A program made the translations under genes and the position numbers. A stretch of 54,692 nucleotides of DNA from Synechococcales cyanobacterium bin2.concoct.b11b12b14.033 (GTDB lineage: Bacteria > Cyanobacteriota > Vampirovibrionia > Caenarcaniphilales > Caenarcanaceae). The DNA is taken from positions 1-54,692 of the forward strand of contig JAAFJH010000004.1 in the NCBI GenBank assembly GCA_013298875.1. The letters run 5' to 3'. Shown piece after piece: positions 1 through 54,692 of the stretch; the stretch's first letter is position 1, and the number at the start of each line of letters is the position of its first letter. The notes under the pieces are model-generated. The model was not told the DNA's origin. It made no database searches and saw nothing but the letters and a program-made list of their open reading frames with translations.

Positions 1-645
1 AATTCATTAAGATTAACTGGCAAAAAGATTGATCAAATTAAAGTGGTAGTTTCTGGTTCTGGGGCAGCTGGAATTGCTTGTAGTAAAATATTTTTATTAG
101 CCGGAGTTAAAAACTTAATTATTTGTGATCGCATTGGGACTATTTATGAAGGCCGTGCTGAAGGTATGAATTCCGCTAAAGAAGAATTTGCTTTAATTTC
201 AAATCCGAATAAAGAAAAAGGCAGTTTAAAAGAGGTTTTGGCAGGCGCTGACTTATTTATGGGTTTATCGGGTCCTAATTTAATTAACTTGAATGATATT
301 AAAAAAATGGCTTCTGAACCGATTATATTCGCCATGTCTAATCCGATTCCAGAAATTGACCCAGATATAGCCACTCCTCATGTAGCAGTTATGGCCACCG
401 GACGTTCAGATTTTCCGAATCAAATTAATAATGTTTTATGCTTTCCTGGATTTTTTAGGGGTCTTTTGGACAGTAAAGCTAAAAAAGTAACTGAAAAAAT
501 GAAATTAGCCGCTGCTAAAGCGATTGCAGACTTAATTACCGATAAAGAATTGACCAAAGATTATATAATTCCAGATGCTTTAGACGAAAGAGTAGCACCT
601 GCTGTAGCAACCGCAATCAAGCAAATACAATTAAGCAAAGTTTAA
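1..645 (+). CDS. NAD(P)-dependent malic enzyme, C-terminal part (5' end outside window)
   Basis: Frame is open from base 1 (NSLRLTGKKIDQIKVVVSGSGAAGIAC...); malic enzyme NAD-binding domain motifs VVSGSGAAGIA, CDRIGTIYEGR, FAMSNPIPEIDPDIA, GRSDFPNQINN. Confidence 0.93.
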   Translation, partial: NSLRLTGKKIDQIKVVVSGSGAAGIACSKIFLLAGVKNLIICDRIGTIYEGRAEGMNSAKEEFALISNPNKEKGSLKEVLAGADLFMGLSGPNLINLNDIKKMASEPIIFAMSNPIPEIDPDIATPHVAVMATGRSDFPNQINNVLCFPGFFRGLLDSKAKKVTEKMKLAAAKAIADLITDKELTKDYIIPDALDERVAPAVATAIKQIQLSKV

Positions 646-646
646 A

Positions 647-1213
647 TTAAATTTTGGAAGCTTGAATGGTAAAAGTGCCAGTATAATCACCGGGTCTGTC
701 TTCGAAAGAAATACTACTTTCATCAATATCTCCAATAATCTCAATATCAGATTGCCAACCCAAATTGGTAGAAATGGGGCTTTTTTTTAATTTAACCCCT
801 GACTTTCCACTATTTTTGCTTACCACTTGAGTTCCAATTAAACCTCTTAAATCCATAGTAATTTCTGAGTAGCCATTAGTCAGCTTTAGCGGATTTGGAG
901 AAACTTCAACTAAAATACCATTATTCCCATTACAACGGCTTGTTGGGCAATTGGTATAAATAGCACCATTAATTTGATAATCATTAGTTTGTTGTTTTCC
1001 TTTCTTCCAGTTAAAAGAGTCAAGATTTCTGGACAATTTGCTAGGACCAACTAATGAATTATAAAGCTGACCGCCGGCTTTATTTGAATTGATTGAGATT
1101 AAAAAGATTAACGGTACATTAATAGAGTCGGCTTGGGCAGAAGAGCTAAAAAAAGAGCTGAAAAAGCTGACGCTAAAGATTGAAAACCAAATTAATTTAA
1201 TTGAATTATTCAT
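647..1213 (-). CDS. Secreted hypothetical protein, possible pilus/spore-coat-like beta-sandwich
   Basis: N-terminal signal-like segment, C-terminal PGDYTGTFTIQAS motif; divergent from the next CDS. Confidence 0.6.
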   Translation of the reverse strand: MNNSIKLIWFSIFSVSFFSSFFSSSAQADSINVPLIFLISINSNKAGGQLYNSLVGPSKLSRNLDSFNWKKGKQQTNDYQINGAIYTNCPTSRCNGNNGILVEVSPNPLKLTNGYSEITMDLRGLIGTQVVSKNSGKSGVKLKKSPISTNLGWQSDIEIIGDIDESSISFEDRPGDYTGTFTIQASKI

Positions 1214-1259
1214 TTTAGAATTGGGTTTAAATTACTCAGATAGTATCTTTATATTTAAT

Positions 1260-1796
1260 ATGCTCAGATTTTCATCTTTTTTCCTGTTGATTTTTATATT
1301 TAGTTCAAATTTATTTTCCAATTCCAGTTGGGCTGCTAAACCTGAAAATAGTAAAACCGAAAACCAGGCAATTAAACAGACTAATCATGTTTTTTGGGTA
1401 AATTTTTTAAAAAACGTCAGTAAAAATGATTATTATTTAAGCCCCGCCGAGATAATGTCGGGAGAAGTAAATACAAGCCGACCTAATATACGAATTATCG
1501 GCAATTTAGTTTTACGGTCACCTAATTCAGTCAGCAAATGTATTGTTAGATTACCATCTTCGCAAATCAATGCTATTAACTCAGAAACTAAGCAAATAAT
1601 CAAAATTAACTTAAAAGGAAATATTGGCAATAAAGCCTTATCCACTGAGTTTGTAAATCCAGAATTTGATCAATCTTTAATTGCACCTTTTGAAATAGAA
1701 GGTTATGTAGATTCGTTTTCGCTCAAAGATGGCTTAGCTCCTGGGGATTATGATTATAGTGATAATTTAAAATTAATTGTTGAATTTCAGGATTAA
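1260..1796 (+). CDS. Secreted hypothetical protein, similar architecture to the divergent neighbour
   Basis: Internal ATG at 1260 gives signal peptide MLRFSSFFLLIFIFSSNLFSNSSWA; C-terminal APGDYDYSDNLKLIVEF. Confidence 0.6.
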   Translation: MLRFSSFFLLIFIFSSNLFSNSSWAAKPENSKTENQAIKQTNHVFWVNFLKNVSKNDYYLSPAEIMSGEVNTSRPNIRIIGNLVLRSPNSVSKCIVRLPSSQINAINSETKQIIKINLKGNIGNKALSTEFVNPEFDQSLIAPFEIEGYVDSFSLKDGLAPGDYDYSDNLKLIVEFQD

Positions 1797-1800
1797 TTAA

Positions 1801-1917
1801 ATAAAAACAAATTTAACCGCTTTCCAAAAGCTCACTCATAGTTTTTTAATATTTTATTTTATGTTGGTCAGCCACCGGCAAATAATCGAGCCGCTCCCAA
1901 AGCTTGTTCTAAAATAA
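1801..1917 (-). pseudogene. Partial degenerate duplicate of the recG 3' end
   Basis: Near-identical to 2834-2974 (accgctttccaaaagctcactcat... attttattttatgttggYcagccaccggcaaat ... ccgctcccaaagcttgttctaaaata), with about 26 bp missing between two GGCAAAT/GGGCAAAT repeats. Confidence 0.85.
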
Positions 1918-1996
1918 ATCTATAAAATTATTTGAAAATAGCTAAGAGTATTGATACAATCTTTTTTAAATCGTAAATATATTAAAAAATTTAATA

Positions 1997-2833
1997 ATGA
2001 AAACAATTCAACGGGTAGGACAGTTTTTGGGAAATGCTTATAACCCACTCATTCAAGATTTAAAGCGTTTACCTTCGGTAGCAAAATTTGGGGTTGATGC
2101 TTTAAAAGAGCCTAAATCTTCCAGAATAGCAAGAATGCAAGAAGTTACAGAATTATTAGGTGAAGCGGCTAAAAATCCTATTAAACGTACTTCTGTAGGT
2201 CAATTTATAAGAGCATTAAAATCAGCTCATCCTGAGAGATTACCAGTTGGTGATAATATAGAATTTGGGAAATTACCTTTACCATTGCAAGCAGCAATTA
2301 AATATATGGCAAAAGAAGGTAGCCCAGCAAGGCAGCAAGAATTAGAATTCTCGGAAGATGTTGTTAAGCTTATAATTGATACTTGTGAGAAAAAATCAGT
2401 AAGCTCTAAAGAAACCCAGGGTCATATTTCTTATGAAGATTATTGTCAAAATTATTTTGAATTGTTTTCTAACGGAGATATTATAAAAAATGCTTATAAT
2501 CCAACATACCAATTAGGTCGTGCTTTAGGCAGATTTTCCTATAAATTTACCGAAGACATACAAACAAAAATACGTATGTTACAAATTAGCGATACCTTTA
2601 ATTTTAATAATGTTCATAAAAAGGATGGAGGAAAAAGCTACTTTTCCTTAGTTTCTCCTTTCATTCCAGAGGCGGTATTAGCATTGAAGGGACAATTAAA
2701 TACACCAATTGGATTAGAATCAGCTGGATTGACTGGAGCTATCATGGTAGGAAATCCTTATATAGCAGCCAGAAAGCTTCTTCCTTATTTAGGAGAACCT
2801 TTTGATATAAATTTGACAATCCCTTTGAAATAA
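1997..2833 (+). CDS. Hypothetical protein (278 aa)
   Basis: Long ORF with ATG start, lying between two copies of the recG 3' end. Confidence 0.65.
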   Translation: MKTIQRVGQFLGNAYNPLIQDLKRLPSVAKFGVDALKEPKSSRIARMQEVTELLGEAAKNPIKRTSVGQFIRALKSAHPERLPVGDNIEFGKLPLPLQAAIKYMAKEGSPARQQELEFSEDVVKLIIDTCEKKSVSSKETQGHISYEDYCQNYFELFSNGDIIKNAYNPTYQLGRALGRFSYKFTEDIQTKIRMLQISDTFNFNNVHKKDGGKSYFSLVSPFIPEAVLALKGQLNTPIGLESAGLTGAIMVGNPYIAARKLLPYLGEPFDINLTIPLK

Positions 2834-2844
2834 TAAAGACAAAT

Positions 2845-5358
2845 CTAACCGCTTTCCAAAAGCTCACTCATCGTTTTTAAATATTTTATTTTATGTTGGC
2901 CAGCCACCGGCAAATCTTCCAGCTTATATTCTTGGGCAAATAACCTGGCGGCTCCCAAAGCTTGTTCTAAAATATCACCTTGATTAACCAAACTGTTTAA
3001 GGCAAAATCCGATAAACCGCTTTGTCGTGTACCAATTAATTCACCCGGCCCTCTTAATTCCAAATCTTTTTGGGCAATAATAAAGCCATTTTCAGTTAAT
3101 TCCATTATTTTTAGCCGTTCTAAGCTAGTAGCTGATTTCCCATCTCCGAATAAAAAACAATAAGACTGCTCTCCGCCACGCCCCACACGACCTCTTAATT
3201 GATGTAATTGAGCTAAGCCAAACCTTTCAGCATTTTCAATAATCATAATAGTTGCATTGGGTACATCAACTCCTACTTCAATAACAGTAGTTCCGATTAA
3301 AAGCTGGATTTCATTATTCCGAAAGTCTCGCATTACTTTTTCTTTTTCGTCGGGCGATAATTTACCGTGAATAATACCAATTTTATAATCTGCATAAGTT
3401 TTTTCAAGCTTAATAGCTTCTTCAGTTATAGCTTTAGCGGAAATGGTTTCAGACTCTTCAATTAGTGGATAAACAATATAAGCTTGTCGGCCGGCAGATA
3501 ATTGTTTTTTGACAAATTCGTGAGCAGGCCTTCTTTGTGGGCTGGGTATAATTTTGGTTTTAATTGGTTTACGGCCTGGCGGCAATTCATCAATTTCGGA
3601 TAAGTCTAAGCTGCCATACATAGTTAAAGCTAAGGTTCGTGGAATCGGAGTGGCTGTCATATGCAAGCAATCAATAAAGTCAAATTCATTACTATTTCCT
3701 TTTTTACGTAATAAATCTCTTTGCTTAACGCCAAAGCGGTGCTGTTCATCGATAATTACTAAACCTAAATTATCAAAATCCACTCCTTCTTGTATCAAAG
3801 CATGAGTACCAACCACCAATTGAATTTGGCCATTCGCTAAACCAGCTAAGGTATCTCTTCTTTCCGCCACTTTTTGCGAGCCAATTAATAAACCAACTCT
3901 TAAGTTTAAAGGCAAAATTAATTCCTGAAATTTACGAAAATGTTGTTCAGCCAAAATCTCAGTCGGAGCCATTAAAGCCGCTTGTTGATTTCTTTCAATC
4001 GCAGATAACATACACAATAAAGCCACAATGGTTTTACCACTACCAACATCGCCTTGCACCAATCTATTCATCGGGATTGATTTACTTAAATCAGCAATAA
4101 TTTCATTAAATACTCTTTTTTGAGCCTTAGTTAATTCAAAGGGTAAATTTTGTAAAAGCTTATTGACATAACCATCTGGGCTTAAATTCAAAATACGTTT
4201 AATTGATTGGCTGTCAGAAAGCTCCAAACTTTGCGATTTTGTATAGCGTTTCAAAGCTAAAGGCAATTGTAAAAAGAAAAATTCTTCAAAAATAATACGG
4301 TTTTTAGCTTTTTCTAAACCTTCGGCCGAAGCCGGGAAATGCATTTCTTCAATTGACTCAATCAAATTATTTAAATGGTATTTTTGTTTTAAATCATCGG
4401 TTAAAGTTTCTTGAATAATTGGTTTATACTTTTCAAGGTTTTTTTTGATAATTCGCCTTAATCTTATTTGCGATAAACCCTCAGTTAAACCATAAATAGG
4501 CACCATGCAGGCTAATTCAATATTATTTTGCTCGGGTATTTGTCCAATGCCTTCAGTGCTTTCTTCGAGGATTTGCGTCGAAAAATTAGTTAATTGATAA
4601 CGGGTTTGCCTGTCAAACTGCACTCGCCCCGAAGCTATAATTAAAGCCCCCAGCGGAAATTGTTTTTTATATTGTTCAGCCAAAAACTTACCCGAACGAC
4701 CCGCAATAAACTTGTTAAGGCTGATTGTGCCAGTTGAGTCGGTAATATGAACGCTAAAAATTAATAAATTAGCATTGCGTGGGCTGGCGAAAATATTGAC
4801 TTTGCTGATGGTGCCAATAATAGTTACGTCTTCACTGGCTTTAACTTCTTTAATATATAATTTTTTACTAAAGTCCAAATGCTCACGTGGCCAATAAAAT
4901 AACAAATCTTGAACGGTAAAAATATTTAATTTGTTTAAAGTTTTAGCTAATAAAGGCCCAACTCCAGCAGCCCACTTAATTTCAGTTTCCCAAATTGATT
5001 CTTTTCTAAATTTGATTTCTTTTTCGGCCTTAATAGTTTCTGATGGCTCTTCCATTAACTCTTTTGGTGAGTCCAAATCATGTTTGAGTGTATTTAAAAA
5101 TTTTTTACTTTCTTTAATAATTTCTAAGCGGGCAAAAATGTCTAAATTGGCATAAAGTTTATATTTTTCTTTTAAATTTACGGCTCCATACAAATCATGA
5201 TTTACAAATAAAGTTTTAAATGAGTCGTGCATGAATAATGCAAAAGTTTGGCTATGACCATCTAAATTAATAAACTTTGCTTTCTCCTCTAATTCAAGAG
5301 CTTTTTGCATTTTTTTGGTTAGTAAATTTAAATTATTGGTCTGATTCACAGCTTTCAA
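2845..5358 (-). CDS. recG: ATP-dependent DNA helicase RecG
   Basis: MNRLVQGDVGSGKT, DEQHRFGV, HMTATPIPRTLALT, QLRGRVGRG; wedge domain and length fit. Confidence 0.96.
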   Translation of the reverse strand: MKAVNQTNNLNLLTKKMQKALELEEKAKFINLDGHSQTFALFMHDSFKTLFVNHDLYGAVNLKEKYKLYANLDIFARLEIIKESKKFLNTLKHDLDSPKELMEEPSETIKAEKEIKFRKESIWETEIKWAAGVGPLLAKTLNKLNIFTVQDLLFYWPREHLDFSKKLYIKEVKASEDVTIIGTISKVNIFASPRNANLLIFSVHITDSTGTISLNKFIAGRSGKFLAEQYKKQFPLGALIIASGRVQFDRQTRYQLTNFSTQILEESTEGIGQIPEQNNIELACMVPIYGLTEGLSQIRLRRIIKKNLEKYKPIIQETLTDDLKQKYHLNNLIESIEEMHFPASAEGLEKAKNRIIFEEFFFLQLPLALKRYTKSQSLELSDSQSIKRILNLSPDGYVNKLLQNLPFELTKAQKRVFNEIIADLSKSIPMNRLVQGDVGSGKTIVALLCMLSAIERNQQAALMAPTEILAEQHFRKFQELILPLNLRVGLLIGSQKVAERRDTLAGLANGQIQLVVGTHALIQEGVDFDNLGLVIIDEQHRFGVKQRDLLRKKGNSNEFDFIDCLHMTATPIPRTLALTMYGSLDLSEIDELPPGRKPIKTKIIPSPQRRPAHEFVKKQLSAGRQAYIVYPLIEESETISAKAITEEAIKLEKTYADYKIGIIHGKLSPDEKEKVMRDFRNNEIQLLIGTTVIEVGVDVPNATIMIIENAERFGLAQLHQLRGRVGRGGEQSYCFLFGDGKSATSLERLKIMELTENGFIIAQKDLELRGPGELIGTRQSGLSDFALNSLVNQGDILEQALGAARLFAQEYKLEDLPVAGQHKIKYLKTMSELLESG

Positions 5359-5463
5359 AAGAATGAATTTAATTATGTCAAACTTTAATTATTTTCAAAA
5401 ATACCATAAAAAAAGTCGTTTCTTTTCGTTTATTTTCTTTTTTAGCTACTCATCGAACTTAAG

Positions 5464-6297
5464 TTAAGTATGTAAAATCAAAAACTTTTTTATATAATCC
5501 AAACTATAACCATATTCAGGCTCTTGCAAAGCTCTTAAAATAAAATTCAATTGCGTTTCAATATGTCCAGTTGGTTTTAATTCCAAAACATAATTTTCGG
5601 GTAATTCACCGCCAGCCAATAAAGCTGTTTTTAAGTAATAATCCGCTAAATTTTCCGCCTTAATATTATTTCGGATATCACCTGAACTATACAAATCAAT
5701 ATTTTCTTGTTTGGCCAACTTTTGATGAAAAACCGCTAAAAGCCTGTCTTGATTTTCTAAAAGCCCATACGGATTAGGAATTATAATTTTGGCAGCGGGA
5801 ATTTTATGCTTTTGGCACCAAAAAACCAACATATCCCAAACCATTTTTTTGGCTACTCCATAAGGCGAAACTCCGTATTTGCTATAATCGCCGTCGGGTT
5901 CAAAGGCACTGCCAGTATGTATAATTAATTTGCACTGATTATGTTTAAGAGTTTGGGTTAAAACTTTTATATTTTTTAAATTAATTTCTAAGTGCTTCAA
6001 AAAGTCAAAATCGTCTGAGCGGTAGTTATCAATGTAGCCAGCATGATTAATAAAAATATCCGGTTTTATTTCTTGCACCAAATCAATAAAACTATGCTGG
6101 GAAATATCTTGGTTTTCGATTAAATGTATATTTTTTACTAAATTCAATCGCTGAGCTTTAAGGCCATTATAAGCTTGTTTGGAATAACGAATTGGGGCAT
6201 AAACTTCAAATTCAGTTGAATTATTATATTCTAAAAAAACTTTAGCAATATGAGTACCCGTAAAGCTGGTTAAGCCCGTTAATAATACTTTCATCAA
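5464..6297 (-). CDS. NAD-dependent epimerase/dehydratase family protein
   Basis: MKVLLTGLTSFTGTHIA Rossmann motif, GSAFEPDGDYSKYGVSPYGVAKKM (YxxxK-type active site). Confidence 0.85.
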   Translation of the reverse strand: MMKVLLTGLTSFTGTHIAKVFLEYNNSTEFEVYAPIRYSKQAYNGLKAQRLNLVKNIHLIENQDISQHSFIDLVQEIKPDIFINHAGYIDNYRSDDFDFLKHLEINLKNIKVLTQTLKHNQCKLIIHTGSAFEPDGDYSKYGVSPYGVAKKMVWDMLVFWCQKHKIPAAKIIIPNPYGLLENQDRLLAVFHQKLAKQENIDLYSSGDIRNNIKAENLADYYLKTALLAGGELPENYVLELKPTGHIETQLNFILRALQEPEYGYSLDYIKKFLILHT

Positions 6298-6326
6298 ATT
6301 AAATTCAGCGTAAGTTAATTATAAAT

Positions 6327-7151
6327 CTATAAACCTTTCACTAATTGTAAAGCCTCTCCGTCTAACTTTGTTCCTAAACTAGATAAATTATTATTCAAAT
6401 CAACTAATCTTAATTTTTGTGCTAATCCCATAAACTCAAGCGGTAAATTTATATCTGGCCTTTCTATATAACCTTGTCTGATAGTGCTTTCTTTATTTTT
6501 ATTAACTTCAATTTTGCCTAAAATATCACCATTTTCCAAATCCCTGACTTTGCCTTCTGAGTCAATTTTTATTTTTTTTAAACTCCAATCAATCGGGGCA
6601 CTTTCTTCATAACATATTTCTAAAGGTATTTCATCTTCAACGGTTACCAAACGACCCTGAATATCAAATTTGAAACGACCATCACGCGTATAATTACCAT
6701 TATGCAGTTTAAAACCTTCTCCCATTCCATCTATCGATAAATCTAAAGGCCAATTGGTCTTTTCTAATCTACCTTGGGTAGCTTCCTCAATCAAATTACC
6801 ATTTGCATCTTTAAAAGGTAAAACTTTTTTATAGCCTGGCTTATCAGCATTTAAAATATTTGAAATACTACCTTGAATACTTTTTTCGCTGGCTTCTCTA
6901 CTATCTTTAATTGATTTTGTAGCATCTCCGCAGTTAATAGGCGTTAAAGAATGACAACCTCCATAGGAAGCCAAGCCTTTTTGAGTAGTATTTTTAGTTA
7001 ATAAGTCATTGAAGTTTTCTGGATTTTTATCATTAGTATTATTTTTTTTATTAATAATATTTTCAGCCATAACTTCCCGGTTTGAGCCGAAAGATGAACC
7101 AGCTAAATTATCCAGCGGTGCAAAATAATTATTATAAATTGGGTCTGCCAT
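6327..7151 (-). CDS. Flagellar basal-body rod/hook FlgG/FlgF-like protein
   Basis: NILNADKPGYKK, TQGRLEKTNWPLDLSIDGMGEGFKL, YTRDGRFKFDIQGRLVT, IRQGYIERPDINL, a FlgG-type motif series. Confidence 0.75.
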   Translation of the reverse strand: MADPIYNNYFAPLDNLAGSSFGSNREVMAENIINKKNNTNDKNPENFNDLLTKNTTQKGLASYGGCHSLTPINCGDATKSIKDSREASEKSIQGSISNILNADKPGYKKVLPFKDANGNLIEEATQGRLEKTNWPLDLSIDGMGEGFKLHNGNYTRDGRFKFDIQGRLVTVEDEIPLEICYEESAPIDWSLKKIKIDSEGKVRDLENGDILGKIEVNKNKESTIRQGYIERPDINLPLEFMGLAQKLRLVDLNNNLSSLGTKLDGEALQLVKGL

Positions 7152-7247
7152 ATATTTTAAATACCCAAACTCACTTATAATCTAATTTGTTCATCCAGCA
7201 AATTCTAATTCAAGCAAAAATTAAGACAAGAGCAAAAACTAATAATC

Positions 7248-7979
7248 ATGAAATCTTTAATTTATTTAATTTTTATTTTTTTATTAAGTTTAAGTACGCT
7301 ATCTGATGAGCTAAATGATGAACGAATATTATTTTTTGCTGCTCACCCGGATGATGAAATTATTGGCTGTGGAGGATCAATTGCCAAATATACAAAAGCG
7401 GGCAAACAAGTTTTTATTATTTATTTAACCTCCGGCGATGCTGGTAGCCAACAATACGATAAAAAAACTTTAGCCAATTTAAGAGAAGCTGAAGCAAAAA
7501 GTGGAACTGAGGTTTTAGGAGTTAAAAGCCAAAACTTATATTTTTTACATGAACCAGACGGTTTTTTAGAAGAAAATTCTAATGTTTTGATTAAAGTTAC
7601 TCAACTTATTAAAGAAATTAAACCAAATATTGTTTATATTCCACAAGCGGAAGAATCTCATTCAGACCATAAAAGTACTAATAAAATTGCCCTAAAAGCC
7701 ATTAATAAAGCACGTGGTAATTGGTTTCAGGAGGCAAAAGGCGAACCTTGGAGTGTAAGCAAAATTTTAGCTTATGAAATTTACCCATTAATGACTGAAG
7801 TGCAATATTGTGAAGATATAAAACCTTATTTTGATTTAAAAATGAAAGCCATTAAACAGCATGTCACCCAAATTGATTCGGTTCGCTATGATTTATTAAT
7901 TGAAGCTATCAACAGTTATCGCTCAGTAATGAATGGCAATGGTGAATGTTTTAAAATCCTTAAAACTAATGAAATTTAA
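7248..7979 (+). CDS. PIG-L/LmbE family deacetylase with N-terminal signal-like segment
   Basis: FFAAHPDDEIIGCGGSIAKY and HSDHKST motifs. Confidence 0.88.
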   Translation: MKSLIYLIFIFLLSLSTLSDELNDERILFFAAHPDDEIIGCGGSIAKYTKAGKQVFIIYLTSGDAGSQQYDKKTLANLREAEAKSGTEVLGVKSQNLYFLHEPDGFLEENSNVLIKVTQLIKEIKPNIVYIPQAEESHSDHKSTNKIALKAINKARGNWFQEAKGEPWSVSKILAYEIYPLMTEVQYCEDIKPYFDLKMKAIKQHVTQIDSVRYDLLIEAINSYRSVMNGNGECFKILKTNEI

Positions 7980-8174
7980 CGACCCAAACAGGAAAGAACA
8001 GATTTTCTGTTTTAAGTAAGTTAAAGAGGTTAAAAAATGAATATCGAATTTGTCCTGTTTAAATTACTTGACTGACTCTGCCGGTTTAAGAGATTAGTAA
8101 AGTTTTTAGCTAACTGTCTTTAAGAAAAGTGCTAAAGTTAATTTTTATTTTTTACCTTGCTTTTTACTATTACT

Positions 8175-8924
8175 ATGTCTTTTTATCTAAGCTTACTTTG
8201 TGCATTTAGTTGGGAACTTGCGATTATTGGCCTCATTATTTTAGCTTACCGTTTTACCGAGGCCATCACGAAAGCGCCATTGCTGGATATTATTTTTAGC
8301 TTATTAACTTGGATTCCTTGGACTGTATTTGGTATATTATGGGGTTGGGCTGGTTTTGGTATTTGTCTTTTAGGACAGTTTTTGGGAATGCAGGTTTTTT
8401 GTATAGTGCATGAACTAGCCAACCCACACGCCAAGATTAAGATTAGGCATTCATTAGATAAAATTGTAGGAGTAGTTAGAAATCACTTAGGGCTTTGGCT
8501 GACTATTCCAGCTTTACCAATTTTTCTGAGTATTCGTGTAGGGCAATTAATTTTCTATCCTGGTCTAGTAGCAGTTTTACGATTCCCTAAATACAATCAG
8601 GCTGAATGGATTAATGTTTCTAGACAAAAGTTTGAAGGTTTAGTTGGACATGATTTGATTTGGTGTTTATATTGCGACTGGATGACTGGAGTTTATTCTT
8701 TAGGAGCAGAAATGCTACGCAATGTTGAATCTTTTTGGTGTCCAATTCGCTTTTATAATAATAAAAAATGTGAAAACTGCAAGATGGATTTTCCTGATTT
8801 AATTGATAAATGGGTTAAGCCAGAAGGCTCAATGAAAGATGTTACTAATGCCCTCGAAAAACATTATCCGCCTAAATCTCAAAACCCAAGAAGCTGGTGG
8901 GGACATCCTGACAGAAAAGAGTAG
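8175..8924 (+). CDS. Multi-pass membrane protein of unknown function with Cys-containing C-terminal region
   Basis: ORF with hydrophobic N-terminal half; C-terminal WCLYCDWMTGVYSLGAEMLRNVESFWCPIRFYNNKKCENC. Upstream ATT-type start at 8157 is less likely than ATG at 8175. Confidence 0.65.
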   Translation: MSFYLSLLCAFSWELAIIGLIILAYRFTEAITKAPLLDIIFSLLTWIPWTVFGILWGWAGFGICLLGQFLGMQVFCIVHELANPHAKIKIRHSLDKIVGVVRNHLGLWLTIPALPIFLSIRVGQLIFYPGLVAVLRFPKYNQAEWINVSRQKFEGLVGHDLIWCLYCDWMTGVYSLGAEMLRNVESFWCPIRFYNNKKCENCKMDFPDLIDKWVKPEGSMKDVTNALEKHYPPKSQNPRSWWGHPDRKE

Positions 8925-8973
8925 TATTTTATTATGAATATAATACAAATTATTTTTAAGCAAATTATGAATT

Positions 8974-9528
8974 ATGAATATAGAAACAAAAGATTGGCTT
9001 AGTATTATTCCTATTATTGCTTCGGCTTTTTTTGCACTAGTTGTAAATGATCTAGTTCACCAGCTAAAAGAAAAAAGAGAATTAATAAATAAAAAGAAAA
9101 GATTAAGACGTAATACTGTGAAAGAAATTGAGTTTAACCTTTCTATTCTAGATGATTTAGAAAATCAACACAAAGAGCTTGAAGAATATTTTATCATCGG
9201 CTCTTGGAAGAATTGCTTTCAACATTTTAAGTTTACCAGAGTGCTTTTTATTTCTTTTAATGAAGTTCTAAAAGAAGGATTTTTATATGAGTTTTTGAAT
9301 GAGAAGGAAGATATTCTAAAGTATGATGCTTTAATCAGTTCTTATAGTTCACTAATGGGAGAATGGTGTAATAGTGAGGTTGAAAGATATAAAAAATTAC
9401 TCATTGAAAATCCTAATAATCAAGAAATAAAACAAGAAGCTTGGGAAGCTTTAAAATATAGGTTAGCGGAAATAAGAAAACACAAAGTTTATTTCAAAGA
9501 TTTAAAAAGTAAGTTAGAGAGGTTTTAA
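8974..9528 (+). CDS. Hypothetical protein, single N-terminal TM plus coiled-coil-like region
   Basis: ORF with ATG; TM near N-terminus (IIPIIASAFFALVVNDLV). Confidence 0.5.
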   Translation: MNIETKDWLSIIPIIASAFFALVVNDLVHQLKEKRELINKKKRLRRNTVKEIEFNLSILDDLENQHKELEEYFIIGSWKNCFQHFKFTRVLFISFNEVLKEGFLYEFLNEKEDILKYDALISSYSSLMGEWCNSEVERYKKLLIENPNNQEIKQEAWEALKYRLAEIRKHKVYFKDLKSKLERF

Positions 9529-9529
9529 A

Positions 9530-9751
9530 ATGAATAAAGATCAAGCACAAGTAGAGATTTTCAATATTGCCTTTAACTCTCTGCCGGGAGAAGCGAGAGA
9601 TACTTTATTTATTGAACTTGCTAAAAATTACTCTGAAGAAGACTTAGAAGATTTAATTGATAGAGTAATTATTTCTCTGCGGAAGAATGATTCTACCAGT
9701 TCGCTAAAAGATTCTTTGGAGCAGAGAGGTTTTAGTTTGAATGACATATGA
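9530..9751 (+). CDS. Putative antitoxin of RelE/ParE-type module
   Basis: 73 aa ORF overlapping the downstream toxin ORF by 11 nt. Confidence 0.6.
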   Translation: MNKDQAQVEIFNIAFNSLPGEARDTLFIELAKNYSEEDLEDLIDRVIISLRKNDSTSSLKDSLEQRGFSLNDI

Positions 9752-9998
9752 AGTCAAAATTACAAAAAGAGCAAATAAAGAACTATCAGAGCTTTCTGAC
9801 GAATTAGCAAAAAGAATTTTTAGAGCAATTTATAATCTATCTAATGAGCCAAGACCAAATGGCTGTAAAAAGTTAAAGGCTGCTGAGAATGAATATAGGC
9901 TAAGAATTGGAGATTATAGAATTTTGTATTTAATTGAGGATTCCATTAAAATAGTAGAAGTTTTTAAAGTTGGACACCGAAGGAATATTTATGATTAA
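9741..9998 (+). CDS. RelE/ParE superfamily toxin
   Basis: MTYEVKITKRANKELSEL...YRLRIGDYRILYLIEDSIKIVEVFKVGHRRNIYD, classic RelE signature. Confidence 0.9.
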   Translation: MTYEVKITKRANKELSELSDELAKRIFRAIYNLSNEPRPNGCKKLKAAENEYRLRIGDYRILYLIEDSIKIVEVFKVGHRRNIYD

Positions 9999-10080
9999 GC
10001 TTTATTGCCTAAGTATAGTTCTGAAAGTTGTGTATTGTACTTAATAAAAAAATAATGCAAAAATTTATTATAATAATTAA

Positions 10081-13000
10081 ATGCAAAATACAAATCTTTC
10101 ACTTTGGTCATCAGAAGACAAATTTCATGTTCTTTTAAATAGAATAAAGTCTCAAAAGTCTATTCAAACTTGTGGGTTTACGCAAGCTAGCCAAGTCAGT
10201 TTTATTAGTGCTTTAAATAATCAGCTCTCTCAGCCAATTTGTTTTATTAGTTCTAATCATAATAATTTTCATAAGCTCGCTAATCAGATTAAAAGATTAG
10301 GCAATTTTGAAGTTAATATGTTTCCGCAAAGTCAAGTTTCCCCGCTAGAAGGTTTAAGTGAAAGTGAAAATTATTTTGCCCAAATTTCTCAAGTCTTTGC
10401 ACAGTGGTCAAATAATAATACAAAGACCAAAACTAATTTAACTTTATGTCCGCCCAAAGCTTTAAGTCTTTCGGTTTGCCATCCAAACCAGTTTAAAAAT
10501 AACCAAGTTTTAATTAAGCAAAAGCAAAAAGTAAATTCAATTGATTTAGCTAAAAAGCTTGTTGAACTTGGTTATTCACGCACTGATACTGTTTTAGAAA
10601 TTGGACAATTCTCGGTGAGAGGTGAAATTTTCGATATTTTCCCAGTTAATCAAATTAATGATTTGCCAATTCGGCTGAGCTTTTCGGATGATGAAATTGA
10701 AAGCCTAAAGTTTTTTGAGCCTTGGACGCAAAGATCAATTAATTCCAGGGAAATTACTGAATATAATATTTGTGGGCTTTTGCCTTTAAATTTGGCTACT
10801 AGCAATAATTTGGACGGTTTAAAAAATAAATTAAGAGTTTTTGCCAATGAATTAGACGAAGCTCAAAAGTATTTTTGGTTGGCCGATTTAGAAAGTTTTG
10901 AAAAGCAATTTCAGCGTTTTTTGCCTTGGATTCAGGAGAATAATTATTTTTTGCCGCTTGATTATTTTCCGAAAAATGGCTTATTGATTTTAGATGAACC
11001 TCTCTCAATTTATGCACAGCTAGAGCAAGCTTACCAGAGAAATTTACAAGAATTAGAACATAAGCTTGAAAGAAAAGCTTTGCCCGCTTCCCAAAAAGAA
11101 TTATTAACTGAATTCATTGAATTACCGCTTAAAGTGAAAGCTTCTTTAGAAAATTTCCCGCACAAATTAGAATTACATTTGTCTGAAAGCTCCGAAGATA
11201 ATTTTTTAGATTTTAAAACCGAATTAATTCCCCAATTCAGAGCCAATTTAGAAGAAATCGATAAATATATTTTAGAAAATATAAGCTTTCAAAATTCCCA
11301 AAAACAAATTTATTTTTCCACTTCGGTGGAAGGCCAAAAAAACTTAAGCCAAAATTTAGAAAACTTAACAAATTGCGAATTTATTGAACCAATCGGTTTG
11401 GACAGAGGCTTTGCGACTGAAAATAAAATAATTTTTACTGATTATGAATTATTTAATAAAAAAGCCGTTCTGGGAGCTAGCAAAAAACATCAAAGTAAAC
11501 CCGAAGACTTTATTCCACTTGATTTAGATTCAATTAGAGCGGGTGATTTTTTGGTGCATTTAAAACATGGAATTGGCAAATTTTTAAAACTCAAGCTCAT
11601 TGAATTAGACAAGCAAAAAAAAGAATATATAGCCATTGAATATGCCAGCGGAGACTTGCTGAATGTGCCGGTTGAGCAGATGAATTTGCTAACTTTATAC
11701 AAAGGAAATGCAGATGGGCAAAGTGTAAAATTATCGCGTTTGGGTGGGCATGACTGGGATAAAGCCAAAAAACAGGCTCGTGCAGCAGTTGAAGAAATAG
11801 CCGAAGAACTTTTAGAACTTTATGCCAAACGCTCATTGGAAGCTGGAATTAATTTTGGGCAAGATACTCCGTGGCAACAAGAATTGGAAGATAGTTTTTC
11901 TTACCGTGAAACACCTGACCAGTTAAAAGCCATTAATGAAATTAAAAATGATATGGAATCGGGTTTGGTTATGGATCGCTTATTATGCGGAGATGTTGGC
12001 TTTGGTAAGACGGAAGTAATTATTAGATGTGCTTTTAAAGCAATTATGGCTGGCAAACAGGTGGCTGTTTTGGCTCCGACCACTATTTTAGCACAACAAC
12101 ATTTTAAATCTTTCAGCGAGCGATTTGGGCAATTTCCCGTCAAAATTGAATTGATAACAAGGGCTTTAAGCGGGCAAAATAAAAAAGCCGTCTTTGAAAG
12201 AATTAATCAGGGGCAAGTGGATTTGGTGATTGGGACACATGCTATTTTGGGGAAAGGTTTGGAATTCAAAGATTTAGCCTTAATTGTCATTGATGAGGAG
12301 CAGAAGTTTGGGGTTGGGCATAAAGAAAAATTAAAAGCTTTAAAAGCTAGTGTTTCGGTTTTAACAGTCTCAGCAACACCAATTCCACGAACAATGCATA
12401 TGGCTTTAAGTGGCATTCGGGAAATGTCTTTAATTAGCACTGCTCCCCCAGGCCGCGTTCCGATTAAAACGCAAATTGCTCCAAATAATTTACAATTGGT
12501 ACGGGCCGCTATTATCCGGGAAATTGAAAGAAGCGGACAAATTTTTTATTTGCATAATCGCATTGAGACCATTGAAAATAAAGCCATTGAATTAATGAAA
12601 TTAGTGCCTGAGGCTTCTTTCAGGATTGCACATGGACGAATGAATGAAAAAGATATTTCCGAATCGATGGCCGCTTTTCATAATCATGACTTTGACGTTT
12701 TGTTGGCTACTTCAATTATTGAAAATGGTCTTGATATACCGAATGCCAATACTATGATTATTGAAAATGCTGACAGATTGGGGCTTTCGCAGCTATATCA
12801 ATTAAAAGGTCGAGTTGGTCGCTCTAACGATCCATCTAGGCCAGGTTATGCGCTTTTATTACATGCCCCGCAGGAAAAATTAAATGAACAAGCCAAAGCC
12901 AGATTGGAAGCGATTTCACGTTATAGTCATTTGGGGTCAGGCTATCAGATTGCTTTGAGAGATATGGAAATTAGAGGAATTGGGAATTTATTAGGCTCTC

Positions 13001-13602
13001 AGCAGCACGGGAAAATGGTAAGTATTGGCTTTGAGCTTTATTGTGAAATGTTAAATGAAGCCATTAGCAAGCTAAAAGAGCAATTTGGTTTGCAAAAAAA
13101 TGAAAGTAAAACAAGTACAAAACCGTTTTTAAGCCTTGAGGAAAAGCCAACCTTTGATTTAAAAATTAATGCTTATATTCCAATTGACTGGATTGAAGAC
13201 GATACTTTGAGAATGAAAGAATATCATAGGCTTTCGGAAGTACAAAGTTTATTACAATTACAGGCTCTCAAAGATGAATGGCAGGATCGCTTCGGAAAAA
13301 TACCGACTGTCGTTATTAATTTAATTAAAATTGTAAAATTGCGTATTTTGGCTAGTGACGCGGGAGTTTTTGGTTTAATTCGTCCGATGGGTAATTTTAT
13401 TGAGCTAAATATTAAAGCCAGTAATTTTAATTTTACGCTTTGGAAAAGTCTGCAAGCTCATTTGCCTAAATGGATTACGGATAAACTGGCTTTGCAAGAG
13501 AATAGAAGCGAAAATAAATTTAAAATTCTAATAAAAATAAGTGATTTAAACTCATCTGATGAACAGCTAGAACTTTTGGATGAATTGTTGAGCAGATTGT
13601 AA
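10081..13602 (+). CDS. mfd: Transcription-repair coupling factor Mfd
   Basis: DFLVHLKHGIGKF (RNAP-interacting domain), MDRLLCGDVGFGKTEV, SATPIPRTMHMAL, QLKGRVGRS, GIGNLLGSQQHG. Confidence 0.97.
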   Translation: MQNTNLSLWSSEDKFHVLLNRIKSQKSIQTCGFTQASQVSFISALNNQLSQPICFISSNHNNFHKLANQIKRLGNFEVNMFPQSQVSPLEGLSESENYFAQISQVFAQWSNNNTKTKTNLTLCPPKALSLSVCHPNQFKNNQVLIKQKQKVNSIDLAKKLVELGYSRTDTVLEIGQFSVRGEIFDIFPVNQINDLPIRLSFSDDEIESLKFFEPWTQRSINSREITEYNICGLLPLNLATSNNLDGLKNKLRVFANELDEAQKYFWLADLESFEKQFQRFLPWIQENNYFLPLDYFPKNGLLILDEPLSIYAQLEQAYQRNLQELEHKLERKALPASQKELLTEFIELPLKVKASLENFPHKLELHLSESSEDNFLDFKTELIPQFRANLEEIDKYILENISFQNSQKQIYFSTSVEGQKNLSQNLENLTNCEFIEPIGLDRGFATENKIIFTDYELFNKKAVLGASKKHQSKPEDFIPLDLDSIRAGDFLVHLKHGIGKFLKLKLIELDKQKKEYIAIEYASGDLLNVPVEQMNLLTLYKGNADGQSVKLSRLGGHDWDKAKKQARAAVEEIAEELLELYAKRSLEAGINFGQDTPWQQELEDSFSYRETPDQLKAINEIKNDMESGLVMDRLLCGDVGFGKTEVIIRCAFKAIMAGKQVAVLAPTTILAQQHFKSFSERFGQFPVKIELITRALSGQNKKAVFERINQGQVDLVIGTHAILGKGLEFKDLALIVIDEEQKFGVGHKEKLKALKASVSVLTVSATPIPRTMHMALSGIREMSLISTAPPGRVPIKTQIAPNNLQLVRAAIIREIERSGQIFYLHNRIETIENKAIELMKLVPEASFRIAHGRMNEKDISESMAAFHNHDFDVLLATSIIENGLDIPNANTMIIENADRLGLSQLYQLKGRVGRSNDPSRPGYALLLHAPQEKLNEQAKARLEAISRYSHLGSGYQIALRDMEIRGIGNLLGSQQHGKMVSIGFELYCEMLNEAISKLKEQFGLQKNESKTSTKPFLSLEEKPTFDLKINAYIPIDWIEDDTLRMKEYHRLSEVQSLLQLQALKDEWQDRFGKIPTVVINLIKIVKLRILASDAGVFGLIRPMGNFIELNIKASNFNFTLWKSLQAHLPKWITDKLALQENRSENKFKILIKISDLNSSDEQLELLDELLSRL

Positions 13603-13657
13603 AAATGGTAGGGTGGTTTATATAATTGTTAAGTGTTGATAGTGGGTTTAGCAGACA

Positions 13658-14050
13658 ATGGATAACAAAATTACGACATATTCGACACTTTGGAACTTAG
13701 TTGATATCGACGCCAAAGACCATAAATTAAAAGACCTTGCTATTTGGTTTCTAGATGCAATGAATGACTGGCCAACTATGGATCAAGAAAACATTACCGA
13801 TTTTATAAAAGAACTTAAAGAATATTTTGGTTCGCCATTGACAATAGAGAGAATTGAGACTAAAAAGTTTAATGGGGAAAATTCTTGGCAACTTGAAGCA
13901 GGAAAGTCAATAGCGGAACTAATTGCCACTTCAACAAAGTTTTGCAACCAATCAGATTTTGACAAAATAGTTGATAGTTTTCTTAATTACTACAATGACA
14001 AATCTGCAAGCACTTCTGAATCACAGACGGACGCAGATTGTCTGAATTAA
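13658..14050 (+). CDS. Hypothetical protein (130 aa)
   Basis: ORF with ATG; its last codons lie in an inverted repeat. Confidence 0.5.
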   Translation: MDNKITTYSTLWNLVDIDAKDHKLKDLAIWFLDAMNDWPTMDQENITDFIKELKEYFGSPLTIERIETKKFNGENSWQLEAGKSIAELIATSTKFCNQSDFDKIVDSFLNYYNDKSASTSESQTDADCLN

Positions 14051-14190
14051 GATTTTTAGGATTAAATGAATTTTAGGATTTTCCACATTTCGCCAATTTG
14101 CCTTTTGAGTCAAGACTTTCAATTCATCAATAAATAATATTTTACAAATCCTGTTAATCTTTGAATCCTGTAAATCGTGTTCAGACGATT
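14036..14190. repeat. Inverted repeat pair (about 47 nt arms, about 61 bp apart) with GTCTGAA...GGATT motifs
   Basis: GATTGTCTGAATTAAGATTTTTAGGATTAAATGAATTTTAGGATTTT (14036-14082) versus reverse complement of 14144-14190, AATCGTCTGAACACGATTTACAGGATTCAAAGATTAACAGGATTTGT. Confidence 0.75.
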
Positions 14191-14371
14191 AATTGAAAAT
14201 TTGTAATTGCTTTAAAATTAATTTGTACAATGAATCTGAAATTTCTTTATGTCTTGGAATGGGAGCTGATTTATTTGTCTGAGGATTATAATAAATATCA
14301 TGATTTCCACCATTACGTTTTAAAAGGCATCCTAAGCGTTCAAGATTTTTTACAATTTCTTGCCTTTTCAT
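14189..14371 (-). CDS. hicA: HicA-type toxin (mRNA interferase)
   Basis: MKRQEIVKNLERLGCLLKRNGGNHDIYYNPQTNKSAPIPRHKEI, HicA G-x-H core. Confidence 0.9.
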   Translation of the reverse strand: MKRQEIVKNLERLGCLLKRNGGNHDIYYNPQTNKSAPIPRHKEISDSLYKLILKQLQIFN

Positions 14372-14571
14372 ATTTCAAGCTCTAATTCTCTGATTTTTAA
14401 GTCTTTTATTAATTCCTTGTCTTCTGATAACATAAGAGTAAAAGCCTCTGCCAAGTTTACTTCAAGCTCTTCTAATGTTTGACCTTGGCTAAATACTCCA
14501 TCTATTTCATTTAACTGACCCACTAGCCAATTACCATCTTGCCAATACTTATAAGTAAACTTTTTAAACAT
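14368..14571 (-). CDS. hicB: HicB-type antitoxin
   Basis: YWQDGNWLVGQLNEIDGVFSQGQTLEELEVNLAEAFTLML; 4-nt overlap with hicA. Confidence 0.85.
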   Translation of the reverse strand: MFKKFTYKYWQDGNWLVGQLNEIDGVFSQGQTLEELEVNLAEAFTLMLSEDKELIKDLKIRELELEI

Positions 14572-14670
14572 TAAAATTCAATTGATTTTATATTTTTAAT
14601 TACTTAAATTATACCTATTTTTTTCAATTATTATAATTTCCGGCTGAATCACAGATAGACCTAAACTGTC

Positions 14671-14780
14671 TTGAACTCTGATTACACCGATTAAATGATG
14701 AACTATGATTTTTATTTTTACGGTTTTACTCTAAAGTGCTTAATCATGGTAATCCCTAAATCATTTTAATCAGAGCTCAA
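14671..14780. repeat. GATT-rich imperfect palindrome (40-nt arms, about 30-nt loop)
   Basis: ttgaactctgattacaccgattaaatgatgaactatgatt (14671-14710) pairs with taatcatggtaatccctaaatcattttaatcagagctcaa (14741-14780). Confidence 0.8.
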
Positions 14781-14843
14781 GCCGCCAACTTCAATAATTG
14801 CTTCTTTTACTACGCCAATATTTTTAACTTCAAAAGTCAGCAT
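14766..14843 (-). pseudogene. 5' remnant of an AAA-type/SMC-like ATPase
   Basis: Minus-strand translation MLTFEVKNIGVVKEAIIEVGGLSSD*; typical N-terminus of AAA ATPases before the Walker A strand, terminated inside the palindrome. Confidence 0.6.
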
Positions 14844-15185
14844 TTTTTTAATAAGTTGTTTTAAAGGACTCAAAGCTAAAGTTTTATATAAAAAAATTAT
14901 AGTCTATTTCTTTTATTCTTTTAGTATTGACTGGAAACGAACTTTAACTTCTCAACTGATTCATCTAAGTATAAATATTTACATATAGAAAGAAAACCCT
15001 TAACATATTAAATTAAAATTTTTTAAAGCAAAAAGCCTGATTGTAAGCTTTCAAATGCTGGGTCTTGACTGAAATTATTTTTCAATAATCTGTATTAATC
15101 ATAGTTACCTAAAAAATATATGAATGTTAGACTAGAAGCAAATGGGTACTTAAACCTATAGTGAACATTTTTTTAGAGGTTGAGC

Positions 15186-17792
15186 ATGTTTGAAAGATTC
15201 ACCGAAAAAGCCATAAAAGTAATAATGCTAGCTCAGGAAGAGGCTAGACGCTTGGGGCATAATTTTGTTGGCACTGAACAGATTTTATTAGGTCTTATCG
15301 GTGAAGGCACTGGTATAGCCGCCAAAACGCTGAAACAATTAGGAATTAATTTAAAAGACTCGCGCGTTGAAGTCGAAAAAATTATTGGGCGTGGTTCCGG
15401 TTTTGTGGCAGTTGAAATTCCCTTTACGCCACGTGCTAAAAGAGTATTGGAATTAGCTTGGGATGAAGCAAGGCAATTAGGCCATAATTATATTGGCACT
15501 GAACATCTTTTGCTGGGTTTAATACGTGAAGGAGAAGGCGTTGCCGCGAAAGTATTAGAAAGTCTAAATGTTGATATTGGCCGTATCCGAAGCAATATTT
15601 TGCGTATGCTCAGTGAAAGTGGCACTGTTAGTACTGGAGTTGGTGGTGGAAGTGGTTCATCTTCATCTACTTCTTCCAATAGCCGTTCCAAAACTCCAAC
15701 CCTCGATGAATTCGGCACTAATTTAACTCAATCGGCCACCGAAGGCAAGCTTGACCCTGTTGTCGGACGTGAAACCGAAGTTGAAAGAACTATACAAATT
15801 TTGGGCAGGCGTACTAAAAATAATCCCGTTTTAATTGGAGAACCAGGCGTTGGAAAAACTGCAATTGCTGAAGGCTTGGCTCAAAGAGTTGTAAATGGTG
15901 ATGTACCTGAGTTTCTACTTGATAAAAGAATTATACAGCTTGATATTGGCTTATTAGTGGCTGGAACCAAGTATCGTGGGGAATTTGAAGAAAGATTGAA
16001 AAAAATTATGGACGAAATTCGCTCTTCCAGCAATGTGATTTTGGTAATTGATGAATTACATACTTTAGTTGGAGCTGGAGCCGCTGAAGGAGCCATTGAT
16101 GCCGCCAATATTTTAAAACCTGTTTTAGCTCGTGGTGAATTAAGATGTATTGGAGCCACCACCTTAGAAGAATATCGCAAACATATTGAAAAAGATGCCG
16201 CTTTGGAAAGACGTTTTCAGCCAGTCAATATTGGAGAACCTTCTGTCGATGATACAATCGAAATTTTGCGTGGCTTGCGTGAAAGATATGAACAACACCA
16301 TAATTTAACTATTACCGATGAAGCTTTAAAAGCGGCGGCCACTTTATCTGAACGTTATATTGCTGACCGTTTTTTACCCGACAAAGCCATTGACTTAATT
16401 GATGAAGCTAGTTCATTTGTCAGACTAAAAATTATTAGCTTGCCGGCAGAAGGTAAAGAACTTGAAAAAGAATTAGGACGTGCCAGACGAGAAAAAGAAC
16501 AATCCGTTAGAGATCAAAATTTTGAAAAAGCTGCCAGCTTAAGAGACACGGAAAGCGACTTAATGTCCAAATTGGATGAAATGCGCAAAGAATTGCGCGA
16601 ACAAGCCTCGAAAGAAGGTATGGCTTTGGTAGTTACTGAACAGGATATTGCTACTGTTGTGAGCCGTTGGACAAATATACCAGTGGGAGAGCTAACTGAA
16701 GGCGAATCAGCTAAATTACAGCATATGGAAGAAACTTTGCATCAGCGAGTTATTGGACAAGATTTGGCGGTTAAGGCTGTTAGTAGGGCTATTAGAAGGG
16801 CGCGGGTTGGCTTAAAAAATCCTAATCGTCCAATTGGTAATTTTATATTTGCTGGCCCTACGGGTGTTGGAAAAACTGAATTAGCTAAGTCTTTGGCAAC
16901 TTTTTTCTTTGGCTCAGAAGAAGCCATTATCAGAGTTGATATGAGTGAATTCATGGAAAGGCATACTACTAGCCGTCTGGTAGGTTCTCCTCCGGGTTAT
17001 GTGGGTTATGGTGAAGGCGGTGAGCTAACAGAAAGAGTAAGAAGAAGACCTTATTCGGTTGTTTTATTTGATGAAATTGAAAAAGCCCATCCAGAAGTCT
17101 TTAATATTTTATTACAAGTTTTAGATGATGGCCGTCTTACTGATTCAAGAGGTAGAGTAATTAGTTTTAAAAATACCATTATTATCATGACCACCAATGT
17201 GGGAGCTAGATCAATTGAAAATGATAAGCCAATTGGTTTTGCTGCGGAAGACTCTTCGGATGTGGAGCATCGTTATAAGCGTATGCAAGGCAAATTAATG
17301 GAAGAAATGAAGCGTACTTTTAGGCCAGAATTTTTGAATAGAGTAGATGAAATTATTATTTTCCACCGCCTCAATCAAGAACATTTAGCAAAAGTATTTG
17401 ACTTAATGGTTGCTAATTTAGTTAAAAGATTAGAAGTTAAAGAATTAGGCTTTGAAATTTCGCCCGAAGCTAAAGACTTTTTATGCCTTGAATCTCAGCG
17501 AAATGATAGACCGGGAATTGGTATAAAAATAGAAGGTGGGGATATGATTTCCCGAGATGGAGCTAGGCCTTTACTCAGAGTTATTCAGAGGGAACTTGAA
17601 AATGTTTTGGCCGAAAAAATACTTAGTAAAGAATTTGTCGAAACGGATATTATAAAAGTCTCTTTTGATGAAGAAGGTAAAAAGCTAGTTTTTGGAAAAT
17701 CAGATAAAAAGTTAGACCCGAAGCCTAAGGAAAAATCTTCCAGCTTGAAAGCTCACCCTGAAGAACATAGCCCCGAACTGTCTAAACACTAA
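15186..17792 (+). CDS. clpC: ATP-dependent Clp protease ATP-binding subunit ClpC
   Basis: [42 protein letters not shown] and [10 protein letters not shown] Walker A sites; UVR-like middle domain. Confidence 0.96.
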
Positions 17793-18065
17793 GATTCCCT
17801 TTGAAAGGCAGGCCGTTAAATTAAAGAAACAGCTTGCCTAGCAAATTGCTTTGAGTTCCCACCAAAGTACTTATAATCTTTTTGAAATTTAGATGTCCAA
17901 GTTAGGTTTTTCAATCAGTTAACTTTCTTATAAAATCTTCAGCTGTCGAAGGATGACTCTGTCGGGGATTCCTTCTGAGCCTCTTCCGATGCTTAATTGT
18001 TTCGGCAATTGAAAAGGGGAACACCACTCCTCTCGCGGTGGACGGAGAGTGGGAGAGGATGAGGT

Positions 18066-18121
18066 CAGGAAGAAAATTAAAAGTCATGACGTATCTATTT
18101 TGACTTTTAATTTTCTTCCTG
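18066..18121. terminator. Perfect 21-bp hairpin between convergent clpC and dnaK, probable bidirectional terminator
   Basis: CAGGAAGAAAATTAAAAGTCA (18066-18086), 14-nt loop, TGACTTTTAATTTTCTTCCTG (18101-18121). Confidence 0.7.
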
Positions 18122-18162
18122 GGTACTTTCTCTATTTTCTTTCCATTGCACCTCAGTAAAAT

Positions 18163-20088
<1,926 letters not shown>

Positions 20089-20193
20089 TTAGAAATAGTA
20101 AAAAATGATTTTAAAAGTTTAGCAAAATTTTCTTTAAGCTAACAAACAAAAAATTATTTTTAAATGTTTTTATGTCTATGCGGAGCTTTATTT

Positions 20194-21966
20194 TCACTTT
20201 TTCACTAATTTGTCTGGGTACATATTTACTAAAGCTTCTCCAATGCGATTAAAAATAGGGCCAGCAACAGTATTTCCCCAACCGCCAGCTTCTTTCGGGG
20301 CATCTATTACTACTAAAATTAAAAACTCGGGTTTCATAGCCGGAAAATACCCAATAAAAGAAGCAATTGTTTCACCCGGACAATAATGACCAATTTTAGG
20401 ACAATATTTTTGGGCGGTGCCAGTTTTTCCCGCCACTTCATAATTTGGAATTTCACCGGCCATATAAGTAATATCTTGTTCCAAATTGTCTTTGATGCTT
20501 TGGGCTAATAAACCACTAATATTACTGGCTATACGGGCTGAAAGAACTTTACGTTTGATAATTTTGGTTTGTTTAATGGTTTTTGTTCCATCGGCTGAAC
20601 GAATAGACTTAATAATATGTGGTTGAACCCATTCTCCCTGATTAGCTATAACCCCAATTGAAGAAGCTAATTGCAAAGGTGTAACGGCTACTGCTCCTTG
20701 CCCAAAGCTAGTAGTAGCAATATCTATTTCTCTCCAAGTTTTATAATCTTTTAAAACACCCGCTGACTCACCCGGAATTTCAATACCAGTTTTTTCGGCA
20801 ATACCAAATTTCTTTAATTGCTCATAAAACTTTTCGGGCGGCATTTTTAAACCAATATCTGCCGCACCCGTATTAGACGAAAACCTAAATAATTGCATTA
20901 AATCTATTTCTTTTGCTTTGCCAGCTTTATAATCATGATTGTAAATGGTTTTATTGCCAATTTTGACTTTACCTTCATCCATATATTTATAGTCTAGTTT
21001 TATAACACCCAGATTGAGAGCCGAAGCGACCGTTAAAATTTTAAAAGTGGAACCTGGTTCATAAATTTGACTAATTGCCCAATTAACTGTTTGTGCTGGC
21101 GAATAATGCCCATAAAAATTAGGATCATAAGACGGAGAATTGGCCCACGCCATAATTTCGCCATTTTTCGGATTTAAAACTACCGCCGTCCCTCTTTCTG
21201 CTTTAAATTCTTTAATTCCTGCGTCTAAAATTTGTTCGACTTTGTATTGCAATTTGGAATCAATTGTTAATTCAACTTGTTGACCAAATGAGCTGTTAAT
21301 AATAGGTTTAAGCGATGCATATTTGATTAAAGGCCTCCCGTCTCCTCGGGTAAAAACTTTAGAAGATTCAGTTTTAGCATTGGTTAATTCTTTATTTAAA
21401 ACTTGCTCAATTCCCGCTTGTCCAGACGAATCCCACGAAACAAAACCTAATAAATGAGCGGCTAATTTGCCGTGCGGATATTCACGTGAATTAACTGGTT
21501 CTAATTCTAGGCCAGCTATACGTAACTTCGCAATTTCATCCGCTTTTTCACGGCTTAAAAAAGTAGCTAATTTAATCATTTTTTTCTTAGTATTACGCAA
21601 AGTATCAATTTTTTCTTCGGTAATATTTAATATTTTCGATAGCTGTTCAGTTTGACCAATCGAAGCTTTATAATTCTGAGGACGCAAGAACACATTGAAG
21701 CGAGCTGTATCAATCGCTAAAGTTATCCCTTTACAATCAGTTATTTCGCCCCGAAAAATAGTAGTTAAATTTGAAAGCCTTTTTTGGTTGAGAGCTGTTT
21801 TTTTGAGATTTTTAGCCTGAAAAGTTTGTAAATAAAAGGTTTTGCCCAGAATAAGCCCGAAAAATAAAAGTAAAACAAATTGAATTAAGCGTACCCGCCA
21901 AATAATAACTGGCTTTGAGTTATCGGTGGTTTTAGGATTAATTTGCTTTGATTCTGAGTCTGTCAT
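20194..21966 (-). CDS. ftsI: Peptidoglycan D,D-transpeptidase, FtsI/PBP2-type
   Basis: N-terminal TM, YEPGSTFK (SxxK), SSN, KTGTAQ motifs. Confidence 0.9.
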   Translation of the reverse strand: MTDSESKQINPKTTDNSKPVIIWRVRLIQFVLLLFFGLILGKTFYLQTFQAKNLKKTALNQKRLSNLTTIFRGEITDCKGITLAIDTARFNVFLRPQNYKASIGQTEQLSKILNITEEKIDTLRNTKKKMIKLATFLSREKADEIAKLRIAGLELEPVNSREYPHGKLAAHLLGFVSWDSSGQAGIEQVLNKELTNAKTESSKVFTRGDGRPLIKYASLKPIINSSFGQQVELTIDSKLQYKVEQILDAGIKEFKAERGTAVVLNPKNGEIMAWANSPSYDPNFYGHYSPAQTVNWAISQIYEPGSTFKILTVASALNLGVIKLDYKYMDEGKVKIGNKTIYNHDYKAGKAKEIDLMQLFRFSSNTGAADIGLKMPPEKFYEQLKKFGIAEKTGIEIPGESAGVLKDYKTWREIDIATTSFGQGAVAVTPLQLASSIGVIANQGEWVQPHIIKSIRSADGTKTIKQTKIIKRKVLSARIASNISGLLAQSIKDNLEQDITYMAGEIPNYEVAGKTGTAQKYCPKIGHYCPGETIASFIGYFPAMKPEFLILVVIDAPKEAGGWGNTVAGPIFNRIGEALVNMYPDKLVKK

Positions 21967-22077
21967 ATTTTTTGAACCAAAGATATTTTTATTTTTAAGT
22001 CAATTTTACGCACTTGATACTAGTTTTAATTTAAAATTTAAATATTAGTTTGTCAAAAGATAAAAAAATAAAATATT

Positions 22078-22203
22078 ATGAGCGTTCAGGAAAATCAAAA
22101 TAATAATAAAAAGCAATTATCCCGAGGAATTATTTTATTAGTTTTAATAAGCTCTTTGACAGCCAGTTTAATTTATTATTTAAGTTCAAATATTGGTCAA
22201 TAA
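22078..22203 (+). CDS. Possible small membrane protein (41 aa)
   Basis: ATG ORF MSVQENQNNNKKQLSRGIILLVLISSLTASLIYYLSSNIGQ*, one TM helix; below the ORF-track size cut-off. Confidence 0.4.
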   Translation: MSVQENQNNNKKQLSRGIILLVLISSLTASLIYYLSSNIGQ

Positions 22204-22210
22204 AAATTTT

Positions 22211-23008
22211 TTAACCAAAACGTCCTGTAATATAGCCTTCTGTTCTTTGATCTTGCGGATTACTAAACAAATCAATAGTTGGCTTATATTCCACTAATTC
22301 ACCAGCTTTATTTTTTTCATTTACCCAAAACAAAGCGGTTGAGTCAGAAATACGGCTAGCCTGCTGCATATTATGCGTAACAATAACAAGGGTCAATTGC
22401 TTTTTCAGTTCAATTAATAAATCTTCAATTTTCACGGTAGCAATTGGATCTAAAGCCGAACAAGGTTCATCCAAAAGTAATATTTCCGGGCCAACTGCTA
22501 AAGCACGTGCAATGCAAAGCCTTTGTTGCTGACCGCCTGATAAATCTTGCCCCAAAGAACTATGTAATTTATCTTTAACTTCCTCCCATAAAGCAGCGTA
22601 TTTTAAGCTTTGTTCAACTATTTCATCCAAATCAGCCTTTTTAGGGCTATCAAATAAACGAGGCCCGTAGGCAATATTGTCATAAATGCTCATCGGAAAA
22701 GGATTAGGTTTTTGAAATACCATGCCAACTCGACGTCTTAAAGCAATCACATCTATTTTAGGATCATAAATATTAGTTGGTCCCTCATCGTTTTCCAAGT
22801 CAATATTAATTAAGCCCTCGGCCGAAGCACTAGCAATTGTGTCATTCATGCGGTTAAAACAGCGTAATACTGTCGATTTTCCGCAACCAGAAGGCCCAAT
22901 GAAGGCCGTAATTTGTTTTTCAGGTATATTTAAATTGACATTGTCTACGGCCAAGCGTTTACCGTAAGAACAAGATAAATTTTGAACTATAATTTTGTTT
23001 TTCTGCAT
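22211..23008 (-). CDS. pstB: Phosphate ABC transporter ATP-binding protein PstB
   Basis: [65 protein letters not shown]. Confidence 0.93.
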
Positions 23009-23088
23009 TTAAAATTATCATTAGCCAAAAGTCTTACATTACTTTAAACCGTTTAAGTTAATTTATCAGAGAAAAAATATTAATTAAA

Positions 23089-24354
23089 TTATTTTATAGC
23101 TAATTCGGTTAAATTCTCACAACCTATTTCGGTAATTAAAATATCATCTTCAATTCTAATGCCAATTCCTCTAAAAGCTTCGTTTATACTTGAATTTTCA
23201 GGGTCAAAATAAAGGCCCGGTTCAATTGTCATTAACATACCCGGTTTTAAAACCTTCGATTTTCCGTCTGATTCTTGATAAGCTCCAATATCGTGTACAT
23301 CTAGGCCTAGCCAATGCCCGGTACGGTGCATATAAAATTTGCGATATTTTTTCTCTTCAAGTATTTCATCAAAAGAGCCAGTCAATAGTTTTAAATCTTT
23401 TAAACCATTACTTAAAATCCAAACCGCCTTTTCATGTATTTGATCAAAAGTTGCATTTTTTATTTTACTTTGCTCAATAGCAGCTAATTCCGCTTTTAAA
23501 ACTAAATCATAAATTTCTTTTTGAGCAGTCGTAAATTTACCATTAACCGGGAAAGTACGTGTTATATCAGCCGCATAATAATTGTATTCGCAGCCTGCAT
23601 CAATCAAAATTAATTCTTGATCTTTTAAAATACCATTATTATTTGTATAGTGTAAAATTGTGGCATTTTGTCCCGCCGCTACTATTGACGGATAAGCCCA
23701 ATTACAATTATTTTGCCGGAAAAAACCTTCCATTAAACCTTCCAAATAATATTCGTATTCGCCAGCTTTGCAAGCTTCTCGGGCTAAATTATGGGCTTTA
23801 GCGGCAATTTGAGTGGCCACTTTAATTTGGGCTATTTCCCAATCATCTTTGAATAAACGCAGTTCGCCTAGCAAATTTTGCGTGCTAGTAATTTGATAAA
23901 TGCGTTTTTGCCTAACCAGATCAAGTATTTCAATTCCCAAACTTATATAATTTTCACTGCCAAAATCAAAATAAATATGTTGCAATCCACCCAAAAGCTT
24001 TTCTAGTTGGGGTTTTAACTCACTAAATAAAAAACTTTGCTCAATTCCCCCAATTTCCGCCGCACCAGCAGGCCCACTCCGATAGCCAGTCCAAATTTCT
24101 TTCTCTTTTTCTTTCGGTCTAGCAAAAATATAATTTACGGTTTCTTTTTCGGTTTTTATAATTAATAAAGCGGAATCCGGCTCATTGAAACCAGTTAAAT
24201 ACCAAAAAGAACTATTTTGTCTAAATTTATGCTCAACATCTGAATTACGGTGCATTTGCTGAGCCGAAAGAATCAGAGCGGCTGAATTGACGGGCATTAA
24301 ATCTGCTAACTTTTGTCGGCGTACTTTTAATTTTGCAATTGGGGTGTCAGGCAT
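23089..24354 (-). CDS. pepP: Xaa-Pro aminopeptidase (aminopeptidase P)
   Basis: SFWYLTGFNEPDSALL; metal-binding motifs DAGCEYNYYAADITRTFP, MHRTGHWLGLDVHD, MTIEPGLY. ATG at 24354 preferred. Confidence 0.92.
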   Translation of the reverse strand: MPDTPIAKLKVRRQKLADLMPVNSAALILSAQQMHRNSDVEHKFRQNSSFWYLTGFNEPDSALLIIKTEKETVNYIFARPKEKEKEIWTGYRSGPAGAAEIGGIEQSFLFSELKPQLEKLLGGLQHIYFDFGSENYISLGIEILDLVRQKRIYQITSTQNLLGELRLFKDDWEIAQIKVATQIAAKAHNLAREACKAGEYEYYLEGLMEGFFRQNNCNWAYPSIVAAGQNATILHYTNNNGILKDQELILIDAGCEYNYYAADITRTFPVNGKFTTAQKEIYDLVLKAELAAIEQSKIKNATFDQIHEKAVWILSNGLKDLKLLTGSFDEILEEKKYRKFYMHRTGHWLGLDVHDIGAYQESDGKSKVLKPGMLMTIEPGLYFDPENSSINEAFRGIGIRIEDDILITEIGCENLTELAIK

Positions 24355-24355
24355 T

Positions 24356-25033
24356 TTAAGCCCCAAAACGATAGCCAAAACCCCGAACGGTGGCAACGTG
24401 TTTTCCTTGATCTCCTAAAATCTCTCTGAGCCAGCAAGCATGAACGTCGACTGATTTTTCTCCGACATTTTCATTTCCCCAAACGGCGTCTAAAATTTGT
24501 CCGCGAGAAAAAACACGGCGAGGATTGAGCATTAAAAGCTTCATCATGCCAAATAATTTGGGCGATAATTGTTTTTCTTCTTGGTCTACCCACACCCGAT
24601 GAGCGTCTAAATCTATTACAATACGATCATAAACAATTCTTTTGCTTGGGCTGGCCGAAATCTGTTCTGTGCGGCGTAAAACACTACGCATTCTGGCCAT
24701 TAATTCTTCTTGATTAAAAGGTTTAGTTAAATAATCATCCGCTCCAGCTTCTAAACCCTGAATTACTTCTTCTTTGGCGGTTTTTCCAGTTACCATAATT
24801 ACTGGCACTGATTGCTGAGAAGCTCTTAATTGTTTCAAAAAGTCTATTCCTTGCATAGCACCAGGCAAATTCCAATCTAAAATAATTAAGTCACAAGGCT
24901 GCAAATGAAATGATTCGGAGGCTTTTTCTGCGTCAGTAACACCGATTACTTGATAACCTTCTTTCTGTAAAAAAAAAGTAATTGCCTCTAAAAGAGGAAT
25001 TTCATCTTCTACTAAAAGTACTCTAATTGACAT
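24356..25033 (-). CDS. OmpR/PhoB-family response regulator
   Basis: Receiver domain (LVEDE, LILDWNLPG, VTGKTAKEEVIQGLEAGADDYLTKPF) plus winged-helix C-terminus. Confidence 0.93.
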   Translation of the reverse strand: MSIRVLLVEDEIPLLEAITFFLQKEGYQVIGVTDAEKASESFHLQPCDLIILDWNLPGAMQGIDFLKQLRASQQSVPVIMVTGKTAKEEVIQGLEAGADDYLTKPFNQEELMARMRSVLRRTEQISASPSKRIVYDRIVIDLDAHRVWVDQEEKQLSPKLFGMMKLLMLNPRRVFSRGQILDAVWGNENVGEKSVDVHACWLREILGDQGKHVATVRGFGYRFGA

Positions 25034-25246
25034 CGTCTCTCTTTAAGCTTTAGAAACTTTAATATATTAACTTTAACACGTGATTGGGGCTTTAATTGCT
25101 TAATACAAGATTTAAGTTATTAAATATTCAATTAATGCTTAATCTTTTCTTTCCAATTTAACGCTTCATTAAAGCAAAAATCATTCAATTAAATTAATAC
25201 TAATAAATTTGTGCCGGACTTTTAATTTTTTAACTTTTTAGCTTTT

Positions 25247-26179
25247 TTAAATAATAGACTTCAATACGTCTGAAAAATCGAGTGGTAAATCAGTTTCAAA
25301 ATGCATTATTTCTTGGTTGATTGGATGAATAAATTGAATTTCTTTAGCATGCAGACATTGCCTTTTAATTAAGTGAGTCTCTGATCTTTTTCCTCCATAA
25401 ACAGGGTCTCCGAGCAAAGGGTAATTTATATATTCAAAATGAACACGTATTTGATGAGTTCGGCCAGTGCTTAAATTAACTTTTACCAGTGAATGCTTAG
25501 TGAAGTTTTCAATTATTTCCCAGTGTGTAAGAGCAAAGCGGGCTTTTTTAGTATTGTCTAAAATTACGGCCATCTTTTTACGATCTTTTGGATGGCGACC
25601 AAGAGGAGCTTCAATTTTGCCTGACCAGTCTTTTAATTTTCCGACACAAATTGCCCAATAAATTCGTTTTAAGCTCCGAGTACTTAGCTGCTGAGCTAGG
25701 CCAAAATGTGCTTCATTAGTTTTGGCAATTAATATTAATCCGCTAGTATTTTTATCGAGGCGATGCACAATACCAGGACGGGGCATTTCTTTGGAATTGA
25801 GGTCAGAAAGATTATTAACTTGATAACGATATAAAAGAGCATTTACTAAAGTATTATTTCTTATATCATTGGTTGGATGGACGGTTAAATTAGCTTGTTT
25901 ATTAATAACAATTAAATATTCATCTTCATAAATAATATCTAAAGGAATATTTTCAGGTTCAATATCTGAGTCTAAAGCTGGCTTCAATTCAATTTGACCT
26001 TTAACTTGATCACCATTTTGAAGCATATAACCATTTTTAGTAATAATTTTTTCATTAATATAAATCAATTCTTTTTCAAGGCTCCGCTGGATGAGTGAGC
26101 GAGTTTGATTACTTAATTCCGCCAAAAATAAATCTAATCTTTTGCTGTCAGATTCGTTATAAGTACAATTAATTTGCAT
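25247..26179 (-). CDS. RluA/RluD-family pseudouridine synthase with S4-like domain
   Basis: GIVHRLDKNTSGLILIAKT, TGRTHQIRVH. Confidence 0.92.
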   Translation of the reverse strand: MQINCTYNESDSKRLDLFLAELSNQTRSLIQRSLEKELIYINEKIITKNGYMLQNGDQVKGQIELKPALDSDIEPENIPLDIIYEDEYLIVINKQANLTVHPTNDIRNNTLVNALLYRYQVNNLSDLNSKEMPRPGIVHRLDKNTSGLILIAKTNEAHFGLAQQLSTRSLKRIYWAICVGKLKDWSGKIEAPLGRHPKDRKKMAVILDNTKKARFALTHWEIIENFTKHSLVKVNLSTGRTHQIRVHFEYINYPLLGDPVYGGKRSETHLIKRQCLHAKEIQFIHPINQEIMHFETDLPLDFSDVLKSII

Positions 26180-26239
26180 ATTTTTAAATCTAAATAAGTT
26201 AAACTTTATCAAATTAGTTTTGTCTAAAAAAATAAAGAA

Positions 26240-27085
26240 ATGAGCAAGGAATTCGCTTCAAGCTGGGTTTTTGAACAATATAAAAATACAGCTTTCGGTT
26301 TTGAAACTAAGCAAGTTTTATATAGCCAAAAATCAAAGTATCAATTAGTTGAAATTTTTGATACACCAGATTGGGGAAGGGTTTTAATGCTAGATGGTTT
26401 AATGATGATAACCGAAAAAGATGAATTTTTTTACCATGAAACAATTACGCATTTGCCGATGGCTTTAAAAGAAGGAAAAGTGAAAAAGGTTTTGGTAATC
26501 GGAGCAGGAGATGGCGGTACCGTTCGTGAATTAACTAAATATTCTCAAATCGAAAAAATTGATATGGTTGAAATAGACGAAGAAGTAATTTCAGCTAGCC
26601 AAAAGTTTTTACCTACTTTAAGCTGTGCCTTAGAAGATAAACGCGTTAATATAATTGTGAAAGACGCTGCTATTTTTATACAAAATGCCCCGGTTAATGA
26701 ATATGATTTAATATTAGCTGATTCGTCCGATCCAGAAGGTTTTGCAGCTACTTTAATTGAAACTCCTTTTTATAATAAAATAAAATCCACTTTAACCGAT
26801 AATGGAATATTTATGGCTCAGAGCGGATCTCCATTATTACAAGCCTCTGAATTACACAAAACTTGGAAAAATTTAAACTTAGTATTTCCGCATTGTGAAT
26901 TAGCCTGGTCTTTAACTCCTAGCTATCCGGGCAGTTATTGGACATATGTTTTAGCTAGTAAAGCTCCCATTAATAAATTTACTACTCAAAAAAACCAAGT
27001 GCCAAATTGTAAGTTTTGGAAGCCAGAATTATTAGAAGCTTTATTGACAAGGTCTCCTCTGATTGAAAGCATTTTAAATGGTTGA
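26240..27085 (+). CDS. speE: Spermidine synthase
   Basis: DTPDWGRVLMLDGLMMITEKDEFFYHE, VLVIGAGDGGTVREL. Confidence 0.94.
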   Translation: MSKEFASSWVFEQYKNTAFGFETKQVLYSQKSKYQLVEIFDTPDWGRVLMLDGLMMITEKDEFFYHETITHLPMALKEGKVKKVLVIGAGDGGTVRELTKYSQIEKIDMVEIDEEVISASQKFLPTLSCALEDKRVNIIVKDAAIFIQNAPVNEYDLILADSSDPEGFAATLIETPFYNKIKSTLTDNGIFMAQSGSPLLQASELHKTWKNLNLVFPHCELAWSLTPSYPGSYWTYVLASKAPINKFTTQKNQVPNCKFWKPELLEALLTRSPLIESILNG

Positions 27086-27090
27086 ATAAT

Positions 27091-27678
27091 TTAAGGCTTT
27101 TTATTTTTAAGTTTTTTTTCAATGCGATTATCTGGAATAAGCCACATAATGGCCACTGAAACATATAATCCAAAAGCGAGAAAAGAATTTACAAAAGCTA
27201 ATCCGATAGCCAGGAAATAAATAAGCAAAGAAATTCTTCCTTTCAAATCTCGGCCAATTGCGGTGGCTAAGACTGACTGTTCCGGATGAGATTTAATAAG
27301 TACCTGCGTCAGAATATAATAAGCAACCGCACACATGAATAAAACAATGCCATAAAAAATAGTTGGATATAAACCAAAATGATTTTGGCCGAGCCAGCCA
27401 GTCATGAAGGGCAAAATAGAAAGCCAAAATAATAAATGTAAATTTGCCCACAATATTGACCCATTAACATGCTGAACTGCCTGAAATAAATGGTGATGAT
27501 TATTCCAATAAATACCAATATAAATAAAACTAATTATATAACTTATAAAAGCTGGTATTAATGGCCTGAGAGCAGATATATCTTCGGTGTGAGGAATTTT
27601 TAATTCAAGTATCATAATGGTTAAAATAATTGCCATTACTCCATCACTAAATGCTTCCAGGCGGTTTTTTGTCATCTT
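27091..27678 (-). CDS. TMEM175-family (DUF1211) potassium-channel-like membrane protein
   Basis: MTKNRLEAFSDGVMAIILTIMILEL and IYWNNHHHLF signatures. Confidence 0.9.
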   Translation of the reverse strand, partial: KMTKNRLEAFSDGVMAIILTIMILELKIPHTEDISALRPLIPAFISYIISFIYIGIYWNNHHHLFQAVQHVNGSILWANLHLLFWLSILPFMTGWLGQNHFGLYPTIFYGIVLFMCAVAYYILTQVLIKSHPEQSVLATAIGRDLKGRISLLIYFLAIGLAFVNSFLAFGLYVSVAIMWLIPDNRIEKKLKNKKP

Positions 27679-27779
27679 TGTTTTCTCGCCAATGTCAGTT
27701 GTCACTATTTTGAGTACGCCCCTCAAATTGGGTTATATGAGATTTCTAGACTCTTCACAGGCTATTTGGGCTTACAAAT

Positions 27780-29000
27780 CTAAACAATTAAATGATTGTG
27801 CTGACTGCGCTTGGCTTCCAAATAATTTTCATTTTCTTCATGTTTACAAATAAGTGGTATACGCTCAGAAACAGTAATTCCAAATTTTTCAAAGTCTTTA
27901 ATTTTGCTTGGATTATTAGTCATCAGTTTTATATTATTAATGCCCAAATCTTTTAATATATGCGAACCAACCCAATCTTCCCGCATATCATCAGCAAAGC
28001 CTAAAGCCCGATTTGCTTCAAAGGTATCTAAGCCTTTATTATCCTGAAGGGCATATGCTCTAATTTTATTAGTTAAACCAATACCCCGTCCCTCTTGTTT
28101 TAAATAAAGTAAAATTCCTGAGCCATTTTCGGCAATTCTCTTCATTGATTCTTGTAGCTGAGAATTACAATCACAACGCAAGCTTCCTAAAGCATCGCCA
28201 GTTAAACATTCGCTGTGAGAGCGCACCAAAACACTTTGTTCGGATTTCCAATTCCCATAACATAAGGCTAAATGCTCTTTTTTGCTAATTAATTCATTAA
28301 AAGCATAAACTGAAAATTCTCCAAATTTGGTGGGTAATTTTGCTTCTGCTTCCCTTTTAATCGCCATTTCGGTCCGGAGTCTGTATTCAATAATTTGTTC
28401 AACCGTAATAAAAGGAATATTAAATTTTTTCCGGAACTCGATTAATTCAGGTCTTCTGGCCATTGTGCCATCCGGGTTTAAAATTTCACAAATAACTCCA
28501 ACGGGCTTTAAACCAGCTAATTTGGCTAAATCAACTGAAGCTTCAGTTTGTCCATTTCTTTTCAAAACACCACCATCTTTAGCAATCAAAGGGAAAATAT
28601 GTCCCGGTCTTCTAAAGCAGTTAGCTGTAATTCCTTCTTTGGTACACATTAAAATAGTATTAGCTCTGTCTTCTGCAGAAATACCCGTACTAACACCACT
28701 TTCAGGGTTTCCGTCAATTGAAACTGTAAAAGCTGTTTCTTTCGAATCAGTGGTTTTATAAGTCATTAATTCAAAACCTAATTTATCAGCAATCTCAACT
28801 GAAACAGGCATACAAATCAATCCACGGGCTTCAGTAGCCATAAAGTTAATTAAAGCGGGCGTTATTTTTTCACCGGCACAAACCAAATCACCTTCATTTT
28901 CACGGTCTTCATTATCAGCTACAATAACGGCTTTTCCTTCTTTAATAGCCAAGATGGCCTCTTCGACCGTATTTAAATTATATTCAGTTGAGTTTTGCAT
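27780..29000 (-). CDS. ribBA: Bifunctional 3,4-dihydroxy-2-butanone-4-phosphate synthase / GTP cyclohydrolase II
   Basis: VIVADNEDRENEGDLV (RibB) and VRSHSECLTGDALGSLRCDCNSQL, LKQEGRGIGL (RibA). Confidence 0.96.
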   Translation of the reverse strand: MQNSTEYNLNTVEEAILAIKEGKAVIVADNEDRENEGDLVCAGEKITPALINFMATEARGLICMPVSVEIADKLGFELMTYKTTDSKETAFTVSIDGNPESGVSTGISAEDRANTILMCTKEGITANCFRRPGHIFPLIAKDGGVLKRNGQTEASVDLAKLAGLKPVGVICEILNPDGTMARRPELIEFRKKFNIPFITVEQIIEYRLRTEMAIKREAEAKLPTKFGEFSVYAFNELISKKEHLALCYGNWKSEQSVLVRSHSECLTGDALGSLRCDCNSQLQESMKRIAENGSGILLYLKQEGRGIGLTNKIRAYALQDNKGLDTFEANRALGFADDMREDWVGSHILKDLGINNIKLMTNNPSKIKDFEKFGITVSERIPLICKHEENENYLEAKRSQHNHLIV

Positions 29001-29037
29001 TTTATTGATAAGTAGAAATATTAGGAATTAAATAAAT

Positions 29038-29397
29038 TTATGATTCTCTTTTGGTGCTGATTAAACGTAAAGTATTAGCCTTAATGAAAAACATACTTTT
29101 TTCCTCTCCGCTGCTTTCATCCACCCAATTATTTGATTCAATGGTTCCATCCACTCCGATCATGGTGCCTTTTTTAACGTATTCTCCGGCAATTTCGGCT
29201 TGGCGACCCCAAAAAACAATTTTAAACCAATCGGTTATATCGGTTCCTTCTTTGTTTTTGCCTCTATTAATGGCAATATTGACCTCAGCTTTAGCGGTGC
29301 CGCTTTCAAAATATTTTATTTCAGTATCTTGGCCAGCTCTTCCTACTAAACAAACTGAATTAAAAAGTCTTTCTTTATTTTGCATTGGTGCATTCAT
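29038..29397 (-). CDS. ssb: Single-stranded DNA-binding protein, short form lacking acidic tail
   Basis: NSVCLVGRAGQDTEIKYFESGTAKAEVNIAINRG...TDWFKIVFWGRQAEIAGEYVKKG. Confidence 0.88.
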   Translation of the reverse strand: MNAPMQNKERLFNSVCLVGRAGQDTEIKYFESGTAKAEVNIAINRGKNKEGTDITDWFKIVFWGRQAEIAGEYVKKGTMIGVDGTIESNNWVDESSGEEKSMFFIKANTLRLISTKRES

Positions 29398-29400
29398 TTT

Positions 29401-30072
29401 TTATTCTCCAATTAATTGGTTTTCAAATTGTTCTTGTATTTTAGCAATTCTTTGCCTTAACACTTCTTCTGGATCCAAATTTAATTCTTTAGCTTGATAA
29501 ACAATTTTGATTAATGAGTCTGCCAGCTCTTCTTGGGCATTCAAATTAGAATTATTAAATTTATTTTCATTTAGTTTTAACTTTAATTTATCAGCTTTTT
29601 TTAAAACTTTGACAGCTCTCATTAAAGCAGGCAAATTAGCTGGAATACTTTCAAACGGAGACTTAGCTTGAGGTTTTTCGTGGGCTTTTATGGCATCCCA
29701 TTGGTCTATAACTTGATCCGGATTATCTAATTTTTTGGATTTATAATCTTTGTCAAAAACATGTGGATGCCTAGAAATCATTTTTTTATTCAACTTTTCC
29801 GCAATATCTCCAATATCAAAATTCCCTTTTTCTTCCTGAATTTGGGCGTGCAAGCAAATTTGAAACAATAAATCGCCTAATTCTTCTTTAAGACCTTCCG
29901 TGGAATTAGTATCAATTTCGTCTAAAACTTCATAGGTTTCTTCAATTAAATATTTTTTTAAAGACTCATTAGTTTGTACTTTATCCCAAGGGCAACCTTC
30001 AGGAGAACGCAAATAAGCCACGGTTTCTAGTAAAGCAATTATTTTTTCAGACTTTTCAGTTTGACTTTTCAT
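29401..30072 (-). CDS. mazG: Nucleoside triphosphate pyrophosphohydrolase MazG
   Basis: YLRSPEGCPWDKVQTNESLKKYLIEETYEVLDEI, LKEELGDLLFQI. Confidence 0.93.
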   Translation of the reverse strand: MKSQTEKSEKIIALLETVAYLRSPEGCPWDKVQTNESLKKYLIEETYEVLDEIDTNSTEGLKEELGDLLFQICLHAQIQEEKGNFDIGDIAEKLNKKMISRHPHVFDKDYKSKKLDNPDQVIDQWDAIKAHEKPQAKSPFESIPANLPALMRAVKVLKKADKLKLKLNENKFNNSNLNAQEELADSLIKIVYQAKELNLDPEEVLRQRIAKIQEQFENQLIGE

Positions 30073-30164
30073 TTTTATTTATACTTTTTCAGGCAGGTTT
30101 GAAATTATACTTTTAAAAAATCAATATTTTTACAATATAACTTAACAAATACAAAATATAAATT

Positions 30165-30692
30165 ATGACTAATATAAGTCGTTTTCCTAAAGTGCTTAAG
30201 CTTTTACCTAAGAATCTGCCACCAATTCACCAGAAAGCTTATATATTAAACAGCGAAAATCGTAAGTATAAAAAAAATTTTCCGTTTGAAGCAACATTAG
30301 AACAAGATTTCAATCAAAGAACCGAGCTTTCACGGCTTAAGTGGAGAGTAGAAGGAGAAAGCCAAAGTGGCGATTCTTTAACAGAAAAGTTTTCTAGTTT
30401 AATCAATCATACCAAGCAAGTAAAGGTTTTTTTAGACGAATCAAATATTTTTTATAAAGCTTGGGACATGCTAGGCGAGGAGCTTAAACTTATGGAGAGA
30501 GAATTTGCCCGTTGCCAATACTATGAAAAAAAAGTAATTCCAGTAATGGGCAAACTCTTAGAAGAAGTCGAAAAAGAAACTCATAATGGAATTAACTCGG
30601 AGGCATATGGGCAAGTTGTAAGTCTGTTTAAAATTTTCTTTTATACCTTTCACCCAAATCGTAAAATCAGAAGCAGAAAAACTCAAGATTAA
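30165..30692 (+). CDS. Hypothetical protein (175 aa)
   Basis: ORF with ATG; no recognised motif. Confidence 0.5.
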   Translation: MTNISRFPKVLKLLPKNLPPIHQKAYILNSENRKYKKNFPFEATLEQDFNQRTELSRLKWRVEGESQSGDSLTEKFSSLINHTKQVKVFLDESNIFYKAWDMLGEELKLMEREFARCQYYEKKVIPVMGKLLEEVEKETHNGINSEAYGQVVSLFKIFFYTFHPNRKIRSRKTQD

Positions 30693-30943
30693 TTTATTAG
30701 TTTTTTAGTTATTAAATTTTTAACAATTATTTCCCAAAAGTTATCTTCAGTATTTTCTAATATTGAAATAGATTCATAGCCTTCGGTGTTTAGGCTTTTG
30801 ATAACACTTTCACAATTTTCTTGAGAGTCTAAAATAATTTTTAAGTTTTCACTTGCGGGCATTTTATCTAATTTAATTTTAGCTTTCACAAAGTTAAGCG
30901 GGCATTTTACCCCAATCAAGTTTAATTCTTCCATAATTCTCAA
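30689..30943 (-). CDS. TusA/SirA-family sulfur-carrier-like protein
   Basis: LNLIGVKCPLNFVKAKIKLDKM; overlaps queE. Confidence 0.75.
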   Translation of the reverse strand: MRIMEELNLIGVKCPLNFVKAKIKLDKMPASENLKIILDSQENCESVIKSLNTEGYESISILENTEDNFWEIIVKNLITKKLIN

Positions 30944-31722
30944 ATTTGCCCGATGAATTTATGCGTTTGAGGAATTACTCGGATATTTGGGCTGTTTAAT
31001 TTGTTTATAGCTAAAGCTTGCCAATTCAATATCTGTTCTGGGCTAGGAATTAAACTTAAATCAGAAGAAGTAACTGGCTGCAAAACTAAAGCACAATTCG
31101 CAATTAAATCTTTCATTAAATCAAAACCTTGTTCCAAATCAATGTCAGTCGTTTGGGAAGTTAAAACTATTTTGGCATAACTTTTTTTTTGATATTTTTT
31201 AATTAATTCAATAAATTTATGATGTTGCTCCCAAAGAGGTTTTTCATTTGTGGAAGAAGGTAATTTTAAATCAAAAGAAATTATATCCAAATGATCAATT
31301 ATACTTTTCAGCTCTTCAAATCGATGTCCACCTGTTTCCAAATAAATTAAAAGCGAAGTGTTTTTTTTCAAATTAATAATCAAATCGGAAATGAAATTAA
31401 CCTGTAAAAGTGGCTCTCCACCAGTTAAGCTGATGCTATGATGATTAAAATCTTTTTCCAAGGCGTAAATTTTACCCAGCAAAGAATCTAAACTTAAAGG
31501 ATTTTCAATTTCACTAAAATCTCTTTTGCCAGCTGTTTTTTCAATTTTAGCTAAAGAATTTTGTTTAATGTTTAAGCTATTTGGCGTGTCGCACCACCTA
31601 CAGCGTAAATCACAACCTGAAAATCTCAAAAAAATTTGCCTTAAACCAACCCATAGCCCTTCACCCTGAATACCTGAAAATAATTCGGAAATATAAGCTT
31701 TTTTATTTTCACTTATGGGCAT
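30940..31722 (-). CDS. queE: 7-carboxy-7-deazaguanine synthase (radical SAM)
   Basis: SGIQGEGLWVGLRQIFLRFSGCDLRCRWCDTP (CxxxCxxC), SLTGGEPLLQ. Confidence 0.9.
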   Translation of the reverse strand: MPISENKKAYISELFSGIQGEGLWVGLRQIFLRFSGCDLRCRWCDTPNSLNIKQNSLAKIEKTAGKRDFSEIENPLSLDSLLGKIYALEKDFNHHSISLTGGEPLLQVNFISDLIINLKKNTSLLIYLETGGHRFEELKSIIDHLDIISFDLKLPSSTNEKPLWEQHHKFIELIKKYQKKSYAKIVLTSQTTDIDLEQGFDLMKDLIANCALVLQPVTSSDLSLIPSPEQILNWQALAINKLNSPNIRVIPQTHKFIGQI

Positions 31723-32518
31723 GACTATGATTACCTGACGAGTGAGAACAAGCAGTAGCTATATAAATGGTAGTTAACATGGCAAAAATAAAAGCCTGCA
31801 ATATTCCAACAAAAAATTCAAAGACTAATGCCAAAAGCGGTACCAGAAAAGGAGAAAGTTTAATAACAGTCATTAATAACATATCACCGGCAAAAGTATT
31901 AGCAAAAAGCCGCAATGACAAAGTTAAAGGCCTAATTAATAAATCTAACCACTCAATGGAAGCCGTTATAATGCCTAGGGGATTAAATTTTATTTTTTTG
32001 TCTGAGTCAATTGAAAAGCCGAAATAAGGCAACCAATAACTCAGTCCCGAACTAGCTGTTCCCGCCCATAAATAAGCTATTAAAGCAATAATTGCTAATC
32101 CTAAAGTTACATTAATATCATTAGTCGGCGGCATTAGTTCTAGTTTTTCACCATTTGGTAAACTTGGCCAGCCGTGGATTAAAATGATAAATTTCCAAAT
32201 TGGCAATAAACCGAACCAATAGGCGATTAAAACAAAAACAAACAAACTGCCGATTAAAGGTATAAATCTTTCAGCCTTCCATTTTATCTGAGATTTGATT
32301 TGTTTTTCCCAAATATCATAAATACTTTCAAATATAAATTGAACTTTCCCCATTTTGCCAGCCTCAGAGGTTAATTTATTTTTAAAGAGAGCGGTAATTA
32401 AAATGATAGAAAACATAATTACCCAAATCTCTAGTAAAGTATCCCAGTGAACAGGTAAGTTCTCATTATTGAGTAAAAATTTCTCAAGATGATTAGAACT
32501 AGACTGATGATCATCCAT
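31709..32518 (-). CDS. atpB: F0F1 ATP synthase subunit a
   Basis: RPLTLSLRLFANTFAGDMLL (essential Arg) and C-terminal LQAFIFAMLTTIYIA. Confidence 0.93.
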   Translation of the reverse strand: MDDHQSSSNHLEKFLLNNENLPVHWDTLLEIWVIMFSIILITALFKNKLTSEAGKMGKVQFIFESIYDIWEKQIKSQIKWKAERFIPLIGSLFVFVLIAYWFGLLPIWKFIILIHGWPSLPNGEKLELMPPTNDINVTLGLAIIALIAYLWAGTASSGLSYWLPYFGFSIDSDKKIKFNPLGIITASIEWLDLLIRPLTLSLRLFANTFAGDMLLMTVIKLSPFLVPLLALVFEFFVGILQAFIFAMLTTIYIATACSHSSGNHSHAHK

Positions 32519-32524
32519 GATTTT

Positions 32525-33427
32525 TTACTTTTTCATTTGAGCAGCAACTTCTTCCGCAAAATTAATTTCTTCTTTTTGAATTCCTTCACCCAAATTAAAA
32601 CGAGCGAATTTTAAAATTGAAGCGTTCTCAGCAGTTAAAAACTCTTTAATTTTTTGGCTCGGATTTTTAATATAAGGCTGCTCCAAAAGAACTTTTTCCA
32701 TTAAAGCTTTTTCCACACGGCCGGTTACAATTTTTTCCGCAATTTCTTTTGGTTTATTCGCCAAATCTTCTTTGCCTAATTCAATTCTTCTTTCATTTTC
32801 AATTGTGTCAGCCGGTATTTCAGTTCTATCCAAAAATTCTGGAGCTGGCTGAACCGCAGCAATATGCATAGCAATATCTTTTGCTAACTGCTCGGAAGAA
32901 GTTTGCAAATTTACTAAAACCGCGATTCGAGAACCAACTGGATGAGTATAAGAACCTATCAATTCACCACTTTGAGCTTTATAAAAAGAATATCTTCTCA
33001 AATCTAATTTTTCACCAATTTCAGCCGTTTTTAAAGCAATAAAATCTGAAACTGTTTCACCACTTTTTACTTTTAAAGTCTTTAAGGTTTCTAAATCTTT
33101 TGCTTCACTGCTTAAACCTAAGTCGGCAACTTCATTCAATAAATCCTGAAACTTTTCATTTTTAGCCACAAAATCAGTCTGGCTATTCAATTCAATTACA
33201 ATACCTTTTTGTCCATCAGGCATAATTTTTGCAATAACAGCTCCTTCCGCTGCTACTTTGCCTGATTTTTTGGCGGCCGAAGCAATACCTTTTTGTCTTA
33301 AAATTTCAATGGCTTTACTAATATCAGCTTCCGATTCTTGTAAAGCTTTTTTGCAATCTACCAAGCCAGCACCAGTTCTTTCTCTTAGTTCCGAAATTAA
33401 AGAGCTGGAAATTATTGTAGCCGTCAT
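32525..33427 (-). CDS. tsf: Elongation factor Ts
   Basis: ISELRERTGAGLVDCKKALQESEADISKAIEILRQKG, ELNSQTDFVAKN, MHIAAVQP. Confidence 0.97.
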   Translation of the reverse strand: MTATIISSSLISELRERTGAGLVDCKKALQESEADISKAIEILRQKGIASAAKKSGKVAAEGAVIAKIMPDGQKGIVIELNSQTDFVAKNEKFQDLLNEVADLGLSSEAKDLETLKTLKVKSGETVSDFIALKTAEIGEKLDLRRYSFYKAQSGELIGSYTHPVGSRIAVLVNLQTSSEQLAKDIAMHIAAVQPAPEFLDRTEIPADTIENERRIELGKEDLANKPKEIAEKIVTGRVEKALMEKVLLEQPYIKNPSQKIKEFLTAENASILKFARFNLGEGIQKEEINFAEEVAAQMKK

Positions 33428-33442
33428 TTATTTTGTCCTTGT

Positions 33443-34399
33443 CTATTTGTTTTCTGAATTAGTTTGAATTGCTTTTTCTTCTTTATTGCCAGAATTATTA
33501 GCCGGTTTTGGCTCAGCCTTGGAATCTTGATTAGTTTCTTGTTCAGTCTTAATCGGAGCTGGTTTTCTAAAGGGAGCTTTATTATTATTACTATTATTGT
33601 TGGTTCCAGCAGCTAGATTTCTTCTGGATGGACCTTGGGTAATAGAAGATTGCTTTTGAGCCTGAGCTTGTTTGCCTTTTTCCATAAATCCAATTAATTC
33701 ATCCATTACTAATCTTAATGAACGCAAAGAACTAGTATTACAAGGAATTATCAGATCAAAAGCAGAAGGCGAAAAGCTACAGTTAGTATCAGCAATTGCA
33801 ATAATGGTTAAATTACGACTCTTCTTGAAAGCTTCCAAGGTGGCATTAATATCATGGACTGGGTCAATAATGACAATGGCATGCATAGCTCCTTTAATTT
33901 TTTTAAGGCCACCTAAGTTTTTGCGTAATTTTTTTAATTTTTTACTCAAAAAGCTTTTTTCTTTGGCGGGAATTGATTCCATTAAACCAGTAGTTTCCAT
34001 GCTTTCAAGTTCACGCAAATAATTAATACGATTACGTGTTACTGGGTTAGTTAAAGTTCCACCTAGCCACCTACTAGTAATATTGTGCAAATCATACTTT
34101 TCAGAATATTCTTGCAAAACAGTGGAAACAGCTCTTTCATTAGTGCCAACAAAAACAATATTTTTATCTTCACTAATCAGCTTTTGCAAAACCAAACCAA
34201 CTTCCTGGATTTTTTGCCAAGTCAGGTTTAAATCAATTAGCTGCATACCAGTTTGGCTAACTCCAAAAACAAATTCGTCCATTTTTGGGCTTCTTTTGCT
34301 GGTGGGCTGGCCATAATGAATACCAGCTTCTAAAAAAAGTTTGGCTTTTTCGCCGTCTAATTCCTGAAAAATGTTTTCTTTTTCTAAGGTCAAATTCAT
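33443..34399 (-). CDS. rpsB: 30S ribosomal protein S2 with low-complexity C-terminal extension
   Basis: LEAGIHYGQPTSKRSPKMDEFVFG, IHIIDL-type LTWQK, IVFVGTNERA, RWLGGTLTN, ADTNCSFS; tail about 80 aa rich in N/K/E. Confidence 0.95.
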   Translation of the reverse strand: MNLTLEKENIFQELDGEKAKLFLEAGIHYGQPTSKRSPKMDEFVFGVSQTGMQLIDLNLTWQKIQEVGLVLQKLISEDKNIVFVGTNERAVSTVLQEYSEKYDLHNITSRWLGGTLTNPVTRNRINYLRELESMETTGLMESIPAKEKSFLSKKLKKLRKNLGGLKKIKGAMHAIVIIDPVHDINATLEAFKKSRNLTIIAIADTNCSFSPSAFDLIIPCNTSSLRSLRLVMDELIGFMEKGKQAQAQKQSSITQGPSRRNLAAGTNNNSNNNKAPFRKPAPIKTEQETNQDSKAEPKPANNSGNKEEKAIQTNSENK

Positions 34400-34663
34400 A
34401 ATTTTACAAAAATTAAATTTTAGATATTTACTGCCTAAAAGTATATATGATCTAAAGCCAAATCTGAAACTAAATCACTAAAAGTTTCTTGGATAATGAA
34501 AATTAAATATATAAGGCTTCATTCTATAACCTTTCCCAAAAAGCAAATTTCCGACACAAAATTCTTTTTTTAATATTTATTTTAAAGTTTATTCTCTATA
34601 CTGAAATTTTTTTTGTTAATCTTTATAAATAATTCTGTAAATTCTTAAATAAAATAATTTGCT

Positions 34664-35662
34664 ATGAGTAATTTTCCACTTGGCGATATTTCCCTTGGTG
34701 CACCAATTTGGCTCTATCTGACTGGGCTTTTAGTTATATTTTGGCTACATGTTTTATCAATTTGGCTTTTAATCGGCACTGCTATTTTAGGTTTGGTCGA
34801 AATAGTCAAAAATAAAGAAAATTGGCAACAGAGTAAAGCCATACGTTATTTGCCAATCATTATGGCTATAGCTTTAAATTTAGGCGTGCCGCCTCTTTTA
34901 TTCATGCAGGTTTTGTATGCACCATTTTTATTCACCAGTTCAATTTTAATTGCCATTCCCTGGATTTCAGTCGTTTTCCTATTAATGTTTAGCTATGGTT
35001 TAATTTATGCGGCTCGTTATGGTGCTAAACATAGTTGGCAAGCGATTACCTTCATTACACTAGCTACTTTCGGTATTTTATTAATTTCTTTTATATTTTC
35101 AAATAATATGACTTTATTATTGAAACCCGAAATATGGACACAACTTTATTCATATAAACAAAATGGTTTTAATTTAAATCCTAATATTTTTGAAGTTATT
35201 AGCCGTTGGATTTGGGTTTTATCGCCAATTTTTGTGGCTGGAACAGCTCTTTTAAATAGGTCTAAATTTTGGGCAATACCAACTATTATTTTAAGCATTG
35301 CTGGCTTATTTGCTTATAAAACAACTTGGACTGAGCCTGTAGTTAATAATAATTTGGTTAATATTTCTTTAGTGGCCGATTTAACTTTAATTGGAATTTT
35401 AGCTATTATTTTATTCATTCCTTTTAAAAATCATAAATTTCAGCAATTAGGTTTTTTCGGTTGGTTGGGCTTTAAAGGTTTATCGGTGGTAGCTTTAAGG
35501 CATGGCATACGTTGTGCTTCTTTGGATCCGATTTATCCTTTGAGTAAAATACCAACTGATTTTCAACCTTTTTTAATTGCTATATTTATAATTTCATTGG
35601 TAATTGGGGGTTGGGCATTGGCTTGGATGTATTTAAATGGTAGAAAGGGGCTATCAATATAA
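34664..35662 (+). CDS. Multi-pass membrane protein upstream of Rieske/cyt b genes
   Basis: ORF with about 8 hydrophobic segments; its end overlaps the Rieske ORF-track start and lies 4 nt upstream of the preferred Rieske ATG. Confidence 0.7.
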   Translation: MSNFPLGDISLGAPIWLYLTGLLVIFWLHVLSIWLLIGTAILGLVEIVKNKENWQQSKAIRYLPIIMAIALNLGVPPLLFMQVLYAPFLFTSSILIAIPWISVVFLLMFSYGLIYAARYGAKHSWQAITFITLATFGILLISFIFSNNMTLLLKPEIWTQLYSYKQNGFNLNPNIFEVISRWIWVLSPIFVAGTALLNRSKFWAIPTIILSIAGLFAYKTTWTEPVVNNNLVNISLVADLTLIGILAIILFIPFKNHKFQQLGFFGWLGFKGLSVVALRHGIRCASLDPIYPLSKIPTDFQPFLIAIFIISLVIGGWALAWMYLNGRKGLSI

Positions 35663-35666
35663 AAAA

Positions 35667-36158
35667 ATGGCAAAAGATGAAGAAATTGTAAATTCAGACA
35701 AACCTGAAGATGAATATATTGATTCACCGAAAAGAAGAGATTTCATGACAGCGGTAATTGGGGGAGCCGCAGCTTTGTATGGAACTGGTATCGGTTACAT
35801 TATTCTGCGTTACTTAAGTACTGGCGTTGAAGTGGCGCAAGATACAGCAACTCTCAATGTTAAAGTTGATAAGGCGGCTGATTTGGCTAATAATTCGGCT
35901 ACAATGTTTCAGTTTGGAGTTAAGCCTGGTTTGCTAATAAAAGATGAGGCGGGTGAATTACATGCTTATTCAGCGGTTTGCAAACACTTGGGTTGTACAG
36001 TTGCTTATCAGCCCGAACAAAAGCGTATATTCTGTGCTTGCCATGGCGGAGTTTATGATTATAAAACTGGTAAAAACGTTGCTGGGCCACCACCAGAGCC
36101 ATTAGACGTTTTGAAAGTCAATAAAGCCAAAGATGGTATTTATATCACCAAATCTTAA
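35667..36158 (+). CDS. Rieske iron-sulfur protein (cytochrome bc/b6f-type)
   Basis: RRDFMTAVIGGAAALYGTGIGYIILRYL anchor; CKHLGCTVAY ... CACHGGVYD; PPPEPL. Confidence 0.94.
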   Translation: MAKDEEIVNSDKPEDEYIDSPKRRDFMTAVIGGAAALYGTGIGYIILRYLSTGVEVAQDTATLNVKVDKAADLANNSATMFQFGVKPGLLIKDEAGELHAYSAVCKHLGCTVAYQPEQKRIFCACHGGVYDYKTGKNVAGPPPEPLDVLKVNKAKDGIYITKS

Positions 36159-36185
36159 TCAAAAGGGAAGTAAAAGAAAAATCAA

Positions 36186-37403
36186 ATGTCAAAATTATCA
36201 GAAGAAGAGATAAAAAGTAAACCGCAAACTTCATCTAAGTGGACAGACGTTTTATATAATGAGCTTGATGATAGATTAAAAATCTCCGAAATTGCTGAAT
36301 TAGCGAGCCATAAAACAGTTCCTATTCATAAGCACTCCATCTGGTATTATTTTGGCGGCATTTCCATGCTTTTTTTTGCAGTACAAATGGTGACTGGTAT
36401 GTTGCTTTTAATGCATTATGAGCCTGGTATTACTACTTCTTATGCATCAATTCAAAAATTGTTAAATAAAGTTGAGTTCGGTCAAATTATGAGGTCTTTG
36501 CATAGTTGGGCAGCAAATTTAATGGTCGCTTCAGTTTTGATACATATGTTTAGTGCTTATTTTATGAAAGCCTATCAGAAACCCCGTGAATTGACTTGGT
36601 TTAGCGGAGCAGTTCTTTTGTTCTTGACAATTACACTTGGTTTTACAGGTTATTTATTGCCTTGGGACGATATTGCTTATTTTGCAACGCAAGTTGGCTT
36701 AAAAATTGCTGAGGCCACTCCTTGGATAGAAAACAAAGCAACGGAACATTGGTTTTGGCCTGGTAAATTAGCTTCTGAGCTGTTAAAAGGGGGAGTCAAC
36801 TTAACCAATTTAACTATTCAGCGTTTTGCAAGTATTCATTATGTAATTTTACCTTGGGTCTTTGCGGTTTTTATGGGCTTTCACGTTATTCTGGTACAAC
36901 TGCACGGAAATACAATTCCTAAAAAAATTAAAGAGACTAAGCAGTATCGTGAAATTCCATTTTTCCCTAATTTTATTTATGAAGATCTTTTTGCTTGGCT
37001 TTTAGTTTTTACAGTTTTGGCCTTGATTGCTCTCATTTGGCCTTGGGGTTTAGGGCCAGAAGCGGATCTATTGGCTTCTGCTCCACCTGGAATTCACCCT
37101 GAATGGTATTTTATGGCTCCTTTTGAATTATTAAAGTGGATGCCTCCTTCACTTGGACCAATAAATGGAGAATTTTTAGGAATTGCTTTATTTGGTGGAG
37201 TTTCAGTTCTTCTATTTGCAGTGCCTCTTTGGGATACCAAAACATCTAGTGGTAAAATTGGACGAATGGCTACTTATTATGGTGTTTTTTGTTTAATTGC
37301 TTTAATTTTATTTACAATTTTTGCTTATTATTGCTTAGACGAAAATAAAGCTTGTAGAGTAACACATGACTTTTTCCCATGGATTATTAGAGGATTTAAA
37401 TAA
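36186..37403 (+). CDS. Cytochrome b (fused b6 plus subunit IV type)
   Basis: Two His pairs (LHSWAANLMVASVLIHMF; IHYVILPWVFAVFMGFHVILVQLHG), TGYLLPWDD, PEWYFMAPFELLKWMP. Confidence 0.94.
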   Translation: MSKLSEEEIKSKPQTSSKWTDVLYNELDDRLKISEIAELASHKTVPIHKHSIWYYFGGISMLFFAVQMVTGMLLLMHYEPGITTSYASIQKLLNKVEFGQIMRSLHSWAANLMVASVLIHMFSAYFMKAYQKPRELTWFSGAVLLFLTITLGFTGYLLPWDDIAYFATQVGLKIAEATPWIENKATEHWFWPGKLASELLKGGVNLTNLTIQRFASIHYVILPWVFAVFMGFHVILVQLHGNTIPKKIKETKQYREIPFFPNFIYEDLFAWLLVFTVLALIALIWPWGLGPEADLLASAPPGIHPEWYFMAPFELLKWMPPSLGPINGEFLGIALFGGVSVLLFAVPLWDTKTSSGKIGRMATYYGVFCLIALILFTIFAYYCLDENKACRVTHDFFPWIIRGFK

Positions 37404-37486
37404 ATTTGTCCGTCAGAGAAAATAAATAAGGGAAATCGCTAGTAGAAAAATATTCTTATTCAAAACTTAAAGAAAAGCTTTTTAAA

Positions 37487-37669
37487 TTGAATTACTTAAA
37501 GCTTTTGGACTTGATGTTAAGTTTTTTATTAATTTTATTAGCGGCAACTATAATTTTGGGAGTGGTATTTGTTTACTGGGTTGCCGATTCGCTGAAAACC
37601 TTCTTAAGTCCGTATAACTTTTTAGTTGCAATTGCTTCAATAATATTATGGAGTTTTGGCATTCATTAA
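37487..37669 (+). CDS. Small membrane protein downstream of cyt b
   Basis: 60 aa, two TM helices; TTG start or internal ATG at 37514. Confidence 0.45.
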   Translation: MNYLKLLDLMLSFLLILLAATIILGVVFVYWVADSLKTFLSPYNFLVAIASIILWSFGIH

Positions 37670-37773
37670 TAATTGATACATTAAAACTTTTTTATAGAAC
37701 TCTAGTTAATTTATTCGGAAGTTTGGGTCAGTTTAATATTAAGAAACTAATTTGGAGCGGAGAACATTAGCAT

Positions 37774-37992
37774 ATGTTAAAAAGAGGATATGATAAAAGT
37801 ATATTACCCTCGGTTTCCTCTGAGGCTCTGAGTGCGTTAAAAGAAACGATTAACCACATAAAAAATCAAAATAATTTACTCAAAAACTTAGACTCTAAAT
37901 TACTTTTTATGGATAGCCAAGATATAGCTAAGGCTTTAGCTCCCAAAATTACCTCTCAATTATCTTCAATTTACGTCGCTGACAAAGATTAA
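37774..37992 (+). CDS. Small hypothetical protein (72 aa)
   Basis: ATG ORF; upstream ggagcggag SD-like sequence. Confidence 0.45.
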   Translation: MLKRGYDKSILPSVSSEALSALKETINHIKNQNNLLKNLDSKLLFMDSQDIAKALAPKITSQLSSIYVADKD

Positions 37993-38039
37993 ATAGCCAT
38001 CAGTTCAACAGATAAAAAGACAAAAAAAGAGTGTAAATT

Positions 38040-39110
38040 TTAATTTTGACTAGCAGCTTGAATACTTAATTTAGTCGCTATATTTTTGCTCATTTCAATA
38101 AAAATTCGGCTAATTTCGGCCTCAGGTTCAATTGCGACAATTGGTCTACCATAATCTCCGCCTTCCCGCACATTAATTTGTAATGGAATTTGCCCTAAAC
38201 AATCAAATCCTAAGCTTTCAGCCACTTTTTTAGCCCCGCCATTTCCAAAAATATCATAATGCTTACCTGTGTCTGGTGCAATAAAATAGCTCATATTTTC
38301 AATTAGACCCAGAACCGTAACTTTCATTTGTGTAAACATCATCAGGCCTTTTTTGCTGTCTAATAAAGCGACATCTTGCGGGGTCGAAACAATAATTGCT
38401 CCTGCAATGGGTACTGCCTGAGAAATAGTTAATTGTGCATCTCCAGTTCCTGGGGGTAAATCTACAAATAAATAATCCAAATCTCCCCAATCAACTTCCC
38501 TTAAAAACTGATTAATTGCACTATGCAGCATTGGGCCACGCCAAACTACTGGCTCATCATCTTTAACAAGCATACCCATCGAAATTGCTTTTAAACCATA
38601 AGCTTGATTGGGTAACATTTTTTTACCATCCTCACTGATAGTCGGCTGTTCCTTAATCCCAAGCATTAAAGGGATATTAGGGCCAGTTATATCTGCGTCT
38701 AAAATCCCAACTTTTGCGCCTAAAGCTTTAAAAGCACAAGCCAAATTCACGGTAACGGTTGATTTTCCGACGCCACCTTTCCCGGAGCTAATAGCAATTA
38801 TATTTTTTATTCCATCAATTGGCTGCTTGCCACTAAAACCTTTAAATCCTCTTACTTCAGCGGTGGTTATAATTTCGACTTCACTTGCCCCAGATTTATA
38901 TAAGGCTTGACGGCAATCTTCTTCGATTTTATTTTTTAAAGGGCAAGCTGGCGTAGTTAAAACTAAATTAAATTTAACTTTATTGTTGGGCAATATTTCA
39001 ATATTTCTAGCCATATTTAAGCTAATTAAATCTTTTTTTAAATCTGGATCATCTACTGTGCTTAGTGCCTGAGTAGCTTTTTCCAAATCAATTAATTGTG
39101 CCTGAGTCAT
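38040..39110 (-). CDS. mrp: Mrp/NBP35-family P-loop Fe-S cluster carrier ATPase
   Basis: IIAISSGKGGVGKSTVTVNLA, DADITGPNIPLMLG, N-terminal DUF59-like domain. Confidence 0.94.
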   Translation of the reverse strand: MTQAQLIDLEKATQALSTVDDPDLKKDLISLNMARNIEILPNNKVKFNLVLTTPACPLKNKIEEDCRQALYKSGASEVEIITTAEVRGFKGFSGKQPIDGIKNIIAISSGKGGVGKSTVTVNLACAFKALGAKVGILDADITGPNIPLMLGIKEQPTISEDGKKMLPNQAYGLKAISMGMLVKDDEPVVWRGPMLHSAINQFLREVDWGDLDYLFVDLPPGTGDAQLTISQAVPIAGAIIVSTPQDVALLDSKKGLMMFTQMKVTVLGLIENMSYFIAPDTGKHYDIFGNGGAKKVAESLGFDCLGQIPLQINVREGGDYGRPIVAIEPEAEISRIFIEMSKNIATKLSIQAASQN

Positions 39111-39389
39111 TATTTTTATTAAATTTTAAAGCAGTCATCTATTTGTAAATCAATACTACCATTTTCAGTTAAGTACGGTACAAAACATTGATAAGACTCA
39201 CTGAATGACAGAAATAAACATAAATTGTACATAAATATTTTTAATCACTTTTTTATTTTTATCGAGAAATTTGGCGGAATTATTTTAAGAGGGAATCTAG
39301 GAAAAAAATTGATAAGCTCTTTGGTTTTTTAAAGTTTTTTTGATTAATTTTATTTGATCCATATACCATAAATAAAAATTATTTTCAGA

Positions 39390-39425
39390 GTTTTAAACCT
39401 GTATTTGTCTTTCGGGGTTTAAAAC
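39390..39425. repeat. Palindromic element GTTTTAAAC-N18-GTTTAAAAC
   Basis: 9-bp perfect arms; loop CTGTATTTGTCTTTCGGG resembles the reverse complement of the 41384-41395 loop. Confidence 0.6.
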
Positions 39426-39454
39426 TTTTTTGATTAATTTTAGTTAATAATATT

Positions 39455-39829
39455 ATTTAAAGTTAGAGAGCCTAAAAAAAGCATTCAAATCATTTACTGG
39501 TAAAGAGTTAATTGTGTATCCTAATATGACTAAATACGAATTAGCTCTTTGGTGTTCGGGGTTCCAAGAGGCTGGTTTCCCAAATATAGGAGATCATGAA
39601 TATGTAATAATGGGACACGGTATAGGGAAAAATGGGCGAGGTAACTGGCAGTTCGTTAATTCTTCTGGGGTTAGGAGTTATAGATTTTATGAAGCAGAAT
39701 ATCCCAAATGGCAAATCTGTTTTAGCATTTGTCTGCCAAGATGGAAACCCATGTCGTATGTTGCGTGGTCAAAGTTTAATAATTTCCTTGAATTCTAGTG
39801 GTACTGATTACAGAGAAATAAGGTGTTAA
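39455..39829 (+). pseudogene. Frameshifted, 5'-truncated gene, possibly pilin-like
   Basis: Frame 1 ...GNWQFVNSSGVRSYRFYEAEYP then frame 2 (I/Y)PNGKSVLAFVCQDGNPCRMLRGQSLIISLNSSGTDYREIRC*; no clear start. Confidence 0.4.
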
Positions 39830-39904
39830 ACAAAAATTACATTAGAAATAACGTGAGTTCCATCTATTTGGATTTGAGACAGTAAAAATCTAGATTTAAA
39901 TTAT

Positions 39905-40312
39905 CTAAACAAAAAATTCTTTCCAAATCATAAAACAGCTTATAAACAAAAGAAAAATAGCAAAATACTTTTTGAGCTTAACCGCTTCTATTTTTTGGCT
40001 TAAAGGAATTGCAATTAATGATCCCAAAAAAGTTAATACGATAAATAAAATCAATTTATTCCATTCAAAATTCACTTGCCCCAAATAACCAAATAAGCCC
40101 ATAAAAGCATTCACTGTAATTATGAGTAAAGATGAAGCTATTGCATTTTTTATCGGTAAAGAAAGTAAAATACTAAGTGCCGGAACTATCATAAAGCCTC
40201 CCCCAATACCGACTAGTCCAGTTAAAACTCCCACGAAGAGAGCTATAATTATTGATAAAGATTTTAGGTTTTTTACTTCAATATTTATTTGATTTCCTTT
40301 GTCTGTCAGCAT
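39905..40312 (-). pseudogene. TauE/SafE-family permease, C-terminal half only
   Basis: LFVGVLTGLVGIGGGFMIVPALSILLSLPIKNAIASSLLIITVNAFMG corresponds to the second half-repeat; N-terminal half absent. Confidence 0.7.
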
Positions 40313-40449
40313 TTTAAAGACAGCAATACTGAACCTTCTATTTTTTCTTCCGCATTTTCAATCCGCTCTCGGACATCGATTAAGCAAATTTCTTTACTTT
40401 CAAGTGCTTCTCTCAAAGACTTCACATCAATTTCTAAAACTTTATTCAT
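40306..40449 (-). pseudogene. Rhodanese domain, N-terminal fragment
   Basis: MNKVLEIDVKSLREALESKEICLIDVRERIENAEEKIEGSVLLSLKC*; lacks the catalytic Cys loop. Confidence 0.7.
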
Positions 40450-40455
40450 ATTTAT

Positions 40456-41075
40456 TTATCCTTTTAAGTTACCGCATAATTCATTGGCTGAAACAGCTTC
40501 CATTATTTTTTTAGGATTTGGAAGTTTTAAATTATTCATTATTTCAATAAACTGCTCTTTGGTTTTATTCAAAAATCTGGGATTTGATCTCTCTTCCTCC
40601 CCAATAGTCGAAACCGTATGTCCTTTATAGTCATGCCCCGGATAAATCAAAGTATTTTCGGGTAAATTAAATAATGTCTTCACAACCGAATCATACATTA
40701 ATTCAGCATTTCCGCTCTGAAAATCAGTTCGTCCGCAGCCACCAATAAAAAGAGAGTCCCCCGTCAAAAGCATTTTATTATCAATTAAATAAGCATTATG
40801 ACTATCAGTATGTCCTAGAGTAGCAATTGCTTTAATTTCAATTTTACCAATTTTCAAAATATCATTATCTTTCATTATCAAATCAGCACATTGCATTGCA
40901 CTTTCGCAAATTCTGGTACAACTCCAAGGCAATTGCTTAATATGCTCTTACCTTAGCTGTTCCAGTAATATGAATCAGCATGAACATGAGTATAAATTGA
41001 ATACTTTAAACTTAAGCCCAAAGACTTGATTAAATTATAGTCTCTCTCTACTTGTTCAATGACTGGCCTTGATCA
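40456..41075 (-). pseudogene. Persulfide dioxygenase/ETHE1-like metallo-beta-lactamase (Blh-type), frameshifted
   Basis: Fragment 1 PVIEQVERDYNLIKSLGLSLKYSIYTHVHAD then frameshifted HITGTAKVR, then ADLIMKDNDILKIGKIEIKAIATLGHTDSHNAYL...TGDSLFIGGCGRTDFQ...YPGHDYKGHTVSTIGEEERSNPR. Confidence 0.85.
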
Positions 41076-41217
41076 AGCCAATGTTTCTAGGCATCTCAAA
41101 ATCCTTACTCAAGCTAAAATCCTCGAAAGAAGTATTAAAGGAGTAAGTGTTTATTCTGAAATGAAAAATAAAACACTCTTTAATTTCTGTGAAATAGTTT
41201 GCAAAGAGCTACTTTAA
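41059..41217 (+). pseudogene. ArsR-family regulator, C-terminal fragment (BigR-like?)
   Basis: MTGLDQANVSRHLKILTQAKILERSIKGVSVYSEMKNKTLFNFCEIVCKELL*; recognition helix present, N-terminal third missing. Confidence 0.7.
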
Positions 41218-41368
41218 GATATAAAAACATTCAGAATAAGATGAACTTTATAAAAAGCAGGTTATTATACACAAAATAAATATTTTCTTCAGAGTTTTAA
41301 ACTTTTTGAAATTTCCCTGCCTACTACTACTACTATTTTATATAAATAAATATTTAGTACTTAATAGG

Positions 41369-41410
41369 TAAAAAGTTTTAAACCCCGAAATACCAGTTTA
41401 AAACTTTTTA
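41369..41410. repeat. Perfect 15-bp palindrome TAAAAAGTTTTAAAC-N12-GTTTAAAACTTTTTA upstream of 16S
   Basis: Arms 41369-41383 and 41396-41410; GTTTTAAAC core shared with 39390-39425. Confidence 0.75.
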
Positions 41411-41420
41411 AATAAAACAC

Positions 41421-41449
41421 TTGACGAAAAAACTTAGATTGTTTATATT
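41421..41449 (+). promoter_or_regulatory. Putative sigma70-type promoter of 16S rRNA
   Basis: TTGACG (41421-41426), 17-bp spacer, TATATT (41444-41449). Confidence 0.65.
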
Positions 41450-41497
41450 TATAAAGCTGAAATAACAGCCAAGTTTTCTGAAATTAAAAATAATAAA

Positions 41498-41524
41498 TTA
41501 GATAAGACAGCCAAAATGTCAATA
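41498..41524 (+). other. Left arm of pre-16S processing stem
   Basis: TTAGATAAGACAGCCAAAATGTCAATA is complementary to 43163-43191. Confidence 0.75.
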
Positions 41525-41593
41525 CTTTGAGCAGAAAAAGAAATTCTAATGTGAATTTCGTGCTTTTATGATTCGACAAGATAGTAAAAGTGA

Positions 41594-43086
<1,493 letters not shown>

Positions 43087-43162
43087 TAGGATTTTCCTTA
43101 GGTCGTAGCCAATAACTTAATTAGAGGTTTACTAATTTTCAGCTCATACCTAATTAATACAT

Positions 43163-43191
43163 GGCTGACATTTTGACTGTCTTATCTGATT
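43163..43191 (+). other. Right arm of pre-16S processing stem
   Basis: GGCTGACATTTTGACTGTCTTATCTGATT; reverse complement aligns with 41498-41524. Confidence 0.75.
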
Positions 43192-43263
43192 TATAAATTT
43201 AATATTTAAATCAAGTTAAAATTAATATTTATACAATATTTAAATGTCTCTTATTTTATATAA

Positions 43264-44472
43264 ATGAAAATTAAAAATATTATAATTATCTTATTTTGCA
43301 TATTATTCTCTTTAAAATCTTTTTGCAAAGAAGTTAATAAAAACATTTATGATGAAATTCATGTTTGTGGCTCATTACAAAAAATAAATACTTTAGCTCC
43401 CATTTTAAAAAAGAATATTAATTCAGCTCAAACAGCAATTATTTTAATTCCCGGTTTAAATTCAGTTGGGTTAAAAAATGAATTTTATGAGTGGAAAAAT
43501 TTTTGGAATTCTTGGCAGGCTTCTAAGCAATTAACTCAAGCGGAAAAAGATAAATATTTTTTTTTAGTATTTCGTTATGACGGGTGGCAAAGTTTATTCA
43601 CTTCAGCTTCTTTACTGGAAATAGCTTTAAATCAATTAATAGAAAAACAACCTAATTTAAAAACAGTAAGTTTAGTTGGTTATAGTCAAGGTGGATTAAT
43701 TGCTCGAATTATTAATGCTAAAAGTTTAGGTTTAAGTAAAAAAATAAATAAAATTATTACTCTAGCGGCTCCTCATCAAGGTACAATCACTTTAACTGAT
43801 AGCCTAACTCGCGATATTTTAAAAAAACAAAGTTTTATTGAAAGAACTAAAAATGAAAAAGTTTTACAATTTTTAAAGTCTAGATATAAATACGCCTATT
43901 TTGAACAAGCTTGGACTGATTTTGATCATAATATTCCTGCTTCCGCTCATTATAAGGTACCACTTCAGGTTTTAAGTTTGCCAAAAATTCAAGAACCGGA
44001 AGATTTTGAAAAATTTATAATTTATGGCTCCTATATTTATCCACCTTATGCGACAGATTTTGAAGGTTTTTTGAGAGTAAAAGTAACTGAAAGTATTTTA
44101 AGAAATTTATTGGATCGAGAAAGCTCAATGAATGAATTAAATCGTTGGATAGCGACTAAAAATTATGAAGATGAAAAACCTCAACTTAGAGATAATTTGC
44201 GTTTAAATGATGGCGTTATTCCTTTATCAAGTTCACTGTGGGCTCGTATGTGCGAACCAAATGAAGAGCAACCCATTGAATGGGCAAAAATATTTAAAAC
44301 TAATAACTATTGTCCGACAGTAAATTTACATAGAGCTTTTTACGGTTTTAATCATTTAGCTTGGAGAACCCAAGTAGCGGCTAATAAAAAGGTTAAAGAC
44401 TTACTTCATCCCGATATATTACCTAAAAGCCCATATGAATGGATAATTAGTGATTTAATTACAAAAAATTAG
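43264..44472 (+). CDS. Secreted alpha/beta-hydrolase (lipase-like)
   Basis: Signal peptide; TAIILIPGLNSVG and nucleophile elbow LVGYSQGGLIARI. Confidence 0.8.
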   Translation: MKIKNIIIILFCILFSLKSFCKEVNKNIYDEIHVCGSLQKINTLAPILKKNINSAQTAIILIPGLNSVGLKNEFYEWKNFWNSWQASKQLTQAEKDKYFFLVFRYDGWQSLFTSASLLEIALNQLIEKQPNLKTVSLVGYSQGGLIARIINAKSLGLSKKINKIITLAAPHQGTITLTDSLTRDILKKQSFIERTKNEKVLQFLKSRYKYAYFEQAWTDFDHNIPASAHYKVPLQVLSLPKIQEPEDFEKFIIYGSYIYPPYATDFEGFLRVKVTESILRNLLDRESSMNELNRWIATKNYEDEKPQLRDNLRLNDGVIPLSSSLWARMCEPNEEQPIEWAKIFKTNNYCPTVNLHRAFYGFNHLAWRTQVAANKKVKDLLHPDILPKSPYEWIISDLITKN

Positions 44473-45166
44473 ATAATTCTAAAAGTGAGTGAATTTCATG
44501 GTCGTCTGGAATTTGATGTAATGGTAATTTTTTTCGATTTAAAAATAAAGCTTTAAAATCAGCTCTTAAAGCTCCTAAATAATCATTTTGAAACCCATCA
44601 CCGATATGTAATATTTCATTTGGTTTTAAATTACACATTTCTGCTACTTTGTTAAAAGCTTTCAAATCCGGCTTTGCAAAACCAATTTGGGTTGAACAAA
44701 AAATTAGTTGAAAATATTCATTAATTTTTAGATTTTTTAAAACTGTATTTAATCTTTCGTCAAAATTAGAAAAAACAATTAACGGATATTTTCTTCCTCT
44801 CAAATAGTCTAAAGTTATTTTTACATCATCAAATAAAAACCAAGTATTTTCTTCCGCTAAATAATTGTAAAGTTCTTGCTCAAATTTTTCTGAATCTGAA
44901 AATTGATTAATCTCAATTCCGCTTTGCAAAAAGGTTTTTTTTATAACAATTTTCCACCACTCAAAATTTTTATGGCCAGTGCTGCCTAGTGGTTGCATTT
45001 GATTAAAAACTAATTTAAAGTTTTGATTTAAAATTTCTGGGTTTGTCTTAATGCCATAATTTGAAGCGATATAACTGTAATTTTCTCCCACGGTGCCATT
45101 TAATTTAATAATAGTGTCCGCTGCATCAAAAGAAATCAGTTTTATATTTTTTAACATACTTTTCAA
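44459..45166 (-). CDS. HAD-family hydrolase
   Basis: ISFDAADTII, VFSNFDERL, FAKPDLKAF, HIGDGFQNDYLGA. Confidence 0.9.
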   Translation of the reverse strand: MKSMLKNIKLISFDAADTIIKLNGTVGENYSYIASNYGIKTNPEILNQNFKLVFNQMQPLGSTGHKNFEWWKIVIKKTFLQSGIEINQFSDSEKFEQELYNYLAEENTWFLFDDVKITLDYLRGRKYPLIVFSNFDERLNTVLKNLKINEYFQLIFCSTQIGFAKPDLKAFNKVAEMCNLKPNEILHIGDGFQNDYLGALRADFKALFLNRKKLPLHQIPDDHEIHSLLELSNFL

Positions 45167-45212
45167 ATAATTTCTTTAATTTTAACGTTTTAATTTAAAT
45201 AGGTCTTTGCAT

Positions 45213-45250
45213 AAAAAAAGAGAGACATTCGGTTAAAAATGCCCCTCTTT
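45213..45250 (-). terminator. Rho-independent terminator of the porin gene
   Basis: Minus strand AAAGAGGGGCATT...AATGTCTCTCTTTTTTT: imperfect stem followed by T run. Confidence 0.75.
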
Positions 45251-45290
45251 AATTTCAAGGATTAATATTTACTAAGCTTTTAATAAAATA

Positions 45291-47375
45291 TTAGTCTTTT
45301 GAATGAACTGCTTTGTATTTAGCAATTCTTTGTGACCAATCTCTATAACCGAATTGATCAAAAGCACCACCATCGTTCCAGTTAGGTAACTTAAAGGTTG
45401 AACGAAGAGTTGCAGAGAACCCTGTATTATGTCCATTACCATTAAGAATCATTTGGAAATCAGGAGTAATGCTGATGTTTTCAGTTACATACTTACGGTA
45501 GTAAACTTCCATAATCTGCTCTGGTCTAGATCCAATATAAAGAGCTGGAGAAAAATTAGTAGAAGATGTTGGATCATGTGAAGCAGTGAAAGCTAAACCA
45601 AAAGGAGTTTGATTATTATTCGCACTACCAAATGGATCCATGATTGAATAAGCTAATCCAACTTGGTCTTTGTTGAAATTCCAAACTTCAGGTAAGAAGT
45701 GAGTATTTAAAATGAAACCAGTTTGAATTACTTGATTAGCTGGTCCATTAACTAAGTAATTAGACTTAGAATTAGCTGCCCATGCATAATCAGCAAACAT
45801 ACCAACGGTTCTGTTTTTACCGAAATACTGTTCGATTTTAGACCAAAAGGTTAAACCAAAAGTATCGTCCAGAGTATCACCGGCTCCAAAAGCTGCAAGA
45901 GCTCCTCCATTATAATTTACATGGGTTCCGCTAACACCAGCTGTTAATAAGCCAGTATTGAAGAAGTTTCCAGGTATATCATAAAGTAAATTAGCAGCTA
46001 AACTATGGCTATTGCTATCCCAAACTCTATTTGTTGTAGCACCCTGCCCACCAAAGAAAGCATTATTTCCATTAGCACCACCACCATTAACACGATAGCT
46101 ATTAGTTAGATTCGTGAAGTTAATAGTGTCCTGTGCAAGAGTTCCGTTTTCGTCATTAACTCCTCCCAAAAAAGTAGCAAGGGCATTTTGATCATAAGAA
46201 AAATTAGGATTACTACCATTAGCAGTTGGGTAGGCTACTTGGAATTTATTAGCTGCAAAAGCATAATCTAAACTGAGAGCTTGAAAGAAACCCGGTAAGG
46301 CATTTCCGCACTCATCAGTTCCGCCACCTTTAGAATTTCCACATTCATCGATTTTTTCTTTCTCAGTACCATCACCAAGAATATTTAAACCTAAGTGAAA
46401 AGCTTCGGTAGTTCCATCAGAACCGCCAACCATACCATGCAAAAGTCTTTGATTAAGGAAACCATCTAAAGAATCTTCACGCACTAAGCTTTTGTGAAAA
46501 GTATTCCAAAGATTTTGTTGTCCTAAATCAGCTACTAAGAAAACATTGTCCAAACCACTGGTTTCATTGGAACAAGGATCTGTTTTGCTGAATTTCAAAA
46601 CTTGTGTATAGTAAGCTTGATCTAAATAAAGACCCATTCTGGAATCTTGGGTTCTGCCAGAAAACAAACTGTGATTATTTGACAAAGCTGGATTGCTTGA
46701 ACCAAATAATACATCGTTTAAATTATTACCTGAAGTATGAAAACCATAAGTTCCAGGTCCGCCATTACCACCAGCCATTCTGATATGAGCAATACCTTCG
46801 CCTAAATGACCGTGAGAAGTACCATCAATTAAGTCGGCATCAACTCCAAGTCTGGCTCTGGTTCCCCATTGCCCAGTATTTTGTTGCTCACCAAAGTCAG
46901 TTTGAAGAATATTAGTTATATCTCCACTAACTTTGATTCTGTCAGTCCAGCTATTATTAGTAGCAGTACCGTCAGTATTTTCAAGAGCGCTTACACGTCC
47001 TTCAAGGGCGGCTACTCTATTACGAATATCAGCTAATTCCTTGGCGTACTCATCGTCTAATCTTTTAACGACAGGTGCATCTTCAGGATTTTTAGCAATA
47101 TCTACAACTTTTAATACTTCGTATAAAGCTTGAGCTAATTCATAACGAGTAGCTGGCTTATTACCACGAAATGTATTATCAGGATATCCTTCAAGGACAT
47201 CATATTTTTCAACAAGCTCTTTTAAAGCTTTGTAGGCCCAAACATTAGGATCAACGTCAACTAATTCGCTGACCCTTGTTACGCTGGCCAAAGTAGGAAT
47301 AGTGGTCATTAAAGCCAAGCCTAAGCATGCAGCCTTAAGAAAACTATTCTTACGTTTGTTTGATTTGAAAATCAA
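45291..47375 (-). CDS. SLH-domain outer-membrane porin (cyanobacterial OprB-like)
   Basis: VSELVDVDPNVWAYKALKELVEKYDVLEGYPDNTFRGNKPATRYELAQALYEVL; long beta-barrel. TTG start at 47375 is preceded by GGAGGTTCGATAAG. Confidence 0.88.
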   Translation of the reverse strand: MIFKSNKRKNSFLKAACLGLALMTTIPTLASVTRVSELVDVDPNVWAYKALKELVEKYDVLEGYPDNTFRGNKPATRYELAQALYEVLKVVDIAKNPEDAPVVKRLDDEYAKELADIRNRVAALEGRVSALENTDGTATNNSWTDRIKVSGDITNILQTDFGEQQNTGQWGTRARLGVDADLIDGTSHGHLGEGIAHIRMAGGNGGPGTYGFHTSGNNLNDVLFGSSNPALSNNHSLFSGRTQDSRMGLYLDQAYYTQVLKFSKTDPCSNETSGLDNVFLVADLGQQNLWNTFHKSLVREDSLDGFLNQRLLHGMVGGSDGTTEAFHLGLNILGDGTEKEKIDECGNSKGGGTDECGNALPGFFQALSLDYAFAANKFQVAYPTANGSNPNFSYDQNALATFLGGVNDENGTLAQDTINFTNLTNSYRVNGGGANGNNAFFGGQGATTNRVWDSNSHSLAANLLYDIPGNFFNTGLLTAGVSGTHVNYNGGALAAFGAGDTLDDTFGLTFWSKIEQYFGKNRTVGMFADYAWAANSKSNYLVNGPANQVIQTGFILNTHFLPEVWNFNKDQVGLAYSIMDPFGSANNNQTPFGLAFTASHDPTSSTNFSPALYIGSRPEQIMEVYYRKYVTENISITPDFQMILNGNGHNTGFSATLRSTFKLPNWNDGGAFDQFGYRDWSQRIAKYKAVHSKD

Positions 47376-47566
47376 CTTATCGAACCTCCGCGAAGTGTTG
47401 TTTAGTGGATAAACATCGATATAAAGAAATAACACAATGTTCGTATTTAATCAATAACTTGACTTATTAATAAAGAAAATTTATTGATTGAAGCCGCACA
47501 CTGTTTTATCGTTTATCTTAGTTTATTGTGCTTGTAAAGTATAAGATTAAGCAAGGGTTTTAAGCC

Positions 47567-47968
47567 ATGAAAAATAAATTTTCTTTTCAAAATATTAATC
47601 CCAATTCGGCTTTACGAGTTTGGATTTTGACTATTATCTTGACTTTTATTTTTGCCTTATCTCCGCTTAAAATGCTAATTCACAATCCAATAAACACCGA
47701 TGAGTTTGAATACCTAAAAATAGGTGCTTGCAAAGATATACCTACACAAAAAAGGCTTTTAAATATCAATTTAGCCTCAGAATTTGAGTTAATACAAGTT
47801 AATGGTATTGGGCCAGTTTTAGCCAAGCGTATTATTAATAAACGCCATTATTTAATTAAATTCAAAAATTTATCAGAACTTTCATTAGTAAAAGGTTTTG
47901 GCCCGAAAAAAATAGCTAAAATTAAAAGTCAAATCTGCTTTGAAGAACAAAAATGCCAAGTATTTTAA
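47567..47968 (+). CDS. ComEA-like helix-hairpin-helix protein
   Basis: LLNINLASEFELIQVNGIGPVLAKRIINKR...LVKGFGPKKIAKIKSQI; N-terminal TM. Confidence 0.8.
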   Translation: MKNKFSFQNINPNSALRVWILTIILTFIFALSPLKMLIHNPINTDEFEYLKIGACKDIPTQKRLLNINLASEFELIQVNGIGPVLAKRIINKRHYLIKFKNLSELSLVKGFGPKKIAKIKSQICFEEQKCQVF

Positions 47969-48125
47969 CAAAGAGTTATCACATGATTATTTTTTTTTAA
48001 GCTATTAGTAATTTTAAGCCAAATAACTTTTTCATCTTGAAATTAAGGATGAGCTTCAATTGATAAAATACAAATTGTCTCTTCATTAAAAACAGTTTAA
48101 TTATAATCGCCCTATTAAGCCGAAT

Positions 48126-49220
48126 TTATTTTACAAAAGTAAGAATTAAACCACTAACTGCATTTTCTTCCATGAATTTATTGGCGGCTACTTTTGCGCT
48201 GAAAGGTTGATTAGTTAAGACTCGATACAATTTTTTGCTGTCGTCTGGAAATTGATAAACAATGGTTTTAATGCTTTTTAATTTTAATAATTTATTTTGC
48301 ATATCTTTAGCATAATTAAGCTTTTCAAAAGCCCCAAACTGAATGCCATATTCATAAGATTTGATGAGCGAAGTGGAAGTATTAACAGCTGGTTTAACGC
48401 TGACAGAATTTGATTTAGGATTTGTAGCAGGCGAAGATGTTACTGAAGGCTTAACTGATGAAGTAGCTGTTGAACCATTATAAGCAATTATAAGTCCTTG
48501 CTGCGGAGCTAAATTGTCTAATGAGTTTTTGGCTTCTACTTTAGAATTAAATTTTTGCATACTGTTAACCCGATAAATATTTCGGCTGTCTGAAGCTTTA
48601 GCAGGTTCAACTTCGGTTTCTATTTTCTTTTTTTTAAGCTCCTGTTTAAATTCAATTGCATTGTCTAAATCAAAAAATGAAGCATATTGAATTTGAAATT
48701 TACCATTGGAATTGGCTGTATTTGCACTTGGGGTGGAATTGGAATAAATATTTAAAGAACTAGTATTAGCTGTTGAATTTTGAGTAGTATTATTGCTACC
48801 CGAAGAAGTTAAGCTTAAGCTGACCAGTCCAATTCCTTCTTCCACCAATCCAATTTGCTCGGCTGCTCTTTTGGATAAGTCAATTATGCGGCCATTATCA
48901 ATTTCGGAGCGATTATTAATGCGAACATTAACTGATTTTTTAGTTTTTAAAGAAGTTACTTTTACAAATGATCCTAAAGGTAAAGTGGCATGCGAAGCAG
49001 TTAAATCATTCATATCAAACAATTCACCACTGGCCGTTTTTTTACCCTGAAAACGCTCCCCAATCCAAGAAGCTTTTCCTTCTAATGGAATATTTTTTAA
49101 TTCTTGATTAGATAAAGCCGAAGAAGGGATGCTTGGAATAAAGCTTATAGCAGAGAAGCCGAAAAATAATAAGCTAATTAAATTTTTATTTTTCAAATTT
49201 TTTGATGTAGAATTTATCAT
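48126..49220 (-). CDS. RlpA-like double-psi beta-barrel protein with two SPOR-like repeats
   Basis: GKASWIGERFQGKKTASGELFDMNDLTASHATLPLGSFVKVTSLKTKKSVNVRINNR; two SPOR-type segments (FQIQYASF..., YGIQFGAF...). Confidence 0.85.
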   Translation of the reverse strand: MINSTSKNLKNKNLISLLFFGFSAISFIPSIPSSALSNQELKNIPLEGKASWIGERFQGKKTASGELFDMNDLTASHATLPLGSFVKVTSLKTKKSVNVRINNRSEIDNGRIIDLSKRAAEQIGLVEEGIGLVSLSLTSSGSNNTTQNSTANTSSLNIYSNSTPSANTANSNGKFQIQYASFFDLDNAIEFKQELKKKKIETEVEPAKASDSRNIYRVNSMQKFNSKVEAKNSLDNLAPQQGLIIAYNGSTATSSVKPSVTSSPATNPKSNSVSVKPAVNTSTSLIKSYEYGIQFGAFEKLNYAKDMQNKLLKLKSIKTIVYQFPDDSKKLYRVLTNQPFSAKVAANKFMEENAVSGLILTFVK

Positions 49221-49440
49221 AATATTTTTGTGACATTTTAAATAATTATAAAAGTCTAGTCAGAAATGCTCAAATAATCCATTAAAATTAGCTATGGAAC
49301 AATTTTTAAACATTAAGCGTCATTCACGTGTTTTTTTAAGTTAATTAATTTTTTAACGATTTTATTATTTTTCGGCCAAGCTTTGTTTATAATTGTAAGT
49401 CAAAATAAAATATTCCAAAAATCCAAATTTACAAATAGCA

Positions 49441-49773
49441 GTGATAGAAAAAAGAAATTATAAAATAATGTATATGCTTCCTTCGTCTATGGATGAAAAA
49501 GCTTTGGATGAATTTATCCAAAAATTTGAGCAAGAAGCAAATCAATTTGGTTGTTTAGTTTTTTCTTCTTCTCGTATGAAGCAGCAAATGGTAAAAACCA
49601 AAATAAATAAAGGCCAAAGAAATGTTTATATCATATCTACATTTTTGGAAGGGCCAGCTAATGTCGTGGTTGAATTAACTAATTTTTTAAAATTAGCTCA
49701 AGGAATTGTGCTTAATTATATGATTTTAAAAGAAGAAGCACCGAAACCAGAAATGGCCTTAAATATTTCCTAA
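49441..49773 (+). CDS. rpsF: 30S ribosomal protein S6
   Basis: RNYKIMYMLPSSMDEKALDEFIQKFEQEANQFG...NVYIISTFLEGPANVVVELTNFLKLAQGIVLNYMIL; directly followed by ssb (rpsF-ssb order). Confidence 0.8.
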   Translation: MIEKRNYKIMYMLPSSMDEKALDEFIQKFEQEANQFGCLVFSSSRMKQQMVKTKINKGQRNVYIISTFLEGPANVVVELTNFLKLAQGIVLNYMILKEEAPKPEMALNIS

Positions 49774-49795
49774 AAAATTTGAAAGCGAGAAAATT

Positions 49796-50242
49796 ATGTC
49801 TTTAAATAAAGCTGTCATAAATGGTGAATTATTATTTAAACCAGAAATTCGCCATACTAATTCTAATGAAGCCGTTACTAATTTGACGATTAGAACTGGT
49901 GAAAACGTTAAAATTAAATTAGTTTGCTGGCGAGAATTAGCGGAAAAAGCCGCCACTCTTGAAGCTGGTAGTCTTTTGATGGCTGTTGGATCTTTAATGA
50001 CTTCTTCTTATAAAACTCAAGCTGGAGTTAATAAAAAAGATTTAGAAGTGAATGTAACTGCTTTGTATAGCATGGGTGGCGAAATGAAAAGCTTAATTCC
50101 GATTTTTAGCAAAAATAATGACGAAACGCCAAAGCCCAATAATGCTAAAAAAAGTCCCATTAATAACTCAAAATCAGCAGTTAGTAAAAATAATGAGGAT
50201 GAAGAAGATTTAAGCGATGTTATCGAGGAAATACCTTTTTAA
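49796..50242 (+). CDS. ssb: Single-stranded DNA-binding protein with acidic EEIPF tip
   Basis: OB-fold (NKAVINGELLFKPEIRHTNSNEAVTNLTIRT), C-terminal DEEDLSDVIEEIPF. Confidence 0.85.
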   Translation: MSLNKAVINGELLFKPEIRHTNSNEAVTNLTIRTGENVKIKLVCWRELAEKAATLEAGSLLMAVGSLMTSSYKTQAGVNKKDLEVNVTALYSMGGEMKSLIPIFSKNNDETPKPNNAKKSPINNSKSAVSKNNEDEEDLSDVIEEIPF

Positions 50243-50247
50243 ATTAA

Positions 50248-50712
50248 ATGGATTTCAATAATAATCATAGTTTAGTTATCTTAATAGTTTCAATTTCGGC
50301 CAGCTTTTTAGCTCAGTTTTTAAAAATATTTATCAATCTACTAAGACACAGAAAATTAGATATTGGACTGTTTTTTAGAACCGGCGGAATGCCTTCCAGT
50401 CATAGTTCTATGGCCAGTGCTATGGCTTGTACAATTGGTCTAATTGAAGGTTTTAAATCTTCGATCTTCGCTTTGTCAGTTTGTTTTGCTTTAATTGTCA
50501 TGTATGATGCTTCAGGAGTTAGAAGAGCAGTTGGGGTGCAGGCAGGAATTTTAAATCAAATGATTCATGAAATGTCAGAAGAAAATCCTCAATTTCCGAT
50601 TAAAAGAATTAAAGAATTTATTGGACATACACCATTTGAAGTGATTATTGGAGCTTTATTTGGCACTTGTATGGGTTATGTGGGCTATTATTTTTTTACA
50701 CACAAGCTTTAA
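50248..50712 (+). CDS. Divergent PAP2 family (DUF212) membrane protein
   Basis: FFRTGGMPSSHSSMASAMAC, MYDASGVRRAVGVQAGILNQM. Confidence 0.9.
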   Translation: MDFNNNHSLVILIVSISASFLAQFLKIFINLLRHRKLDIGLFFRTGGMPSSHSSMASAMACTIGLIEGFKSSIFALSVCFALIVMYDASGVRRAVGVQAGILNQMIHEMSEENPQFPIKRIKEFIGHTPFEVIIGALFGTCMGYVGYYFFTHKL

Positions 50713-50807
50713 TTTCTTCAAATTGATTATGATTTAGTATAATTATAGTTTTGTTTGTGTGTTACTATTTTTTGATTCTTTGTTTAATTAAATAATGAGG
50801 TTCTGAT

Positions 50808-51329
50808 GTGACAGCTCATGTAATACGGGGTGAAAATGCCGCAAGTCTTTCTTTGGATGAATTAGCTAATGAATTACGCTTAATACAATCCGGCTCAAAG
50901 AGAATAGCTATAATTGGAACTAGAAATTTATCCATTACCCATCAGCAAATAATTGAATTTATTTCAAATGGTTTAGTGGTAGCTGGCAATACCATTGTTA
51001 CCAGTGGCGGTTCTAGTGGTGTGAATTTTGCTGCTATTAAGGGTGCAGTTAAAGGTGACACTAATAATTTAGAAGTTATATTGCCGCAAACTGCTCAACA
51101 ACAATCTTTAGAATTGCAAGAATATTTAAAAACTTTAAAAATTGTCGTTGAGCATCCCGAAAGATTAGAAATGGAATTTTCGGAAGCCAGTCGAATTTGT
51201 TATCACGAAATAATTGACAGTTGCCATCAATTGATTTGTTTTGTTTACCACGATAGTAATACACTTTTGAAAGCGATTGAATATGCCAAAATTAATCACA
51301 AAATAGTTACTGCTTTTTACTTGGATTAA
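50808..51329 (+). CDS. DprA/SMF-like DNA recombination-mediator protein
   Basis: RIAIIGTRNLSITHQQIIEFISNGLVVAGNTIVTSGGSSGVNFAAIKGA (Rossmann/SLOG-type fold); GTG start. Confidence 0.75.
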   Translation: MTAHVIRGENAASLSLDELANELRLIQSGSKRIAIIGTRNLSITHQQIIEFISNGLVVAGNTIVTSGGSSGVNFAAIKGAVKGDTNNLEVILPQTAQQQSLELQEYLKTLKIVVEHPERLEMEFSEASRICYHEIIDSCHQLICFVYHDSNTLLKAIEYAKINHKIVTAFYLD

Positions 51330-51335
51330 TTTGAT

Positions 51336-52010
51336 ATGGCTAACAATAACCACAATAATAGACCCGTAATTTTAAAAAATGATTTAACGCCTGAGCGCTT
51401 AGCTATACATTTAGCGGCTGCAGGCGACAAAGGTTTTTTAGCAGTTGATTGTGAAATGATGGGTTTAAAGCCGGTTCGTGACCGATTATGCTTAGTGCAA
51501 ATGGCGGATGAAAATGGAAATATTACTTTAGTACAAATTGCCACCGATCAGCAAGAAGCACCTAATCTGAAAATATTACTGGAATCTGAAAAAGTAGTTA
51601 AAATATTTCACTTTGCTAGAGCGGATTTAGCTTTTTTACGTTATCAGTTGGGTATTTTAGTTAATCCAGTTTTTTGTACTAAAATTGGTAGCAAATTAGC
51701 TCGTACTTATACTGACCGCCACGGATTAAGAGAATTAGCACGTGAATTTGTTGGCATTGACTTGAATAAAAATCAGCAGTCTAGCGATTGGGGTAAAGAA
51801 AATTTATCGCCCGAACAAATTGAATATGCAGCAAATGACGTCATATTTTTAATTCAGCTCAAAACTATACTCGAAAAAGTTTTAATCCGTGAAAATAGAT
51901 TTGAATTGGCCGAAAAATGCTTTGAACAAATTCATTTAATGGTCGAGCTTGATTTATTGGAATACGAATTTGTTTTTGAACATAATAATCCAGCCAAATC
52001 AGGCCGATAA
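51336..52010 (+). CDS. Ribonuclease D-like 3'-5' exonuclease
   Basis: FLAVDCEMMGLKPVRDRLCLVQMA, KIFHFARADLAFL, LSPEQIEYAANDVIFL (DEDDy motifs). Confidence 0.92.
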   Translation: MANNNHNNRPVILKNDLTPERLAIHLAAAGDKGFLAVDCEMMGLKPVRDRLCLVQMADENGNITLVQIATDQQEAPNLKILLESEKVVKIFHFARADLAFLRYQLGILVNPVFCTKIGSKLARTYTDRHGLRELAREFVGIDLNKNQQSSDWGKENLSPEQIEYAANDVIFLIQLKTILEKVLIRENRFELAEKCFEQIHLMVELDLLEYEFVFEHNNPAKSGR

Positions 52011-52011
52011 A

Positions 52012-52845
52012 TTAATAACTATTTGGTTGATAAATAATGGGCATTTGCTGAAACTGAATAGTTGAATTGGCAGGCAAAGTATAATTTGAATAATAATTAT
52101 TATTGCTAAAAGAGTTTGGAGCAGGCTGACTATAAGGTAAAACTGAATATTGTGGTTGTCTGGCAATTTTGCCTACTTCATACATATTATTTTCATTGGA
52201 CTCAGACAGAGCTTGTTTTAAAACACCATAATTAATTTCAATATTTGGAGCAGTTTGCAAAACTTCATTAACAATCTCGTTCTCATTCAGGCTTTTAATT
52301 TTATAAGGATCTGGAAAAACTTCTAGCATAATTGAATCTGCTTCTTGACTTAATTTAAAACGATTATAGGTTACATGGACGGTGTCTCCAATATCTACCA
52401 AATCAAATAATTCTTCAACATCAGTATTATTCATGCGTACACAGCCATGCGATACGAATTTACCGATTGAGGTAGGATCATTAGTACCATGAATGCCGTA
52501 AACCATATTTTTATCTTCAAAAAACCCAATCCAGCGCTGACCTAAAGGATTTTTACTATTACTGATGCGTACTGCTCCTTCTGGTTTATAAGGATGCTCC
52601 CAAATTGGTTCAATAACTTTTTTTTCAACTTTATAATAACCTTGCGGCGTCATCATCTTTTGTGAGTACCCAACCCCAACCGAGTATTCCCCAATAAGAT
52701 AAGAATTTTTATACAAACTTAAAGTACGACTTGGTACATTTATTTTTATTTCGGTCTGGCCTTGCCCATTAGCAGAAAAAGCTTTTCCATAAAAATTTAA
52801 GCTTAATATACAGATTAAAAGAATAAAAATATTTGGCTTTTTCAT
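52012..52845 (-). CDS. L,D-transpeptidase (YkuD)
   Basis: YGIHGTNDPTSIGKFVSHGCVRMNNTDVEELFDLV. Confidence 0.94.
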   Translation of the reverse strand: MKKPNIFILLICILSLNFYGKAFSANGQGQTEIKINVPSRTLSLYKNSYLIGEYSVGVGYSQKMMTPQGYYKVEKKVIEPIWEHPYKPEGAVRISNSKNPLGQRWIGFFEDKNMVYGIHGTNDPTSIGKFVSHGCVRMNNTDVEELFDLVDIGDTVHVTYNRFKLSQEADSIMLEVFPDPYKIKSLNENEIVNEVLQTAPNIEINYGVLKQALSESNENNMYEVGKIARQPQYSVLPYSQPAPNSFSNNNYYSNYTLPANSTIQFQQMPIIYQPNSY

Positions 52846-52977
52846 CGCTTTTAGTTTTACCTCTAATTATTAAACCCTAGCTTACTGAATTTAAGCTTAA
52901 ATATATCTAATTACTTAAACTCATTAGTTTAGCTTTCAAGCAAGCGATTGATTATTTAATTGGCTTTCCCTAATATT

Positions 52978-53745
52978 TTAAGTATTACGAATTGGAATAT
53001 TATTTTCTTTTAAGGCATTTTTAATTTGGCTAATTGTTAATTCTCCATAATGTAATAAAGAAGCTAATAATGCGGCCTCTGCTTTGGTTTGACGAAAAAC
53101 ATCAATAATATGTTCCAATTTTCCGGCACCACCTGATGCAATTACTGACACATTCACTTCATTGGCAATTAATTGAGTAATCGGTAGGTCATAACCATTT
53201 TTTGTTCCATCAGCATCCATACTAGTTAATAAAATTTCTCCAGCTCCAGCCCCAACCGTTTTTTTAGCCCAATCCAAAGCATCTAAGCCAGTTGCCGCAC
53301 GGCCTCCTTTTACAAATACTTCCCAGCCAGTTCTAGTATTACCCGAGTTTTTAACATCAATCGCAATTACAATGCATTGAGAGCCATATTGCCGAGAGCC
53401 TTCTGAAATGACTGAAATGTCTTTAACCGCTCCAGAATTGATACTAACTTTATCAGCTCCGGCTCTTAGTAAATCACCAATATCAGATGGAGCTTGTACA
53501 CCGCCCCCAACAGTTAAAGGAATAAATACTTCCCGAGCGGTACGACTAATAACATTAATCAAAGCACTTCGGGCTTCAATACTAGCGGTTATATCCAAAA
53601 AACAAATTTCGTCTGCCCCAGATTCATTATATTGTTTAGCCAGTTCTACCGGGTCTCCAGCGTCTTTTAAGCCTAAAAAATTCACTCCTTTTACGACACG
53701 TCCTTCTTTAACATCCAAGCAAGGAATTATTCTTTTGCTGAGCAT
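52978..53745 (-). CDS. hisF: Imidazole glycerol phosphate synthase subunit HisF
   Basis: [54 protein letters not shown]. Confidence 0.97.
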
Positions 53746-53838
53746 AAAATTTATATTATTTTTTTAATAAGCGAATTAATTTAAAAATAGTCTAAATCAA
53801 ATTACAAAAATAAATTTAACTTTTAATAATTCAATTGT

Positions 53839-54402
53839 TTAATAATGCTCAAAACCGCCCCAGTCAAAAATAGTGGGTTGAGAATTGTCAAAAACTGAAT
53901 ATTCTAATTCTGGCTCTGAAAGACTAATTTGCTCTTCTAAAGGTTTATAAACTAAATAAGCCCTGACTAACTGAATTGTTTCAGGTGAATTAATATTGAC
54001 TTTTGCCACTTTATTGCATTCTTCAGCTGATAAGAAGCGGACTAAAACATATTCACTACGCATTAAATATGGTGCCCAAAAAGTTACAAAATCAGTTGTC
54101 AAAGCTTCATCAAAGCCAAATTTCTCACATTCTCTTTCTAAATAATCAATTACTTCATCACGACGAATACAATAAGCTTTTGTCATATGAAATTTGGTTT
54201 GTAATTTTCCGTCCCAGAACAAATACGGGTATTTTTTATTATTAGTTTCAATTAAATTATTTTCTAAAGTTTTAACTGTCCAAATCAGCGAATTGTTTTG
54301 GTTAATAATGGGAGTTTGTGGATAAACAACTTCTTTCTGTGATTGAATCCAAGTTCTTTTAAGTTTTTTTCTCTCTTTAGCTCGGAAAATAAAAATTTAA
54401 GT
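53839..54402 (-). pseudogene. Hypothetical protein whose 5' end appears cut by an IS element
   Basis: Frame open beyond the 54222 ATG: IFIFRAKERKKLKRTWIQSQKEVVYPQTPIINQNNSLIWTVKTLENNLIETNNKKYPYLFWDGKLQTKFHMTK...; no ATG/GTG/TTG start before an upstream stop close to the IS end. Confidence 0.5.
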
Positions 54403-54417
54403 CAAATATTCAATTTT

Positions 54418-54692
54418 AGGCAGTGATCTAGAAAAATAGACAAGAAAAAGATATAATAAAAGAATGAAAAATTGTAGGAAATGCAAGTCAGAAAAGCTTG
54501 TAAAAAATGGTCTTCTAAAGGGAAGGCAAAGATATAAATGTAAAAACTGTGGATATAATCAATCAGTTGAATATGTTGGTTACCCAGAGAAATTCAAGGT
54601 GAAAGTCATTCAAGCATATTTGGAAGGAATAGGAATTAGAGCCTTAAGCAGGATATTTAAAATAGGAGTAGCAACAGTAATAAGCTGGATAA
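54418..54692 (+). mobile_element. IS1-family-like insertion sequence, left portion (continues beyond window)
   Basis: Candidate left end GGCAGTGATCTAGAAAAATAGAC followed by an IS1 InsA-like ORF. Confidence 0.65.
54464..54692 (+). CDS. IS1-like transposase N-terminal region (InsA-type zinc ribbon plus HTH), partial
   Basis: MKNCRKCKSEKLVKNGLLKGRQRYKCKNCGYNQSVEYVGYPEKFKVKVIQAYLEGIGIRALSRIFKIGVATVISWI. Confidence 0.88.
   Translation, partial: MKNCRKCKSEKLVKNGLLKGRQRYKCKNCGYNQSVEYVGYPEKFKVKVIQAYLEGIGIRALSRIFKIGVATVISWI

Follow-up and report, generated by a model that had tools for sequence, protein, structure and literature searches.

The window, the whole 54,692-nucleotide stretch of DNA analyzed here, belongs to a Candidatus Caenarcaniphilales MAG (G000), a non-photosynthetic relative of cyanobacteria. 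Close to its left end, the 3' end of recG is found twice in direct orientation, and a single orphan open reading frame (ORF) lies between the two copies. The features of the locus are the following.

1260-1796, plus strand: left neighbor, an ORF for a 178-aa secreted-type protein with relatives in the four other family members but without a Pfam match above cut-off, and with a stop 3 bp short of the outer copy
1800-1916, no strand assigned: outer copy of the recG 3' tail, a remnant with a frameshift and an internal stop, 92% identical to 2832-2974 with one 26-bp deletion
1877-1883, no strand assigned: GGCAAAT, the single copy remaining at the 26-bp deletion according to the gap analysis; the inner repeat has two (2909-2915 and 2935-2941)
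1917-2831, plus strand: proposed inserted segment, 915 bp between the copies, for whose ORF neither the congener nor other family members gave a match
1932-1960, plus strand: promoter-like site TTGAAA-17-TACAAT with a TG extension (consensus scan), within the proposed insert and 36 bp before the ORF
1997-2833, plus strand: 278-aa orphan ORF, the putative cargo, recognized as an ORF and by codon usage; its stop extends by two bases into the inner repeat
2832-2974, no strand assigned: inner copy, the functional recG 3' end plus 13 bp downstream, delimited by alignment; its new coding changes are silent relative to the congener
2845-5358, minus strand: recG, intact, 837 aa, with the Pfam domains RecG_wedge, DEAD, Helicase_C and RecG_dom3_C and 85% identity to the congener

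The duplication of the recG 3' end, which had been claimed from the letters of the window, is real. A base-by-base alignment of the outer copy (117 bp) with the inner copy (143 bp) gave 108 identities out of 117, or 92% apart from the gap, and the pair scored 131 bits when the maximum reached by 300 random 117-mers from the window was 46 bits. In a self-comparison, it was the strongest direct pair in the first 7 kb of the window. The two copies were confirmed but their extent had to be corrected, with the start of the outer copy moved to about 1800 and that of the inner copy to 2832. The repeat starts 13 bp 3' of the recG stop. The original prediction was right that the outer copy retains a recG-like stop (TAA at 1813-1815, with TAG at 2845-2847 in the inner copy) and that it has lost about 26 bp between GGCAAAT repeats. 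Exactly one deletion of 26 bp separates the copies, it is located in the outer one, and there are eight equivalent placements of the gap, which reveals the 7-bp GGCAAAT repeat at the deletion. No RNA or tRNA target was found within the repeat. Whole-genome matches to the repeat were limited to these two copies; a family-wide dispersed repeat, named beforehand as the finding that would speak against an event at recG, was rejected because G000 has copies in cis only. Duplication during assembly was also ruled out as the source of the two copies, as they differ by 8% and one deletion.

To polarize the changes between the two tails, we used as outgroup the recG of the congener, Candidatus Caenarcaniphilales isolate ZE-3nov15-135 (G001), and read the assignments by hand from the alignments. 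Six of the eight coding differences between the tails are silent in the recG frame. Four of the eight are new in the inner tail and all of these are silent, one being the change of the stop from TAA to TAG. The other four are new in the outer tail, where they comprise one nonsense change, one missense change and two changes in one arginine codon, and the 26-bp deletion shifts the frame in this copy. This comparison of substitution patterns, which had been proposed along with the duplication, fits what a functional end (inner) and a free remnant (outer) should show. Both tails share bases that differ from the congener and are closer to each other than to the G001 recG, indicating that they separated after the species split or derive from lineages closer than the congener.

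The 278-aa ORF looks coding. Its codon usage score is 0.22 for a window median of 0.27, with the other frames ranging from -0.25 to 0.13, and the longest ORF obtained in 20 shuffles (182 aa) was shorter than 278 aa. Its TAA stop occupies 2831-2833, and the inner repeat supplies the last two bases. In the consensus scan, the number of promoter-like sites in the region was at chance level. No credible homolog of the protein was found in Pfam, NCBIfam, PADLOC, PHROGs, PDB, phages, plasmids, IMG/VR or GTDB r220, and the gene was missing from the other 381 genomes of the class (382 searched); five weak matches in class genomes were rejected, being to DapA, flagellin and another unrelated protein. 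Restriction families gave no match to the ORF, and AlphaFold run on the single sequence returned a pLDDT of 35. No transposase, integrase or recombinase was found in the segment between the copies, whose only ORF has no family match. The original prediction of a lone ORF of no recognized family was thus confirmed by codon usage, shuffles and database searches, its statement that no integrase is present held, and the protein search that it recommended yielded no relative in any collection searched. Our guess, by analogy with many of the other cargos described below, is that this gene may be a small selfish or defense gene.

On the left side of the locus, malic enzyme had been taken for the direct neighbor of the outer copy. 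This was not the case, as a divergent pair of genes (188 aa and 178 aa) is located between the two. The pair, which encodes small secreted-type proteins and spans window positions 647-1796 (the 188-aa gene at 647-1213, minus strand), has no Pfam family and occurs as a pair in G001 and G004 as well. In the congener, recG has a single tail with no second tail alongside, and the 278-aa gene is absent. This recG follows a kdsA-like gene (as read from the ORF), and the gene after it is ParA-like and shows, at its N-terminus, a weak match of restriction type; the gene downstream of recG differs in each of five family members. The comparison of the recG junction in relatives therefore supports the proposed event to the extent that neither the 278-aa gene nor a second tail beside recG is present in the congener, but no empty recG site with this left flank turned up, as the 178-aa gene and recG are on different contigs there. 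RecG has diverged by 15% between G000 and G001 (85% identity) and gene order is rearranged between them, so that most flank pairs are not comparable; both assemblies are fragmented. In G001, a 59-bp stretch behind serA (L034 1501-1562, G001:C62:4407-4468) repeats the recG tail of that genome at 93% identity and precedes a 273-aa coiled-coil-like ORF; no recG tail copy was found behind serA in G000. With a tail behind serA in G001 and one at recG in G000, recG tails are duplicated in both species, at different places. In another family member, two orphan genes flanked by a 61-bp direct repeat lie within ~2.4 kb on the downstream side of recG (L222 17831-19355, G003:C1).

The recG locus is not isolated, and its architecture recurs at many places in these genomes. 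Self-comparison was applied to ~1.1 Mb from four family members, including 423 kb of G000 and 321 kb of G001, with the further members G002 and G003, and to controls of 400 kb each (0.8 Mb) from G006 and G008, two genomes of other families of the class. Pairs were retained if they measured 36-400 bp, were 250-8000 bp apart and did not fall within one ORF. The numbers of direct and inverted pairs were 13 and 0 in G000, 23 and 3 in G001, 4 and 2 in G003, and 5 and 1 in G002, making 45 direct versus 6 inverted pairs in the family samples. The controls gave 6 and 0 (G006) and 3 and 0 (G008), with paralogous genes accounting for nearly all of these pairs. When the pairs were sorted by hand and only non-paralogous repeats enclosing genes were retained, ~20 loci remained in the 1.1 Mb of family sequence versus at most one (L198) in the 0.8 Mb of controls, rates that are rough because of the hand sorting and because contigs were chosen partly by weak matches. 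At the family loci, direct duplications of ~40-200 bp, mostly of gene ends, flank lineage-specific genes.

The cargo set is rich in selfish and defense genes. By Pfam, it contains an Eco47II-type endonuclease with a C5 methyltransferase (at carB), a C5 methyltransferase with an AAA/DUF2326 gene (at apt), McrBC with a C5 methyltransferase, an N6/N4 methyltransferase with an Mrr domain, the RelB-YafQ and HicBA pairs, and genes matching PIN, NYN, PDDEXK_3, PDDEXK_2 (PD-(D/E)XK), ORF6N, Bro-N, S51 peptidase and a TPR protein; orphan genes are also among the cargos. The target names apt, carB, uvrC, chaperonin-like and serA are readings of ORF translations. The apt 3' end is duplicated around the C5 methyltransferase cluster, and an apt-linked methyltransferase is present in both species. 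A chaperonin-like 3' end is duplicated around RelB-YafQ, with three copies in G000 and one at the congener locus. HicBA is enclosed by a 52-bp duplication, and McrBC with its C5 methyltransferase by one of 44 bp.

At carB, it is the 5' end that is duplicated, over 93 bp, around the Eco47II-type restriction system (L161 9958-12456, G001:C1). The endonuclease and carB both begin with MPK, and the carB duplication thus appears to have supplied the start region. Both G001 copies map to one stretch of G000 (L241 1781-1884), with the right flank at 2325 and neither the methyltransferase nor the endonuclease at this stretch. This is the best, if approximate, empty site within the genus, most other flanks being on different contigs of the congener. 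The uvrC 3' end occurs four times in G001 (L165 2664-7675, G001:C14), and the stretches separating these copies hold ORF6N, Bro-N, PIN and S51 peptidase genes. In G000, a second uvrC tail that has diverged more (73%) lies behind another orphan gene (L243). The uvrC end is likely an insertion hotspot used in both species. Several of the family repeats are 97-100% identical and represent recent events, those at L162, L142, L168 and L223 being at 97-98%; assembly duplication could be the source of some identical repeats elsewhere, for example at L147.

We favor, with a probability of about 0.68, an explanation in which a 915-bp segment inserted at the recG 3' end and ~143 bp of the target were duplicated directly on both sides, an "insertion with long target duplication" as most likely also applies to the toxin-antitoxin and restriction genes elsewhere in the family. 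We infer this by analogy, because the 178-aa gene and recG of the congener are on different contigs, and the single insertion event and its route are likewise inferred. The same repeat-cargo-repeat architecture around other genes in the family, and the excess of direct over inverted pairs, argue for it. A counterpoint is the G001 recG tail behind serA, which indicates that recG tails can also move as fragments. Of the original prediction, the cassette insertion leaving a duplicated recG 3' end would therefore stand as the best reading, in agreement with a congener that has neither the cargo gene nor the extra tail, but its analogy with att sites and integrases fails, as no recombinase is present and the repeats vary in sequence and length and also cover 5' ends.

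Gene order around recG is rearranged, with a different downstream gene in each of the five members, and the stray G001 tail behind serA adjoins a different orphan gene. Together with the six silent coding differences, which look as if both copies had been coding for a while, this could point to a cassette acquired from a related strain where the 278-aa gene already adjoined recG. We consider such a donor unlikely, although it deserves some weight: recG identity to the congener has no clear step that would mark a donor segment, the two tails resemble each other more than the G001 recG, and a first insertion in the donor would still be needed. Integrative elements with an integrase rebuild the 3' end of a tRNA or protein gene, and the recG locus is like them in that a gene 3' end is duplicated on both sides of an insert. 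If the recG 3' end were an attachment site at which an element, or its relic, rebuilds the gene end, then the reuse of ends with different cargos, as for uvrC in both species, would also be explained. This is improbable, however, as the insert has no integrase or recombinase and its sole ORF has no family match. The other family repeats are each their own target's sequence, of variable length (~40-200 bp) and in some cases covering gene starts, and a common att core was not found across the insertions.

The original prediction had offered tandem duplication followed by decay as its alternative, that is, duplication of the 278-aa gene with the recG tail, then loss of one copy of the gene and decay of the outer tail. 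It would yield the same layout, and tandem duplications are present in these genomes (L150, L173), yet it demands two events and a prior 278-aa gene beside recG, which is seen in no relative, and no second remnant of the gene is found to the left of the outer tail. With this extra step, it fares poorly here and we give it little credence. The least plausible case is a rearrangement scar, with the outer tail left when breakage and rejoining joined the 178-aa gene to recG and the 278-aa gene arriving separately. The adjacency of the 178-aa gene and recG is indeed not conserved, and there is a synteny breakpoint here, but an inversion gives inverted duplications where these are direct, and the same direct layout recurs around cargo genes.

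In an insertion with long target duplication, the segment 1917-2831, with its possible promoter and one orphan gene, would have entered at the recG 3' end in the G000 lineage, and about 143 bp of the target would have been copied in direct orientation, one copy on each side. As the duplication spans the gene end, recG would have remained whole on one side, leaving the other copy free to decay. The most likely route would be illegitimate integration of incoming DNA, for example through natural transformation, since no transposase or recombinase is present, and template switching back upstream of the departure point could produce direct duplications of any length. ComEC is found in all five family members, which lends weak support to transformation because the gene is common across bacteria (it is also in 10 of 14 control genomes). 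Products that spare both neighboring genes would be retained by selection in so tightly packed a genome, which would account for the involvement of gene ends without a targeting enzyme. A broader and more tentative model, possible but on balance doubtful, is that the family has an active recombinase-free route that adds defense, toxin-antitoxin and orphan genes at housekeeping gene ends with target duplications of 40-200 bp. The reused ends, that of uvrC in both species and the recG tails at two sites, might then serve as docking sites, with recombination between the repeats allowing cargos to be stacked and exchanged.

The closest known counterpart is the insertion with long target duplication of Nobusato et al. 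(2000, Gene 259:99-108), for which later articles describe host sequence duplicated over long and variable lengths with no recombinase involved (PMC1643837, PMC3874152, PMC3031569), mainly for restriction-modification genes of Helicobacter pylori (PMC1643837, PMC3874152). The recG locus shares with it a non-transposon, strain-specific cargo, direct host duplications on the order of 100 bp and the absence of a recombinase. In contrast to the H. pylori cases, the recG cargo is an orphan gene rather than a restriction-modification system (frequent there, not defining), the family cargos also include toxin-antitoxin, PIN, NYN and PD-(D/E)XK genes, and insertion is repeated at the same gene end. 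The HpyII/HpyAII restriction system has an 80-bp flanking repeat, and recombination removes or restores it (Aras et al. 2001, cited in PMC7494987). Direct flanking repeats should likewise allow excision or replacement of the cargo here, but the outer recG copy has decayed. Homology-facilitated illegitimate recombination, a process seen in the laboratory that can insert foreign DNA without a recombinase (PMC3240628), is also similar. Transposed genes of Arabidopsis lie between direct repeats whose sequence comes from the host, is mostly genic and is present at the orthologous site of a relative (PMC2869330). They too are moved genes between repeats of host genic sequence, but in a plant nuclear genome, and are explained there by recombination of circles (PMC2869330).

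How genes move without a transposase of their own has been an open question since long target duplications were seen around the H. pylori restriction genes. The main interest of the present observations is the family-wide abundance of such duplications and the reuse of the same gene ends, since a lineage with many events, several of them recent, offers cases in which junctions can be read, empty sites found and mechanisms tested. It also suggests a practical search rule, by which an orphan gene found between two copies of a gene end, like the 278-aa gene here, is a candidate for a new selfish or defense gene.

Other repeats and toxin genes were seen along the way. A dispersed intergenic repeat of ~130 bp lies at window positions 14638-14779 (also L149 and L159), beside a HicA toxin gene (14189-14371) with a HicB-like partner. 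The window also has a ParE-family toxin gene (9741-9998), and the small ORF preceding it (9530-9751), with no Pfam match, is probably the antitoxin. A repeat of ~285 bp, mostly at 86-98% identity, is dispersed over many contigs of the congener (for example L058 10927-11212) and is possibly a MITE-like element. A complete 16S rRNA gene (Rfam RF00177), which would permit the MAG to be placed exactly, is located at 41594-43083 of the window.
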